A stretch of 64,000 bases of DNA from Ignavibacteria bacterium (GTDB lineage Bacteria; Bacteroidota; Ignavibacteria; Kapaibacteriales; UBA2268). The stretch is from positions 1 to 64,000 of the forward strand of contig JAERMQ010000038.1 of NCBI GenBank assembly GCA_016844745.1, read 5' to 3'. This document shows positions 1 to 64,000 of the stretch, in pieces (within the stretch, counting starts at the first letter, position 1; every line of letters starts with the position of its first letter). A program made the translations under genes and the position numbers. The notes beneath the pieces are model-generated. The model saw only the letters and a program-made list of their open reading frames with translations. It had not been told where the DNA came from and searched no databases.

Positions 1-3000
1 AAGTATTACCGACATTAACATTAAATGGTTATACCGGTGCAATAACCTGGCATCAATATAAGGACGGAGGTCCTTATTCGAATGCTACCGATTATAACTC
101 AAGTACATTCGGTGGACATGCATTAAACGCTACAGATTATATTACACCAGCAACATATACAATATGGGCAGAAGTAACAAGCGGAGTATGCTCAACAGCA
201 TTATCATCTAATACAGTAACCATACTTGTTAATCCGCCGATTTATCCACCATCTGTTACAACAGTAATGGATCCTCCATACACACCGATATGCGAAGGTG
301 TTGGAACAATTGAATTGGATGTATCAGCATTTAACGTTAATACATATCAATGGAAGGTTTCGACAAATGGTACAACATGGAATAATTTGTCCAACGGTGG
401 ATACTATTCAGGTGTAAGCACAGCATCACTGACAATAACACAACCATCGGCAACGATAGACGGTTATGAATACAGATGCCAGATGCTACCGTTAAGTGGA
501 TGTTCTGAAACAGTATATTCCAGTTCTGCAACAGTAACGGTTGACCCGACATCAGTTGGCGGAAGCGTTTCTCAATCTGCTACAACAATTACAACTTACG
601 GCAGCGCAACATTTACTCTTGGAAGTAATTTGGGTGGTGTAACATGGATGGAATCGACAGATGGTGGAAATAGCTTCTTCACAGTTGGTTATTCACCCAC
701 ATCTTACGAACCAATGTATATACTCAACAATCCGAATACTCCTGCTGAGCATAGGATTTTTGCTTCCTCGCAAAGCGGTGTATGTAATTCTGCAAATTCA
801 AATACCGTAACAATTTGGGTTAATCCGGCTTCGTTCGGAGGATATGCAAGCTTGATGCCAACCAATGGTTATGCTTGTAACGGTGATTCACCGACATTTA
901 CTCTTACAGCCGAGTCCGGTACATTTATCTGGCAGAAATCAACTGATGACGTTACATTCAGTAATGTTAACGGTTCCCAGAATAACCATGCCTTCTCGGA
1001 AAGTTTGACTGTTGGAACATATTACTATCGTGCTGCAGTTACATACTATCCGGATAATACTGAATATTCCAATTCGTTAACTGTCACCGTAAGCGAGACA
1101 CCCGGCGGAACAATTGCTTCTACAGATGTTAATGTATGCTACTTAAACAGCGCTATATTAACACTGTCGTCGCATACCGGCGCTATTAACTGGCAGTATT
1201 ATTTTGATGGTAACTGGGTAGATGTTTTCTATTATTATAATGGTATGACGAGTCTTGAACTTCCTTCAAGTTACCAAACTGAAACAAAGATGTATAGGGC
1301 ATTGCTCTCAAATCCTGGCTGTACTGATGTTGCAACTACAAATACTGCAACCATTACGGTTCATCCATTGCCGACACCAAGTATAACAGGCAATCCTAAT
1401 GTTTGTGTTAACCAGATGGGTTCAACTTTTGGAATAAGTAATCCCGTATCCGGTAATACCTATCTATGGTCGGTATCGAGCGGTGGAACGATTTCAGGTT
1501 CTAATTCGAATACTTCTGTTTCCATTAACTGGAGTAGTCTTTCAGGACAAGAAACCGTAAACGTACTTGAAACTACTGCGGCAGGATGTACTGCAACACC
1601 AGTGGATCCATATATGGTAACAGTTCATGAGTTGCCGGTAATATACGTTACACCCGAAGCCTTCGTACAGTGCGGACCTTCGGATGCTGCAACATTCACT
1701 GCAGAAGCGAATGAACCCGGAATGACTTTCGTCTGGTACAATTACGATTGGATGCAGGTATATGCCGGTAATCCGTTTATGACAACAATAACAGGACCAT
1801 ATTATTGTGTTGGAACTTCGACGTACGGATGCTCTAATACATTTGGTTCACAGGTTATAGTGTATCCTAATGAACCATTAACTTCCAATACTATTACTTC
1901 CATTTCAGGTGTTAGTACAGATGTATTTACTATTGACTATTCCAATACATCCGGTGTAACAGGATATATTATTAGTATTGCTCAAAACGACGGATTTACC
2001 GGAGCTGTATCAACGACAATAACTGATTTGAGCGCTACATCTCATCAATTCACCGGATTGACAAAGAATACTACATACTACGTAAGAATGTTAGGATATG
2101 ATAACTGCGGCAACTTCTCTGCTTACTCAAATACAGTAAGCCAGAGAACATTGAATCCGACAATTACAGTTACGGGTACTTCATTCGACTTCGGTAATGT
2201 TCCGGCTATGACAAATTCGACTGCAACATTCTTTACAGTGAGTGGTTCGGAATTGTATCCCGGAGCTCCGATAGTTTTGACAGCGCCAACTTTCTTTACT
2301 ATAAGTCAGGGCGCAACTTATGGAAGCAGTCTTACATTGCCATCTACAAATGGTTCTGTAAGTTCTTCGACGATTTGGGTGCGCTTCGAGCCGACAATGT
2401 ACGGTATGCAATCCGGTAATATTTCCTTAACAAGTACTTCTGCTACAACTCAAATGGTAGCGCTGACCGGTATGGGCTATATTACTCAGAACGCAATAAC
2501 TTCACTCAACGGAGTAAGCACAGATGTTATGACAGCTAATTATACTCTTGTAACAGGCGGTCATACTCATTACAGGATACAGCGCGCAACAGATGAAAAC
2601 TTCACATCGCCCACAACTGCGACGATTACGAATCTGAGCGCTACATCTTATCAGTTTACCGGATTGAGCAAGAATACGACATATTACGTTAGAATGGCAG
2701 CATTCGATGCGAGCGGCAATCAAGGCGCTTGGTCTTCAACAGTAAGTCAGAGAACGTTGAATCCGACAATTACTGTTACTGGTGGTCCATTCGACTTCGG
2801 TAATGTGCCGGCTGCTACAAGTTCAAGTGCTTCATCCTTTACCGTAAACGGTTCGGAATTGTTTGCCGGTGCGTCAATTGACTTGGCAGCGCCGACTTAC
2901 TTTACAATATCTTTGACTGAATCTTCCGGATTTGGTAGTAGCTTAATGCTATCATCGTCATCCGGTATATTCGGTTCATCTGTCGGTACAACCCCTATTT

Positions 3001-5615
3001 GGACTCGCTTCGACCCGACAGGTTATGGAACGCAATCAGGTAATATATCATTATCGAGTACTTCTGCAACTAATCAAACTGTAGCTGTTACCGGTATGGG
3101 TTATATTACTCAGAATTCGATTACATCAATTACAAATATTAGTACAGATGTTATGACTGCTAATTACACACTTGTAACAGGCGGTCATACCAAATATCAG
3201 ATAGAGCGTGCTACCAATGCGAACTTTACATCGTCAACGACGTTTACGATTTCTGATATTAGCACTACTCTTACATCCTATCAACTTACCGGATTGAGTA
3301 AGAATACTACTTATTATGTTAGAATGGCTGCATTCGATGCAAGCGGTAATCAAGGCTTATGGTCAACGACTATTAGCCAAAGGACGCTTAACCCAACGCT
3401 GGTTCTTTCGGCGTCTTCTCTCACTTACGGACAAACTGAAAACGGATTGGTATCGACTTCTCAAAACTTTACCGTATCCGGTACGGAACTGCATACAGCA
3501 TCAATAAGTCTGAGCACAGGTTCAAGTAGTTTCTCGTTATCAACTAATAACAGTTCATTCGGACCGAGTGTAACCTTGTCCAGCCCGGCATCATCTAATT
3601 ATGGTTATGATTTCTCGGCTGCGACAATCTATGCACGCTTCGAGCCGCACGGTTTAGGAACTTTAACCGGTACGATGACTGCTTCAAGCACTTCTGCAAC
3701 AGACCAGACTATTAGTCTTTCCGGTCTGGCTATAGCAGCAAGACCTACTGTTCAGGCACATGACGTAGCATTCTATTATGATGCAGCCGGTACGGTATCA
3801 TTCAGCTTTACAAATGGAAATGCTGTTGATGGAAGATTAGTTGTTTTGGGAGTAGGAACAACCCTTGAAAATGCAGATATTGGAACCACCTTCCCAACAG
3901 ATGGAACATATTACACATCTCCATCTACCGACTGGAATTCCAATACCAATACCCTATCCGATTTAGTTTACGGTACAGCTAAGGTTGTAGGATTCGGTTC
4001 AGCAACTAATTATACTATTACTAATGTTCCGACCAGCGAAGATGTCTGGGTAAGAGTATTCGAATACAACGGCAGCACGACGACAACATCATTCTTAAGA
4101 TCGACAGCTACCTTGAATCCGAATCAAGTTAAATACCTGACATTCAGTACTATTGGAAATCAGGCAAACACTTCGATGTCAAGCGCTGTAGTAACAGTCC
4201 AATCGTTTACTATCAGTTCTGTTGACAGGGCAGGGGCAGCAGTTTATGCTCCTTCAGCCGGTGTTGCTTGTACAATAGATAAATATGGTACAGGTATATC
4301 GACTACTTCAACTTTATCGGCAGGTACAACTCATTCTATTACTTCAGGTAATCAGACGGTTCCTGTAGCTACTTTAGCCATAACTTCAACTACATTTGGT
4401 TCTTACGATAACCCAATGGCATTGAGAGTATCGGCTACTGATTACTTCTCCGGTTATAGTACAACATTTGGTGTACAACCTACAGAACCTTCAGTTGGTG
4501 CAACAAACGTTATCTTAACTGCAACGGGAACCGGTACAGTAACATATAAGAGACAATACAGCGGTGCTGAAAGCGCAACTGCACCCAATAGGGTGAAGAC
4601 TTTGATTCTTATCAATAATAATGGAACTTGCGCTGACCCGACAGACGGTAAATGGTATAAGGATGAAACATATTCAAGTTCAGCTCAAACGATAGCATTT
4701 AATTCTTCGACTACGCAAACTAAATTATCTGATAATTCAACCGTAGCAGTTGGTGTTGTGTCGGCTTCATATACTCAAGGAAACATTGTGTTCTGCACTG
4801 TCAGCAACATGACAAGCAATTTCTGTAACGGTGTATTGTACCTTAACGGTAAATTGATTAACTTCTATGGAGCAAAGACAGGCAGTCTTGCAACAGGTCA
4901 AAGTGGCTCGGATTATCATGCGGTTAATTACAAGACAACCGGTGTTACAAAGAACGATTATCGTGCATCTGTAACTTGTAAGGAATCTAAAAACGGTATC
5001 GATGCAGAATTGATAGCATTCAATGCAAATTCAACTAACAGACACGTAAACACAGATTGGGCAACAAGAACCGAAATCGGTGTTATCGGATATGAGTTGT
5101 ACAGGGCAGAAATGAATGACGGCTTGAAAGAATACAACTTCTCAAGAGTCGCTTCCTATCTGTCAAATGCATCACTCGTTGCTTCGAACAGTCAGAGCGG
5201 CGGCAACTACAAGTATGTCGATAACGACCCAACATTGAAACTTGGAAAAACTTATCTGTACAAACTCGTATTTGTCGGAATTGACGGTCAGGAATATGAC
5301 TTGGATGCTCAATTCGTAACAATTCTCTCGATGAGTAATTCTTCCTCAAATATGTATGTGAGCGAATTAATGCCTAATCCGGCAAGCGAAGAATTGAACT
5401 TTACACTCGAATTGGCAACCGAAGAGCAAGTTAATATTGAAGTATTCGATATTGCAGGCAATTCTATTGACATACCTGTCGATGGTATTGTTTACAAACC
5501 CGGAATTACAAACTTCAAGATTAAACTTAACGACCGTTATGCTTCCGGTACATACATAATGCAAGTAAGTGCAGGAAATGAGTTTATTATGCAGAAATTC
5601 TCTGTTGTGAAATAA
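1..5615 (+). CDS. Giant secreted multidomain protein with T9SS type A sorting domain (5' end outside window)
   Basis: The frame is open from base 3, 88 codons before the first ATG at 267, so this is the 3' part of a longer gene. The visible ~1870 residues are Ser/Thr/Asn-rich and consist of Ig/PKD-like modules in the first third (recurring 'NTVTI.VNP' ends), then three FN3-plus-beta-domain modules, then a less repetitive region. A conserved FN3-like domain ('GVIGYELYRAE') comes before a final ~80 residues that fit the T9SS type A sorting domain ('VSELMPNPASEELNF' to 'QKFSVVK'). Known role of the domain: it targets cargo across the outer membrane through the Por system, where it is cleaved and often attached to surface lipopolysaccharide. 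Inferred role: surface adhesin or matrix protein; no catalytic motif is visible. The two following genes are paralogous at the C-terminus. A strong terminator follows the stop. Confidence 0.9.
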   Translation, partial: VLPTLTLNGYTGAITWHQYKDGGPYSNATDYNSSTFGGHALNATDYITPATYTIWAEVTSGVCSTALSSNTVTILVNPPIYPPSVTTVMDPPYTPICEGVGTIELDVSAFNVNTYQWKVSTNGTTWNNLSNGGYYSGVSTASLTITQPSATIDGYEYRCQMLPLSGCSETVYSSSATVTVDPTSVGGSVSQSATTITTYGSATFTLGSNLGGVTWMESTDGGNSFFTVGYSPTSYEPMYILNNPNTPAEHRIFASSQSGVCNSANSNTVTIWVNPASFGGYASLMPTNGYACNGDSPTFTLTAESGTFIWQKSTDDVTFSNVNGSQNNHAFSESLTVGTYYYRAAVTYYPDNTEYSNSLTVTVSETPGGTIASTDVNVCYLNSAILTLSSHTGAINWQYYFDGNWVDVFYYYNGMTSLELPSSYQTETKMYRALLSNPGCTDVATTNTATITVHPLPTPSITGNPNVCVNQMGSTFGISNPVSGNTYLWSVSSGGTISGSNSNTSVSINWSSLSGQETVNVLETTAAGCTATPVDPYMVTVHELPVIYVTPEAFVQCGPSDAATFTAEANEPGMTFVWYNYDWMQVYAGNPFMTTITGPYYCVGTSTYGCSNTFGSQVIVYPNEPLTSNTITSISGVSTDVFTIDYSNTSGVTGYIISIAQNDGFTGAVSTTITDLSATSHQFTGLTKNTTYYVRMLGYDNCGNFSAYSNTVSQRTLNPTITVTGTSFDFGNVPAMTNSTATFFTVSGSELYPGAPIVLTAPTFFTISQGATYGSSLTLPSTNGSVSSSTIWVRFEPTMYGMQSGNISLTSTSATTQMVALTGMGYITQNAITSLNGVSTDVMTANYTLVTGGHTHYRIQRATDENFTSPTTATITNLSATSYQFTGLSKNTTYYVRMAAFDASGNQGAWSSTVSQRTLNPTITVTGGPFDFGNVPAATSSSASSFTVNGSELFAGASIDLAAPTYFTISLTESSGFGSSLMLSSSSGIFGSSVGTTPIWTRFDPTGYGTQSGNISLSSTSATNQTVAVTGMGYITQNSITSITNISTDVMTANYTLVTGGHTKYQIERATNANFTSSTTFTISDISTTLTSYQLTGLSKNTTYYVRMAAFDASGNQGLWSTTISQRTLNPTLVLSASSLTYGQTENGLVSTSQNFTVSGTELHTASISLSTGSSSFSLSTNNSSFGPSVTLSSPASSNYGYDFSAATIYARFEPHGLGTLTGTMTASSTSATDQTISLSGLAIAARPTVQAHDVAFYYDAAGTVSFSFTNGNAVDGRLVVLGVGTTLENADIGTTFPTDGTYYTSPSTDWNSNTNTLSDLVYGTAKVVGFGSATNYTITNVPTSEDVWVRVFEYNGSTTTTSFLRSTATLNPNQVKYLTFSTIGNQANTSMSSAVVTVQSFTISSVDRAGAAVYAPSAGVACTIDKYGTGISTTSTLSAGTTHSITSGNQTVPVATLAITSTTFGSYDNPMALRVSATDYFSGYSTTFGVQPTEPSVGATNVILTATGTGTVTYKRQYSGAESATAPNRVKTLILINNNGTCADPTDGKWYKDETYSSSAQTIAFNSSTTQTKLSDNSTVAVGVVSASYTQGNIVFCTVSNMTSNFCNGVLYLNGKLINFYGAKTGSLATGQSGSDYHAVNYKTTGVTKNDYRASVTCKESKNGIDAELIAFNANSTNRHVNTDWATRTEIGVIGYELYRAEMNDGLKEYNFSRVASYLSNASLVASNSQSGGNYKYVDNDPTLKLGKTYLYKLVFVGIDGQEYDLDAQFVTILSMSNSSSNMYVSELMPNPASEELNFTLELATEEQVNIEVFDIAGNSIDIPVDGIVYKPGITNFKIKLNDRYASGTYIMQVSAGNEFIMQKFSVVK
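1876..3735 (+). repeat. Three tandem ~200-codon modules (FN3 + ASH-like beta domain)
   Basis: Within the first gene, a fibronectin type III domain ('FTGLTKNTTYYVRM', 'LTGLSKNTTYYVRM' and similar) followed by a second beta domain ('FDFGNVPA' in the first two copies, ending 'ALTGMGY' or similar) is repeated three times with a period of about 600-630 bases. The similarity is visible at DNA level ('ccggattgagcaagaatac' and close variants), so the amplification is fairly recent or maintained by recombination. The second domain resembles the choice-of-anchor D/ASH type, but I assign that only tentatively. Confidence 0.75.
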
Positions 5616-5997
5616 ACCGAAAATAAAAAAAACGGGCTGGGCATTTTGCCCACGCCCGTTTTTTTTTAACTCAATAAAGATTAATTGAATATTAATATTA
5701 GATGAATTTCATTAATTTTTTTTATTATCTCTTGGAATTCAATGAATTATTATTTATTTTTGATAGTTCAATATAAATGAAAGATTTTGATTTATAAGAT
5801 TTTATTGTAGTTATTTAATTATATTTTTATTCAGTTTTAAAAATATAATTTATTACCGTTGAAACAGCGCATGTTTACTATGTTGTAGCAGTTTATTATA
5901 AATTGCTGAAGAATATTATTTTTATTTTACTATCAGGAAAAAATCAAAAAAGAAATTTTTTATAATAAATAACATTATTAAAATAATTGAGGTTTTT
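5616..5997. other. Intergenic region with terminator and possible promoter
   Basis: This is 382 bases of very AT-rich sequence. It holds the terminator at 5632-5668 and a weak Bacteroidota-type promoter candidate on the plus strand (CTTG at 5731-5734, 20-base spacer, TATTTTTG at 5755-5762). A GAGG Shine-Dalgarno-like motif lies 9 bases before the next ATG. I see no gene in it. Confidence 0.5.
5632..5668 (+). terminator. Rho-independent terminator after first T9SS cargo gene
   Basis: ACGGGC-T-GGGC pairs with GCCC-A-(C)-GCCCGT around a small loop, followed by a run of nine or more T. It begins 16 bases after the stop codon. Confidence 0.9.
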
Positions 5998-8900
5998 ATG
6001 AAAAGAAATTACGTATCTAAAATTTTCCTTATCCTCATTGCTTTTGCTATAAGTCTATCGACTGCATACTCTGCACAGTGGTATGTCAGCACAACAGGCG
6101 ATGATGCCAACAGTGGTACAATTTCAACATCACCACTCCGCACAATAGGAGAAGCAGTCAGCAGGGCTACAGCAAGTTCCACGATAAATATTGCATCAGG
6201 CTTCTATGATGAATATTTAGCATTGAACAAAAGTTTGTTCATCGCCGGAACAAATGCTACGACTAATGCAATTTATATTTCGAACAATGCAATGCTCACA
6301 TCCGGCTCAGGCGGTCTCTGGGCAGATTATGTGACTGTGGCTTCCGGTTCGAAAATTCAGGACGGTATTAACTTGGTTGTATCCGGCGGTACGATGGACG
6401 TTGCAGCCGGTACGTTTTATGAAAATCTTACAATCAACAAAAACTTTATTTTCAATGGTTCGGTTAGCGGCAATACTCCAACAACGATTTTAAGCGGAGA
6501 ATGGTCTGAAAGCCAATTATTTGCACCTGCCATTAAGATTATGTCCAACACAGTAACCGATTTGACAATAGAAAATTTGGAAATTACTGACTTCATGGCT
6601 ACTAATTCTACAACCCCACAAGCCGGAATTTTGCTTGAGGATGGTAACCATCATATCAATCTGAATAATCTTTTTATCCATATAATTGACAATCCGAGTC
6701 CAACTGTTAACAAAGGCTACGGTGTTTATATTGGTGCCAACAGTTACGTCTCAATTGAAAATAGTAAAATTACAAATAATAAAGAAGCAAATATTTTTAT
6801 CGAAAACACTGCTGGTTCGGATAATTATCCATCAAATTTATCAATTATTAATAATGAAATAAACGGCAGAAAGAAAGGAATCGTCTTTGCTTCTACCGGT
6901 ATGAGCGATGATGCGGGAATGATAAATACATCCACAATATCAGGAAATAAAATAACCGGTTATACTTCTTCAAGTTTCGCTATAACAAATCCTACATCTA
7001 CTAAACTTAATGTTAAGCGAAATTATTGGGGGACATGTAATTTGTTTACAATTGATGGTATGATGTCGAGTATTGATATCGATTATATTCCTTTCTGGCT
7101 CGATGCCAACAAGACGAATCTGAGTGCAGATTCTCCTACAACTGAAGCACGAAATATTGTATTTACTTCAGCTTCGGACACCGAAATCAGACTCCGGTGG
7201 GTAAATGGCAACGGCTCGGGAAGATATGTTTATTACGGACCTTCTAACTCCATTTCCAGCGCAACTCTTGGATATGATGGTACTGGCAATACTGCCGTGA
7301 TTGGCGGTTTGCAACCTGCAACTGACTATTGGTTTTGGATTATTGAATATAATACCTTTTCTTGCAATGAGGTGCCTTATCAAGTTTCTAATCCGGTAGG
7401 TCAAACAATTTCAACTTATAATCCGAGAATGAAAACGACCCGCCCGAATATCAGCATGGCTATTCTCGGGGAATCACAACTAATTAGCGGTAACTTTACG
7501 AAAGAAGTTTGCAACGGCTTTCCGTTCAATCTTTATTTGGTTATGAAAGCAGGCAGCGCTCAGGGAAGTGTAGCTACTTTTAATTATGGTGGTATGAATA
7601 CTTCCGTTGGCTCATCAAATTGGTCTGCAACATCTCCAAGTACGGCTACTTATACCGTCAATGCCAATGCGGCATCAAATGTAAGTTTGGTGACTGCTTA
7701 TGATGCTATGGGAAGAAGTTGCGTTATCAGCCAGCCGAATGTTACACATAGCATTACATTGAAATTCCCACCAAATGCACCCACATTATCTGCACCCGGC
7801 GCTCCCGCTTGCAGTACATTCGTAGCAAATTGGGTTGATGTGTCAAATGAAAATTATTATACCGTTGAAGTTGCTACGAGCAGTACATTCGGAGCAACCA
7901 CCGTTTCCAGCGGAACTGTAACGAGTAATACTGTGAATAAGGAAATCTCCGGTTTGAACCAAGGCACAAAATACTGGTATCATGTAATTGCTACCAACGA
8001 GTGCGGTTTCAATACCAGTTCTTCCGGCACGGTTACAACATTGGGCGGACCAATAGCCGCCCCTCTTAATCTGAACGGAACAGCCGGCTGCACAAGTGTT
8101 TCTTTAACATGGTCTGCTGCTACCGGTGCAACAAGTTATCAGGTAATAGGTTCGCCTAATTCCGATTTAAGCAATCCTACTGCAACACATACTATTACTT
8201 CAACTTCGGATGTATTCTCATCGCTTTCCGGTGGTACTGATTATTATTTTGCCGTAAGAGGCGCTAATCAGTGTGGCTCTGTTGGTACATGGACATCGAC
8301 TTATCATTTAGCGACTCTTCCAACAACACCAAATACCCCAACGGCATTAATGGCAACTAATGTATCATGCTATAACTTTACGGCAACATGGACCCCGGCA
8401 GTCTTTATAGAAGGCGGTTCGCCCGGTTCCTCTTCATATACTTCTTCTAATACATGGACAAGCCCTCAAGTGAATGGTCCATCAATAATAACTACCATAG
8501 GTAACTACGTTTACTTGTTAAATGGAAACATTGTACAAGTATATACAAGTAATGGTGTTAATGCAGGCACTATTTCATTTACAGGTATTAATACACCTAT
8601 GAGTATTATTGGAACTCCAGGCAATCTTTATATTGGAGATTGGGGTGGTTCAATTCACAGTTTCACGGGTTCCGGTGCTAACTTTACACAAGGTGGTTTT
8701 TTTGGAGTTGGCGGACAGGCATTAACAATCGGAATGGATGGTTATTTATATTCATTCAATAATACAACAGTCAATAAATATAATTTATCAAATACATCTC
8801 AAACATTTGCTAATTTCCCGTTTGATGCTTTTGAATTGAGCACTCCGGCAGGAATAGTAGTTGATGCATCAGGGAACCTGTATTTAACTGATGAAGCAGG

Positions 8901-11900
8901 ATTTTTATATAAATATAATCCGTCAAATACAACACCGGTTTACAGTAATTCAACAACATTTGGGAGTGAGGAATTCAGCGCTCCAAGAGGCATTGTATTT
9001 AATGGTGAAGGTGATTTACTCATTGCAGATAGTGAGTTTGCTTCGAATAGAATCAAGAAATTCACGACAAGCGGTTCCTTCGTCGATACATTGAACTGGT
9101 CATCAATAGGCGGACACTTTATGTTGTCTCCTAATTCTCTGGCTGTTGACGGAAACGGCAATTTATATGCACAAGTGGATGATAACGTATTCTTTATTCA
9201 AAAATTCACGTTAACTACAACAGGTACAGTTGGCGGAACAAATAAAACACCAAGTGCTTATAATGTACAGGTTGCATCCAATCCTACATTTGCAAATGTA
9301 GTCTTTACCGGTTCTACATCCAATAATTCTACTAATTATTTGAATGTTGCAACAGGAATCGAACCCGGTCTGACATATTACTACAGAGTAACAGCATCGA
9401 ATTCCTGCGGAACATCGAGCTTCTCTAATTCAATTACGGTTAACTCTATTGCCTTGCCTGTAGCACCAACTTCAGCAACAGCATCTAATGCTACCTGTAC
9501 TACGATTAATCTTGGCTGGGCATCTGTTTCAGGGGCAACAGGTTATAAAGTAGCAAAATATGTTGGGACAACTGCTCCTACTTTAACTTATTCAGATGTT
9601 GGTACTTCAACAACATTCCAATTTACCGGTCTTGCTGGCGGTACTACTTATACTTATGTTATTGCTGCTTATAGTGCTTGTAACAGTTCAGCAACATTAT
9701 ATGCAAGTACTTTGACAGGTTCTATGTCAACTTTGGCAATTCCTTCAGCAGCAGGAACAATCACTGGGCAGACTCATATCTGCAACAATAATTCGGCAAC
9801 ATTTTCTGTGCCTCCGATTGCTAATGCTACTTCTTATGTCTGGTCTTTAGACGGAACATCGATTACTACGAGTAGCAGCAATACTGTAACAGTTACATTT
9901 GCTCCTCCCTCAACATCATATTCGACTGTATCTGTTTATGGTTCTAATATGTGTGGAACCGGAACTCCATCGAGTTTAGTAGTATATGTTTATAAAGGAT
10001 TAACTGGTAATATCACACCTGCAACTATTCCTGCTTATTGCGCCAATGATGTTATTAATCCTACATTGACTTCTACCAGCCCGCTCGATGCGAATTTCAC
10101 ATTATCATATCAATGGATGAGCAGCAGTTCATTCAATGGAGTCTATATCCCTGTGAACACCGCATCGACTCGCTCTCTTTCACCGGTTATTACTGCACCC
10201 GGTCTTTACTACTACAAATTGATTGTGACTGTTTCTGATGCTTCTAAGGCATTATGCAGCGCAACGACATCGAGTTATGTTTGCATTGTAGTAAACCCGA
10301 TACCGGATGTTGTCACACATCAATATTACTCAACATGCCAGTACTCACCGTTCTCAGCTTCAGTATCATTTAATACTCCTTACAATGCGAATGATTATTC
10401 GTATATGTGGAGCTTTACCGGACTTACACCTGGCACAGGTATGAACGGCGATTATGTAGCTGGAACATTTCCATCGAATCCGGATAGAATACCGGTTTCG
10501 CAATGGAATTCAGTAGGCGAAAAGATGTTTAAATGCGTTGTGACCAATAATACAACTCAATGCAGCAATACCGTTACATTCCATGTTTATGTTACCGAAA
10601 AACCGGTTGTTACAATATCACATGATGTTATGAACGAAGAAAATTCAACCACTGTGACATTATGTAATGATATTACTTTAACAGCATCGCACAATATGCC
10701 AACATCAGCCTCATTTACTTATTTCTGGACATTAAACGGTAATTCCATTGATAATAACAGTGCTGTATTGGTTGTACCAAGTTCAAGTACAACAAGCTTC
10801 GGATTGTACGAAGTAACGGTTGTAGAGCGTGATGAACATAATTCAACAGGCTGTTCCTCCGATATTTCTAATGGTATATACATCAGGCAGCCATTGACGC
10901 CAAATCAACCTGCACTGTCCATTACTCATAAAGGTTCACATAACTTTACAATCGATGTAACTAACAAATCCGAAGAAAGCGTTACCGGTTACGATATTTA
11001 TATTTCAGATAATAATGCATTTGCAAATGCCGATATCTACCTGAATGTACCTAAACTACAAATACCGATGGAATTCAGTGAGTTAGGCGGCGAGAACATG
11101 TTACCCGGAACTGCTTATTTTGTTAAGTTCGTTCCGTTTAATGGCTGCACTTCAATGTCGGATTATACAAGCACATTGACCTTAACTACCTTTAGCCCTA
11201 CATACACATTTGCCGAAACAATTCCCTTCGACGGATATAATTTCGGTATTGTTATTAAAGGACAGGTTTCATCGACAAGTCAGACATTCCATTTCTCAGC
11301 TACACAAATTCCTGAAGGAGAATTTTTTGATATTTCCCCGGCTTATGGAATTCGTATAAGATATAATGGAACCAATTATGATTATAATGTTAATTCTCCT
11401 GAAAACACCGTACCACTTACATTGACAGCCGGTTCGAGCAATACTATCGGAGCTATCTTTGAAGTATTTTTCGCTCCGCCCGAAGCTGATTATTACTCTT
11501 GGTCGGCAGGAGTCTTTTATTCGGAATTGTGGACAATAGGTCAACCCGAACCTACATTCATAACTGTAAATGGTATAGGTTTGCTTGAGCCACCTACAAC
11601 TCAAGCCGGTCCGATTGCATTTACCAAAGATGCTAATGGAGCATTTGAATTTAACTGGGGCGCAGGAAACGGTAATGGTAGAATCGTTGCAATGAGTATC
11701 AACAACTCATTAACATGGACTCCTTCTGCTGCAACTTCTTATTCTGACCCTAGAGTTGGTGGTGTAACACAATGGAATCCATCATCCGGTAACGACTTTA
11801 TGGTAGTTGCAGCTTCTGCAAGTTATTCGAATAATAATACTATGAACTCCGTTACTGTAACAAATGTTCCCGATGGTGCAACGATATTTGTTAAGGTTTT

Positions 11901-14181
11901 TGAATTCAACACACTTTTTGCATCTTATTTCGAAAGTCCTTCTGCACCTCACTTTACTTCGTATAATTATTCGGGTTCGGAAGCTTATCCGCTATATGCT
12001 CACATTTATCAGGTAAGCAACCAAACACATGGTGAAGCATTTGATTTAACCGTTAATATTGAAGATAGAGCCGCCAGTTCTGCTATGTGGACTGGAACTG
12101 TTACAGTTACCGGCAATAATGTCACTGTAACCAACGGGTCATTTGCATTTAATAACCTTTCGGAAATAGTGCAAAGCGTTACTCTTAATAACGTTAATGG
12201 TACTACCAATGTAGTTCTGACTCCTGCCGGTACCGGATTGCTCAGCCGTCCGAGTAATGCTTTCAACTTATTCGGAGCCAAACCTACAGTACAGGCATCG
12301 AATATTAAATTCACAAATACTGCTATGACAAACGAAAGCCTAACATTCTCATGGACTAACGGTGACGGTAATAATGCATTAGTTTTGGTTCGATTGAGTG
12401 ATGCGATTAGCTTTACACCTTCACAGGGAGTGGGTTATGGTACTTCAACGAATACATTTACCAATGGAGGTTCAGTAGCATTTTCCGACGGTGCTGATGT
12501 TGGAACGGTTTCCAATCAAAAAGCATTCGTCTATAATAGTAAATCTAGTACAGCCGGCGGTACATTAAGCCTTAATTTAACAGGTGTTACAGCATCTACT
12601 AATGTATGGGTTGAAGTTCTGGAATACAATGGTGTAAGCGGAGCAGAGTCATACAAGACAAACGTTCTTGTTTCACACAAGAATCCTAATACACCAAAAT
12701 GGATTGATATACAAAATATCAGTAACCCTGAATCGAATCAGTCATTCAGTGTCAATGTTGGATTACGCAACCGTGCGAATGCAGTAGTAACAGCCTCTTC
12801 ACTCGGTTACACTCCATCAGTAACATTGAGCTATACAACAGGATATGGATGCCAGGGCCAATCACCTGCACCGACAGGTTTCACAGGAGGTTCAATGGGT
12901 TCGATAACAGGGACATATATGCCGTTTACCGGTGTCAATTGGACATTCTCTGATGCAAACTGCGGATGTACATTCAGCAAGGTACAATTGCAGGCTGTGG
13001 ATTCCGAAGGTTATTTATTCACCGATGAATCCAATATGTTCAATATTCTCAATCATGAGACGAAACCGAACAGAATCAGGAATCTTACATTGGTAATACT
13101 CCCAACAGGCTCCGGAGCTTGTGGTACTTATTGCACAGGTAAAAAAGGTATCAGAACCCTTTGGCAATACAATCCAAGTTCATCGACAGCATACAAAATC
13201 GTAACTGCCAAGCAAGGATTAAATGCGACAATGGGCTTACCTGCTCAGGGAGAATATTTCAATATTGGTAACAGCCAGGCGCCTTCGAATTCATCGAGCG
13301 GAAACTTTGCCAATCCGTCTTCGAGCTATACTGCTGCAGATGCAAATACAAAGGTTCTGGCTAATGTAACAAGCGCTACAATAACTGGAGTAACAGCTTC
13401 AAGAAGCGTTGATATGACCGGATTTACACCTCTTACTACATACAGGATAATGATGGTTACTTATGTTGGCAGGGGATATGCTGCAAAATATACAACCGAC
13501 ACAGCATTTACAAGTATTAACAATCCGATGAATATCTCGACCGGCAGCCCGAAATCGTCAACAGACCTTGTATATGCCGAATTGGAAGATATGAGCGGAA
13601 AATCATTCGGAAATAAAGTTTATCTTGACTTTAAAACTAAAATTGAAAAGAGTGTTATTGGATTTAATATTTATCGCGCAGAAGCTAATACTGCCCAGGA
13701 ATCCGACTATGTAAAAGTTGGAAGCTATATGTCAAATTCCGGACTTATTGCGGCTAACAATCCCGATGGAGCCAGATACAGCTTTATCGATGCTGACCCG
13801 ACATTGGTTTCAGGAAAAGACTACATATACAAACTCGAGTATTATGGCGCTGATGGCGAGACCGATATACTTGCTTATCACATTATTACGATTCTGACAA
13901 CATCCGATGCTAATGCTTCGATGTTCGTTTCGGAAATTTCACCGAATCCAGCCGAAACGAATATTTCGTTCAAGGTAGAATTGGCTAATAAGGAAAATCT
14001 CACTGTAGAAATCAGGGATTTGACCGGTAGCCTTATCTCCGCTCCGATTGCAGGACGTTCTTATGAAGGCGGCTCCCATAGGTTCGATATACCTTTGAAA
14101 GAGCTAACTTCTGGAACATACCTGCTAACCGTTTCAAATGGTATGGAAGCAGTGCAGCAGAAGTTTGTCGTCGTGAAATAA
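5998..14181 (+). CDS. Giant T9SS cargo: beta-helix, FN3/Ig modules, embedded beta-propeller, sorting domain
   Basis: This 2727-residue protein starts with a clear signal peptide (MKRNYVSK, hydrophobic core, cleavage near 'AYSAQ'). Residues ~25-370 look like a right-handed parallel beta-helix of the DUF1565/pectate-lyase-like kind ('DDANSGTISTSPLRTIGEA', many 'I.NN' turns, 'NYWGTC'). Several FN3 domains follow (~375-460, 595-680, 685-770, 777 onward, 1156-1245), then Ig/PKD-like modules. Residues ~803-1081 form an NHL-like beta-propeller ('GIVVDASGNLYLTD', 'SLAVDGNGNLYA') set inside one FN3 domain. A final FN3-like domain ('SVIGFNIYRAE') comes before the T9SS type A sorting domain (~2643-2727, 'VSEISPNPAETNISF' to 'QKFVVVK'). 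Translation signal: GAGG before the ATG. Inferred role: cell-surface or released adhesin, possibly carbohydrate-binding; no hydrolase active site is recognised. Confidence 0.9.
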   Translation: MKRNYVSKIFLILIAFAISLSTAYSAQWYVSTTGDDANSGTISTSPLRTIGEAVSRATASSTINIASGFYDEYLALNKSLFIAGTNATTNAIYISNNAMLTSGSGGLWADYVTVASGSKIQDGINLVVSGGTMDVAAGTFYENLTINKNFIFNGSVSGNTPTTILSGEWSESQLFAPAIKIMSNTVTDLTIENLEITDFMATNSTTPQAGILLEDGNHHINLNNLFIHIIDNPSPTVNKGYGVYIGANSYVSIENSKITNNKEANIFIENTAGSDNYPSNLSIINNEINGRKKGIVFASTGMSDDAGMINTSTISGNKITGYTSSSFAITNPTSTKLNVKRNYWGTCNLFTIDGMMSSIDIDYIPFWLDANKTNLSADSPTTEARNIVFTSASDTEIRLRWVNGNGSGRYVYYGPSNSISSATLGYDGTGNTAVIGGLQPATDYWFWIIEYNTFSCNEVPYQVSNPVGQTISTYNPRMKTTRPNISMAILGESQLISGNFTKEVCNGFPFNLYLVMKAGSAQGSVATFNYGGMNTSVGSSNWSATSPSTATYTVNANAASNVSLVTAYDAMGRSCVISQPNVTHSITLKFPPNAPTLSAPGAPACSTFVANWVDVSNENYYTVEVATSSTFGATTVSSGTVTSNTVNKEISGLNQGTKYWYHVIATNECGFNTSSSGTVTTLGGPIAAPLNLNGTAGCTSVSLTWSAATGATSYQVIGSPNSDLSNPTATHTITSTSDVFSSLSGGTDYYFAVRGANQCGSVGTWTSTYHLATLPTTPNTPTALMATNVSCYNFTATWTPAVFIEGGSPGSSSYTSSNTWTSPQVNGPSIITTIGNYVYLLNGNIVQVYTSNGVNAGTISFTGINTPMSIIGTPGNLYIGDWGGSIHSFTGSGANFTQGGFFGVGGQALTIGMDGYLYSFNNTTVNKYNLSNTSQTFANFPFDAFELSTPAGIVVDASGNLYLTDEAGFLYKYNPSNTTPVYSNSTTFGSEEFSAPRGIVFNGEGDLLIADSEFASNRIKKFTTSGSFVDTLNWSSIGGHFMLSPNSLAVDGNGNLYAQVDDNVFFIQKFTLTTTGTVGGTNKTPSAYNVQVASNPTFANVVFTGSTSNNSTNYLNVATGIEPGLTYYYRVTASNSCGTSSFSNSITVNSIALPVAPTSATASNATCTTINLGWASVSGATGYKVAKYVGTTAPTLTYSDVGTSTTFQFTGLAGGTTYTYVIAAYSACNSSATLYASTLTGSMSTLAIPSAAGTITGQTHICNNNSATFSVPPIANATSYVWSLDGTSITTSSSNTVTVTFAPPSTSYSTVSVYGSNMCGTGTPSSLVVYVYKGLTGNITPATIPAYCANDVINPTLTSTSPLDANFTLSYQWMSSSSFNGVYIPVNTASTRSLSPVITAPGLYYYKLIVTVSDASKALCSATTSSYVCIVVNPIPDVVTHQYYSTCQYSPFSASVSFNTPYNANDYSYMWSFTGLTPGTGMNGDYVAGTFPSNPDRIPVSQWNSVGEKMFKCVVTNNTTQCSNTVTFHVYVTEKPVVTISHDVMNEENSTTVTLCNDITLTASHNMPTSASFTYFWTLNGNSIDNNSAVLVVPSSSTTSFGLYEVTVVERDEHNSTGCSSDISNGIYIRQPLTPNQPALSITHKGSHNFTIDVTNKSEESVTGYDIYISDNNAFANADIYLNVPKLQIPMEFSELGGENMLPGTAYFVKFVPFNGCTSMSDYTSTLTLTTFSPTYTFAETIPFDGYNFGIVIKGQVSSTSQTFHFSATQIPEGEFFDISPAYGIRIRYNGTNYDYNVNSPENTVPLTLTAGSSNTIGAIFEVFFAPPEADYYSWSAGVFYSELWTIGQPEPTFITVNGIGLLEPPTTQAGPIAFTKDANGAFEFNWGAGNGNGRIVAMSINNSLTWTPSAATSYSDPRVGGVTQWNPSSGNDFMVVAASASYSNNNTMNSVTVTNVPDGATIFVKVFEFNTLFASYFESPSAPHFTSYNYSGSEAYPLYAHIYQVSNQTHGEAFDLTVNIEDRAASSAMWTGTVTVTGNNVTVTNGSFAFNNLSEIVQSVTLNNVNGTTNVVLTPAGTGLLSRPSNAFNLFGAKPTVQASNIKFTNTAMTNESLTFSWTNGDGNNALVLVRLSDAISFTPSQGVGYGTSTNTFTNGGSVAFSDGADVGTVSNQKAFVYNSKSSTAGGTLSLNLTGVTASTNVWVEVLEYNGVSGAESYKTNVLVSHKNPNTPKWIDIQNISNPESNQSFSVNVGLRNRANAVVTASSLGYTPSVTLSYTTGYGCQGQSPAPTGFTGGSMGSITGTYMPFTGVNWTFSDANCGCTFSKVQLQAVDSEGYLFTDESNMFNILNHETKPNRIRNLTLVILPTGSGACGTYCTGKKGIRTLWQYNPSSSTAYKIVTAKQGLNATMGLPAQGEYFNIGNSQAPSNSSSGNFANPSSSYTAADANTKVLANVTSATITGVTASRSVDMTGFTPLTTYRIMMVTYVGRGYAAKYTTDTAFTSINNPMNISTGSPKSSTDLVYAELEDMSGKSFGNKVYLDFKTKIEKSVIGFNIYRAEANTAQESDYVKVGSYMSNSGLIAANNPDGARYSFIDADPTLVSGKDYIYKLEYYGADGETDILAYHIITILTTSDANASMFVSEISPNPAETNISFKVELANKENLTVEIRDLTGSLISAPIAGRSYEGGSHRFDIPLKELTSGTYLLTVSNGMEAVQQKFVVVK

Positions 14182-14192
14182 TATAATAAATA

Positions 14193-14226
14193 AACAAAAG
14201 GCGGGCTTTATAGCTCGCCTTTTGTT
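14193..14226 (+). terminator. Rho-independent terminator after second T9SS cargo gene
   Basis: AACAAAAGGCGgGC pairs with GCtCGCCTTTTGTT around a short loop, 11 bases after the stop codon. The downstream T run is interrupted (TTATTTT). The A-rich left arm would make it work in both orientations. Confidence 0.85.
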
Positions 14227-14541
14227 ATTTTAATTGAATCTTTGGTTTTGAAAAATTGTAAAAATGTAATTTTTCTTCAAAATCTTTTAGACCAACCAAA
14301 TGGGGTTACAAAATTTATTGAAAAATTCCAAACCATTGATGATAATTGATTATCAATTACTTATATTTGCAATTTAAAATAGTTATGAATGATTAAAAAA
14401 TAATAATAATATAATGTAATATTTGAGAACAATTGGCGCGCTTTTTGATAATTTCACTTTCGGGAGGTTAGAGAATAAGCAATTAATTGTAAGAAAAGTT
14501 TTTTTATTTTTGAAATATTTTTTTTAAATTGTGCTAATAAT

Positions 14542-14572
14542 TTTGGTTAGAATGTATTTTTTATTATATTTG
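14542..14572 (+). promoter_or_regulatory. Bacteroidota-type promoter candidate for third T9SS cargo gene
   Basis: TTTG at 14542-14545, a 19-base spacer and TATATTTG at 14565-14572 match the -33/-7 consensus (TTTG, TAnnTTTG) of the Bacteroidota primary sigma factor. It predicts transcription starting near 14579. Confidence 0.5.
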
Positions 14573-14762
14573 ATATTGTTAATTTATGCTAAAGCATAGA
14601 TTTAATTAGTATAAATAAAAATTTATAAATTATGGTTCTTAGGAATAAACTGATAACTCAAGACATACCAATTAGTTATAATCACTTAAACTGTTTTCTA
14701 TCTTTGAAAAATAACAAAAGAAATAAATATTATAATTTTCAAACTTTTATAGGAGTATAATC

Positions 14763-17700
14763 ATGAAGCATTTGTTAAAATATTTAACCTTGCTTTTGAC
14801 AATCCTTATCGTTTCTGTTCCACTTCAAGCGACAACCTTTTATGTCGATAAGCAAAATGGAAACGATGTTAATCCTGGTACATTTGCTTTACCATGGAAA
14901 TCCCTTCAATATGCCATTGATAGAACCAATGCCGATGGTCATACGATTAATCTTAAAAATGGAGGAACTTTTCAGGATAGTTCTTTTGTAATCGGCAATG
15001 GTCATAGTAACCTTATAATTAATGGAACTTTTGGTGGAAACCAAGTGATCATGGATGGAGGAGGTTCATCATCAACTCTGACAGCTTTCACAATTTCCGG
15101 TTCAGCCGGTGTGAATATTAGGGGATTTAATATCAGAAATTACGGAAATGGAAAAGGTATCCGTATTTCGGGTGGAAATGGTTATCATATTTTATATTCT
15201 AATACCATCCAAAATTGTTACCATGGAATATATCTTGATGCAAATGATTTGGGTAGTATATCTGTTGGAAATGGCTCTACCAATATAAACACAATATCGA
15301 GTTCAACCTTTGGTATCTATTTTGTTGCTAATGCAAACACATCCTTCTATAATTCTTATATCAAAAGCAATATAATAGATGGATGTGGAACCGGCATTTA
15401 CATCCAGAATCATGCACCTAATCAGTATCAACTAAGAATTGGTAATTCTACCGGACCTACAATTCAAAATTATCTGTCAGCCGGTATTCATGTTGAGAAT
15501 TCAACAAATCCCGGCTCCAATCCTGCTCCTCTTGAAATCAAACGAACTAAATTCTCAGGTGGTGCAACAAATTCGAAAGCGATAAAAGTAACATCATCGA
15601 ACGGTACAATCACCAAAGTCAACGTTGGTGGAACCGGCTCATTCTTTAATAAATTTTATGATGGAAAAACAATTAGCATTGAATCAAATCCTGCTTCTAA
15701 TGTTAATGTTTCAGGTAATAGTTTTACTTACACATCTCCAACAAAACTTATCAGCAATACTGCGCCGGGAGGCGGAACTGTTAATGCTGTCGGTAATTGG
15801 TGGGGAACTTGTGATATAAGCGAAATTACATCAAACAGGGTAACCGGTTCATATAATATAGAACCTTTCTCGTTAGTTGACGGAAGCGATGGTTATACTT
15901 CTGTTTATCCGTCTAATTCATCTTCTTTTACATCAGTTACAACGAATTCAAATTCTGTTACATTAATTTTCCAGCAGAATGTAAGCAATACAAAACCTAA
16001 TTCAGGATGGATTTTGGTTCGTTATAGCGGTATGAATCCTGCAAATAATGATTATCCGGATGTCGGTAGAAGCTATTCAGTTGGAAATTTACTGAATACT
16101 ACATCAAGCGGAACAATTGTTACTATTGAAAATTGGATTACATCCTATCCTTATGAGTATATTGATGCAAATGCAGCTCCTGGTAACATATTTACATACA
16201 GGATATTCGAGTTTATGAAATATTCAAGCGGTTCAATAAGTTGCGGACAAGATTTTTATGCTTATAATCCGACCATCAATCAATGGAATACAGGAACGGT
16301 ACAAACGCCATCATCAGCATCAATTTCGCTCAGGGATTTCTCAAATTCTTCAGCAACTGTCTGCCAGAATGGTGATGTGAATTTTAATTGGCAGGTATTT
16401 AATAATACCAATCAAATTCCTGCCGGCGGCGGTTTTGATTTAGAAATTACTAAAGAAGGAAATCCGGGTTATTACGAATATTTTACTTTCCCAACAGCAG
16501 GATCTTATTCAACAAATTCGGAAACATTCTCTATTCCTGGAATTCCAAACTTTTCTACAACCGGTATATTTTATGTGAGAATGGCATCGCAAACTTGTTA
16601 CGATGGCAATAATAACACTTGTTTCGTAGATAATGCTAATATTATAACTTTGACAGTTCTTCCAGGCGCTGCTTTTGCTTTTGCTTCGACTTCCTGGACA
16701 CAATGCCAGAATACAACTTTCAATTTGTCTGAGGCTGGAGCTACCGTTACAAATTATAACGGTTCCTTAACCTTTACTGTTCCAAGCGGCACATTGACTT
16801 TAGACAGTCAATCAGGAACTTCTGTTACAGCCACTACCGTACCGACAAGCGGACCGACTTTCAGCTATACATCGACCGGACTACCGCAAAGTTTTACATT
16901 CAATATCATGGCTTTTTCGAACGCTTGCGGACAAACATCAACATCACAAAACATTACGCTTAATGTTGTTCCAAAAGCTAATCCTTCAATCTCTAATCCT
17001 TCGCCCGTCGCTGTTTGCGAAGGTGTGGCAAGTTCGGCTATGGCTACCGTTCAGACTACCTCCACGATTGCTTCGGGAACATGGACTGTTGTTCGTATTA
17101 ACGGCTCTGCAGCAACCGGAACAATAACAGCCGTTAATGGGACAGCTTTTACAAGCGTTAGTAATACCGAAAAAACATTTACCGGAACCCCGGCTTCCGG
17201 CACGACATCGATAACTTATGTTCCCAGCCCGACAGATGCTACAGCCGGATTCGTTGTATTTAAATTTATTGCTGCTAATGGAGGAAATTGCACGGGTACA
17301 CAATCTGTATCCTCAACATTAACCGTTTATCCTCAGCCCGGTAACGGAACAAATCTAACAATCAATACGACTCAAAATACAATTTGTCAATATGAAACAA
17401 CAACGGTTTTTGCAACAGCATATACCGGAAATACCTATACATTCTTCCGCAGCATCAATGGAGGAGCGTGGAGCCAGATACAATCCGGCTCTGCAACATT
17501 TGTTACGGTTGACCCGACTGCTTTAATCCTTACAAGCGGAACAATAAATTATATGATTGGTTATACTAATTCCAATGGTTGTTCTAATACTACAACTTCT
17601 TTGAATATTTATGTAAATCCGAGACCAACCAATTTAGCCTTAACATTTGGGGCAGGAAATACTGCTTCAATTTGCGAAAACGCAACTCAGCAAATCAATT

Positions 17701-20700
17701 CGGTACTTGATGCCGGGGTAACCAACACTTGGTATGAAAGTACAAACAATGGAACATCGTGGAATGCAATTGCTCCTCAGCCGAGCGGTTCCTTTACCGT
17801 TATTTCCAATAAATCTGCTGACGGATTTCCAAGTGTGACATTTACTTACAGGCTTATTAAAACCAATAACACGACAGGATGTACGACTACTGCCGCGCCT
17901 TCGGAATATTTCTATTTGAAAGTGAATCATAATCCATCAGCAACACTCACAACAACAATGGGGCTTACAACAATTTGCGAAGCTACAACAACTTCATTTT
18001 CCATTCCAGTTGACCCATTATTATCAAATCCTGCAACTACTCAATACACCTTATGGCATAATGGTCATTCTCACGGAACAGTTTTCGGAGGTGGAAACCC
18101 GAATGTGTTCATAATACCTCCTACACAAAGCGAACAGAATACAACCGGTTCCGGTACTTATTCTATTGCTGTTGCAGATGGTACAACTGGTTGTTCACGA
18201 ACATATACTCATCCAGTTGCTTTAACCGTATTTCCATTACCACAAGCAAGCAATGTTACTCTTACGGCTAATGGTAATACAACTTTTTGTGATTATGATG
18301 GGCAGCAGGTGATATTAACACCTCAATCTGCTTATCAACAGAATATTTATACATGGATTTTAACTACCACATCTGCCACAACATCTGTCGGAGGTACGGT
18401 AGTTGCTACCAATGCATCTGCTTCTTATACTGTTAGCAATCCTAATCAATCCGGAAGATATTGGATTACAGTTGGTAATCCGGATTTACCAACGTGTACA
18501 GCTTCAACTACATTTGGTCAACATATTGATGTTTTAGTTAATCCACTACCCAGCGCTACCTTTTCGGCAAGTTCGGCTACTATCTGCCCGACTTTCACAG
18601 TATCTTTGGCATTGGTTCCTGACCAAATTATCATTCCTTACACCTATACCTGGAATTATAACTTTAACGGAGGCGCCTTCTCATCAACTACATTTTCAAC
18701 AACGAATTTGCTCACTGGCTTCCAGTTAATGAACCCAGGTACTTATCAGTTCTATGCTATTGTTTCAACACCTTCTTCCTGTACATGGGCAACTACTATG
18801 GCAACCGTCACAGTACGACCATTTGTTGCCGTTGATAATATAAGAAACATAAATGGTGGTACTTCTTTATCAATGAAGGGCAGTGACCCATACATGATTA
18901 TTGGAAACGTCGGCGGTTCGGCAACTTCAGGTTCCTTCTCGATTATCGATGGAGATGGTCACTTCCAGACATCGTCTGCCCCTGCTTCTACAGTAACGAT
19001 GGCAACAGCTACATTTGCTGCCCCATCCGGTACTTTCTGGTATCATCCCGGACCAACGGACATTAATCCAAGAGAATATGCAATAATAAAATTGGAAGCA
19101 TTCTCTTCTGCCGGCTGCACAAGTACATGGACAAGCTCTACAATCAGTATTGTACCGAGTCCAACCCGTCAGGCAAGAGATATTAAATTCACGAGTGAAA
19201 ACACATCTCAAACAACTGTTACATACACTTTACTTAGCGGCAACGGAAATAAAACATTAGTGTTACTTAAACCAAATGTTCCAATTATTTATAACTTTGA
19301 CAATAATAACGATTATGTTAAAGCCGGTGCCAGTACATTTTTGGACCTTGATGGTGGTTTGATTACAGTTCTTTTAGGTGACAATAACCAAACACCGAGA
19401 AACAGATGGTCACAAGACGGCACTTTACTTACTGGAGCTGTCGGTGGGCTTGATCCAACAACGAAATATTTTGTGCGTGCTTATGAATACAATGTTAGCG
19501 GACCTACAACCGTATTCCTTAATGATGACGGCAGAACCAGCACTACGATTACTCATAACCAACGCGAAATAACCAGACTTGCTTTTGCCGGAAGTATTTC
19601 CTCGCCGCAAGTCGATTGGACAACCTTCACCAGCTTTAGTGTTAACTGGGTTGACCGTGCAGGCAATTTGAGAAATAATGGCGACATTATAGTTTCATCA
19701 AATACATTTAACTTTAATGAAGCAATCCCAATGACTATTAATCACGGATTAGCGCCATCGAGCTGCACAGAAACAGCTATCTATGACCTTGCCAGCAATA
19801 CACTGACAACTACGACATCTTCGGCTGTAGGTGTATTCGCTAACTTCAAATGGGGAGTTAATCCATACCATGATGGTTGCGGTGCAGGATATGCTCAATT
19901 ACGAGCACTTTCCGACGGTATTATTACCGGTCAAAGTTCTACATTTGCATTAAAAGCAATGGAGGGCGAATATGTACGCGGACTTAGAATTACAACTCCG
20001 ACATGTTCAACTGCCACTGTTAAATGGTCAATAAATGATTTATACAATACTCCCATTGTTATGAACGCAGGAAGGTTCGTATTTGACAATTCCGGTAATC
20101 CTACACCCTGTTCACCGTTTGCAGCAGGTACTTGCGAATGGTTCGGTCCGAGAAAAATTGTCCTTGCAAGAGTTAACACTCCTCCGACTATTCCACTTGA
20201 CGGAAAATATTATTATGCTGCTGCCGGTAATAGCCAATATGGACAAGGTAGGGATATTGGTTTTGATAATCCAAATGGATTACGTACTTACTCCTATGTT
20301 ATAGCAGCAGAATATAACGGCGACGGTGGTCTATGCACAAATTGCAACACTTCTAATAATGTTTCAATTACGGGCTTGGCACCGAGATATACTTATTACG
20401 TCAGAGTATTTGGATATCGTGGTGGTCCGGCTGCAGGAACAAGTCCTACTTCAACAATCGGTGTAACCGGTAATACAAATTATCATTCGGTTGGTAGCTG
20501 GCAAAGTTTCCGCGCTCCAAGCTGCCGTGAAGCAACAGACGCCGTTTATCTTGAATTCTCCAACATGGAAGCTTATTCCTTCGATAAATCGGTATTCACA
20601 CAGTGGGAAACCAGATTTGAAAGAGGTATCATCGGATTTAATCTTTATAGAGCTGATGCCGATAACGAAGATATCGAAAATTCATTTGTTAAAGTCGGCA

Positions 20701-21161
20701 GCTATATGTCGAACAATGAATTAATTGCCGGCAATAACTTCTCAGGAAGTCAATACTCATTTACCGATAAAGATGTTTCGCTTCAGGTTGGTAAATCTTA
20801 TGTTTATAAACTTACATTCGTTGGTGCAGACGGAGAAGAAGATTACATCGATGAGCAGGTTGTTAAGGTTCTCAGTATGCCGAATACCGGAGGAGCATTA
20901 TTGGTATCCGAGATTACTCCTAATCCTGCAACTAATGAAATCAGCTTCACAATTGATTTACCGAAGCAAAAAACCATTACTATCGAAATAGTAGATGTTT
21001 CAGGTAAAACAGTTGCAATGCCTTACAACAACAGCTTATTTAATGCCGGAACAAACGGTATAAAAATAAATCTCAGCAATGAACTTCCATCAGGAATGTA
21101 TATGTTGAATATTACATCCGAAACAGAAGCCGCTTTGCAGAAATTTGTGATTGTTAAGTAA
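14763..21161 (+). CDS. Giant T9SS cargo: beta-helix plus Ig/FN3 modules and sorting domain
   Basis: This 2132-residue protein has a signal peptide (MKHLLKYLTLLLTILIV, cleavage near 'LQATTF'), then a parallel beta-helix at ~25-370 that begins like its upstream paralogue ('VDKQNGNDVNPGTFALPWK', 'NWWGTCDIS'). The middle is a chain of Ig/PKD-like domains, each opening with a 'CE' or 'CQ' motif, and rich in Thr and Ser. Near the end come the shared FN3-like domain ('GIIGFNLYRADADNED') and the T9SS type A sorting domain (~2048-2132, 'VSEITPNPATNEISF' to 'QKFVIVK'). The start is supported by AGGAG (in ATAGGAGTATAATC) before the ATG. Inferred role: surface-displayed or released structural/adhesive protein secreted by T9SS. 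No enzymatic signature was found. Confidence 0.9.
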   Translation: MKHLLKYLTLLLTILIVSVPLQATTFYVDKQNGNDVNPGTFALPWKSLQYAIDRTNADGHTINLKNGGTFQDSSFVIGNGHSNLIINGTFGGNQVIMDGGGSSSTLTAFTISGSAGVNIRGFNIRNYGNGKGIRISGGNGYHILYSNTIQNCYHGIYLDANDLGSISVGNGSTNINTISSSTFGIYFVANANTSFYNSYIKSNIIDGCGTGIYIQNHAPNQYQLRIGNSTGPTIQNYLSAGIHVENSTNPGSNPAPLEIKRTKFSGGATNSKAIKVTSSNGTITKVNVGGTGSFFNKFYDGKTISIESNPASNVNVSGNSFTYTSPTKLISNTAPGGGTVNAVGNWWGTCDISEITSNRVTGSYNIEPFSLVDGSDGYTSVYPSNSSSFTSVTTNSNSVTLIFQQNVSNTKPNSGWILVRYSGMNPANNDYPDVGRSYSVGNLLNTTSSGTIVTIENWITSYPYEYIDANAAPGNIFTYRIFEFMKYSSGSISCGQDFYAYNPTINQWNTGTVQTPSSASISLRDFSNSSATVCQNGDVNFNWQVFNNTNQIPAGGGFDLEITKEGNPGYYEYFTFPTAGSYSTNSETFSIPGIPNFSTTGIFYVRMASQTCYDGNNNTCFVDNANIITLTVLPGAAFAFASTSWTQCQNTTFNLSEAGATVTNYNGSLTFTVPSGTLTLDSQSGTSVTATTVPTSGPTFSYTSTGLPQSFTFNIMAFSNACGQTSTSQNITLNVVPKANPSISNPSPVAVCEGVASSAMATVQTTSTIASGTWTVVRINGSAATGTITAVNGTAFTSVSNTEKTFTGTPASGTTSITYVPSPTDATAGFVVFKFIAANGGNCTGTQSVSSTLTVYPQPGNGTNLTINTTQNTICQYETTTVFATAYTGNTYTFFRSINGGAWSQIQSGSATFVTVDPTALILTSGTINYMIGYTNSNGCSNTTTSLNIYVNPRPTNLALTFGAGNTASICENATQQINSVLDAGVTNTWYESTNNGTSWNAIAPQPSGSFTVISNKSADGFPSVTFTYRLIKTNNTTGCTTTAAPSEYFYLKVNHNPSATLTTTMGLTTICEATTTSFSIPVDPLLSNPATTQYTLWHNGHSHGTVFGGGNPNVFIIPPTQSEQNTTGSGTYSIAVADGTTGCSRTYTHPVALTVFPLPQASNVTLTANGNTTFCDYDGQQVILTPQSAYQQNIYTWILTTTSATTSVGGTVVATNASASYTVSNPNQSGRYWITVGNPDLPTCTASTTFGQHIDVLVNPLPSATFSASSATICPTFTVSLALVPDQIIIPYTYTWNYNFNGGAFSSTTFSTTNLLTGFQLMNPGTYQFYAIVSTPSSCTWATTMATVTVRPFVAVDNIRNINGGTSLSMKGSDPYMIIGNVGGSATSGSFSIIDGDGHFQTSSAPASTVTMATATFAAPSGTFWYHPGPTDINPREYAIIKLEAFSSAGCTSTWTSSTISIVPSPTRQARDIKFTSENTSQTTVTYTLLSGNGNKTLVLLKPNVPIIYNFDNNNDYVKAGASTFLDLDGGLITVLLGDNNQTPRNRWSQDGTLLTGAVGGLDPTTKYFVRAYEYNVSGPTTVFLNDDGRTSTTITHNQREITRLAFAGSISSPQVDWTTFTSFSVNWVDRAGNLRNNGDIIVSSNTFNFNEAIPMTINHGLAPSSCTETAIYDLASNTLTTTTSSAVGVFANFKWGVNPYHDGCGAGYAQLRALSDGIITGQSSTFALKAMEGEYVRGLRITTPTCSTATVKWSINDLYNTPIVMNAGRFVFDNSGNPTPCSPFAAGTCEWFGPRKIVLARVNTPPTIPLDGKYYYAAAGNSQYGQGRDIGFDNPNGLRTYSYVIAAEYNGDGGLCTNCNTSNNVSITGLAPRYTYYVRVFGYRGGPAAGTSPTSTIGVTGNTNYHSVGSWQSFRAPSCREATDAVYLEFSNMEAYSFDKSVFTQWETRFERGIIGFNLYRADADNEDIENSFVKVGSYMSNNELIAGNNFSGSQYSFTDKDVSLQVGKSYVYKLTFVGADGEEDYIDEQVVKVLSMPNTGGALLVSEITPNPATNEISFTIDLPKQKTITIEIVDVSGKTVAMPYNNSLFNAGTNGIKINLSNELPSGMYMLNITSETEAALQKFVIVK

Positions 21162-21181
21162 ACCAATCAAATAATTAAAAT

Positions 21182-21219
21182 ATCGGCGGATGCGTTATGT
21201 GTATCCGCCGATTTTTTTT
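21182..21219 (+). terminator. Rho-independent terminator after third T9SS cargo gene
   Basis: Perfect 10-bp stem ATCGGCGGAT/ATCCGCCGAT with an 11-base loop and eight T, 21 bases after the stop. Confidence 0.92.
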
Positions 21220-21306
21220 ATTCAAAGGTTAAAAAATGTTTAATCTTTAAGAATTTTTTTTTAATTTTCCAGTTCTTTAAAATGTATTTTTATTAAGGTT
21301 TATATA

Positions 21307-22626
21307 ATGAAAAGAATATTTCTTATCTTACTTTGGTTTTTGATTTCCATTCCAGCATACTCATATCACTTATATTATGTTAACGGCGCTATTGGCAATG
21401 ATACTTTACCGGATGCCGGCAATAGTTCTAAAAATCCTTTGGCAACGATACAAAATGCAGTAAACTTTGCTTCATCGGGAGATGAAATTATTGTAGAAGG
21501 TTTGCATAATAATGCAAGTATAATATATTATGAAAACGTAGTTGTCTCCTCAAAAAAATCAGGATTGAAGTTCACCGGCTCGAATAATCCCATAATAGAT
21601 GGCGATAATTTTCAATTGATTGATTCTATTCGTAAGAAAATGAAGAAATCAAAAAAAGCTGAAATTCAACACGTCTCCGATTCCATTCGCTTATCCCTGA
21701 AAAATGGGTTTTACCTGATATCCAGTAGTATTACGATTAAAGGCTTTACGATAAGAAATTTTACCGATAGAGATACCTTAATTAATTTACCAAAACCAAA
21801 TAAACAAAAGTTAATAAAAGATTCAATAAACAAGGATTTGAAATTGAAGCATGAACTAACTCTGTATGAGCTTCAGGAGTTTCATTCATGTGGAATATAC
21901 GGCTCTGCTCTTTCTATAAACAATATAATTGAAGATAATATTATAGAAAATTGCAATTATGGAATATTTCTCGATGGTCCGGTAAAATGCGAGATTAATG
22001 GAAATAAAATATCCGATATTCCCAAATTTAAGGATGATTTATTTACTAACGAATCTATAAAACGAATCTCCAGATATTCAGGAGGAGTAGGTATTCTTTT
22101 ATATCCAAATGGTATCGCAATCGATGGAAATTTAATTGGCTCTAAAAAAGGGAATTCTATTATTAACGCAGAAAATATTGGGCTTTGTATAGGTTCGGAG
22201 TCAATTACCAAAAATGCAGAGCAATCCAAAGTAAACCAAAATACATTCGATAAATGCGGTATTGGTTTCTGCCCTATGAATATTAATGGAATTGTCGAAG
22301 TGACCTTTAATACATTTAAAGATAATTATATATCCGTTTCAATTCTTGGTTTTCCAATCGATACCTGGATTGGCGATAATACTTTTTTGGGTGCAGTTTC
22401 CGAAACAGAAATTATGGCGGAAGAAGTTTACGACTCAGCCTTTTTCTATGACCTTTGCTTTGCAAATGAGAATGTATTTACGAAATATATTCATGCAGCA
22501 GTCAACGTAAACAGCGAATCTATAGCTGTCGAAGGAAAACGATATGCACGTACTTCTAAAGAGAAAGCTGAAGAAGATGCAGGCGGCGTCCATATTGTAA
22601 AATCCTTTACTCAAAGAGGAAGATAA
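21307..22626 (+). CDS. Secreted right-handed beta-helix protein (no sorting domain)
   Basis: 439 residues with a signal peptide (MKRIFLILLWFLISIPAYS). The mature N-terminus ('YYVNGAIGNDTLPDAGNS', 'PLATIQNAVNFASSGDEI') has the same DUF1565-like opening as the two upstream beta-helix cargos. Short Asn/Ile-rich rungs follow ('NNIIEDNIIENCNYGIF', 'NSIINAENIGL'). Lys-rich inserts (~100-120 and ~160-190) break the helix. The protein ends without the T9SS sorting domain, so it is probably periplasmic or exported another way. An AAGG precedes the ATG. The next gene starts 36 bases after the stop, suggesting co-transcription. Members of this fold often bind or cleave polysaccharide, but no catalytic residues can be assigned. 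Confidence 0.8.
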   Translation: MKRIFLILLWFLISIPAYSYHLYYVNGAIGNDTLPDAGNSSKNPLATIQNAVNFASSGDEIIVEGLHNNASIIYYENVVVSSKKSGLKFTGSNNPIIDGDNFQLIDSIRKKMKKSKKAEIQHVSDSIRLSLKNGFYLISSSITIKGFTIRNFTDRDTLINLPKPNKQKLIKDSINKDLKLKHELTLYELQEFHSCGIYGSALSINNIIEDNIIENCNYGIFLDGPVKCEINGNKISDIPKFKDDLFTNESIKRISRYSGGVGILLYPNGIAIDGNLIGSKKGNSIINAENIGLCIGSESITKNAEQSKVNQNTFDKCGIGFCPMNINGIVEVTFNTFKDNYISVSILGFPIDTWIGDNTFLGAVSETEIMAEEVYDSAFFYDLCFANENVFTKYIHAAVNVNSESIAVEGKRYARTSKEKAEEDAGGVHIVKSFTQRGR

Positions 22627-22661
22627 TTCTTATATTGATTTAAGTTTAAAATTTCATTAAG

Positions 22662-24722
22662 ATGGCGAAAAAAACAAACAAAACTCAGCAAACAAAAACT
22701 TCAAAACCAGTTGTCCGTCAAGTTGGTAAAGGGGCATCCCAACCTGAACAATCCTCGAGGCGAAAGTCTTCAATAAAGGCTATGAGGGAAAAGATTTGGA
22801 CTTCACAGATGATTATGGAAATTTCGATTTATTCAATAATCATCATCTTAACCGGTTATTTATTTTATCAGCGGGCAAATGATTTCAATTTGGTTTATTG
22901 CGACGACAATATTTTTGTTATAGATTATCAGCGTGAAAATGCCGACCCGGAGAATTCTTTCAAAATATGGGAAGAAAAATTCTGGACTAAAGATAATCAT
23001 ATTTGGACGGCTTTCAAACGAACAATAGGTACATCGTATTACAGACCTATCCTCGCAATTTCCTTTATGGCAGATTATAAGATGGGGCAGGATAAGCCAT
23101 GGGTATATCATCGTACAAATGTCATTTTGCATGTTATAGGCTCCTTATTAGTGTTTATATTTCTCTTCAAATTAGGGTATCCGAGGCTTGTGTCATTTAT
23201 TTTCGGGATGCTGTTCGTGCTGCATCCTGTGCTGACTCCTGCTGCCTGTTGGATTTCCGGGCGAAACGACTCTTTAATAACTGTCTTTATTCTTCTGTGT
23301 TTTATATCGATGATTAGTTTCTATGAAAATAAACGTCCGTGGGTTGCAGGATTATTTCTAATATTAAATTTCCTGGCATTTGCCCTAAGTTTATATACAA
23401 AAGAAATTGCTGCAATGATTGCATTCGTGGCATTGTTCTATGTTATTTTCTTCCGCAAGGAAAAGATATTTGCAGTAAAGAATTTCATTCTTGCCGGGGG
23501 TTGGTTTTTTATAGGTTTATACTGGTGGGGGATGAGAACTAAAGCGCTTACCGGAATAAAAAATCCCGATACTATTGGATTCGATGCCCTTTACAAGAAT
23601 TTTGCAACTGTTCCGGCTATGATAGGTAAGATATTTCTTCCAGTAAAGATGATAGCACTTTCAAACTTCGAAGTATTTTCAATTGTAACAGGTATAATTA
23701 TCTTTCTCGCTTTGGCTGCTTATATTATTTTCTCTAAGCGATGCAGCCGGCGTAAAACTTTGTTCGGCATTATGTGGTTCGTAATTTTTCTATTCCCAAC
23801 TTTGATGGTAAGGATAGTTTATGTTGATGATTTCTTCGATTACGCAGAGCATCGTGCATACCTCGCAATGGTAGGGATGTTCCTTGTTGTTATTGAGATT
23901 TTGATTAGTTACGGTATCAAATTCGAGTGGAAGAAACCATTACCTATCATTGTAAGTTTTGCTCTGATTATAGTATTTTTCTTCCGGGCAAATGCTTACG
24001 TTCCTTCATTCGAAGACCGAAAAACTTTCTGGTCTCACATGACTTATATGTATCCTTATAAATCGCGTGGATATTTGGATTTGGGTAAAGCTTATTATGT
24101 TGAGGGAAAATTAGATACTGCCGAAATGCTATACTTTAAAGGAATCGAGCGTAATCCTGATAATTTCAATTTATATATCGATTTGTCCGCAATTTATATG
24201 CGTCAAAACAAATTCAAAAAAGCTGAGGAATACGCCCGATATGCAGTTAAATTAGACCCTGAAAATCATATTGCCAATTATAATCTCGGCAAATCCCTTC
24301 TTGCAATGGATAAAGTAGTCGAATCAATTGAGCCGTTCGAGAAAGCAGCTATTCGGAATAATAAATATCCCCATTGGTTCATCGATATGGGTGTGGCTTA
24401 TTTCAGGAATAATCAATTCGACAAGGCTGTGAATGCATACCAGCGTGCTTTGATGCTCGACCCGAACTTTTTAATCGGATATACAAACTTAGGCGCTGCT
24501 TATGCACGTATGAATGACCCTAAGAATGCTAAAATTGCCTGGAATAATGCTCTTTCCCTCGACCCTAAGATGTATGAAATATATCATCATATAATTCGTG
24601 CATGTATTTTCGAAAAGAACTACGATGAAGCAAAACAGGTTACAGCACGTCTTAGGGCAAACGGTGGGCAATTACCACCGGATATTATTCAGCAACTTAG
24701 TCAGTTGAAGCTGAAATTTTAA
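22662..24722 (+). CDS. GT-C-like polytopic membrane protein with C-terminal TPRs (TMTC/PMT-like)
   Basis: 686 residues. A Lys/Gln-rich cytoplasmic tail (~1-45) is followed by a first membrane helix (~48-66) and a loop with an acidic pair ('YCDDNIFV') as in GT-C glycosyltransferases. 'SYYRPIL', 'HRTNVILHVIGSLLVF', 'HPVLTPAACWISGRND' and 'LYTKEIAA' match the conserved layout of TMTC/PMT-like proteins. About ten membrane helices extend to ~445. Residues ~475-680 are about six tetratricopeptide repeats ('AYYVEGKLDTAEMLYFKGIE', 'YANLGAAYA'-type units). Family knowledge: lipid-linked sugar transfer to proteins or glycans. Inference: it could glycosylate exported proteins, fitting its place after a beta-helix protein and three T9SS cargos. 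A hairpin element follows 28 bases after the stop. Confidence 0.75.
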   Translation: MAKKTNKTQQTKTSKPVVRQVGKGASQPEQSSRRKSSIKAMREKIWTSQMIMEISIYSIIIILTGYLFYQRANDFNLVYCDDNIFVIDYQRENADPENSFKIWEEKFWTKDNHIWTAFKRTIGTSYYRPILAISFMADYKMGQDKPWVYHRTNVILHVIGSLLVFIFLFKLGYPRLVSFIFGMLFVLHPVLTPAACWISGRNDSLITVFILLCFISMISFYENKRPWVAGLFLILNFLAFALSLYTKEIAAMIAFVALFYVIFFRKEKIFAVKNFILAGGWFFIGLYWWGMRTKALTGIKNPDTIGFDALYKNFATVPAMIGKIFLPVKMIALSNFEVFSIVTGIIIFLALAAYIIFSKRCSRRKTLFGIMWFVIFLFPTLMVRIVYVDDFFDYAEHRAYLAMVGMFLVVIEILISYGIKFEWKKPLPIIVSFALIIVFFFRANAYVPSFEDRKTFWSHMTYMYPYKSRGYLDLGKAYYVEGKLDTAEMLYFKGIERNPDNFNLYIDLSAIYMRQNKFKKAEEYARYAVKLDPENHIANYNLGKSLLAMDKVVESIEPFEKAAIRNNKYPHWFIDMGVAYFRNNQFDKAVNAYQRALMLDPNFLIGYTNLGAAYARMNDPKNAKIAWNNALSLDPKMYEIYHHIIRACIFEKNYDEAKQVTARLRANGGQLPPDIIQQLSQLKLKF

Positions 24723-24750
24723 TGATAATATAGTTAATGAACAATGTATT

Positions 24751-24833
24751 CAAGAGAAACCCCCTAACCCCCTTTGAAAAAGGGGGAACAATAAATTCCC
24801 CCTTTTTCAAAGGGGGTTAGGGGGTTTCTCTTG
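24751..24833. repeat. 38-bp-arm palindromic element, copy 1
   Basis: CAAGAGAAACCCCCTAACCC... continues for 38 bases and is followed, after a 7-base loop, by its exact reverse complement. A second copy with the same arms except the outermost base lies at 35205-35287. It starts 29 bases after the stop of the TPR membrane protein. It encodes nothing and could fold into a very stable hairpin acting as terminator or 3' mRNA cap. Confidence 0.95.
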
Positions 24834-24867
24834 AAATTGTTGGCATTATTTTGAATTTAGAAAAATC

Positions 24868-24940
24868 TGTCATTGGTTATGAGATAAAGAATCCAGAAGC
24901 AGCATTGGGACTGGATTCTTCACTTCGTTCAGAATGACAT
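24868..24940. repeat. GTCATTC...GAATCC palindromic repeat, partly degenerate copy
   Basis: The right arm 'GGATTCTTCACTTCGTTC...' ending AGAATGACAT is intact. The left arm ('TGTCATTGGTTATGAG...AAAGAATCCAG') is degraded. Better copies are at 45618-45699 and 63065-63154. Confidence 0.75.
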
Positions 24941-25026
24941 ACTTTCGAGTATCATTTATGATATTCATTAACGTTGAATCCAAATAGATTTTTTTATGAT
25001 TATTCGAACTATCCATCCTTAATACC

Positions 25027-26637
25027 GTGAAAGATATGCTCAGAATATTGATTATCACAACCTTTCTGCTACTTATTTCAGAAGTAAAACTTATTAATGC
25101 CCAGGAACATAGTGAAACTGATAAAAAGATTTTATTCCAAACTCAAAAATTCAAAAATATACTCGAAACAGCCTCTATAAACTCTTTGGACTCATTCGAC
25201 ATCGAAAAGGTTTGCGACGCGGCTTATAACTCATTACTGCGTGAAATAGACCCATTTGGCAGCTACAACCCTCCCGAAAAACAGAAAAATGTTGACGACC
25301 GTTCCCGAGGTGCTACTGAAGGTATTGGTATCGATTTTGTTCCACTCAGCGATACTGCAACAGTTATATCGGTTTTTATTGGTAGTCCGGCAGATTCGGC
25401 TGGTATCCTTACAGGCGATAAAATATTATATGTCAATGGAGAAAATGCCGTTGGGAAAACAAAACCGGAACTTGCAGCAAAAATTTCAGGTGAAAAAGGT
25501 ACATCGGTTACTTTAGTGATTAAGCGTGGCTGGACTTCCACATTGCAGGAGTTCATTATTAAGCGCCTTGATGTTGCCTTACCAAGCTTCGATGCTTCTT
25601 TCCTGATTGCAGGGACTAAAATCGGATATATCAAATGTACAAGATTTTCCGATGTTTCCCATCCCGAATTCGTAAAACTGAAGGATAAGTTAAAAGGCGC
25701 AAAGCAGCTTATCATTGATGTTCGTGGGAATCCCGGCGGCAGCTTGGAGGAAGTTGTGAAAATTGCAGATGAATTCATACCCGAAGGTTGTAAATTAACT
25801 TATACATCTTCGCGTAATCCTATTTATGTACATGAATATAAGTCTTCAGCCGGCGGGATTTTTGAAAGATTTCCCGTTATTATTATCATCGATGCTCTAT
25901 CTTCTTCCGGTAGCGAAGCCCTTGCCGGCGCTGTGCAGGACCTGGACAGAGGTATCGTGGTTGGAGAGCAATCTTATGGTAAAGGCTTGGCACAAAGTCA
26001 ATGGAAAATGACTGACGGGTCGGGATTTCGCCTCACCGTTGCACAATATTACACTCCATCCGGACGCTGCATTCAGAAGCCTTACCATGGCGAGAAACCT
26101 GTACTTGACCCTTCTTTGCTGCTAAATACATCAGCGGGTATGCAAAAAATCTTAGAAGAAATTTATCAGAAAACCGGAGGTAAAACTCAATTACCAATTT
26201 TCCATACATCGCTCGGAAAACCCGTTATTGGTGGAGGAGGCATTTATCCCGATTATTTCGAGAAAAAGGACACGACAACTTTATTAACCCGTGTTTTGTA
26301 CCAGAAAGGTATTTTTATGGAATTGGCTTTTAATTTTCTCTATGTTAATAGAAAAGAAATATCGGAAGAATATGAAAACGACTTTGCCGCTTTCTCTGAA
26401 AAGTTCCGAATCGATGATTCCATGCTCGTAAATCTTAAAAAGTTATCATTTTCAAAGAACATCTGGAACGATGAGATGTTTGTCCAGGATAAAGAAATAA
26501 TACGCATTGAAATAAAAGCCAGTATTGCTTTTGCATTATGGGGCAATAACGGATTCGAATACTGCATGATGCCATTAGATAAACCAATCATGCGAAGTAT
26601 AGAACTGATGCCAGAAGCTGAAAAGATGATGAAATAA
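25027..26637 (+). CDS. S41 family C-terminal processing peptidase (CtpA/Tsp-like)
   Basis: 536 residues with an N-terminal signal/anchor (MLRILIITTFLLLIS). A PDZ domain at ~95-180 ('GIGIDFVPLSDTATVISVF', 'SPADSAGILTGDKILYVNG') is followed by the S41 protease domain with 'IIDVRGNPGGSLEE', the catalytic serine in 'SSSGSEALAGA' and the general-base lysine in 'SYGKGLAQ'. These enzymes cut C-terminal tails of periplasmic proteins with a Ser-Lys dyad. The tracked start is GTG at 25027; an in-frame ATG at 25036 gives a cleaner signal peptide. A C-terminal ~120-residue extension is helical and of unknown role. The stop codon is followed at once by a heptamer repeat array. Confidence 0.9.
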   Translation: MKDMLRILIITTFLLLISEVKLINAQEHSETDKKILFQTQKFKNILETASINSLDSFDIEKVCDAAYNSLLREIDPFGSYNPPEKQKNVDDRSRGATEGIGIDFVPLSDTATVISVFIGSPADSAGILTGDKILYVNGENAVGKTKPELAAKISGEKGTSVTLVIKRGWTSTLQEFIIKRLDVALPSFDASFLIAGTKIGYIKCTRFSDVSHPEFVKLKDKLKGAKQLIIDVRGNPGGSLEEVVKIADEFIPEGCKLTYTSSRNPIYVHEYKSSAGGIFERFPVIIIIDALSSSGSEALAGAVQDLDRGIVVGEQSYGKGLAQSQWKMTDGSGFRLTVAQYYTPSGRCIQKPYHGEKPVLDPSLLLNTSAGMQKILEEIYQKTGGKTQLPIFHTSLGKPVIGGGGIYPDYFEKKDTTTLLTRVLYQKGIFMELAFNFLYVNRKEISEEYENDFAAFSEKFRIDDSMLVNLKKLSFSKNIWNDEMFVQDKEIIRIEIKASIAFALWGNNGFEYCMMPLDKPIMRSIELMPEAEKMMK

Positions 26638-26720
26638 TCAATGGTCAATGGTTAATGGTTAATGGTTAATGGTTAATGGTCAATGGTTAATGGTCAATGG
26701 TTAATGGTCAATGGTCAATG
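26638..26720 (+). repeat. Heptamer array (TTAATGG/TCAATGG) after S41 protease
   Basis: About twelve tandem copies of a 7-base unit, a mix of TTAATGG and TCAATGG, starting on the base after the stop codon. Confidence 0.95.
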
Positions 26721-26793
26721 AAGAAAATTAAGAATTAAGAAGGGAATAAGATAATCTTATTTTTTTCATTCGTAATTCTTAATGGTAAATTTC

Positions 26794-26833
26794 ATCCTGT
26801 AAACCTTAAATCCTAAAAATTCTAATTCAGACA
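26794..26833 (+). repeat. Dispersed ATCCT...TTCAGACA element
   Basis: 'ATCCTGTAAACCTTAAATCC' ending in TAATTCAGACA resembles segments at 44511-44550 and (reverse) 60434-60464, and the tail at 30241-30251. Confidence 0.6.
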
Positions 26834-26835
26834 AT

Positions 26836-26885
26836 TTAATTGACCATTGACCATTAACCATTGACCATTAATCATTGACCATTGT
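26836..26885 (-). repeat. Heptamer array in inverted orientation
   Basis: About seven units of CCATTAA/CCATTGA (reverse complement of TTAATGG/TCAATGG). With the array at 26638-26720 it forms a long inverted repeat. No minus-strand gene ends here, unlike the other arrays. Confidence 0.9.
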
Positions 26886-26937
26886 TTACTGCTTTTTACT
26901 ATTTTTTACTAAGGAATTCGATTTTTTTTTAAACCTG

Positions 26938-26962
26938 AACAGACGGGGACGTCTGTTCTACC
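26938..26962. repeat. Small GGGA-loop hairpin followed by CTACC
   Basis: AACAGACG-GGGA-CGTCTGTT is a perfect 8-bp hairpin followed by CTACC. It has the same design as 49393-49416 but unrelated arms. Confidence 0.7.
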
Positions 26963-27032
26963 ATTAATTGGCTAATTGTCAAATTTTCAAATTAACTGAT
27001 TTTCAAATTGACTCATTTTTTTCCTGTAAGCC

Positions 27033-27137
27033 TTAGTGAAAGCCTTTGTGTCTTCTGTGTTAAAAATTCTTCTTTAAATTGGAGTTTCTTTTCTAATACA
27101 AAGAGCACAAAGTCAAGCACAAAGTACACAAAGTCAT
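27033..27137. repeat. Direct/inverted CTTTGTG/CACAAAG repeat
   Basis: CTTTGTGTCTTCTGTGTTAA is partly complementary to a downstream stretch with three CACAAAG words (27117-27133). A related CTTTGCGTGA/GCAAAG inverted repeat is at 49955-50006. It seems to be a degenerate dispersed element; the ORF drawn over it is not a gene. Confidence 0.5.
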
Positions 27138-27314
27138 TCATACTACCTTATCAAAGAACACACCAAACAAAAATAATCAGGGAATTCGTAATCGCATAAA
27201 AACGAAATTAAAATGATTTTTATTTAAATAAAATATTTGCTATTTTGCTTTATTATAATGGCAAGATTCAATCAATGTACCTAAGAGAAAGCAAAATTCA
27301 TATTTAGAAAAATT

Positions 27315-30161
27315 ATGAAAAAAACAATCAAAGATGAATTCAATGACCTCGTTTTAAATTTCAAATTGACAAAATATATGGATATGAATGAAAGCCAGAC
27401 AAGGCTCTCGTTTATTGACAAATTCTGGAAACTTCTCGATTGGGATGTTAGCGACCCCGACCAGGTTCAAATTGAAAGAACAGACAGGGATTCCAAAAGA
27501 CCCGATTATAGGTTCATGAAGAGAAATAAAGCTCTGTTCTTCGTTGAAGCCAAGAAACCATCGGAAGATCTGAAAAATCCCAAACATATTTACCAGACTA
27601 AGCTCTATTGCTGGAACGGCAATGTACCCGTAGCAATATTAACGAACTTCGAACAATTCCGCCCTTTCCGCTCTGTCGGCAAGCCAAATATCAATGAAGC
27701 CCACCGTGGCATTATCAAACAATTTGATTTGACTTTTGAAGAATATCCAGACCATGCCAATGAATTGCTTAAAACATTCGGGCGTGAGGCTGTGCTTGCC
27801 GGTTCGCTCGATTTACTTGTGAATCCTACCAGAATTGAATTACGCGATACCGTTGATAAAGATTTTCTTTCAACCTTATCAAAATGGCGGACAGAGCTTG
27901 CAACCCAGATTTCTGCAAAGAATAAATTCGAGAATGAATTCCAGCTTTCAGAAGCTGTTCAGCGAATATTAGACCGGCTTGTATTTCTGCGCATTTTGCA
28001 GGACAGGGAAATTGAGGATGAAGACTTTATGTGCAGGATTTCTCAAAACACTAATGCAAATGCTTACCCTGAATTCCTGAAATTATGCAGTGAGCTTGCC
28101 CCAAAATACAACGGTTTGATTTTTAACCCTCATCCAATATCGGAAAACCTGAAAATCGAAGGGAGCCTTTTCAAGAAAATAGTAACGGAATTGGACTTTG
28201 AGGAATCGCCTTACCGCTTCGATGAAATACCGGTTGAGATGCTTGGAACGATTTACGAACGCTTTCTTGGCGATGAAATAAATTTAGATAAAAAAGGAAA
28301 AGTAGTAATCGACCAGAAACCGGAAGTTCGCAAGGCAGGCGGCGTTTACTACACACCTCAATATATCGTGGAATATATAGTCGAGAATACTGTTGGTAAG
28401 CTTCTTTATGGGGAACAGGGGTCGGGGGACTGGGAACGGGGGACGGGGACAGGAAAAACAAATTTCCGGACCCAGGACCCAGGCCCCCGACCCCCATGTC
28501 GAACACCGGATGACGTTGCTAAACTCAAAATACTCGATCCTGCCTGTGGCTCAGGTTCATTCCTTTTGGGCGCTTTTGATTTGCTCATTGAATGGCATGA
28601 AAAATATTTCTCAAATAATCCGTTAAAAACTTATGAAAAAATCGGGAAAAACAGCTTTACATTAGCTTATTTAGATGAAGCTAAAAAAACAAGACTTACA
28701 GCGAGAATGAAAAGCAGGATTTTAAAGAATAATATTTTTGGAGTTGACATCGATAAACAGGCAACGGAAGTAGCCCAAATGTCGCTTTATTTAAAGGTTC
28801 TTGAAGGATTTTCTGACGAACCCCAAATGCGTATTAATACAAAAGAAACCATTTTACCCCCGCTTGATAAAAATATCCTCTGCGGCAATTCCCTAATCGA
28901 AAGTGATTTTGCACCACAAGAATTATTTGCTAAATTCTCAGTTAGAGACAAACATAAAATCAATCCGTTAGACTGGACTTTAAAATTCCCGTTTATAAAT
29001 GATACTAAAGGTTTCGATGTAGTGATAGGCAATCCCCCATGGGGAGCTGATGTAGTCAAAGATAAAAATTATTTTCAAAATCATTATCAAAATGAAACTC
29101 CTGATAGTGCTGCTTATTTTTTTGAAAAAGCCATTACTCTTTCACTAAAATTCATGGGATTTATCGTTCCAAAAACAATATCATATTATTCTGCATGGGA
29201 AAGTATAAGAAATATCATAATTTCAAATTCTCAGATAGAATATATTTTAGATGTTGGATTGGCTTTCCCGGAAGTTAATTTGGAATCAATAGTTATAATC
29301 GTTAACAAAAAGGATAAAGATGTAACACCTAAAATTTATAAAGCTAATCCTATTAAAAGACCCGTGATACCAAAAGAGATTACATTTGAAGGAAATTTTG
29401 ATAAAGAACTTATAAAAATAGCTAATATAATTCCTTTTATTTCATTAAATCAGAAAGAATCAGCATTATTAAGAAAATTAAGTAAAAACATAACAGTTAG
29501 GGATATTGCTAAAAATATTTTTAGAAGTTTATATATACCTGATGCCGACAAGGTAAATTTCATGAAAGGGAAGTATAAATTTATAAACAAAGTTCCGGAC
29601 GTTAAAAGATATTATATTGAGAAAATATCATTTATTAATTTAGTTAATGGTCAATGGATTGAAAAAGCAAAAAAAATAATGGTACCCAGACTGTTTTTTA
29701 AGGTCTTGAGAGGTAAACGAATTAATTGTTATCCTGACGTAAAAGGAGAATTTTTAACAACTGAAAAATTAGTCAATCTCATTATTGATAAAGAAAAATA
29801 CCCCGTTTCAGAATTTTTTCTTGCAGGAATATTTAATTCTAAATTACCTTCTTATTATATTGAAAAAATATTATTCAGTGATACTACAGAAACATCAAGA
29901 GTAATGGATTCGATTTACTTGAATTTTGTTCCTATTCCCAAAATTAATTTTAAAGATAAGAAAGAAAAATCCCAACACGACCGCATGGTTGAACTTGTCG
30001 AGCGAATGCTAAAAATGCACAAAGAATTGCCGACCGCCAATGAATTTGATAAAAAGCATATAGAGCAATACATAGCAAGAACGGATAAGGAAATAGACGC
30101 CCTCGTCTATGAGCTATACGGGCTGACTGAAGAAGAGATAAAGATTGTGGAGGGTGTCTAA
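27315..30161 (+). CDS. Single-chain restriction-modification enzyme (type IIG/Eco57I-like N6-adenine methylase with nuclease domain)
   Basis: 948 residues. The N-terminal ~150 residues carry a PD-(D/E)xK-type nuclease core ('KRPDYRFM', 'ALFFVEAKKPSE') like HsdR_N. A helical linker ends with 'GGVYYTPQYIVEYIVENT', then come methylase motif I 'LDPACGSGSFLLGAFD' and catalytic motif IV 'VIGNPPWGADV', typical of N6-adenine methylases. The C-terminal ~300 residues resemble the TaqI-like specificity domain ('MVPRLFFKVLRGKRINCYPD'). Known family role: cut foreign DNA while methylating host sites in one polypeptide. Oddity: between 'VGKLLYG' and 'TPDDVAKLKILD' there is an in-frame Gly/Pro-rich stretch of about 28 residues made by a GC-rich inverted-repeat element (see separate entry). 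Base composition of the specificity half is more AT-rich than the N-terminal half. Confidence 0.88.
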   Translation: MKKTIKDEFNDLVLNFKLTKYMDMNESQTRLSFIDKFWKLLDWDVSDPDQVQIERTDRDSKRPDYRFMKRNKALFFVEAKKPSEDLKNPKHIYQTKLYCWNGNVPVAILTNFEQFRPFRSVGKPNINEAHRGIIKQFDLTFEEYPDHANELLKTFGREAVLAGSLDLLVNPTRIELRDTVDKDFLSTLSKWRTELATQISAKNKFENEFQLSEAVQRILDRLVFLRILQDREIEDEDFMCRISQNTNANAYPEFLKLCSELAPKYNGLIFNPHPISENLKIEGSLFKKIVTELDFEESPYRFDEIPVEMLGTIYERFLGDEINLDKKGKVVIDQKPEVRKAGGVYYTPQYIVEYIVENTVGKLLYGEQGSGDWERGTGTGKTNFRTQDPGPRPPCRTPDDVAKLKILDPACGSGSFLLGAFDLLIEWHEKYFSNNPLKTYEKIGKNSFTLAYLDEAKKTRLTARMKSRILKNNIFGVDIDKQATEVAQMSLYLKVLEGFSDEPQMRINTKETILPPLDKNILCGNSLIESDFAPQELFAKFSVRDKHKINPLDWTLKFPFINDTKGFDVVIGNPPWGADVVKDKNYFQNHYQNETPDSAAYFFEKAITLSLKFMGFIVPKTISYYSAWESIRNIIISNSQIEYILDVGLAFPEVNLESIVIIVNKKDKDVTPKIYKANPIKRPVIPKEITFEGNFDKELIKIANIIPFISLNQKESALLRKLSKNITVRDIAKNIFRSLYIPDADKVNFMKGKYKFINKVPDVKRYYIEKISFINLVNGQWIEKAKKIMVPRLFFKVLRGKRINCYPDVKGEFLTTEKLVNLIIDKEKYPVSEFFLAGIFNSKLPSYYIEKILFSDTTETSRVMDSIYLNFVPIPKINFKDKKEKSQHDRMVELVERMLKMHKELPTANEFDKKHIEQYIARTDKEIDALVYELYGLTEEEIKIVEGV
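28411..28500 (+). repeat. GC-rich palindromic element inserted in frame in the R-M gene
   Basis: An abrupt GC-rich block inside an AT-rich gene. GGGGTCGGGGG at 28418-28428 is the reverse complement of CCCCCGACCCC at 28484-28494, with further G-rich/C-rich matching between. Translated it reads 'GSGDWERGTGTGKTNF...' and adds low-complexity Gly/Pro/Arg sequence just before methylase motif I without breaking the frame. Confidence 0.8.
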
Positions 30162-30251
30162 ACAGGGATTAAGCTGATTTATTTGATTAAGTTGATTTAA
30201 TTGAAACATTCTCAGATAATCATTAAAATCAGATAAATCCAAGTTCAGACA
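30162..30251 (+). repeat. Dispersed repeat ending in TTCAGACA, directly after the R-M gene
   Basis: 'ACAGGGATTAAGCTGATTTA' through 'CAGATAAATCCAAGTTCAGACA'. It starts on the base after the stop. It shares the TTCAGACA tail and ATCC/GATTAA words with elements at 26794, 44511 and 60434 (reverse). Confidence 0.55.
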
Positions 30252-30345
30252 ATATTCATGAAAAATTTTTAAAGCTACCATAAAATAATCCAGAGAAATT
30301 TTCGTATTTAAAAATGTGAAATAATTAAAATAATTTGGAATCACT

Positions 30346-30579
30346 ATGCAAGCTACCTTCACATTAACAGAGGATGAACTAAATCTGAAATTTCTTGATA
30401 CTTTAAGAAAAATGATGAATGGTGGTACAATACGACTGACGGTAGATTTTTTTGATGAAACAGATTATCTTATGAGTTCGCCAAAAAATAAAAAAATTCT
30501 GATTAAAAGATTAAAAGATATAGATAACGGCATTGAATTAGTAAACTTTAGCGAAACTGAGTTTAAATCGATGGTATGA
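30346..30579 (+). CDS. Putative antitoxin of a type II toxin-antitoxin module
   Basis: 77 residues ('MQATFTLTEDELNLKFLDTL' ...). I do not recognise the family by motif. Size, acidic C-terminal half ('DNGIELVNFSETEF') and four-base overlap with a YoeB-like gene make it the likely antitoxin, with N-terminal DNA-binding and C-terminal toxin-binding segments expected. It lies 184 bases after the R-M gene with a dispersed repeat between, so separate transcription is likely, and autoregulation by the antitoxin would be usual. Confidence 0.7.
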   Translation: MQATFTLTEDELNLKFLDTLRKMMNGGTIRLTVDFFDETDYLMSSPKNKKILIKRLKDIDNGIELVNFSETEFKSMV

Positions 30580-30833
30580 AAAATATCACTTTTCACCCTG
30601 ATGCTTTCAAGGAATTCATTGAACTTTCAACATCAAATCTCAAATTATTTAAAAAAATCGGTAAAATTATTTTTGAAATCCAAAGAGACCCATTTAAAGG
30701 TTTATTTAAACCCGAACCGTTAAAGTTTAATCTTCAGGGCTGCTGGTCTCGTAGAATAAACGATGAACATAGACTTGTTTATAAAGTTACCGAAGAAAGT
30801 ATAATCATTATTTCCAGTAAATTTCATTACTGA
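30576..30833 (+). CDS. yoeB: YoeB-family mRNA interferase toxin
   Basis: 85 residues, a full-length member by size. The signature is 'DPFKGLFKPEPLKFNLQGCWSRRINDEHRLVY' (quoted in part: 'GCWSRRINDEHRLVYKV') and the C-terminal 'IIISSKFHY'. YoeB/Txe toxins are ribosome-dependent endoribonucleases of the RelE fold; the Glu-His-Arg cluster and terminal His-Tyr are the known active-site features and all are present. The ATG overlaps the antitoxin stop (ATGA), showing translational coupling. It probably acts as an addiction module stabilising the neighbouring R-M gene or the repeat-rich locus. Confidence 0.9.
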   Translation: MKNITFHPDAFKEFIELSTSNLKLFKKIGKIIFEIQRDPFKGLFKPEPLKFNLQGCWSRRINDEHRLVYKVTEESIIIISSKFHY

Positions 30834-30982
30834 ACAAGTTGAAAATTGATTTTCATTTTTAATTGATTATCTTGATTTTTTAATCCTTAATTTTTATTTT
30901 TTTCAATGAACGTTGAACATTAAGAAACACTCCCCGCCTACTGCGTCGGTAGCCCTATGAAAGAGGGGAATTTTACGTTTTT

Positions 30983-31019
30983 ACAATTCTTAATTCGTAA
31001 TTCTTAATTCGTAATTCTT
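30983..31019 (-). repeat. AATTACGAATTAAG array supplying the 3' end of the PLP enzyme gene
   Basis: On the minus strand this reads AAGAATTACGAATTAAGAAT and continues, with a 14-base unit. The last codons (Ile-Thr-Asn-stop) of the minus-strand gene ending at 31004 lie inside it. Related arrays are at 60383-60410 and 63285-63323. Confidence 0.8.
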
Positions 31020-32197
31020 GAAAGTCCCGCTTCCAATCCTGCGATCAAATCATCAGCGCTTTCGATACCGACAGACATACGAATTAATCCGTCGGTAATT
31101 TTAGCCTGAAGGCGTTGTTCTGCTCCCATACTGGCGTGTGTCATTGCAGCCGGATGCTGAATTAAAGATTCCACACCACCAAGACTAACAGCCAATGTCC
31201 AGACTTCGATTGTATTCATCAATATTTTACCTGCTTCCAATCCGCCCTTCAATTCCATTGATATCATTCCGCCTGGTGCAGACATCTGCCTTTTTCCGAG
31301 TTCATATTGCGGATGACTTGGAAGTCCGGGATAGCGCACCCATTCTACTTTCGGATGTTTTTCCAAATATTCGGCAATTTTCCGGGCATTTTCGCTCGAG
31401 CGTTCCATGCGCAATTTTAATGTCTTAATCCCTCTGTGTACGAGAAATGAATTGAACGGGTCGATTACCCCTCCGAAATGATTCAATACTTTTCTAAAAG
31501 CAGGAAATTCATCGCCATTCTTCAAAACTATGATTCCGCCAACTACATCAGCATGTCCGTTCAAAAATTTCGTCAGACTGTGGACGATATAATCGGCGCC
31601 AAAAGAAAATGGTCTTTGCAATGCCGGACTCATGAATGTATTATCAATTGCAAGAGCAGCGCCGTTATCATGGGCTATACGGGCAATAGCAGCAATATCA
31701 GACATTACTAAAGTAGGATTGCCGGGTGATTCGATAAAAATCAGTTTGGTATTTGGCTGGATTGCGGCTTCCACACACGATAAATCCGAAGTATCAACAA
31801 ATGTCACATCTACCTGGAATTTATTTAAATAAGAATTGAGCAAAATTGTCGTAGGTCCATAAACCGATTCGCTGCATACGACATGTTCACCGGCTTTCAG
31901 CAGGGCAATAAACAAAGTGGAAATGGCAGCCATACCACTGGCACAACCTAAGGCTTTTGCTCCGCCTTCCAATGCGGCAATCGAGTTTTCAAGAGCTTCA
32001 ATAGTCGGATTACGCATTCTCGTGTAAATATATCCGTCTTCCTCCCCTTTGAAGAGGCGGGCGCCCTGGTCGGCATCTGTGAATTTGAAAGTTGAAGTCT
32101 GGTAAATAGGGGGGACTATGGCTCCGTGATTATCATTGTATGCGCCGGAGTGGACGCAAAGTGTATCCATGGAATATTCATCTGACGATTTAATCAT
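31004..32197 (-). CDS. PLP-dependent trans-sulfuration enzyme (cystathionine gamma-synthase/gamma-lyase family)
   Basis: 397 residues, normal length for the Cys/Met metabolism PLP family. Diagnostic motifs are 'PPIYQTSTF', 'YTRMRNPT', 'ALGCASGMAAI', 'ESPGNPT' and the PLP lysine in 'SLTKFLNGHADVVGG'. The family makes or breaks cystathionine, homocysteine and methionine in the cytoplasm. The residue after Tyr in 'SVYGPTT' is Gly-Pro rather than the Gly-Cys typical of methionine gamma-lyase, favouring a synthase or cystathionine lyase, but the exact reaction cannot be fixed from sequence. It is divergent from tldD with a 143-base shared upstream region. Its stop codon lies in a repeat array. Confidence 0.88.
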   Translation of the reverse strand: MIKSSDEYSMDTLCVHSGAYNDNHGAIVPPIYQTSTFKFTDADQGARLFKGEEDGYIYTRMRNPTIEALENSIAALEGGAKALGCASGMAAISTLFIALLKAGEHVVCSESVYGPTTILLNSYLNKFQVDVTFVDTSDLSCVEAAIQPNTKLIFIESPGNPTLVMSDIAAIARIAHDNGAALAIDNTFMSPALQRPFSFGADYIVHSLTKFLNGHADVVGGIIVLKNGDEFPAFRKVLNHFGGVIDPFNSFLVHRGIKTLKLRMERSSENARKIAEYLEKHPKVEWVRYPGLPSHPQYELGKRQMSAPGGMISMELKGGLEAGKILMNTIEVWTLAVSLGGVESLIQHPAAMTHASMGAEQRLQAKITDGLIRMSVGIESADDLIAGLEAGLSRITN

Positions 32198-32340
32198 TTA
32201 TTCTCCGAAATAAATAAAGTAAAATACAAACTAACAAATTAAGGTAAATTGTCGAAAAAAGCAAAAAGTTGACATTATTAATATTATTCGTAATTTTAAT
32301 TTTTTTTTGTGCATAAAAAAATTTAACGGAGCAAAAAGAA

Positions 32341-33867
32341 ATGAATATTGTAACTCGAAGAGATTTTATTAAACAATGCGGAATAGGTGCAGGAGCAATT
32401 ATGACCTCAACACTCTGGTTCGACCGGTTAATCGCCGGCAGCGAACTTCCGGCTGACCTTTCGCTAATCCGGCAGAAGTTCGGACTAAGGATTGAAGATA
32501 TAAAAAAGGTACTCTCGCTTGCGTTGACAAAAGGCGGAGATTTTTCAGAAATATTTTTCGAATATAGAATATCCGAATCCGTTACGATGGAAGAAGATAT
32601 AATAAAAAGCTCATCGGAAAGCATTACGCTCGGAATCGGAATCCGCGTGCTAAAAGGGCAGCAAATCGGTTATGGTTATACTAATGATATGACAATCGAA
32701 AAAATTAATCAGGCAGCGCTCACAGCAGCAGCCATCGCTAAAGGAAACAGTAAAATCATAGCAGCCGATTTAACCGTCCTAAAGCCGAAGCTGCAGGTTT
32801 ACGACTTAATCAATCCGGCTCACTCCCAGAAAATCGATACTAAAATCGACATGATAAAGGAAGCTTACCAAACGGCTAAGAACTTTGACAACCGTATCGT
32901 TAAAGTATCGGCTTCCATAGCAGATGAAAATCAATACATAGCAGTAGCCAATAGCGAAGGATTAATGACATTCGATACTCGTCCACAGGTGCGGCTTTCA
33001 GTTGCTGCTACCGCCGCCGATAAAGGTATCAAAAATACGGGCTCGCATAGTGCAGGCGGGCGTGTAGGTATGAATTTCTATAAAAATGTAAAATCACCGA
33101 CCGAAATTGGCAGGCGTGCAGCGGAGGAAGCAATCATCCTGCTTTCTGCAAAAAATGCTCCGGCAGGGGAGATGCAGGTTGTTTTGAAAAACGAGCAATC
33201 CGGCGTTATGATTCACGAAGCCGTGGGGCATCCCTTAGAAGCAGATGCTAACTGGAAGAAGCAATCCATTATGTGGGATAAGATGGGGCAAATGGTCTCC
33301 AATCCTATCGTCACGATTTATGATGATGCTACAATCCCGAATTACCGCGGCAGCCTGAACATCGATGATGAAGGCACACCTACCGAAAATGTAATGCTCA
33401 TCGAAAAAGGGAAATTAGTCGGATTTATGAACGACCGTCTGGCTGCCAATATAATGAAGACTAAACCCAATGGTCACGGGCGGCGCGAAACTTATCAGGA
33501 TGTCCCGATTCCGAGAATGAATAATACTGTGTTAGCTCCCGGCGACAGTGACCCGAAAGAAATAATTGAATCGGTTAAAAATGGATTCTATGCTGTTTCT
33601 TACCAGGGCGGACAGGTCTCGAATACAGGTAAATTCACATTCTCCGTTAATCTCGGTTACTTAATTGAAGATGGAAAAATTACCACTCCTCTCAAGAATG
33701 CTACCCTGATTGGTACAAATACACTTATACTTAAAGAAATATCAATGATTGGAAATGATATGGGATTCTTCCTTGGCACATGTGGCAAAGACGGACAAAG
33801 CGTATCGGTTACTTGCGGCACACCAACTCTTAAAATCAACAAAATGACGGTAGGAGGTGTAGTATAA
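32341..33867 (+). CDS. tldD: TldD-family metalloprotease with Tat-like signal
   Basis: 508 residues. The zinc-binding 'HEAVGHPLEAD' (HExxxH) and 'NIDDEGTPTENVMLIEKG' identify TldD. TldD and TldE form a heterodimer that degrades unfolded peptides and matures small ribosomal peptides in other bacteria. The N-terminus is 'MNIVTRRDFIKQCGIGAG', a twin-arginine motif (TRRDFIK) followed by a hydrophobic stretch to ~33, predicting Tat export and a periplasmic site. Leader TTTAACGGAGCAAAAAGAA gives a plausible Shine-Dalgarno (GGAG). Its stop overlaps the start of the next gene (TAATG), so the pair is translationally coupled. Confidence 0.93.
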   Translation: MNIVTRRDFIKQCGIGAGAIMTSTLWFDRLIAGSELPADLSLIRQKFGLRIEDIKKVLSLALTKGGDFSEIFFEYRISESVTMEEDIIKSSSESITLGIGIRVLKGQQIGYGYTNDMTIEKINQAALTAAAIAKGNSKIIAADLTVLKPKLQVYDLINPAHSQKIDTKIDMIKEAYQTAKNFDNRIVKVSASIADENQYIAVANSEGLMTFDTRPQVRLSVAATAADKGIKNTGSHSAGGRVGMNFYKNVKSPTEIGRRAAEEAIILLSAKNAPAGEMQVVLKNEQSGVMIHEAVGHPLEADANWKKQSIMWDKMGQMVSNPIVTIYDDATIPNYRGSLNIDDEGTPTENVMLIEKGKLVGFMNDRLAANIMKTKPNGHGRRETYQDVPIPRMNNTVLAPGDSDPKEIIESVKNGFYAVSYQGGQVSNTGKFTFSVNLGYLIEDGKITTPLKNATLIGTNTLILKEISMIGNDMGFFLGTCGKDGQSVSVTCGTPTLKINKMTVGGVV

Positions 33868-35195
33868 TGAAATCATCAAACGAATCATTGCTCAAAATTG
33901 CAGAAAAGCTGCTCTCATTCGGTAAAAGCAAAGGCGCAAGCCAAATGCAAATTTCAATAGGCAAGAGCCAGAATTTCTCCGTCGAAATACGTAACGGTGA
34001 AATAGAAAGACTCCAGGAAGCTGTTTCAACCGGACTCGCTTTAAAAGTAATTGTTGATAAAAAAGTAGCGTCGGCATCATCATCCGATTTGTCCGTTGAT
34101 ACTCTCGAAAAATTAGTCGATAATGCAGTTGCTCGTGCCCGTTATTCAAGCGTTGACGAATTTGCCGAGCTACCGGAACTCGAAAATATCAATGTAAATG
34201 TTGATTCGCTCGAGTTATTCGACCCGGAAGTCGAAACCATAACCCCCGATAAAAAAATCGAAATTGCATTATCATTAGAGAAACTTGGAAAAGCAGACCC
34301 AAGAATCCAGCAATCACTTGGTTCATATTTTGGTAATTCCACAGGTGAATCTTTTTTAGTAAATTCAAACGGATTCTCAGGTTCATATCGCACATCCCGC
34401 TGTTCATCCGGTGTTGAATTGCAGGTGGGCGAAGGGGATAATATGTATGAGGATGGCTGGTCGGATTCTTCGATTTCGTACAAGGGATTGATGGATAATG
34501 ACGAAATTGCCAAAAAGGCTATTCATCGCGCAACACGTCTTATTGGTGCAAAAAAAATCGGTACTCAAAATGTGCCGGTTATTTTCGACCAGCAAATGTC
34601 TGCATCACTTTTAGGATTTTTAGCTTCATGCCTTTATGGAAGCAGTATATATATGAATCGTTCGTTTTTAGCAGGTAAGTTGGATACTAAAATAGCAGGT
34701 GATAATATTAATATCATAGATGATGGACTTATGAAAGCCGGCTTTGGTACTCGTCCCTTCGATGGTGAAGGTGTGCCTACTAGAATTAAGGCTATGATTG
34801 AGAATGGTGTGTTGAAGAATTATTTATTAGATACTTATTCATCAAAAAAACTGAAATTAAAATCGACAGGTAATGCCGGCGGAACAACCAATTTCTATAT
34901 GAAGCCCGGAACTAAAACGCCGGAAGAAATCATAAAATCCGTCGATAAAGGGTTATATTTGGTAAAAACAATCGGACAAGGCACAGTGCCAACTTCGGGT
35001 GATTATTCCAAAGGCGCTTATGGTATCTGGATTGAAAAGGGAGAACTAACCTATCCAGTAGCGGAAATTACAATATCCGGTAATCTCGGCAAGATGCTCT
35101 CGAATATAGAAATGATTGGCAATGACCTTGAATTCAGACGTTCGATAGCAGCGCCGACTTTTAAAATTAGTGAGATTACTATTTCGGGGAAATAG
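33867..35195 (+). CDS. pmbA: TldE/PmbA-family partner of TldD
   Basis: 442 residues, typical for PmbA. Family features: 'GKSQNFSVEIRNGEIERLQE', 'SSKKLKLKSTGNAGG' and the C-terminal 'NIEMIGNDLEFRRSIAAPTF'. It lacks the HExxxH zinc motif, as expected for the non-catalytic half of the TldD/TldE complex. No Tat or Sec signal is visible, unlike the adjacent TldD. The start codon shares a base with the tldD stop. A 38-bp-arm palindrome begins 10 bases after the stop. Confidence 0.92.
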   Translation: MKSSNESLLKIAEKLLSFGKSKGASQMQISIGKSQNFSVEIRNGEIERLQEAVSTGLALKVIVDKKVASASSSDLSVDTLEKLVDNAVARARYSSVDEFAELPELENINVNVDSLELFDPEVETITPDKKIEIALSLEKLGKADPRIQQSLGSYFGNSTGESFLVNSNGFSGSYRTSRCSSGVELQVGEGDNMYEDGWSDSSISYKGLMDNDEIAKKAIHRATRLIGAKKIGTQNVPVIFDQQMSASLLGFLASCLYGSSIYMNRSFLAGKLDTKIAGDNINIIDDGLMKAGFGTRPFDGEGVPTRIKAMIENGVLKNYLLDTYSSKKLKLKSTGNAGGTTNFYMKPGTKTPEEIIKSVDKGLYLVKTIGQGTVPTSGDYSKGAYGIWIEKGELTYPVAEITISGNLGKMLSNIEMIGNDLEFRRSIAAPTFKISEITISGK

Positions 35196-35204
35196 ATAAA
35201 GAAC

Positions 35205-35287
35205 AAAGAGAAACCCCCTAACCCCCTTTGAAAAAGGGGGAATTTATTATTCCCCCTTTTTCAAAGGGGGTTAGGGGGTTTCTCTTT
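35205..35287. repeat. 38-bp-arm palindromic element, copy 2
   Basis: AAAGAGAAACCCCCTAACCC... continues for 38 bases, then a 7-base loop (TTTATTA) and the exact reverse complement. The arms equal copy 1 (24751-24833) except at the outermost base; the loops differ. It begins 10 bases after the pmbA stop. Confidence 0.95.
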
Positions 35288-35322
35288 ACTGAATTTGGTA
35301 AAACTTTATTGAACTAAAAATA

Positions 35323-36723
35323 ATGTTAATAAGAAGAAAATTTCTTTTCGATACCCCTCTTAAAAACTCAACAATAATAGTTGCATCACTCAGCACTTTT
35401 CTGACTGCATTTATGGGTTCTGCAATTAACGTGGCATTGCCTGAAATATCGAAAGAGTTTTCAATGACAGCCGATGTTATGGCATTGATACCAACTATTT
35501 ATCTTTTGGTAACGGCAATATTATTGGTACCATTCGGACGGGTTGCCGATATTTACGGCAGAAGGAAAATCATGCTGTATGGTATGCTCATATTCATGAT
35601 TGGTTCTGCATTAGCCGGATTATCAACTAATACCGATATTCTGATTATCAGCCGTATTATACAAGGAATTGGTTCTTCTATGCTTTTCGGGGTTGGGTTG
35701 GCAATCGTAACTTCAGTTTTTCAACCGGGTGAGCGTGGAAGCGCAATCGGAATCAATATCGCTTCGGTTTATTTGGGATTATCCGTTGGACCAACCATTG
35801 GAGGACTGCTGACGGATACTCTTGGCTGGCGGATGATTTTCAATTTGAGTCTTATTCCATGTATTATAGTTATTTATATTATTATTTTCAAGCTTAAGGG
35901 CGAATGGGCTGAGGCTGCCGGTGAGAAGTTAGATAAGACCGGTTCGGTTTTATATGGAGTAGCAGTTGCACTTTTCATGTATGGATTTTCTCATCTTAAT
36001 ACTACTTTGGGAATTGTTTTGTTTATCTGCGGAACTGCCCTGCTAGCTGCTTTTGTGGTCTATGAAGTGCGCAATTCAAATCCCGTAATGAATATGCGGC
36101 TTTTTAAAAATAATACCGTATTTCTTTTTTCAAATTTAGCTGCATTAATTAATTACAGTGCTACTTTCGCAGTTACTTTTCTTTTAAGTTTATATTTGCA
36201 GATGATAAAAGGATTTTCTGCTCGCCATGCAGGTTTGATACTCGTTGCGCAGCCAATTGTTATGACAATATTTTCACCTGCTGCTGGAAGATTGTCCGAT
36301 AAAGTCGAATCCAGGATTTTAGCCTCCGCAGGAATGCTTCTAACCGCTGCAGGATTGGTTTTGTTATTATTTCTCACCGAGGATTCATCTATAACTTTCA
36401 TCGTTTCCGGGCTTGTATTCTTAGGTTTGGGTTTCGGGCTTTTCTCTTCACCAAATACGAATGCCATTATGAGTTCAGTCGACAAAAGATATTATAGCGT
36501 ATCATCTGCAATATTAAGTACAATGAGGCTACTAGGTCAGATGCTAAGCATGGGAGCAGCGATGTTTGTTCTCTCGATCTATGTCGGGAATGTAAAAATT
36601 ACCCCAGCTAATCATTTACAATTAATGCACAGTATCCGTGTATTATTCGGAATTTTTTCCGTTGCATGCATACTTGGAGTTTTTGCTTCCTATGCACGGG
36701 GGAAACATTTTGATAATGGTTAA
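35323..36723 (+). CDS. MFS drug-efflux type transporter (DHA2/EmrB-QacA-like)
   Basis: 466 residues with about 14 hydrophobic segments. Motif A-like 'PFGRVADIYGRRKIMLYGM' in loop 2-3, 'SRIIQGIGSSMLFGVGLAI' in helix 4 and 'SVYLGLSVGPTIGGLL' (motif C) in helix 5 identify the major facilitator superfamily, DHA2 type, which exports drugs or metabolites using the proton gradient. The substrate cannot be predicted. The C-terminus 'HFDNG' and the stop codon are encoded by the first units of a heptamer repeat array, so the tail may vary between strains. Confidence 0.9.
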   Translation: MLIRRKFLFDTPLKNSTIIVASLSTFLTAFMGSAINVALPEISKEFSMTADVMALIPTIYLLVTAILLVPFGRVADIYGRRKIMLYGMLIFMIGSALAGLSTNTDILIISRIIQGIGSSMLFGVGLAIVTSVFQPGERGSAIGINIASVYLGLSVGPTIGGLLTDTLGWRMIFNLSLIPCIIVIYIIIFKLKGEWAEAAGEKLDKTGSVLYGVAVALFMYGFSHLNTTLGIVLFICGTALLAAFVVYEVRNSNPVMNMRLFKNNTVFLFSNLAALINYSATFAVTFLLSLYLQMIKGFSARHAGLILVAQPIVMTIFSPAAGRLSDKVESRILASAGMLLTAAGLVLLLFLTEDSSITFIVSGLVFLGLGFGLFSSPNTNAIMSSVDKRYYSVSSAILSTMRLLGQMLSMGAAMFVLSIYVGNVKITPANHLQLMHSIRVLFGIFSVACILGVFASYARGKHFDNG

Positions 36724-36850
36724 TGGTTAATGGTTAATGGTTAATGGTTAATGGTTAATGGTTAATGGTCAAAGGTCAATGGTTAATGGTTAATGGTTAA
36801 TGGTTAATGGTTAATGGTTAATGGTCAAAGGTCAATGGTTAATGGTTAAA
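36713..36850 (+). repeat. Long heptamer array with 56-bp higher-order unit
   Basis: About nineteen TTAATGG-type units. A variant stretch TGGTCAAAGGTCAATGG occurs twice, 56 bases (eight heptamers) apart, showing block duplication. The array provides the last two codons and stop of the MFS gene and ends ~20 bases before purL. Confidence 0.95.
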
Positions 36851-36869
36851 GAAAGTAAAAAAAGAATTT

Positions 36870-39101
36870 ATGGAACTATACTCGGAACTCGAAGTAACTA
36901 AGGATGTAGCTTTAGAAGTAGGCTTAAGTGAGAATGAATACGAAGAAATATTGAAAATATTGGGACGAACGCCCACCTATACCGAAATCGGAATCTATGG
37001 TGTAATGTGGAGCGAGCATTGCTCTTATAAAAATTCAATCAAATTACTGAAAACACTTCCCAGAAGCGGAGCCAGGCTATTAGTAGAAGCCGGTCAGGAA
37101 AATGCCGGATTAGTCGATATTGGTGACGGTTATGCTATTGCATTTAAAATTGAAAGTCATAACCACCCATCTGCCATCGAACCATTCCAGGGCGCTGCAA
37201 CAGGTGTTGGCGGTATCCTGCGCGATATTTTTACAATGGGCGCACGTCCGATTGCAGCTCTTAATTCGCTGCGATTCGGAACTTTGGATAAAGCAAGAAA
37301 CAGATTTCTTTTCCGTGGTGTCGTCGAAGGAATAGGGCATTACGGAAATTGCTTCGGAGTGCCAACCGTTGCCGGAGAAGTATATTTCGAAGATTGCTAT
37401 TCCGATAATCCGCTAATTAATGCAATGGCTGTGGGTATTGTTCACAAGGATAAAACCGCAACAGCAGCGGCATTAGGAGTCGGCAATCCTGTGATGATAG
37501 TTGGTTCATCAACCGGAAGGGATGGTATTCACGGAGCATCGTTGCTTGCCTCTCGCGAATTCGACGAGAAAACCGATGAAATGCGTCCAACCGTACAAGT
37601 TGGCGACCCATTCGGAGAAAAGCTGCTTTTGGAAGCAACACTCGAACTTATCGAAGCGGGAGTGGTAGCCGGTATCCAGGATATGGGAGCTGCCGGTATT
37701 TCCTGCTCGACATCGGAAATGTGTGCCAAAGCCAAAACCGGTATGGAGGTAGATTTGGACAAAGTGCCTCTTCGCGAGAATGATATGTCTGCTTATGAAA
37801 TTATGTTGTCGGAATCTCAGGAGCGTATGCTTGTTGTTATTCACAAAGGGATGGAAGAAAAAGCTAAAGCGATTTGCAATAAATGGGATGTACCGCTGAC
37901 TACAATCGGTGAGGTTACAAAGGAAAATATAATAAATATTACACGGCACGGCAGGCTTGTTGCAAGTCTGGAACCATCCACATTGGCTTTGGGAGGCGGT
38001 GCGCCACAATACGACCGTGCTTCAAAGCAACCGGCATATCTCGAAGAAACTAAAAATTTCGATTTATCATTAATAGAAAAAATTCCTAATGACGAAGCCT
38101 TCACAAAACTTCTTCGCTCACCAGATATAGCATCGAAGCGATGGGTATACGAGCAGTACGACAGCCAGGTGAGAACCAATACAATGTCAATCAAAGGTGA
38201 TGCGGCTGTGCTTAGAATCAAGGAAATACCGGGTAAAGCCATAGCAGTTACAACAGACTGCAACAGCCGGTATGTTTATTTGAATCCATACAGAGGCGCT
38301 ATGATAGCAGTTGCAGAAGCAGCTAGAAATATTGTTTGCGTCGGCGCTGAACCGGTTGCCATTACTAATTGCCTGAATTTTGGAAATCCTTATGACGAGG
38401 AAGTCTATTGGCAATTCCGACAAGCTGTTCGTGGAATGGGTAATGCTTGCCGGGCGCTCGGTACACCGGTTACAGGTGGCAATGTCAGTTTTCATAATGA
38501 GTCGCAGCACAGGGCAGTATTCCCGACACCAACAATCGGAATGTTGGGAATCATTGATGATTCTAACAAAATAATGAGCGCAGGATTTAAGTCGCCCGGT
38601 GATATTATTTATCTAATTGGCGAAAATCGCGGCGGACTGGAAGCATCGGAATTCTTAAAGGAGATTTGCGGAATAGTTGCCGGCGATGCTCCTTTATTCG
38701 AAATGGATGATGAGTTAGAACTCCATAGGGTTATTTCAATGCTGATAAGGGAAGAAATTATTTCTTCAGCCCATGATGTCAGCGAAGGCGGATTGGCTAT
38801 ATGTTTAGCTGAAAAGGCAATCTTATCCAATGATAAACTTGGAGCAGATATAGATTTAGGCTCTGAACCTACTACAGAACTGTTATTTGGAGAATCCCAG
38901 TCGAGAGTTGTAGTATCATTGCCTTCCACTAAAGAAAATGAATTCAAAAAAATTCAGGAAAAAATTAAAATCCCAGTAAGCCGGATTGGAGTTGTGATTG
39001 CGGATAGCTTTAAAATTTCAGGATGTATTGATAGCACTGTTGAATGGCTAATAAGCGAGTACGAATCGGCTATTCCTAATTTAATGAAGGGAAATAAATA
39101 A
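36870..39101 (+). CDS. purL: Phosphoribosylformylglycinamidine synthase subunit PurL
   Basis: 743 residues, the length of the small PurL that works with PurQ and PurS in the fourth step of purine synthesis (ATP-dependent amidation of FGAR to FGAM). The signature '[13 protein letters not shown]', '[20 protein letters not shown]', '[17 protein letters not shown]' and '[16 protein letters not shown]' cover both ATP-binding halves. No purQ or purS is adjacent. The ATG lies just after a heptamer array, and AAAGAAAGTAAAAAAAG gives only a weak ribosome-binding site. Confidence 0.96.
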
Positions 39102-39381
39102 AAGTATCTGCGTAAATGTTTTGAAATAGTTGATGAATACAAGCATTACAAGGATTTATTATAAATGATTAATTTGTAGTATAAACAATTACTTTGTTAC
39201 GGAGTCAAATACTACATAAAAATCAATGAAAACGTTATTAATTTAAGCGTATTATTATATTAATTTTACACAATGGAAATTTTTATTTAAGAAAATTTTG
39301 TAATTTAGTACGATATAGAGATATTTTAAAATAAAAAGAAAATAATAACTAATTATCATAGAACTAATGAAAGTGTAGACT

Positions 39382-40761
39382 ATGGCAAAATCAGAATTCA
39401 AAATTGCTCCAAAAAAATTCAAAGTCAGCGCCCAACATGTTATAATAACATCCGTTCTGACTTTACTTTTCTTCATAATCGCATTTTACGAAATAATTCC
39501 ATATGGAACTTCCAAGTTTGTTGTGGGATTGTTTAAGCCGAGTGGAGATAAACTCGAAAAAATCGGCTTTGCCAAATTCAATGGTTTATGTTGGGCATCT
39601 TTGAAAATTAAAGATGACATGACGAAAATTGATGGAAAAGGCATTGAAATTAATACGGAATATATTAATAAGGAATATGTCTTTGATTTTTCTTTTAAGG
39701 AGAGAAGCACAAAGCTACATGGATATGTTAAAGGTACTTCTGAATTTTATGCCAAATCGGAGGTTCTCGGGGAAAATGCTATTATCTTAGAGCCATGGCT
39801 TGGATTTAGCATTTTAGCTATTGTTGTAGCAGTAATGCTAACGCTTCTCATTTCCATGTGTTTGCCGACTCCCCTTGGATTCATGGCTGTGTTGTTTGAC
39901 CGGCAAATCGATAATACTAAGGTGAAAATCAGGCTTCAAACAGGATTTGCCGATGATATCGTTGATTTGCTAATTATGCCGGATAACAAATTAGCCGAAA
40001 AGGATATAAGCGATGTGAAAGGACCATTCCAGCTCGTTTGGTCACGAACAGTATCTGATGAAATTATTTCGCCTTTTACATCTCCTTATCACTCTCTTAA
40101 ATTTGAAGATATTTTCGACGATAATACGGATTTGGTTGCTTTCCGCAATGAAATTATTTATGGAAGAATAAAAGAATTCTTTTCAGACTTCGTTGTCAAG
40201 GAAATTGAAGATTCCAAGGATGGTTTAGAATGGCGTCATAACCATTTATTGTTCTGGAAAGGAACACGTCTATATATGGCTCATCACTTTACGGAAAAAT
40301 ATTCAAACAACGTTACAGGACTTGCTTATGGCGGCGCAGCTTTTCTTATTATTGCAGTTGGTATCCGTGGTCTGAAGTTCATTCCACCTACCAAGCCTTC
40401 ATTCATTCTATTGGCAATTTTCCTCGAGTTTACAATGCTTTCACTTCTTGCGGTAACACTTGTTTACACCGAAGAAGAAGAGCGAATGGATAAGATGCTT
40501 AAGAAAATGGAAGATGCCAATCGTAGTCAGTTGGAAGTATTGCGTGGTCAACAGGTCGATATTCACCTCCTTGCTAATGCTTTAATCGGTCAGGCAAGCG
40601 ATGTGATTAAAGCCCGTGTTGAAAATGCTATATCAGAGTATATTTCAAGCGGGGACCAGGTGCAACGTGTTATTGCAGAGCAAATTGCCGATAAAATTAT
40701 GGTTGGGCTCCGTGAGCAGGCTCAGACTTCAATGGCTCAGGGCGTTGGCAGAAGAAGATAA
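39382..40761 (+). CDS. Four-helix membrane protein of unknown function
   Basis: 459 residues, not recognised. Membrane segments are visible at ~20-38, ~138-160, ~311-329 and ~335-356. Between the first two is a ~95-residue extracytoplasmic beta-like domain that may start in 'GTSKFVVGLFKPSG'. Between the second and third is a ~150-residue soluble domain ('DDIVDLLIMPDNKLAEKD', 'HNHLLFWKGTRLYMAHHF'). The C-terminal ~100 residues are amphipathic and probably coiled-coil ('EEEERMDKMLKKMEDANRSQ'), ending in Arg residues. It is a single-gene unit with a strong terminator. Possibilities include a scaffold or sensor, but nothing decides. Confidence 0.8.
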   Translation: MAKSEFKIAPKKFKVSAQHVIITSVLTLLFFIIAFYEIIPYGTSKFVVGLFKPSGDKLEKIGFAKFNGLCWASLKIKDDMTKIDGKGIEINTEYINKEYVFDFSFKERSTKLHGYVKGTSEFYAKSEVLGENAIILEPWLGFSILAIVVAVMLTLLISMCLPTPLGFMAVLFDRQIDNTKVKIRLQTGFADDIVDLLIMPDNKLAEKDISDVKGPFQLVWSRTVSDEIISPFTSPYHSLKFEDIFDDNTDLVAFRNEIIYGRIKEFFSDFVVKEIEDSKDGLEWRHNHLLFWKGTRLYMAHHFTEKYSNNVTGLAYGGAAFLIIAVGIRGLKFIPPTKPSFILLAIFLEFTMLSLLAVTLVYTEEEERMDKMLKKMEDANRSQLEVLRGQQVDIHLLANALIGQASDVIKARVENAISEYISSGDQVQRVIAEQIADKIMVGLREQAQTSMAQGVGRRR

Positions 40762-40780
40762 ATTTTTTTGAAATTTTTCA

Positions 40781-40820
40781 AACTCCTTATTCATGACTTT
40801 TGAATAAGGAGTTTTTTTTT
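40781..40820 (+). terminator. Rho-independent terminator after the unknown membrane protein
   Basis: AACTCCTTATTCA/TGAATAAGGAGTT is a perfect 13-bp stem with a 7-base loop and nine T. Confidence 0.93.
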
Positions 40821-40930
40821 ACAATACTAAAATTTTTATAAATTTTTATGTAGCACTTTATTTATATTTAAAAAATTCCTATATTAGCAAATAATATTTG
40901 GCACGAAATTTACTATACGCTGCTGGAAAA

Positions 40931-41491
40931 ATGATAGAAATAGGGAAAGTCGGTGTTCAAGACGAAATTTTAACGACATACTTCCAATGCGACCTAGGTA
41001 AATGCCACGGTGGATGCTGTACTTTCCCGGGTGAATACGGCGCTCCGGTGGAAGCAGATGAGGTTGAAGATATTGAAAATTCCGTTCGGGCTGTATCGGA
41101 TTACCTTTCCGTACGCTCGAAAGAAGTGATTAAAAAGGAAGGTGTCGTTACGGACAAATACGGCGAATTAATGACGGTTGTGATTGACAAAAAAGATTGC
41201 GTGTTTGTTTACTATGAAGGCAATATTGCAAGATGTGCAATAGAAAAAGCATATTTCGACGGAAAAACATATTTTCGGAAACCGGTTTCATGCCATCTGT
41301 TTCCGATAAGAGTCAGTTCCAAATACGGATTGTATCTTTATTTTGAAAAAATTCCGGAATGTGCTCCAGCTATTGACAAAGGCTCTAAATCGAAAATTCC
41401 GATGCATGTAATGCTCAAAGATGCGCTGATTAGGCGGTTCGGTAAGAAATGGTACGAAAACCTTCTGGAAGAGATTGAAGGCAAAGGGTGA
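40931..41491 (+). CDS. DUF3109 family cysteine-cluster protein (YkgJ-like)
   Basis: 186 residues from the ATG at 40931. The ORF track starts 11 codons upstream at a TTG, but 'MIEIGKVGVQDEIL' matches the usual family N-terminus, so I prefer the ATG. Cysteines in 'CDLGKCHGGCCTFPGEYGAP', 'DCVFVYYEG', 'ARCAIEKAYFDGK' and 'KPVSCHLFPIRV' form the conserved cluster expected to bind a metal or Fe-S centre. The biochemical role of the family is unknown. The stop is followed at once by a heptamer array. Confidence 0.85.
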   Translation: MIEIGKVGVQDEILTTYFQCDLGKCHGGCCTFPGEYGAPVEADEVEDIENSVRAVSDYLSVRSKEVIKKEGVVTDKYGELMTVVIDKKDCVFVYYEGNIARCAIEKAYFDGKTYFRKPVSCHLFPIRVSSKYGLYLYFEKIPECAPAIDKGSKSKIPMHVMLKDALIRRFGKKWYENLLEEIEGKG

Positions 41492-41492
41492 T

Positions 41493-41592
41493 AAATGGTC
41501 AATGGTTAATGGTTAATGGTTAATGGTTAATGGTCAATGGTTAATGTTTAATAGTTAATGGTTAATGGTTAATAGTTAATGGTCAATGTTTA
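41493..41592 (+). repeat. Heptamer array after the DUF3109 gene
   Basis: About fourteen TTAATGG/TCAATGG units with some decayed ones (TTAATGT, TTAATAG), starting 2 bases after the stop codon. Confidence 0.93.
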
Positions 41593-41630
41593 AACCTAAA
41601 AATCATTGTTCAGTCAAAAATTAAATTATT

Positions 41631-41662
41631 GTTGAATAATATATAAATAAATTGTAAATTTC
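41631..41662 (+). promoter_or_regulatory. Promoter candidate for rpoN
   Basis: GTTG, a 20-base spacer and TAAATTTC approximate the Bacteroidota TTTG/TAnnTTTG promoter, ~40 bases before the ATG. Each box has one mismatch. Confidence 0.35.
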
Positions 41663-41700
41663 ATTGGTTTGATGATGCAATTGTTTGATAAAAGAATAAA

Positions 41701-43410
41701 ATGAAACTATCTCTTGACTTGCGAACATCGTTATCGCAAACGCTGACTCCACAGCAGATTCAATATTTGAAACTACTGCAGTTGCCTATTCTGCAACTCG
41801 AGCAACAAGTCTTTCAGGAATTAGAACTTAATCCCATGCTCGATGCTGCTGCAGAAGGTGAAGCCGTTACATCGGTCAGCATGGATGACAGTTTCGATGA
41901 ATTCGGGGATACTGCCTATCCGGAACCTCCACATTCCGATGAAAGCGTTGCTGTGGACTATGGTGATAGCGGAGATGATTTCAATGAAGATATTAATTAT
42001 TTGAAAAACCAGGAAGACCCTTTTGAATTCTATAACCTGCTTTGGCAGGACGAATCAGATAGCGGTTCTTCCCGAAAAGGCAGCCAGGCTTTTGATGATG
42101 ACTTTGAACCTTTCCAGATAAAACAAAACCATACTTTTACGGAAGATTTACTCGACCAGCTAAGATTATTGAGACTCAATGAAGAAGAGATGATTCTTGG
42201 TGGTCAATTAATCGGCAATTTGGATAATGATGGCTACCTGAGACGCGAACTTGAAGAAATCGTTTTCGAAACAAATGAAGTAATTGACGATATCAATACC
42301 GATAGGCGTATGCAGGAGTACGAAAATGGAGAGATGATGTTCTCCGATAATTTTGATAATCCGGCTCGTCAATTTGCATTATCGAGTAAAAGTAATGAGA
42401 TAATTACTAAATTTCATGTAAAAAACGGAAACGGGGATATTTTTGCAGATGAAGATGATATCAAATATGTTTCACTCGAAACAGCAGAAAAACTTTTAAA
42501 ACTCATTCAAACCCTCGACCCTCCCGGAATAGGCTCGCGGAACGTGCAGGAATGCCTTATAGCACAATGCAAAGCGTTTTCAGAACCTACTCCTGCACAG
42601 AAATTGGCGCTTGAAATTCTAACGAATCAATACGACGCATTTACAAAGAAACATTTTCATGTTATAACCAAACAATTAGATGTAACGGATGACTTTCTCC
42701 GCGATGCAATGGATGTAATACGCAGGCTGAATCCCAAACCAGGCGGAGGCGACAACCAATCGGAAATGAATACGGTTGTTCCGGATTTCGTTATCGAACG
42801 TGATGAGGACAAAGATGATCTGATTATTACAGTCAACGAAAGCAGGCTGCCACAGCTCAGGTTGAACACTACTTATGAGAAAATTAGAAAAGAAGCGCGT
42901 TTAAAGGTATTTAATAAAGAAACCCGTGAATGGATAAAAAACAAATATGAAGATGCAAAGTTTTTGATTCAGGCAATCAGGCAACGCCGTTCAACTATGC
43001 TTAAGGTAATGACTGCAATTGCACATTTTCAAAAATCGTTTTTCTTCGAGGGACATTCCGGTTTGAAACCACTCATATATAAAGATATATCGGAAGCTAC
43101 AGGATTGGATATTTCAACCGTGTGCAGAATTGTTAACGGTAAATATGTCCAGACTGATTACGGTACCTTCGAATTGAAATTCTACTTCAGCGAATCTCTT
43201 GCAAACGACGATGGTGAAGATGTTTCAACGACTGTTATCAAGCAAATCATTAAGGAAATAATCGAAGAAGAAGATAAAAGCAAACCGCATAGCGACGATA
43301 AAATAAGCGATATATTAAAAGAAAAAGGTTACAATGTTGCCCGCCGGACTGTTGCCAAATACCGTGAACAGCAGAGATTGCCCGTTGCCCGTCTACGAAA
43401 AGAACTTTAG
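41701..43410 (+). CDS. rpoN: RNA polymerase sigma-54 factor RpoN
   Basis: 569 residues, longer than the usual ~480. Region I 'LDLRTSLSQTLTPQQIQYLK' with Gln/Leu-rich helices contacts bEBP activators. Region II (~55-145) is an extended acidic linker ('DDSFDEFGDTAYPEPPHSDE'). The core-binding region and HTH follow ('DISEATGLDISTVCRIVNGK'), and the RpoN box 'ARRTVAKYRE' at ~550 recognises the -24 promoter element. All functional parts are present. No bEBP activator, hpf or ptsN-like gene is next to it in this window. Asd follows after 17 bases and may be co-transcribed. Confidence 0.96.
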   Translation: MKLSLDLRTSLSQTLTPQQIQYLKLLQLPILQLEQQVFQELELNPMLDAAAEGEAVTSVSMDDSFDEFGDTAYPEPPHSDESVAVDYGDSGDDFNEDINYLKNQEDPFEFYNLLWQDESDSGSSRKGSQAFDDDFEPFQIKQNHTFTEDLLDQLRLLRLNEEEMILGGQLIGNLDNDGYLRRELEEIVFETNEVIDDINTDRRMQEYENGEMMFSDNFDNPARQFALSSKSNEIITKFHVKNGNGDIFADEDDIKYVSLETAEKLLKLIQTLDPPGIGSRNVQECLIAQCKAFSEPTPAQKLALEILTNQYDAFTKKHFHVITKQLDVTDDFLRDAMDVIRRLNPKPGGGDNQSEMNTVVPDFVIERDEDKDDLIITVNESRLPQLRLNTTYEKIRKEARLKVFNKETREWIKNKYEDAKFLIQAIRQRRSTMLKVMTAIAHFQKSFFFEGHSGLKPLIYKDISEATGLDISTVCRIVNGKYVQTDYGTFELKFYFSESLANDDGEDVSTTVIKQIIKEIIEEEDKSKPHSDDKISDILKEKGYNVARRTVAKYREQQRLPVARLRKEL

Positions 43411-43427
43411 GGCAGAAAGGAATTTAA

Positions 43428-44432
43428 TTGAAAAAGAAAATAAATGTTGCCGTAGTAGGTGCAACCGGCTTGGTAGGCAGAAAAATTTTACAGGTACTGG
43501 AAGAAAGAAATTTTCCAATTGAAAGCATCAAACTTTATGCATCTCATAAATCTGCAGGTAATACATTAAGATTTCAGGAAAAAACTCATGTTGTTAAAGA
43601 TATTGAAGCATCTGACTTTTCAGATATCGATATAGCATTGTTTTCTGCCGGGAATTTTGTTAGTGAAAAATATGTACCAAAAGCCGCCGGACAAGGCTGC
43701 ATCGTTATTGATAACGGCAGTTTTTGGCGTATGAATCCCGAAGTTCCGTTAATTGTTCCTGAGGTAAATCCGGAAATGATTATTGGTAATCACGGAATTA
43801 TTGCTAATCCGAATTGTTCTACTATCCAGCTTGTTGTAGCTCTCAAGCCGATTGCCGATAACTTTGGATTGAAGAGAGTCGTCGTTTCTACTTATCAGGC
43901 GATTAGCGGTGCCGGTCAGGTAGGAGTAAGTCAACTTATGTCGGAAATCAACGGCGAACTGCCTGAATCGAGGATTTCAAGTAATCAGTTAGCTTTTAAC
44001 ACGGTATTCCATACTATAAAGGATAATATCGGGTTCTCTATTGAAGAGCTTAAGATGATTGATGAAACAAGGAAAATTCTCGCTTTACCGAAACTGCCAT
44101 TGGCAGTAACCTGCGTTCGCATTCCCGTTCTAAACGGTCATGCAGAATCTGTAAATATTGAGACGGAGAAGCCATTCACAATTTTCGAGCTAAAAGAAGT
44201 TTTGGGGAAGAGCCTGGGTATCGAATTGGTTGATGACCCTATTAATGAAGTTTATCCAACACCATTAATGGTCGAAAATAAGGACGAGGTTTTTATTGGA
44301 AGAATTCGCAAGGATGAATCGATTGAAAATGGTGCTTATCTCTGGGTGGTATCCGATAATTTACGGAAGGGAGCCGCAACCAATGCTGTTCAGATTGCGG
44401 AGAAGGTGCTCGAATCAATGGTCAATGGTTAA
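43428..44432 (+). CDS. asd: Aspartate-semialdehyde dehydrogenase
   Basis: 334 residues. NADP-binding 'GATGLVGRKILQVLEERNFP', catalytic cysteine in 'NPNCSTIQLV' and 'YQAISGAGQ' identify Asd, which reduces aspartyl phosphate to the semialdehyde for lysine, diaminopimelate, threonine and methionine synthesis. The start is a TTG at 43428 preceded by AGAAAGGA at good spacing; no in-frame ATG occurs before the Rossmann motif, so the TTG is well supported. The C-terminal 'SMVNG' and stop are encoded by heptamer repeat units, an unusual tail. Confidence 0.94.
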   Translation: MKKKINVAVVGATGLVGRKILQVLEERNFPIESIKLYASHKSAGNTLRFQEKTHVVKDIEASDFSDIDIALFSAGNFVSEKYVPKAAGQGCIVIDNGSFWRMNPEVPLIVPEVNPEMIIGNHGIIANPNCSTIQLVVALKPIADNFGLKRVVVSTYQAISGAGQVGVSQLMSEINGELPESRISSNQLAFNTVFHTIKDNIGFSIEELKMIDETRKILALPKLPLAVTCVRIPVLNGHAESVNIETEKPFTIFELKEVLGKSLGIELVDDPINEVYPTPLMVENKDEVFIGRIRKDESIENGAYLWVVSDNLRKGAATNAVQIAEKVLESMVNG

Positions 44433-44477
44433 TGGTCAATGGTCAATGGTCAATGGTCAATGGTCAATGGTCAATGG
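44416..44477 (+). repeat. Heptamer array overlapping the 3' end of asd
   Basis: About nine units, mostly TCAATGG. The first TTAATGG unit supplies the asd stop codon. Confidence 0.95.
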
Positions 44478-44510
44478 AAAAATATATAAACTACGAATTT
44501 TGGAAATAAA

Positions 44511-44550
44511 ATCCTATAATCCTTAAATCATGTAAATCAAGGTTCAGACA
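44511..44550 (+). repeat. Dispersed ATCCT...TTCAGACA element
   Basis: ATCCTATAATCCTTAAATCA followed by TGTAAATCAAGGTTCAGACA. It lies between two opposed heptamer arrays and is closely matched in reverse by 60434-60464. Confidence 0.65.
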
Positions 44551-44554
44551 TTTT

Positions 44555-44580
44555 CATTGACCATTGACCATTAACCATTA
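44555..44580 (-). repeat. Heptamer array overlapping the 3' end of the minus-strand gene
   Basis: Three to four CCATTGA/CCATTAA units on the plus strand. Read on the minus strand, the first TTAATGG unit gives the stop codon of the gene ending at 44571. Confidence 0.9.
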
Positions 44581-45413
44581 TTTTTAAGCTTGTTCTTTAT
44601 TTTTTCATATACAACGATAGGATAGGAAGCATACCATTCTGCGGGTGAACCAAGTGTCTCAGCCTGGATTGTCAATAGAGCTTCATTGAAAATAGATTTC
44701 ACTTTACTTCTGAAAAGTTCCCAATTTTCCTTATTAATTTCAATTGAACTGTGCCATTTTGAAGTAATCCAATCGACTATTTTTTCTTTGAATTCCTGAT
44801 TAATAGGGGCATCAGGATAAAAGTAATCTTTTAGATTCTTTTCGTTCAACTGTTCGAATTTTTCAGGAAGAAATCGATTTAATAATGTATCATCTACGGA
44901 TAATATCCTGATTCCACTTAAAAATTCTTTTGGTATAAAGAAAGCGCTGGTGCGGAGCCATCTATAAAATTTATAATCCAAAAGCCTGTAAATTTTCCTC
45001 TGTTTTTCTTTATCAAAATACCCGACAATTGCTTTTTTTAACAAGCATCTGTTAAGTGCCATCAAAGCATAATTTGATAAATATGTATCGTTGTAAGCCT
45101 GGAAAGACTCGTTGCAGAATAAAACAGCATCGTAATTAATAGATGTACTTTGAAGGTATTCCAAACCTTTCTGCCAACCGGAAAACTCCCTGTCGCAATT
45201 ATTCCCGGATATACGAATAATATTTTGGGATATGTTTTCAGGAACCTCATCTTCTTTTGAGTTATTAACAACAATGAAATTAATATCCTTGCCTATTTGC
45301 TTTTCTAATAAACTTCTCAATATCTTGAATGAATTTTTGTATTTCTCGATTGAATACTCTACATAAATAGCTGCTAATTGTACTTTTTTACTTCTATACA
45401 TCATATATAACAC
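44571..45413 (-). CDS. Putative GT-A type glycosyltransferase-like protein
   Basis: 280 residues, only partly recognised. 'YVEYSIEKYKNSFKILRSLL', 'DINFIVVNNSKED', 'REFSGWQKGLEYL' and 'YDAVLFCNESF' resemble the nucleotide-sugar-binding half of family 2-like glycosyltransferases, in which 'EFSGW.KGL' and 'ND.F/NE.F' motifs recur. The C-terminal half has no landmark. There is no signal peptide, so it is probably cytoplasmic. It stands alone on the minus strand, convergent with asd; both genes take their stop codon from a heptamer array. The start could also be Met4 or Met5. Confidence 0.5.
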   Translation of the reverse strand: MLYMMYRSKKVQLAAIYVEYSIEKYKNSFKILRSLLEKQIGKDINFIVVNNSKEDEVPENISQNIIRISGNNCDREFSGWQKGLEYLQSTSINYDAVLFCNESFQAYNDTYLSNYALMALNRCLLKKAIVGYFDKEKQRKIYRLLDYKFYRWLRTSAFFIPKEFLSGIRILSVDDTLLNRFLPEKFEQLNEKNLKDYFYPDAPINQEFKEKIVDWITSKWHSSIEINKENWELFRSKVKSIFNEALLTIQAETLGSPAEWYASYPIVVYEKIKNKLKNNG

Positions 45414-45729
45414 TTAACCATATCATTCAACCTGATAGTAATGAATTTATTACATTTCCATTTATGCAAAATTATTATAAATCATAATTGTAAATACTTT
45501 TTTTATTAAATTAATTTGTATTATGTTCTGATTCAACGGTTGAAAAATTCCATAAAAAGTGGGAATTTTCTAATTATAATTTCTGAATTTGTGTCTGTTT
45601 GAAATGTATCAAAATGGAAAAATGTCATTCTGAACGGAGCGAAGAATCCAGTTCCCAAGCGGTTTATGGATTCTGAAACAAGTTCAGAATGACATTTTTC
45701 AGAGGTCTATTATATTAACTGACTACATA
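45414..45729. other. Intergenic region upstream of the glycosyltransferase-like gene, downstream of icd
   Basis: 316 bases, AT-rich. They contain the GTCATTC...GAATCC palindrome 30 bases beyond the icd stop. The promoter of the minus-strand gene must lie at 45414-45560, but I see no clear consensus. Confidence 0.6.
45618..45699. repeat. GTCATTC...GAATCC palindromic repeat, intact copy
   Basis: AAAATGTCATTCTGAACGGA...AGAATCCA pairs with TGGATTCT...GTTCAGAATGACATTTTT. It lies just after the icd stop (minus strand) and ends in a T/A run, so it could terminate icd transcription. Confidence 0.85.
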
Positions 45730-46995
45730 TTACATATTTTCTATGATTGCGGATGCAAATTCCGAGCATTTCAGTTCTGTTGCGCCTTCCATTAAACGTG
45801 CGAAGTCATAAGTAACCCGTTTCTGGGAAATTGTTTTTTCCAAAGCGCGAACAATCATTTCGGCGGCTTCGAGCCATCCCATATACTCGAACATCATAAC
45901 GCCGGATAATGTTAATGAGCCGGGATTTACTTTATCCAAATTGGCATATTTAGGAGCGGTTCCATGAGTAGCCTCGAAACAGGCGTGACCTTCAATGTAA
46001 TTAATATTTGCACCCGGAGCGATGCCGATTCCACCTACAATAGCAGCCAAAGCATCGGATATATAATCACCGTTCAGATTCAAAGTACCAATCACGGAAT
46101 ACTCATTTGGTCGGGTAAGAATCTGCTGCAGGAAGGCGTCAGCGATAAAGTCTTTTACAAGGAGTTTCCCGGCTTTCAGCGCGGTATCCTGAGCTTGATT
46201 TGCAGCGGTTTCGCCTTCGGCTTCCTTTATTGCATCATATTGACGCCATGTAAAAACTTGAGCGCCGTATTCCTGTTCGGCAACATCATAGCCCCAGTTT
46301 TTGAATGCGCCTTCGGTGAACTTCATGATATTACCTTTATGTACCCAGCATACTGACGGTTTCTTATGCTTTAATGCAAAATTGATTGCTGCCCTTGCAA
46401 GTCGCTTTGTACCTTCTTCCGATACAGGTTTTATACCGATTGAGGAGGTTTCCGGGAATCGGATTTTCTTTACACCCATTTCATCAATTAAAAATGAAAT
46501 CATCTTCTTTGCTTCGGGTGTACCCTGCATCCACTCGATTCCTGCATAAATATCCTCGGAATTCTCGCGGAAAATAATCATATCGCATAAATCCGGTCGC
46601 TTGACCGGCGATGGTACTCCGGTAAACCAGCGAACGGGGCGCTGGCATACGTACAGGTCTAATATCTGACGCAGGGCGACATTCAGGGAACGGATGCCAC
46701 CGCCGACCGGAGTTGTAAGCGGTCCTTTGATAGCGACAATATGCTCTCGAATGACATTAAGTGTCTCTTGAGGCAGCCATTCTCCGGTCTGTTTGAAGGC
46801 TTTTTCTCCGGCTAAAACTTCACGCCATGCAATTTTCCGCTTTCCATTATATGCTTTCGCGACTGCTGCATCGAGTACCCTGACAGTAGCTCTCCATATA
46901 TCTGGTCCGGTTCCGTCGCCTTCGATAAAAGGAATGATGGGGTCGTCGGGAACATTCAAGACTCCGTTTGATACGGTAATTTTTGTGCCAGCCAT
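45730..46995 (-). CDS. icd: NADP-dependent isocitrate dehydrogenase
   Basis: 421 residues, matching the homodimeric bacterial Icd of the TCA cycle. '[12 protein letters not shown]', the substrate and regulatory serine in '[13 protein letters not shown]', '[16 protein letters not shown]', '[17 protein letters not shown]' and '[10 protein letters not shown]' are all present. The Lys-Tyr after 'GTAP' is the known NADP-preferring pair. The serine in 'RSLN' is the residue phosphorylated by AceK in enteric bacteria; no aceK is nearby. It is a single-gene unit on the minus strand. Confidence 0.96.
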
Positions 46996-47553
46996 AACTT
47001 AACTTTCAATTAATATAAAAAAACTATCATTTTCAGATTTTCAATTTTTGATTATTATTCCATTTAACCAAATTTATCTTTGCTAATATAACCATTTTGT
47101 TGCATTTTGAAAATGCTGAAAGTAAATTTCAATATAATTATTGTTTGTCCTACAGTCAGAAGTTCCTTCTGACTGCCAATTGTAACTTCCTGCATTTTAT
47201 CTTACAGAGATATTCGATTATCCACAGGTCCCCAGTCAGAAGGAACTTCTGACTGTAGGTGAATATAAAAGTTGAATCATTTATTATTGGCATATTTATT
47301 GCTGTTTTATTTCATGTAAATAATAGAAATTTTTCGGAAGAATTTTGGAATCATCCGGGAAAAAATATTGAAAAAACGATGAAATATTTAAGAAATAAAA
47401 AATTGAAATTATAAATATTTGGCAGGGTATAGGCAGAAAACTAAAAAACTCTGGACAGTGGTTTTATTCCATGCACAATAAATAAACCTGTAAATAATCA
47501 GGTTTTGATTTTGGAATTTAATTTATAGAATTTGTTAAACAAATTAAAATAAC
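46996..47553. other. Intergenic region between divergent icd and the OmpA-like/SPOR gene
   Basis: 558 bases with no gene. They hold the nested inverted repeat at 47149-47259. The remaining sequence is AT-rich and must contain promoters for both divergent genes. 'TTTGATTTTGG' and 'TAGAATTTG' near 47507-47540 are suggestive, but spacing is off. Confidence 0.5.
47149..47259. repeat. Nested inverted repeat (27-bp outer arms, each itself palindromic)
   Basis: CCTACAGTCAGAAGTTCCTT... (27 bases, 47149-47175) is the exact reverse complement of 47233-47259. Each arm alone is a hairpin (CAGTCAGAAG / CTTCTGACTG). The 57-base centre is unrelated. Confidence 0.9.
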
Positions 47554-49272
47554 ATGAAAAAAGCGCAAATTCTATTATTGCTGCTGATTGCGGCAATATT
47601 ATGGCTTTCTCCCGTTACAAGCCATTCGCAAAATGTTAACGGAAGCGAAATTATAGCAAGGGTAACCCTGAATCCGCCTCATCCCAAACTGAAAGTCTGT
47701 GTTTATGAGCAGGCTGTTAATCAGGCGGGAGACCAGATTTTCGAAAAAGCGCCTAATCCCGATGCCGAAATTCAAATTTCCGACGAATTCGGCAATTCGA
47801 TGCGATTCCTTGCCGACGAAACTGTTACTTTGAAACCTAATTCAAAGTACAACATTCGTCCCTTTATGCTGGCTGGTACTAAAGCATGTCGTGCCCTCTA
47901 TCCTCAGGAATATTCCATTGAGACTGGTGACCTGGCTTTCGGTGATAATATTATTAGTCGGGAATTCCACATGGAGTGCAATTTCGAAGCCGATTCTCTT
48001 GCTATCCCGTTTGATAATTTTATTACAGGCTATTGGTATCCAATGACTAAAACGAATTTTAAAGATTATCTATATAGACTGAATGGTACTTACTTTACCA
48101 ACGTTCCTTTTGTGAACATGAATTTTTCGGATTCGCAGGCAGTCTCACGGATAGAAAATAATTTTGAAAAGATATATGAACATATCTCCGGTTTGGTTGC
48201 AAAGCATAAGGAATGTCTCGAACGAAAAAATAATAAAATGAGGATAACACTTATAGGATATACCGACCGAAGAATGTTGAAAACATATAAAAATGGTGAA
48301 AATATAGCTCCTATCTATCCTGATGAACCTGTTGTATGCGCAACCTCGAAAATCAATCAAGGTGAGCTATTAAGCGATGCCCAGGGAGGTAATATCAAAT
48401 TATCGAAATTGAGGGCTTATTTTTCGGGTGTTACAATACATAAAGATATGCTTGCCCTGAATCCAATTTATGCTAATTTAAAAGAGAGGGATATTATATA
48501 TTTTGAATGTGACGGTTATGGTGTTGCCCCGAATGCAAAAGTTGGAGACGACCCGAATAGCCGGCGAGTGGATATTTTCATCGATGTCGGCAACGATTCA
48601 TGGTTAAAGAAAAATGTAAGAACGAAACCTAATGTTATTAATTATGCTAAAAGCGAGAAGGCAGTGACGGAGAAGAGTCTTCCGGTGATGGAAGACCAGT
48701 TACTACCTGAATCCGTAAGAGTTTTGGAGAAAAATTGCGACTGCCATCAGGTTGAATTCACATTTGCCGATAACGAAAAAGCTGCATTGGCGAGCTACGT
48801 TCTCGAGATGTTCGCTACGGATAAAATGAGGGCTATGAACAGAGTTTCATTCGGAATCGATATTGATTCTTCAAGAGGTAGCAAAATCTATAACCTGACT
48901 ACAAGTTGTATAAGGAATAAGCAAGATGCAGAATCATACTCTAACGAAACTTCAGCATCAATTAAAAAGGCATTAAATATTTTAAACGTAATAAAGCCCA
49001 GGTTACAGGCAAAATCGACATCCTATTCAATCAGTTTCGGAGCTTACCGGGTAAAGGACAATGCTGTGAACTTAAAGAATATGCTGGAACAGAGTAATAT
49101 TCCCAATGTTAAAATAATAGAATCACCTGCACCGGACGGTACCAAGTACTATCGAATCAGGGCAGGGAATTTCTATCACCGTGATGAAGCCGGCAATGCT
49201 ATGAAAAATTACGTTGAAATATTGAAAACGATTAAATTAAAGGCTTTCGTTCAAATTGCAAGCGAGAGTTAA
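47554..49272 (+). CDS. Exported protein with OmpA-like region and C-terminal SPOR domain
   Basis: 572 residues with a signal peptide (MKKAQILLLLLIAAILWLSP, cleavage near 'SHSQN'). Residues ~30-130 look like a beta domain ('EIQISDEFGNSMRFLADETV'). The middle has OmpA-like pieces, 'MRITLIGYTDRRM' and 'PNSRRVDIFIDV', with a long insert between, so peptidoglycan binding is plausible but degenerate. The last ~85 residues ('SYSISFGAYRVKDNAVNLKN', 'YYRIRAGNF') fit a SPOR domain, which binds denuded glycan strands. Inferred site: periplasm, anchored to the cell wall. It stands alone before a long gene-poor region and may belong with the envelope genes downstream. Confidence 0.75.
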   Translation: MKKAQILLLLLIAAILWLSPVTSHSQNVNGSEIIARVTLNPPHPKLKVCVYEQAVNQAGDQIFEKAPNPDAEIQISDEFGNSMRFLADETVTLKPNSKYNIRPFMLAGTKACRALYPQEYSIETGDLAFGDNIISREFHMECNFEADSLAIPFDNFITGYWYPMTKTNFKDYLYRLNGTYFTNVPFVNMNFSDSQAVSRIENNFEKIYEHISGLVAKHKECLERKNNKMRITLIGYTDRRMLKTYKNGENIAPIYPDEPVVCATSKINQGELLSDAQGGNIKLSKLRAYFSGVTIHKDMLALNPIYANLKERDIIYFECDGYGVAPNAKVGDDPNSRRVDIFIDVGNDSWLKKNVRTKPNVINYAKSEKAVTEKSLPVMEDQLLPESVRVLEKNCDCHQVEFTFADNEKAALASYVLEMFATDKMRAMNRVSFGIDIDSSRGSKIYNLTTSCIRNKQDAESYSNETSASIKKALNILNVIKPRLQAKSTSYSISFGAYRVKDNAVNLKNMLEQSNIPNVKIIESPAPDGTKYYRIRAGNFYHRDEAGNAMKNYVEILKTIKLKAFVQIASES

Positions 49273-49392
49273 TAGCTAATATTTTTGAATTAAGATTAGA
49301 GTAGGGAAAAAAAAGAGAAGATTGATACTTTATGAAATTCCGTAAGTGAATCGGAATTGCAATATAGACTAATGTAATGTCAAGTATAAATT

Positions 49393-49416
49393 GACAATCA
49401 GGGATGATTGTCCTAC
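49393..49416. repeat. Small GGGA-loop hairpin followed by CTAC
   Basis: GACAATCA-GGGA-TGATTGTC then CTAC. Same layout as 26938-26962 with different, fully paired arms. Confidence 0.7.
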
Positions 49417-49954
49417 TATGAGCATCAAGAAAATAGTAGTTCAATCATCTTGATTGAATTGACAAAGTATTCCTGACATGTAAATAGAAAAAATTCTTGT
49501 AAGAGTAATGTATATATTACTTGAAACAAGTTTTTGTGAACCATGGTATCCCTTAAGGATGCAAAATTGTTCTTTGTAATAATTTTGATTTCTGTGAAAA
49601 GTTAATTTTACTTAAAGTGCTTTTGTGAGAAAGTATTAGAGATTCAATTATTGAATAATTTGACTCCAATACTTAATTTATTCTTTGTCAGAAGTAAAAA
49701 CTTCAACCAGAGTAGAAATTCAAAAATACAATTTGAACCATGAATATTATATTTCATGATGATTTGATTTACGGTACTAAGGTTTGAATGTAGTTCTATG
49801 ATATTTCTATTAAGGATAAATGCAACAAGTAATTGCAATGACTCAGAAATCTGTGAAGCTTGCATGCTGTCATTCTCAACAATGCGAAGAATCATTCTTA
49901 ATTGAGAAGTTACTTTGTTTACTGTTAATGACATGTTAAGACATTTCTTTCCGG

Positions 49955-50006
49955 CTTTGCATCTTAGCGACTTTGCGTGATTTATTACTTCACGAAAGCT
50001 GCAAAG
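49955..50006. repeat. CTTTGCGTGA/TCACG...GCAAAG inverted repeat
   Basis: CTTTGCATCTTAGCGACTTTGCGTGA followed by TCACGAAAGCTGCAAAG, an imperfect hairpin resembling the element at 27033-27137. Confidence 0.5.
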
Positions 50007-50999
50007 AAAAAATGAAAAATTTGTTTTAGAAATAAAATTAAATATAAAATATAAAAATTTATAAATATATGAAAGGGTAGTGTCAAAAAAACGAACTGAA
50101 AAAACGGACTTATGAATTTATTAGGTTGCCAAGTAACCGACGGACTACTCGTTTCGGGCAGCATAATACGCAGGTGAACTGCCTATGAATTGATATTCCT
50201 GTGTGGAGTTGGAATTCAGGCATGAACGCAATAATACCGGTTTGTGGTATTTGGAGTTAGTGTTCGATTCATCTAATTGTATCGAAAATAAACTAAATGT
50301 GTTTATTCCATTATGGCGCTGGCTTAAAATACTAAGAGAAAATAAATCGGTAGAGATTAGTGTATCATTGCCGGATGGTATAACCTGAAGTCATGTAGCT
50401 ATTTTTTGATTTTTTCAAATTCAATGCTGCAAGACAAAAGGAAGGTACCCATAAAACATAGTGAATGACAATCACAGGTAAAATGTGTAAATTAATTACA
50501 TTCACTTGAAGGGATAGAACCCGGCTTTCCGTCAGGTTTGACGAAAATCCGCTTTATCCGGGGGGATGGGAATTAATTACATGGAAGGTAGTACCTGGGA
50601 TGCATTCGACTTGATTATGGCGAGTTGTGGAAAGGTTTGTTATGTAAAAAATACTGACAAATTTCACATTCGTATCATAACCGGAAATTGAAATCTGTAT
50701 AAAGTACGGATTAGGATACAATCATTATAACATATTAACAATTACTGATTTTTTTCAATAATATGAAATAATTTGGAAAAAAGCAGGAAAATATTTGGAA
50801 AGTATTAGGAAATTACTTATAATTGCAGAACTTAAATAATAATCATAAACCGGACTTCAATTGAATTATTTATTCATGCAGTTAAACAATTGTACTTTTT
50901 AAATAAGAAAGAAATTTAAATTATAAAGCAAAGCGGCATAAAGAGAAATAATTAATTTTTCGTGGGGGGAAATTGTTATGAACTTTAACGGAGCAAATA

Positions 51000-52169
51000 A
51001 TGAAGCGCTTTGTTTTATTACCAGCGATAATTATATCGATGGCGCTTATTCTGACAAGCTGCCCGAAGCCGCCCGAACAAACACAGGATGGCGGTCAGCA
51101 GCCGACTACTCAAGCTAAGAAGCAGGATGAACAACCCAAAAGGGTTCTTGATAAACCTTCCACAGATTACTTAGGAAGTATTCAATCCCTGAAAGCATGT
51201 TGCTTTGACAGCCCGACAGTTATGGAGTACCTGAAGAAAGGCGCCGGAATCATCATCGATAATCACTTTTCAGCATTCGATGTAACTCAATTAATAGCCC
51301 ACGCCAAAGAACCGCGACAGGTCTTGGTCGATGCAAAAAACTATAATAATTGGAGCATATCTGACTTTGCAGTCAAAGGCGCACAGATTTTAGTGGATTG
51401 CAAACACTTCTCGGATTTCGAAATCCGGGCATTTATTAAAAATGCAAAAACCAAAGGCGATGTAACAATTAATGCAACCGGTTGTTTCTGTGCAAACGCT
51501 AAGGATTATACCGAAATGGGTGCAAGAATAATCGTTAATAAATTACATCCGCCGTTCAATATTTTAACATATATAGACGTCGGTAAAGAAAGAGTTGAAG
51601 TAGTCGGCGAAGGCTTCCAGAGCAACTGGCTGTTCAATTTCCTCCGTCGTGGAGGCACAATCCGTCTGGATGGCAGCTTCGATGAATACCACGTTTATGA
51701 ATTTGTTAAAGAAGGTCACGAACGTGTAAAGATTCTATCGGACAGATTTTCCCTTAAAAGCCTGAAAACCTATATTGCCGAAGGAGCTAAGGTAATGCTG
51801 TACAAGCATACCGAGAAGGATGGAATTCCTCGTAAATTGAAAAGCTTCGAAACTGCTGAGCTTATTAAAATTAAGCCTGCCAACGTTACCGTTGTTTCGG
51901 ACTCTTATGAAGCTCACGAAATAGCGGAATTTATCAAGCTCGGGGCAAAGGTTATTTTCAAAAGCTGCAACCACAATGTATGTAATATGCAGGCTTTCTT
52001 AGATAAAGTAGAACCGCCACTGAAGCAAACTATAGCCGAAAGGAATAAAGCTTTGAAGCAGAGGAAGAATCAGCCTTGCTATGACAAGTATTACACACCG
52101 GATAGTAAAAAATCGGTTATACCAAGGAAACCAAGCAAGCCTGAAGAACCGAAAGACCCCAATGATTAA
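51000..52169 (+). CDS. Lipoprotein built of ~22-residue beta/alpha tandem repeats
   Basis: 389 residues. Signal peptide with lipobox 'LILTSC' (Cys ~21), then a Pro/Gln-rich linker to ~50. Residues ~55-345 can be cut into about twelve units of 21-24 residues of the form [AG]-x-[IV]-x-[VIL]...[FY]...[DEN]-[IVL]-x-x-[FYL]-[IV]-x-x-G, e.g. 'AQILVDCKHFSDFEIRAFIK' and 'AKVIFKSCNHNVCNMQAFLD'. Each unit predicts a strand plus a helix, i.e. a curved solenoid. I know no named family with this pattern. Leader AACGGAGCAAATA gives a good ribosome-binding site. The C-terminal tail is Lys/Pro-rich. Likely an outer-membrane lipoprotein with a protein- or glycan-binding face. Confidence 0.8.
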   Translation: MKRFVLLPAIIISMALILTSCPKPPEQTQDGGQQPTTQAKKQDEQPKRVLDKPSTDYLGSIQSLKACCFDSPTVMEYLKKGAGIIIDNHFSAFDVTQLIAHAKEPRQVLVDAKNYNNWSISDFAVKGAQILVDCKHFSDFEIRAFIKNAKTKGDVTINATGCFCANAKDYTEMGARIIVNKLHPPFNILTYIDVGKERVEVVGEGFQSNWLFNFLRRGGTIRLDGSFDEYHVYEFVKEGHERVKILSDRFSLKSLKTYIAEGAKVMLYKHTEKDGIPRKLKSFETAELIKIKPANVTVVSDSYEAHEIAEFIKLGAKVIFKSCNHNVCNMQAFLDKVEPPLKQTIAERNKALKQRKNQPCYDKYYTPDSKKSVIPRKPSKPEEPKDPND

Positions 52170-52359
52170 GAGGGGTATTCTTAGCAATACAATGGTTTGC
52201 AAATGAGCCGGTAGGAAAACGGCACGTAGTATTTTGAAATAAACTGCATGGATGCAATTGGGGCGCTCCCCTTCATAAAGGGGGTGTCATGGATGAATTA
52301 CGCCCGACTAAAAGCGAAATTGAATTAATTATATTTATGACTTTTGGGCGATATATAAA

Positions 52360-53136
52360 ATGATATCCAGATTAGCCAATTGCTTTGCCGGTGGCGTAAT
52401 GCACCGGACAATATTTACAATCATCACTTTGAGCGTACTGCTCTTTGCTATTAACACACTCCAGGCTCAAAACAGCAGGACTGAAAACCAGGAATTCATG
52501 GAGGAATCTCCATCAGGTTTCCAGGAAAGGTCTGATACCGTTGTTGTGCCTATCGATTCGGAGTCCTTAAAACCAAACGATACCCTCGTAGTACCTTTAA
52601 ATCCGACTGCTATACCCGGACCAAATTATCCTTCGAAGGAAATAGTATTCGACCATCTCGGTCAATCCGCAACCTTTAAAATAGGGCAGCCGATTATTTT
52701 GCACATGATTAATCTCGACCCGGAGAATACCGATATAGTATCGAAGTTTGATTATTCGACAGGCGAAGTGACGCTTCGTGTTGAAACTCTCTTCGATAAA
52801 GGTGAAATCCGTTTGGATAATCATTGCCAGATAATAAATATCGGTTTGGGGGATATTCCGAAAATCGTTCCGGGTAAAGGAATAGATAAGCAGCAAATAG
52901 TGATTACTCCAAGAATGGATGATGATTGCAGAACCATAGGCTATGAAGTACGCGCTGGTACAATCGAGTCAGGATGCGTCAAAGGCAGACCCAATTATTG
53001 GCGGCTCCAGAATTGCCGTAAATTCGGAATTCCGGAAGTGTCCAAAATAAAGACTAAACCTCGCCCGATAAGTAGTAAAAAGCCGAAGCAGAACGATGAA
53101 CCGAAAGATTGGTTCTATTCAATACCATTTGATTAA
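52360..53136 (+). CDS. Secreted hypothetical protein, small beta-rich
   Basis: 258 residues. The tracked start at 52360 has 13 extra residues; the in-frame ATG at 52399 ('MHRTIFTIITLSVLLFAIN') gives a standard signal peptide with cleavage near 'LQAQN' and may be the true start. The mature protein is acidic and Pro-rich at first, then beta-like ('ATFKIGQPIILHMINLDPEN', 'GEVTLRVETLFDKGEIRL'), with four cysteines ('NHCQIIN', 'DDCRTIGY', 'SGCVKGR', 'LQNCRKF') that could form disulfides, and a Lys-rich tail. I do not recognise it. It is followed by a barrel-like gene after 16 bases, so the two probably function together. Confidence 0.7.
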   Translation: MISRLANCFAGGVMHRTIFTIITLSVLLFAINTLQAQNSRTENQEFMEESPSGFQERSDTVVVPIDSESLKPNDTLVVPLNPTAIPGPNYPSKEIVFDHLGQSATFKIGQPIILHMINLDPENTDIVSKFDYSTGEVTLRVETLFDKGEIRLDNHCQIINIGLGDIPKIVPGKGIDKQQIVITPRMDDDCRTIGYEVRAGTIESGCVKGRPNYWRLQNCRKFGIPEVSKIKTKPRPISSKKPKQNDEPKDWFYSIPFD

Positions 53137-53152
53137 TTATTCGGTGAATAAA

Positions 53153-54190
53153 ATGCATTTTTTTAGTGTATATATCTATAAAATATTAGGGCGGCTCGCT
53201 GCGCTTGCAGGAATCCTGATGATTACTGTTTGCGTTGCCCAAAGCCAGCAGATACTTCTGCCGGTATATATCGAACCGCCTTGTCCGGAAGATACTTTGG
53301 CTAAGCGATATAATGTTCGATTCGAAACCGACGAACCGGAGTGGAAAATCCAACCGAAATCCATCAGGTTCGAAAATCCGAATCACTTTGAAATTACCGA
53401 AATAACAATTCCGGATTGGATTGAGGTATTGGAAAAATCCAACGAAGGACTTGTGATACAGCCAAAAACACCGGTTGATTTTACCAAAGCGGAAGATTCA
53501 ATTATTGTTAGGGTAAAACTCAAACCGGACTGCATAAGAAGCCTGGCAATCATCAAAGTCATTTTCGTTAATCAGACCTATGCAAGAGTGCGGTTTCTGG
53601 GAAAAATGGAAGTTGGACCCTCATTCAATATACTGACCTATTCTGAAAGAAACCAGTTCTACTTTGAGAAATATAAGGAGCAAACCTATATCGGCTTTGT
53701 AGCCGGATTGGAATTGGTCGAGTTCAAAACCTCTCCAGCTCTCAAGAACTTTGCATTGAGTATGGGTTTGAATTTCAGATACTCCCCGATAGAAAGCGAA
53801 ATCACTGATAAGACAACCAATGGAAAAAATACTCCGGTTGAATCTACACAGGATATAACTTTCTATTGCAAGGGCAGCCTGCCTCTTTCCATAATGAATG
53901 AAAAGTTAAAACTTATCGACTTTACTGCTTACTTTTCGCTTCCGTTTCTTAATTTATTAGGAGATATAAGCGCAAGCACCAAAAGCGATTTGGTTAACGA
54001 CATGATAACATATAATTTTTATTGGGGCGCCGGACTATGCTTTCATCTTTCGAATAATTTACTTCTCGAAGGCAGGGCATTATGGACTACAATGCGCTCA
54101 GACAGAAGCAGCGGCTTGTTTAACTGGTCGATAAATTTCAACCAGGTCAAAACAGAGCTTACGCTTTCTTTAATTAATCCGTGGTGGTAG
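53153..54190 (+). CDS. Exported protein with N-terminal beta domain and probable outer-membrane barrel
   Basis: 345 residues from ATG 53153; the ORF track begins at 53096, overlapping the upstream gene, but 'MHFFSVYIYKILGRLAALAG' gives a better signal sequence and 16-base spacing. Residues ~30-150 form a domain ('KRYNVRFETDEPEWKIQPKS', 'DSIIVRVKLKPDCIRS') with a conserved-looking Cys-Pro start ('EPPCPEDTLAK'). The C-terminal ~190 residues have alternating hydrophobic strands ('YIGFVAGLELVEF', 'YNFYWGAGLCFHLSNNLLLEGRALW') and end in aromatic residues ('NPWW'), as outer-membrane barrels do. No family is recognised. It sits between the four-cysteine secreted protein and the OmpA/PD40 gene. Confidence 0.7.
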   Translation: MHFFSVYIYKILGRLAALAGILMITVCVAQSQQILLPVYIEPPCPEDTLAKRYNVRFETDEPEWKIQPKSIRFENPNHFEITEITIPDWIEVLEKSNEGLVIQPKTPVDFTKAEDSIIVRVKLKPDCIRSLAIIKVIFVNQTYARVRFLGKMEVGPSFNILTYSERNQFYFEKYKEQTYIGFVAGLELVEFKTSPALKNFALSMGLNFRYSPIESEITDKTTNGKNTPVESTQDITFYCKGSLPLSIMNEKLKLIDFTAYFSLPFLNLLGDISASTKSDLVNDMITYNFYWGAGLCFHLSNNLLLEGRALWTTMRSDRSSGLFNWSINFNQVKTELTLSLINPWW

Positions 54191-54271
54191 GGATGTTTGT
54201 GAAAAACAAGAACAAATATTTCATTAACCAAGGATTAAATTTTCATTTAATTATAAAATTTGGTGGAAATT

Positions 54272-56209
54272 ATGCTTGAGAATAAATCTGATTTACGTGT
54301 ACAAAAAAATAGAAATATTCGAATTATTCCATATATTTCGAATATAGACGGCAAAAATAGATATCTTTTAAGTGATGCTGAAATATTATTTAAGCCGTTA
54401 GAAAAAAAGAAAACTATCATAGTTAGGTCTGGTAAGAAATTTCTTATGGGTGATGCTGATTTTCTGTTCAGGGATAATCTTGGGAAAGCACGGCAAACCC
54501 GAACAGTAGCTCATGTTAATAATTCGGATAAAATCGAAAAATCTACTGAGGCTGTTAAGGTAACCTCTCAATATAAAAAAGTAGCAAATGGTTTTTCTGC
54601 ATTTGCCACTCTTAGTGGTCCATTAAAGGATACCATAACAAAATCCTCGATGGTTAAGGTTCTGAAAGCACTTGCAATAATTTTCTTAATTAGCATAGCT
54701 TCATGTAATCTTTCAGGGCAGAATGTGATGGCAAATAATTCGGGCAGTTCGTCATTCGATAGCCGCTTTGCACCTTATTATGAAGCAACAGACGGTAAGC
54801 TGTTCTGGACGAGTCCTGTGCCAAGGGAAAGAAATAAATACATTACTTACTCGGCAGAGGCTTCTTCGGATAATTTATTGAAATTAAACAGCCAACCTGA
54901 GAAAGTTGAAATATCCGGTTTTGGGAAACAAATTCAATCAATAGGCTCAATCAAGGCTTCTTCCGATGGCATGAAAATCGTCGGAGCAGCTACAACGATT
55001 GAGCCTGCGGGTGATTCTACCTGGATGATATTTATTGCCGAGCGACAACAAAAGGATTATACTTTTAAGAAAATGATTTATTCCGGTAAGTCTTGGGCTT
55101 CGCATCCCTGCTTTGGTTCGAAGGATACAGTGGTGTATTTTTCGCTTTTGGAAGATACCAAAACCAATGCGGATATTGTATTCTCGAAATCAAATCGTCT
55201 GGGGGATTGGTCGGCGCCAAGCAAGCTTACAACCCGGATTAACACTCCCTACAATGAGATTTCCCCGTATTACTACGAAGGAAATAATGAAAAAATTTTA
55301 TATTTTGCCTCCGACAGAACGCTTGGCAGCGGAGGCTTTGATTTATATGAATCTTCTTTTGATACGGAAGATAAGGAATGGTCTTATCCGAAGCCGATGA
55401 GTTCTCTGAATTCAGCTTCGGATGATGCTTTTCCTGCAATTGCATTCAACGAAAAAGGAGGAAGTTCTGTTCTTTTTGCTTCAACCCGGGATAACGGCAA
55501 TGACTGGAAGCTTTATCAAGGGAAGATTAATATCGAAAAAGAAAAACCTAAGACTTTGGTTTTGAAAGTTATAGTTTTCAAATGTGTTGGCGTTCGAAAA
55601 ACAGAACCTTATCAAATGGCTAATGTACGGGTGCGACAAGTGGAAAGCTTCCGGAATTTAGCAAACCAAACTACCGATGTTAGGGGAGAAACTTTCTTCA
55701 GGTTAAATAATGAGGGACAATTTTTTATTGAAGCTTCCGCTATAGGCAAAGCAGTTGACTCCAAGCAAATCACAATAACTAAACAGGATTTAATCATTGG
55801 TTCGCCCATTACAGTCGAGCTTTGCCTTGAAAAAGATGAAACTATGATAAGGGATACCGTTCTCTTTGCTTTCGGGAAAAGTGATTTACACTTGTCGAAT
55901 GATTTTTATTTAACAACGAACCGGATAAACGAATACTTGAAGGATAATCCGGATAACAGAATAATAATCGAGGGACATACTGATAAAATCGGTTCTGATG
56001 AATATAATATGAAGCTATCGCAGGACAGAGCCGAAGCTGTACGGAATCAAATATTATCCAAATATGGCATTTCTCCTTTGTTAATCAAAGCAGAAGGGCG
56101 CGGAAAGAGCAAACCATTAGTTGATTGCACGAACCGGTATGATTGCAGTCCTAACCGCCGGGTACAAATAATTTATACGAGCAGGAACTATCAAAACTGG
56201 AACAAGTAA
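54272..56209 (+). CDS. PorE-like envelope protein: PD40 repeats, CRD-like domain and OmpA peptidoglycan-binding domain
   Basis: 645 residues from ATG 54272 (the track's TTG at 54260 adds four). Residues ~1-125 are soluble-looking with a duplicated motif ('LLSDAEILFKPLEK', 'LMGDADFLFRDNLG'). A hydrophobic signal with lipobox then appears ('LAIIFLISIASC'), so either the protein has an unusual N-terminal extension or translation really starts at ATG 54650 ('MVKVLKALAII'), giving a normal lipoprotein. Next come PD40/WD40-like blades ('RFAPYYEATDGKLFWTS', 'NEKILYFASDRTLGSGGFDLYE'), a carboxypeptidase-regulatory-like domain, and OmpA ('IIIEGHTDKIGSDEYNMKLS', 'NRRVQIIY'). PorE, the peptidoglycan anchor of T9SS, has this order plus TPRs, which are absent here. 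A heptamer array follows within 4 bases of the stop. Confidence 0.82.
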   Translation: MLENKSDLRVQKNRNIRIIPYISNIDGKNRYLLSDAEILFKPLEKKKTIIVRSGKKFLMGDADFLFRDNLGKARQTRTVAHVNNSDKIEKSTEAVKVTSQYKKVANGFSAFATLSGPLKDTITKSSMVKVLKALAIIFLISIASCNLSGQNVMANNSGSSSFDSRFAPYYEATDGKLFWTSPVPRERNKYITYSAEASSDNLLKLNSQPEKVEISGFGKQIQSIGSIKASSDGMKIVGAATTIEPAGDSTWMIFIAERQQKDYTFKKMIYSGKSWASHPCFGSKDTVVYFSLLEDTKTNADIVFSKSNRLGDWSAPSKLTTRINTPYNEISPYYYEGNNEKILYFASDRTLGSGGFDLYESSFDTEDKEWSYPKPMSSLNSASDDAFPAIAFNEKGGSSVLFASTRDNGNDWKLYQGKINIEKEKPKTLVLKVIVFKCVGVRKTEPYQMANVRVRQVESFRNLANQTTDVRGETFFRLNNEGQFFIEASAIGKAVDSKQITITKQDLIIGSPITVELCLEKDETMIRDTVLFAFGKSDLHLSNDFYLTTNRINEYLKDNPDNRIIIEGHTDKIGSDEYNMKLSQDRAEAVRNQILSKYGISPLLIKAEGRGKSKPLVDCTNRYDCSPNRRVQIIYTSRNYQNWNK

Positions 56210-56212
56210 TTT

Positions 56213-56268
56213 TAATGGTCAATGGTTAATGGTTAATGGTTAATGGTTAATGGTTAATGGTTAATGTT
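56213..56268 (+). repeat. Heptamer array after the OmpA/PD40 gene
   Basis: About seven TTAATGG units, one TCAATGG, starting 4 bases after the stop. Confidence 0.93.
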
Positions 56269-56310
56269 AAAAATAAATGTTAGAAGTATTATGTTGAAAT
56301 TTGAAAAATA

Positions 56311-56342
56311 TTTTCACTCTGGGTGTAGCGAAGTATCAGAAT
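56311..56342. repeat. Possible decayed GTCATTC...GAATCC-type element
   Basis: TTTTCACTCTGGGTGTAGCG followed by AAGTATCAGA looks like one arm of the GTCATTCTGA...GCGAAG family, without a matching second arm. Confidence 0.3.
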
Positions 56343-56383
56343 TAAGTGTATATATAAAATTGATGGTTTTTCGTTTCGCTCAA

Positions 56384-56419
56384 TTTGATAAAAAATATTT
56401 TTAATGATAGATAAATTTG
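56384..56419 (+). promoter_or_regulatory. Promoter candidate for the fibre-like gene
   Basis: TTTG at 56384-56387 and TAAATTTG at 56412-56419 fit the two Bacteroidota boxes, but the 24-base spacer is longer than the usual 19-21. Confidence 0.3.
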
Positions 56420-56469
56420 AAAAAAATGAATAAAATAACAAATAATAAATATTCATCGAGGATACCGTC

Positions 56470-59400
56470 ATGAGACGAATAATTTTATTACTTATGGTGC
56501 TTAGCTTAAGTTATTCTGCAAAAGCACAGTTCTATTCAACGCCCGATACAACTTATTTCCAGGGCTTTTTAACAGACGATGCCGGAGCGCCGCTGGATGC
56601 ACAAGTCCCGGCTGTAGTATCGCTTTTCACTGATAACCAGTTCGAAAGCATACTCTTCAACGGCATGATAAATGTAGTGAAAGGCTACTTTTCAATCCCC
56701 ATCAAACTCGATGCAAATAAGATTACCGATTTGCGGTTACAGGGGAAGAATTTATTTATCGAGCTGGAGGTCTCGAATAAAAAATTCTCACCGCGAATAT
56801 ATATAGGTTCTGTGCCGATAGCGAAGGTAGCACAGACTGCCGATAGTTCGCTCAGGGTCCGGGATTCAGCGATAACGGATATTAAAGTTGCTGATAATGC
56901 AGCTATTAAAGGTTCGAAAATCCTTCCGGATTTTGGCAATAACGATATTAAGACGGGAGGCGCTATATCAGCAAGAAGCGGCTCATTCGATTCATCCGTT
57001 GTGCGAATCTATTTTAAAAATATCGGCATTACGGAATTGGAAGGAACAATATCGAATCCACTGCCGAACTCAGCCGTCATGTTCGATGATTCCGTGAATA
57101 TCAAAAACGGTTTGGTTGTTGGTGAAAATGCAGTGTTCGGCAATACTGTTACAATAGCTTCCGGCGGACTCAACGTAACCGGCAATAGCGGTTTCGATGG
57201 TAATATTGCCGTAAATGGTAATTCCGACATAGGCGGCGACCAGATTGTTGGAGGTAATTCTACTGTGCAGGGGAATGCTTCCGTTGTTGGCAATCTTGAT
57301 GTTGGAGGCGCTTCTACTGTTGCCGGTAATCAATCTGTTGGCGGAAGCTCTACAGTAACCGGAAGCCATTGGGTAAATGGTAACGTTACAATTTTAGGAA
57401 CTGAAGATTTGCGAGGCGCTCTTTCAAATGGTACTTCAATTGCAGAACCCCTTCGAATTGCAGACTCGCTTTTTGTACAAAACGGTATTTATTCTGGTGC
57501 AGGCGCTTCGCTTGGTGCAATATTAGATGTACGAAGCGGTGGAATGAATGTATCCGGCAAATCGACATTAAACGGAGGTTTGGTAGTATCGGATTCATCA
57601 TCCTTTGCCCGAACGCTAACTATTGAAGGAAAAACCCAGATTAATGATAGCGCTGTTGTCAATGGAACTTTAGATGTATCGGGCAAGCTGACTGTAACAA
57701 ATGGATTGGAAGTGACCGGAACAGTAAAATTGAATCAATTAGTTACCGGTGATGTCGTAATTGGAAATCCGATTGGAAATTTAACTGTAAACGGAAATAT
57801 TTTGGATACCGGCAGAACGATTATCGCAAATAATCCGGCAAGCATTTTGAGCAATCCTGCTTATAATGATGGAAAGTTAATTGTTGACGGCAAAATATAT
57901 ACAAAGGATATTACCATTGAAGGCGGGTTGAAGGCAACTGCACCGCTTACATTGGGAGATTCACTGACCGTTAACGGACCTTTAACAGCAAATGATGTAT
58001 CAAATTTAAAGAATACGAATATAAACGGCAAATTAGATGTAACCGGAGCAACTACGCTAACAACTCTCAACGCAAGCGGGGCTGTTGATATCGGAAATAA
58101 TCTTTATGTAAAAGGTAATTTATCGGTAGATGGCTGGGAAAATGTTGTCGGAATTGTTACATTGCAGGATGTATTGAATGCAGGCGGTGATATAAATGCT
58201 TCAAAAAATGTAAATGTAGATGGTACTGTGAATGCTAAGGGAAAAGTAATACTTTCAGTAGTACCAGCGAGCATCAATGCTGCTGATAATCTTCTTTATG
58301 TTGACGGCAAGGCATTTTTCAAAGAGGCTACAATTTCCGGCGCTTTGATTCTCGATTCAATCAAAGCGACCAGTGCAGAGTTTTCTCGTAATTTATATGT
58401 TGGTTCTGCTGCCCGTATGTTCGGTACCTTGACTGTTGATGGCGCTACTAATTTGAACAGCGCAGTATTAGCAGGCAATTTGACTGTAAATGGCAATACC
58501 AATGTAAAAGCATTAACCGCTTCCGGCGATGCTAATTTTACCAATATTATAGCATCGGGAAATTTATCGGCTGCAGGCAATTCTACACTTGGCAATCTAA
58601 CTGTTACAGGAAACAGCACTTTATTTAATGCAGCATTATCGGGTAATTTAAGCGTAGTTGGCGCTTCAACCCTTAATACATTGACAGCAAGCGGTGACGT
58701 AAGTTTCGAAAGAAAACTAAAGGCAAAAGACCAGCTCATTATTTCACCGAATGCTGATTTTATCACTACTCCCAATAAATTATATGTCGATGGAAAGGCT
58801 TTTATCCGTGATTTGGATATTGCTGCAGCGATGACACTAACAAACGATTTGACTGTGAATGGTACTACTAATCTTAGAAATACGAATATAACAGGCAACC
58901 TTGGTGTAACAGGGACATCAGCATTAACAGCGCTTACGGTTAGCGGACAAAGCGATATGAATATTATCAAAGCAACCGGCAGTTTGGATGTTACCGGTCC
59001 GACAACATTGAATACTTTGACAGCAAGCGGCGTGTCGAGTTTCAATGCTAAATTGAAAGCCAAAGACCAGGTAATTATATCACCAAATGCTGATTTTATA
59101 GTAACCGATAAAAAATTATATGCCGAAGGTAAAGCATACATTGGTGAACTCGAAGTCAATACACTATTGAATTTACTAAATGCCTTATCCGTACAAGGCA
59201 ATACATCACTGAAAAATACTGATATAACCGGAGTTCTGTCAGTAAATGGAGTAACCAATACCGGTACTTTGAATGTAACAGGTGCGTCGAACATGAACAG
59301 CGCTCGCTTGACCGGTAATTTGGATGTTGTCGGTGGTACTAATTTAAACGGATTATCTGTTGCAGGAACAGCAAACCTGACTTCGGCTATTTTAACGAGT

Positions 59401-60381
59401 AATCTTTCTGTTGCCGGTACATCGAATCTCAACATATTGAACGTTTCGGGTAATAGTTCATTTAATAACCTGACTTCATCCGGTAATTTCACTTTATCTG
59501 GCAACGAGCGTATTAACGGTACTTTGACGGTTGATAACGAAGCGATATTAAAAAGCAAGATTCGTGCAACAGACCAGATGATAATTTCACCTTCGGCATT
59601 GTCCATGATGACAAATAAAAAGCTGTACGTTGAGGGAAGTTCTTACTTCTCTGATATTGAAATCGGCGGGACCATGAGTTTGTCGGGACCATTATCATTA
59701 CTAAGCACTCTTACAGTAGCTGGTAATAGTAATTTATCAAATGCTACTTTATCGGGTAATTTGATTGTAACCGGTTCAACAAACTTGTTCTCATTAGCAA
59801 CAACCGGTACAAGTAATTTGAGAGCTACAAGTATCGTCGGTAATCTGGATGTTTCCGGGCAGTCGAGTTTGAGTACATTACTCGTAAACGGAATGGCTGA
59901 TTTTAACAATATGCGTGTTTCAGGTAATCTGGATGTGAACGGCACTTTACAATTATCTTCATTAGAAGTATCAGGAGCAACAACGCTGACTTCCGGTGCA
60001 ACATTGGGTAATTTTACATTCCAGCCTGCAAGCAATTTTGATATGTCGTTCTACTCATTATCGAGTCCGGCAAATAAATTCCGATTTTTCTATCAGAATA
60101 ATGCTGCGAAATTCGAATCCGATTTTGTTCGCGGAAAGTCCAGTTTGTTTATCGGCAACGATGCGCAATATCATCTGGAACTTGGTAAAGCTGACGGAAC
60201 CGACATTGGCGCCGGCAATAACAATATGCTTTACCTGAAAAACTGGTTGGGGAATTTGCCAAGCGATAATCCGACGGGTATTGTTGTGAAATCGACTAAT
60301 ACGGTTCGCTGCTTCCAGATTATGGTCGTCGATGACGGCTTTAATGGTCAGGTTGTTGCAAGACCTTGCACGTGCCCGTAA
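56470..60381 (+). CDS. Long fibre-like beta-solenoid surface protein
   Basis: 1303 residues with a signal peptide (MRRIILLLMVLSLSYSAKAQ). Residues ~20-125 resemble the N-terminal domain that heads many repeat-rich fibre proteins ('YFQGFLTDDAGAPLDAQVPA', 'SPRIYIGSVPIAKVAQTAD'). From ~150 to ~1215 the sequence is short Gly/Asn/Thr-rich beta rungs ('GNLTVNGNTNVKALTASG'-like, period about 10 and 20). Five longer markers recur ('DKLYVDGKA'-type). The C-terminal ~90 residues form a distinct cap ('NNMLYLKNWLGNLPSDNPTG') ending 'RPCTCP'. There is no T9SS sorting domain. Likely a surface filament or adhesin with a rod of parallel beta coils. It lies between the PorE-like gene and a T9SS cargo gene. 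A phage tail-fibre origin of the rod is possible, but no phage genes are nearby. Confidence 0.82.
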   Translation: MRRIILLLMVLSLSYSAKAQFYSTPDTTYFQGFLTDDAGAPLDAQVPAVVSLFTDNQFESILFNGMINVVKGYFSIPIKLDANKITDLRLQGKNLFIELEVSNKKFSPRIYIGSVPIAKVAQTADSSLRVRDSAITDIKVADNAAIKGSKILPDFGNNDIKTGGAISARSGSFDSSVVRIYFKNIGITELEGTISNPLPNSAVMFDDSVNIKNGLVVGENAVFGNTVTIASGGLNVTGNSGFDGNIAVNGNSDIGGDQIVGGNSTVQGNASVVGNLDVGGASTVAGNQSVGGSSTVTGSHWVNGNVTILGTEDLRGALSNGTSIAEPLRIADSLFVQNGIYSGAGASLGAILDVRSGGMNVSGKSTLNGGLVVSDSSSFARTLTIEGKTQINDSAVVNGTLDVSGKLTVTNGLEVTGTVKLNQLVTGDVVIGNPIGNLTVNGNILDTGRTIIANNPASILSNPAYNDGKLIVDGKIYTKDITIEGGLKATAPLTLGDSLTVNGPLTANDVSNLKNTNINGKLDVTGATTLTTLNASGAVDIGNNLYVKGNLSVDGWENVVGIVTLQDVLNAGGDINASKNVNVDGTVNAKGKVILSVVPASINAADNLLYVDGKAFFKEATISGALILDSIKATSAEFSRNLYVGSAARMFGTLTVDGATNLNSAVLAGNLTVNGNTNVKALTASGDANFTNIIASGNLSAAGNSTLGNLTVTGNSTLFNAALSGNLSVVGASTLNTLTASGDVSFERKLKAKDQLIISPNADFITTPNKLYVDGKAFIRDLDIAAAMTLTNDLTVNGTTNLRNTNITGNLGVTGTSALTALTVSGQSDMNIIKATGSLDVTGPTTLNTLTASGVSSFNAKLKAKDQVIISPNADFIVTDKKLYAEGKAYIGELEVNTLLNLLNALSVQGNTSLKNTDITGVLSVNGVTNTGTLNVTGASNMNSARLTGNLDVVGGTNLNGLSVAGTANLTSAILTSNLSVAGTSNLNILNVSGNSSFNNLTSSGNFTLSGNERINGTLTVDNEAILKSKIRATDQMIISPSALSMMTNKKLYVEGSSYFSDIEIGGTMSLSGPLSLLSTLTVAGNSNLSNATLSGNLIVTGSTNLFSLATTGTSNLRATSIVGNLDVSGQSSLSTLLVNGMADFNNMRVSGNLDVNGTLQLSSLEVSGATTLTSGATLGNFTFQPASNFDMSFYSLSSPANKFRFFYQNNAAKFESDFVRGKSSLFIGNDAQYHLELGKADGTDIGAGNNNMLYLKNWLGNLPSDNPTGIVVKSTNTVRCFQIMVVDDGFNGQVVARPCTCP
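57850..59640 (+). repeat. Five long internal repeats in the fibre-like gene
   Basis: The marker 'KLYVDGKAF' with a preceding 'QLIISPNADFI'-like segment occurs near 57868, 58270, 58718, 59056 and 59552; the last three copies are most alike ('KAKDQLIISPNADF', 'KAKDQVIISPNADF', 'RATDQMIISPSALS'). Spacing is 340-500 bases, so these are amplified blocks of a beta rod. Confidence 0.75.
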
Positions 60382-60382
60382 T

Positions 60383-60410
60383 TTAATTACGAATTACGAA
60401 TTACAAATTG
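60383..60410 (-). repeat. AATTACGAATTAC array after the fibre-like gene
   Basis: TTTAATTACGAATTACGAATTACAAATTG starts 1 base after the stop. Related to 30983-31019 and 63285-63323. Confidence 0.7.
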
Positions 60411-60433
60411 ATAAATAAAATGGTTAGAGAAGA

Positions 60434-60464
60434 TGTCTGAATTAGGATTAAAGGATTATAGGAT
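60434..60464 (-). repeat. Dispersed ATCCT...TTCAGACA element (reverse)
   Basis: TGTCTGAATTAGGATTAAAGGATTATAGGAT is the reverse complement of an ATCCTATAATCC...TTCAGACA element, close to 44511-44550. Confidence 0.6.
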
Positions 60465-60504
60465 AAAATATTATAACTTATAACTTATAATTCATAATTA
60501 TAAA

Positions 60505-62232
60505 ATGGTAAGTGTAAAAATGAAAAAGAAATTGAATATAAAAGATAATACAAGGAATGAAGGGAGATTTGTATTCAGGAAATTGAAGAAGACAATCCCT
60601 GCTTTATTCATTGTATTTTGTTTGTGCGGAATTATTAAGGCTCAATCACCACCCCTACTGCCACCGGATTGGGGTGACGGTACTCCGTCATATATCCTTT
60701 GGAGTTGGGGATTCCATAGCGGGGCTGACTCTATGTCCAAAGCTCCCGGATTGCGGCTTTATGGCGCTGCCCTGACGGGACTCAGCTATCCAATAAAGTT
60801 TTTATCGTTAGACGTTGCTAAGTGGAGTGTACAAGGCGTCAGGGTGTTGGATAATATTAATTATGGCGATAGCCTTAAGAATACTATTTTCCCGGTTCCA
60901 GTTGTTCGGGTTGCTGAACCGGGCAGACGTTTAGACGGCTTTAAATATAGCGAACCGATAGACTTCCATAGTGTAGATTTGGATTCAATAGCTACGAAAC
61001 AGGTCATTTTGCGAAATACCGGACATTCAAAATTGAATATTCCTATGAGTGAGTTTTATAGCTCTTCAAGTCGCGCATTTACCGGTGTTACAACAACCAC
61101 ATTAGCTTATATTCAACGCAGTGACCAGGTTCAGGCAAATGAAGTCAAGTGGCAGATACGGGATACCGAAGCTGCGCCGCGTCCCGGTGATACTTTGGTG
61201 AATACTACCCGTGATAAAGACACTATAATAGCCGCACTAAATCCCGGCGATACGATTAGTTTCTATATTGATGCTCTACCGAGAATTGTAGGGCGAAAGG
61301 TTGATTCGCTTGTATTTGAGCGGATGGACGGATTGGATAAATCAAGTTATTCTATTCCGATAAAACTCCTTTCAACATGGACTATGTTCTATGACTTCGG
61401 CTCCAATAATGTTAGAGCAGCCACACCATCTTATTCCGGTGATTTCATCGATACAATTCGAATTTCTAATAATAAGGGAAACCGCACTCGCATAACATCT
61501 ATGCGACTCGCTATGACATTCAATAAATATAATCTATTTATTAAGGATTTTGAATTCGATTCGACCGCATTTCCCGCAGGCTGGAAATTCAGGATTGACT
61601 CTTTAAGTAAGAATGAGAAGAATGGATTGGTATTAGTTGAAGCCTGGGCTGATACGAATTATTTATTGAAGCAAGGAACTATTAGTTCGGAGGATTTAAG
61701 CTATTTCGTAAATGGAAATGCCGATACTGCAATAGTTATCGGAAGAATAAAAGGAATGCAGCTTCTTGGGACTTCCGACTCAACTGAAATGAATATTGAC
61801 ACATCACGTTCGCAGCATAATTTTTCAACTGATTACCTTGCTGTTCGGGATTCAGCGCTTAAAACCGATAAAATACCTTATATCAGAACTATTCGTGGTG
61901 TAATTATTTCCGATAGTCTTGCATTTTTGAAACATAGATTATTAGCCGGACCAACAATGAGTGCATTAATCGAAAATGTATATCCGAATCCTGTTGGCGA
62001 TAATTCAAATTTATCTGTGGAATTATCAGCTAATACCGAAATAACAGCTTCATTGAAAATATATGAAACATTGACCGGTGCAGAAATAAAGAATATATTT
62101 GATAATAAAAAGCTGAAAAACGGCAAGGAGTCGGTTTCGTTCAACGTGAAGGATTTGAATTCCGGGAATTATTTCATCGTACTCAAATCCGCAAACGGCT
62201 CGGATATATGGATGTTAAATGTTATTAAGTAG
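60505..62232 (+). CDS. T9SS cargo protein with type A sorting domain
   Basis: 575 residues. A long basic n-region (~1-30) precedes the signal core ('IPALFIVFCLCGIIKAQ'); an ATG at 60520 is an alternative start. The body has ASH-like beta domains ('VDLDSIATKQVILRNTGHSK', 'PGDTISFYIDALP'), then a helix-poor middle. The last ~85 residues match the T9SS type A sorting domain ('ENVYPNPVGDNSNLSVEL' to 'YFIVLKSANGSDIW'). Role: exported to the cell surface; function unknown. The next gene begins 8 bases after the stop, so the cargo and the small barrel protein are co-expressed and possibly partners. Confidence 0.88.
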   Translation: MVSVKMKKKLNIKDNTRNEGRFVFRKLKKTIPALFIVFCLCGIIKAQSPPLLPPDWGDGTPSYILWSWGFHSGADSMSKAPGLRLYGAALTGLSYPIKFLSLDVAKWSVQGVRVLDNINYGDSLKNTIFPVPVVRVAEPGRRLDGFKYSEPIDFHSVDLDSIATKQVILRNTGHSKLNIPMSEFYSSSSRAFTGVTTTTLAYIQRSDQVQANEVKWQIRDTEAAPRPGDTLVNTTRDKDTIIAALNPGDTISFYIDALPRIVGRKVDSLVFERMDGLDKSSYSIPIKLLSTWTMFYDFGSNNVRAATPSYSGDFIDTIRISNNKGNRTRITSMRLAMTFNKYNLFIKDFEFDSTAFPAGWKFRIDSLSKNEKNGLVLVEAWADTNYLLKQGTISSEDLSYFVNGNADTAIVIGRIKGMQLLGTSDSTEMNIDTSRSQHNFSTDYLAVRDSALKTDKIPYIRTIRGVIISDSLAFLKHRLLAGPTMSALIENVYPNPVGDNSNLSVELSANTEITASLKIYETLTGAEIKNIFDNKKLKNGKESVSFNVKDLNSGNYFIVLKSANGSDIWMLNVIK

Positions 62233-62240
62233 GTAGCGAA

Positions 62241-63038
62241 ATGAAAAAATTAATTGTTATAGTTATTTTAATCCCGGTAATAATAATATCGGCTCGTAGC
62301 CAGACAGTAATAAGTTTCGTTGGCGGCTATTCTACTTTTGCACTTGATAATTTCAAATTAAAAGTTGACCAGCTAAAATATCTTTTCGACCCATTGAACG
62401 ATACTTATCAATCCGATTGGCAGGGCGATTTCCGAATTGGTATGCATGTAAAAGAATACTTTTTGAAGGATAAATCATTTGCTCTCGGATTTGGTTATTC
62501 TTATCAGAATAGAAACGCCGAACTACATTCAAAACCGAAGTACCGGGCACGACATCAGACTACCAACGAAATAATCACTTTGGTAACAAATTCTACAATC
62601 AGGACAAATTTTAGTTCCTCTATTTTTGATATTAGCGGATATTTACGATTCTGGCGAACAAAAACCCTATCGATGTATTTATCACTGGGTTTTGTTGGCG
62701 GAGTGGCTACCGAAAGGGATGATGCCGAATTCAAAGAGGAAATAATTGGCGAGATGAATAACGGCAATGTTGTCCCAACTTCATTTTTATTCCGTGAAAA
62801 CAATTCAACTTCCTTTTCATTCAAAAATAAAGATGACTCAAGCTTTGCTGAAGCTACTCAGGGAGTGCGGTTTCATTATGGAGCGCAGTTGGGTATCGGA
62901 GTGGAATGGTTTTTTGCAGACCAATTCGGAGTTAGGTGTGAAATCATCGAACGCTTTGAACCAAGTGGATATTTCAAAAATTCAACGGGTACTTTCATTA
63001 CTACGGAATTAATGTTTGGCTTTTTAATTTCGTTGTAG
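62241..63038 (+). CDS. Outer-membrane beta-barrel protein
   Basis: 265 residues with a signal peptide (MKKLIVIVILIPVIIISARS). The rest is a series of amphipathic strands with long polar loops ('KSFALGFGYSYQNRNAELHS', 'SSSIFDISGYLRFWRTKTLSMYLSLGFVGG', the latter spanning two strands) and a last strand 'TFITTELMFGFLISL', the usual barrel C-terminus. Length and strand count suit an 8-10 strand barrel such as the PorT/OmpW-like families; I cannot place it more exactly. It is coupled to the T9SS cargo gene upstream (8-base gap) and followed by a palindromic element. Confidence 0.8.
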   Translation: MKKLIVIVILIPVIIISARSQTVISFVGGYSTFALDNFKLKVDQLKYLFDPLNDTYQSDWQGDFRIGMHVKEYFLKDKSFALGFGYSYQNRNAELHSKPKYRARHQTTNEIITLVTNSTIRTNFSSSIFDISGYLRFWRTKTLSMYLSLGFVGGVATERDDAEFKEEIIGEMNNGNVVPTSFLFRENNSTSFSFKNKDDSSFAEATQGVRFHYGAQLGIGVEWFFADQFGVRCEIIERFEPSGYFKNSTGTFITTELMFGFLISL

Positions 63039-63064
63039 AGTTAATAAAAAAGCAGTCTCATATA

Positions 63065-63154
63065 TCAAGAAGATGTCATTCAGAGCGAAGCGAAGAATCC
63101 AGTCCCAATACTGTTCAGGATTCTTCGCTTCGCTGTGAATGACATTCTTCTTGA
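63065..63154. repeat. GTCATTC...GAATCC palindromic repeat, extended copy
   Basis: TCAAGAAGATGTCATTCAGA...GAAGAATCC pairs with GGATTCTTCGCTTCGC...GAATGACATTCTTCTTGA. The outer TCAAGAAGA extends the pairing. It begins 27 bases after the barrel gene. Confidence 0.9.
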
Positions 63155-63198
63155 CTTTTTAAAAACATCATAGACTTTTATACTCAATTCACAAAAAT

Positions 63199-63229
63199 TT
63201 TGAAAAGAAAAAAAAAAGTTGTAAATTTG
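63199..63229 (+). promoter_or_regulatory. Bacteroidota-type promoter for tRNA-Phe
   Basis: TTTG (63199-63202), exactly 19 bases, TAAATTTG (63222-63229): full match to TTTG-N19-TAnnTTTG. Transcription is predicted to start ~95 bases before the mature tRNA. Confidence 0.65.
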
Positions 63230-63284
63230 AAGTCGTTTAAAAATAGAAATCACATAAATACGTGATTACTATTTATAAAACGAA

Positions 63285-63323
63285 ATTATTAATTCGTAAT
63301 TCGTAATTAATAATTCGTAATTG
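63285..63323. repeat. TTCGTAATTAA array before tRNA-Phe
   Basis: TTATTAATTCGTAATTCGTA followed by ATTAATAATTCGTAATTG: three to four units related to 30983-31019 and 60383-60410. It lies inside the predicted 5' leader of the tRNA transcript. Confidence 0.75.
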
Positions 63324-63330
63324 AAGTAAG

Positions 63331-63403
63331 GGTCAGGTAGCTCAGATGGTAGAGCAGTGGACTGAAAATCCACGTGTCGGCGGTTCAATTCCGTCCCTGA
63401 CCA
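63331..63403 (+). tRNA. tRNA-Phe (anticodon GAA)
   Basis: 73 bases. Acceptor GGTCAGG/CCTGACC, D-arm GCTC...GAGC, anticodon stem GTGGA/TCCAC with loop CTGAAAA (anticodon GAA), T-arm GGCGG-TTCAATT-CCGTC with one G-T pair, discriminator A. CCA is not encoded. Confidence 0.96.
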
Positions 63404-63516
63404 CGGTTATAGAAGTAGAACGGTTTTAGAAATAGAACATAGAAGTAGAAGATAGAAGTACCTTTTTTGGATTGAAATTGAGTGGATTTTGAGCTAAAAT
63501 AACGGGAAAATTTAAG

Positions 63517-63556
63517 AAGGGATATGGATCGAGGCTCATATCCCTTTTTTGTTTTT
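63517..63556 (+). terminator. Rho-independent terminator downstream of tRNA-Phe
   Basis: AAGGGATATG/CATATCCCTT (10-bp stem, 10-base loop) followed by TTTTGTTTTT, 114 bases past the tRNA. No gene lies between. Confidence 0.85.
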
Positions 63557-63616
63557 ATTTACGTATTTTTGCTAAGAGGAAATATTGTATTTAATAATTG
63601 ATAATGAGATTTGAAT

Positions 63617-64000
63617 ATGGCTTTGGATAAGCAATACATAAAAGATTTGATTTCATGTCTCGGATATAAAATCGATGAAAACGGAATTATTTACTCAAAA
63701 ATTTACGAAAATTATGATTACACTATTTTCCTTGATTTTGAAAAAGAAAAAATCAATTATGGCATTAAAATCAGATTAGGAGACCAAACTACATCAAATT
63801 TTGATAGACAGGAGAACTTTGTCGTTCTGGAATGTGTTGATAGATTGCTTGAAAAGGGGTATAGACCTGAAGATATGGAACTTGAGAAAAGATATAAATT
63901 AGGGCATACAAAGAAAAGTGGAAAAGCAGATATTAGCATAACCGGAAAAGACTATAAAACCCTTTTTGTTATCGAGTGTAAAACTTATGGATTTGAATTT
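63617..64000 (+). CDS. N-terminal part of a restriction/methylase-like protein (3' end outside window)
   Basis: The first 128 codons, open to the window edge; not in the ORF track. 'YKLGHTKKSGKADISITGKD' followed by 'KTLFVIECKTYGFEF' is the PD-(D/E)xK nuclease-like N-terminal domain found in type I R subunits and single-chain R-M enzymes (Asp in 'KADI', Glu-Cys-Lys in 'IECKT'). The ATG at 63617 starts 'MALDKQYIKDLISCLGYKID'. It lies 214 bases after tRNA-Phe. If the rest is a methylase or helicase, this is a second restriction system in the window. Confidence 0.75.
   Translation, partial: MALDKQYIKDLISCLGYKIDENGIIYSKIYENYDYTIFLDFEKEKINYGIKIRLGDQTTSNFDRQENFVVLECVDRLLEKGYRPEDMELEKRYKLGHTKKSGKADISITGKDYKTLFVIECKTYGFEF

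Follow-up and report, generated by a model that had tools for sequence, protein, structure and literature searches.

An in-frame, GC-rich block within a type IIG restriction-modification (R-M) gene of an Ignavibacteria bacterium is, with a probability of roughly 80%, a copy of a dispersed non-coding repeat that landed in a surface loop of the enzyme, left the rest of the protein intact and is now translated with it. The block, which lies within a 64,000-nucleotide stretch of DNA analysed as a whole (the window), consists of two arrays in opposite orientation, built from a 7-base unit (approximately GGG(G/A)(A/T)CN), with an AT-rich loop between them. What appears to be new, as far as the open-access literature shows, is that in this genome such G-rich heptamer arrays are mostly intragenic and in frame, including in essential genes such as murA.

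The R-M protein carries an HSDR_N-type nuclease region, an N6-adenine methylase and a C-terminal specificity part, and matches the Pfam families Eco57I (E 2e-29), N6_Mtase (2e-11) and HSDR_N (4e-6). The PD..EAK, DPACGSG and NPPW motifs, read from the translation, are intact, and the fusion of a nuclease to an N6-adenine methylase with DPACGSG and NPPW places the enzyme in the type IIG, Eco57I-like class. The palindromic GC-rich block that an initial annotation had pointed out in this gene is present: the reading frame stays open through it and over all 948 codons, G+C reaches 0.63 over positions 28400-28499 where the surroundings are at about 0.40, and single-strand folding of the insert exceeds that of dinucleotide shuffles (z = -3.9 as DNA and -4.2 as RNA, with 1 of 200 shuffles equal). 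It is palindromic, as described, but its anatomy is rather that of two inverted heptamer arrays, the units in the G-rich arm including GGGGTCG, GGGGACT, GGGAACG and GGGGACG. The parts of the element and the other genes found to host such arrays are listed in Table 1.

Table 1. Features of the R-M gene and its insert (window coordinates), and open reading frames hosting G-rich heptamer arrays in the same genome.
Feature	Position	Strand	Basis
Type IIG (Eco57I-like) restriction-modification gene, 948 aa	27315..30161	+	Pfam and motifs
Insertion, 30 codons (residues 365-394), YGEQGSGDWERGTGTGKTNFRTQDPGPRPP; relatives have 2 residues	28407..28496	+	Homologue alignment
G-rich arm, heptamer array, G-quadruplex-type motif	about 28408..28453	+	Sequence reading, pattern and G4 motif scan
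AT-rich hairpin apex	28454..28463	+	Sequence reading, folding
C-rich arm, inverted heptamer array, G-quadruplex-type motif on the - strand	28464..28496	+	Sequence, folding, G4 scan
Host ORFs, restriction-modification: gene with the 28407-28496 insert; C8 R-M gene (two arrays); C21 R-M gene; type ISP R-M gene			Pfam
Host ORFs, secretion: three T9SS sorting domains; one T9SS protein with the array near its N-terminus			Pfam
Host ORFs, other: cinA, adenylate/guanylate cyclase, histidine kinase, pyrF, rdgB, murA			Pfam
Host ORF: one large ORF without a Pfam domain

In a search of 80 relatives' genomes, the closest R-M homologues match residues 1-364 and 395-948 and skip residues 365-394, so that alignment to homologues, the check named beforehand, shows an insertion. 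The R-M protein had no match among the proteins of the named genomes searched. Relatives had been said to run directly from GKLL to TP..V, and homologues in other genera do so, reading GKLL-EN-CRTPDDV..DPACGSG or similar where the gene studied here reads GKLL-YGEQGS...RPP-CRTPDDV; the net change of +28 residues agrees with the approximately 28 that had been estimated. The nearest relatives compared belong to other genera, and the insertion ends and any target duplications are known only to within a few bases. In the structure model of the R-M protein, residues 370-393 have pLDDT below 50 and lie between a helix and methylase motif I. The stretch between GKLL and motif I tolerates inserts, because the R-M homologue (L076) of G006, from another genus of the same family, has an unrelated GC-rich palindromic insert there (GGGCTGAAGCCC, ACGGCTTCAGCCGT); three R-M paralogues of the present genome carry an array at this site. 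The enzyme with its insert is probably still active, judging from its sequence. The suggestion that the insert alters the coupling between the domains or has inactivated the enzyme finds no support, given the intact motifs, the predicted disorder of the loop, the tolerance of an insert there by three paralogues and the unrelated insert at the same spot in another genus; a loss of activity is likewise not indicated.

The alternative that the loop is shared by close homologues as part of the family does not hold outside this genome, although the C8 R-M paralogue (L046), 75% identical in the aligned N-terminal part, carries a near-identical element at the same site. The two elements are 95% identical, in genes whose flanking synonymous sites are near saturation: among codons for the same amino acid, the third base is kept in 26 of 26 inside the element vs 42 of 102 in the two flanks (Fisher p = 8e-9). 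The differences within the element mostly change amino acids, the only length difference is 3 bases, which keeps the frame, and the shared unit has sharp ends. Because third bases are kept in the element but have diverged in the flanks, we infer that copying of the element between the two R-M genes probably took place well after their divergence; alternatively, the identity could stem from constraint acting on the DNA sequence. The C8 paralogue also has a second heptamer array at L046 3057-3137, just before methylase motif IV (NPPY).

The genome, a 5.0-Mb draft in 128 contigs, contains 116 matches to a G-array pattern; reversing the pattern as a control gives 20, and the relatives searched have 0-4 apiece. 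The matches listed fall into about 24 clusters, of which two lie at contig ends and another two, having a single arm, are less secure, so that the genome search for the element in and out of genes, as proposed in the initial annotation, uncovered a dispersed family located mostly within open reading frames (ORFs). Twenty clusters can be placed clearly: 16 lie inside ORFs, all with the frame open throughout, and four lie between genes or at a C-terminus. This in-frame bias is partly definitional, since any array that disrupted an ORF would have counted as intergenic. The arrays are poor in stop codons, with 62 of 102 frames open where 28 would be expected for window stretches of equal length. 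Clusters vary in length from about 70 to 290 bp, with degenerate units, unequal arms and variable unit number, and show no constant terminal sequence, their exact ends being known to within a few bases. A unit census and G4 scan found tandem 7-base units with GGG tracts, in runs of four or more able to form G-quadruplexes. With an orientation-free pattern, the G arm came first in all 17 two-armed clusters of this genome. The elements in two of the T9SS genes are recognisably similar to each other; a search of the genome for an empty T9SS site found no sufficiently close copy. One pattern match (C45, L161) was discarded as the ordinary ATP-binding motif of a kinase. At L048 and L053, several types of translated heptamer array (ATTACGA-, ATATCGA-, AAGTCGA- and GGGTWTA-like) are adjacent within one ORF.

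The genome has a single copy of murA, with an insert of about 70 residues. Of 60 genomes searched, 57 have a MurA match, the present genome among them, and every relative's alignment that covers the site lacks the insert, ending near residue 278 and restarting near 350; in G010, whose MurA is 79% identical ahead of the site, the aligned parts are 3 bases apart. Likewise, pyrF is single-copy, and its approximately 17 insert residues are missing from the PyrF of relatives. Against solved structures, MurA, RdgB and CinA align on either side of their inserts, and the solved structure of PyrF is gapped at the insert. In an AlphaFold2 model of MurA most of the core has pLDDT above 90, while the insert (residues 278-346) is below 50 and sits between two strands. 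Going by such models, the inserts look like translated, disordered loops, and the host genes, from model and sequence together, look functional.

The window also contains a second class of heptamer array, AATGGT(T/C), at 26628-26728 with 26834-26887, 36705-36855, 41484-41596, 44409-44490 and 56206-56280. These arrays, which include at least one inverted pair, start no more than about 25 bases from the upstream genes' stop codons and, unlike the stop-poor G-rich arrays, contain stop codons. That stop-poor arrays are intragenic and AATGGT(T/C) arrays sit at gene ends would fit an arrival blind to genes, followed by a filter on coding capacity. Additional 7-base-periodic, AT-rich arrays (AATTCGT-like) occur at 30979-31026, 60384-60421, 60462-60508 and 63281-63326, mostly adjoining gene ends. 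A separate palindromic family (ACCCCCTAACCCCCTTTGAAAAAGGGG...) is intergenic in the window, at 24737-24852 and 35191-35306, and across the genome its half-site pattern matches 134 times in forward and 132 times in reverse orientation, frequently in pairs that face each other.

The strict inverted pattern was absent from the other 395 genomes sampled in the phylum (396 with this one). Named genomes of other phyla, among them Gemmatimonadota, Chloroflexota, Planctomycetota, Acidobacteriota, Latescibacterota and Spirochaetota, contain it in at least 114 stretches. In-frame arrays there occur in dnaE (twice) and in genes for carbamoyl-phosphate synthase, Lon, phosphotransacetylase and phosphoglucomutase, among others, as well as in the alpha-beta linker of a glycyl-tRNA synthetase, and the peptides encoded are similar to those seen here. 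The DNA polymerase III alpha genes L191 and L172, from two unrelated phyla, each have an in-frame array, in different domains. Arrays of other phyla are nonetheless under-represented in genes, with 25 of 86 in long spanning ORFs vs 50 for random positions, which makes the present genome unusual in having most of its copies within genes. Because the cross-phylum set was selected with a G-first pattern, its arm orientation carries no evidence.

We envisage that arrays arrive, or are copied, regardless of gene function. Copies of suitable length that fall in tolerant loops would leave the host protein working and would survive selection, because the arrays are stop-poor in all six frames, and most other arrivals within genes would be lost. 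The translated insert would then serve as a flexible Gly/Pro/Arg linker, and slippage and recombination may afterwards change the length of the array. Recombination between arrays, break repair and a transposase acting in trans are candidate routes for new copies, and we favour copying based on homology and break repair over transposition: the fixed arm order, the unequal arms and the lack of an evident target duplication together suggest copying during break repair. A more specific version, in which both 3′ ends of a double-strand break are extended with G-rich heptamers before being joined, as a bacterial counterpart of interstitial telomere repeats, would yield the G-first inverted geometry, the unequal and non-identical arms and the absence of an evident target duplication; we regard it as a long shot. 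If it were true, an end-adding break-repair activity recurrent across phyla would be seeding in-frame loops in essential proteins. Production of the arrays by a telomerase-like reverse transcriptase, or linkage to a reverse transcriptase, was considered and set aside, since RVT_1 is missing from four of ten other array-bearing genomes, some of which may be incomplete.

A transposase-mobilised element of the MITE or REP/RAYT kind, moving in trans and preserving frames by chance, would explain the dispersed palindromes and the sharp ends of the copied unit, and the genome has six Y1_Tnp matches. The flanks of these that were fetched contain no three-unit arrays, no mobility or other neighbour gene recurs near arrays at 116 loci of other genomes, and the variable length, the want of a constant terminal sequence and the lack of a clear target duplication also argue against a transposable unit, leaving this origin unlikely. 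Growth in place, through slippage from short G-rich seeds, would account for the unequal arms and varying unit number and is in keeping with the general 7-base periodicity (11 arrays in the window vs 0-1 at each of periods 5, 6, 8, 9 and 11). Slippage, however, yields direct arrays and not inverted pairs in fixed order, the corresponding sites in relatives are short and have no G-rich seed, and the tract common to the two R-M paralogues is not a product of slippage; we therefore consider growth without insertion quite unlikely.

That the loop is a functional, selected linker for regulation or coupling in the R-M enzyme, and no passenger, might be read from the arrays at the same site in three paralogues, from another insert there in one relative and from the high conservation of the element between two of the paralogues. 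Inserts of the same kind, however, occur in the unrelated MurA, PyrF, RdgB, CinA, cyclase and T9SS domains, relatives without the loop retain the motifs, and the predominance of amino-acid-changing differences alongside fully kept third bases is the opposite of what selection on the protein would leave, all of which makes a selected linker improbable. Least credible of all is that the R-M gene has become a decaying pseudogene, with the block as debris: a GC-rich, low-complexity insert within a catalytic protein might give that impression, but frame and motifs are intact, the indel within the element keeps the frame, and the single-copy murA and pyrF genes have inserts of the same kind. Insertion of a dispersed repeat into a tolerant loop remains our preferred reading.

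In-frame palindromic insertion at this scale is known mainly from Rickettsia, and here a single genome holds at least 16 inserts. If the loops are neutral, they would amount to a natural map of where essential proteins tolerate insertions and could supply new linkers, and the strict orientation of the arms offers a handle on the making of heptamer arrays, a recurrent feature of bacteria for which no mechanism is known. In the open-access literature we found no report joining heptamer arrays with in-frame palindromic insertion, which is not proof of absence, and none in which in-frame insertion was widespread among essential genes.

Among known systems, the resemblance to Rickettsia palindromic elements (RPEs) drawn in the initial annotation is apt in part. 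RPEs lie in frame in unrelated metabolic genes, are presumably translated, measure about 150 bp and encode family-conserved peptides (review PMC10969869); the elements described here share the dispersed, in-frame palindromic insertion into unrelated protein genes and presumed translation, but are degenerate heptamer arrays of widely varying length. The comparison is thus useful as an analogy, and kinship or membership is unsupported. REP/RAYT and MITE families are likewise dispersed short palindromes, from which our elements differ in having no constant ends, no linked transposase that we could find and no clear target duplication. Nematomorph mitochondrial genes hold coding palindromes, with perfect repeats of up to 284 bp (PMC6649704); these too are inverted repeats within coding sequence, unlike the heptamer arrays in their make-up. 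The anatomy of the elements fits the heptamer repeats of Xanthomonas, Nostoc and Geobacter better. As far as the accessible part of its description goes (PMC2700814), the Geobacter metallireducens element consists of four direct heptanucleotides (GGGACCG), occurs in 49 copies within and between genes and was proposed to act as a regulatory RNA element; it shares GC-rich heptamer arrays in and between genes with our family, which differs in its inverted pairing and in-frame translation. The G-rich repeats described by Rehm et al. 2015 (PMC4692102), with the unit GGGAATC in Xanthomonas and GGGGA(C/T)T in Nostoc, lie mostly between genes, the intragenic share being 7-11% in Xanthomonas and reaching about one third in Nostoc, and are under-represented on the coding strand; two Xanthomonas genomes have 70-75 convergent inverted pairs each. 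Like these, the elements reported here are GGGN4 heptamer arrays that are G-quadruplex-capable, dispersed genome-wide, variable in unit number and paired as convergent inverted arrays; they are set apart by a different unit and by lying mostly within genes and in frame.
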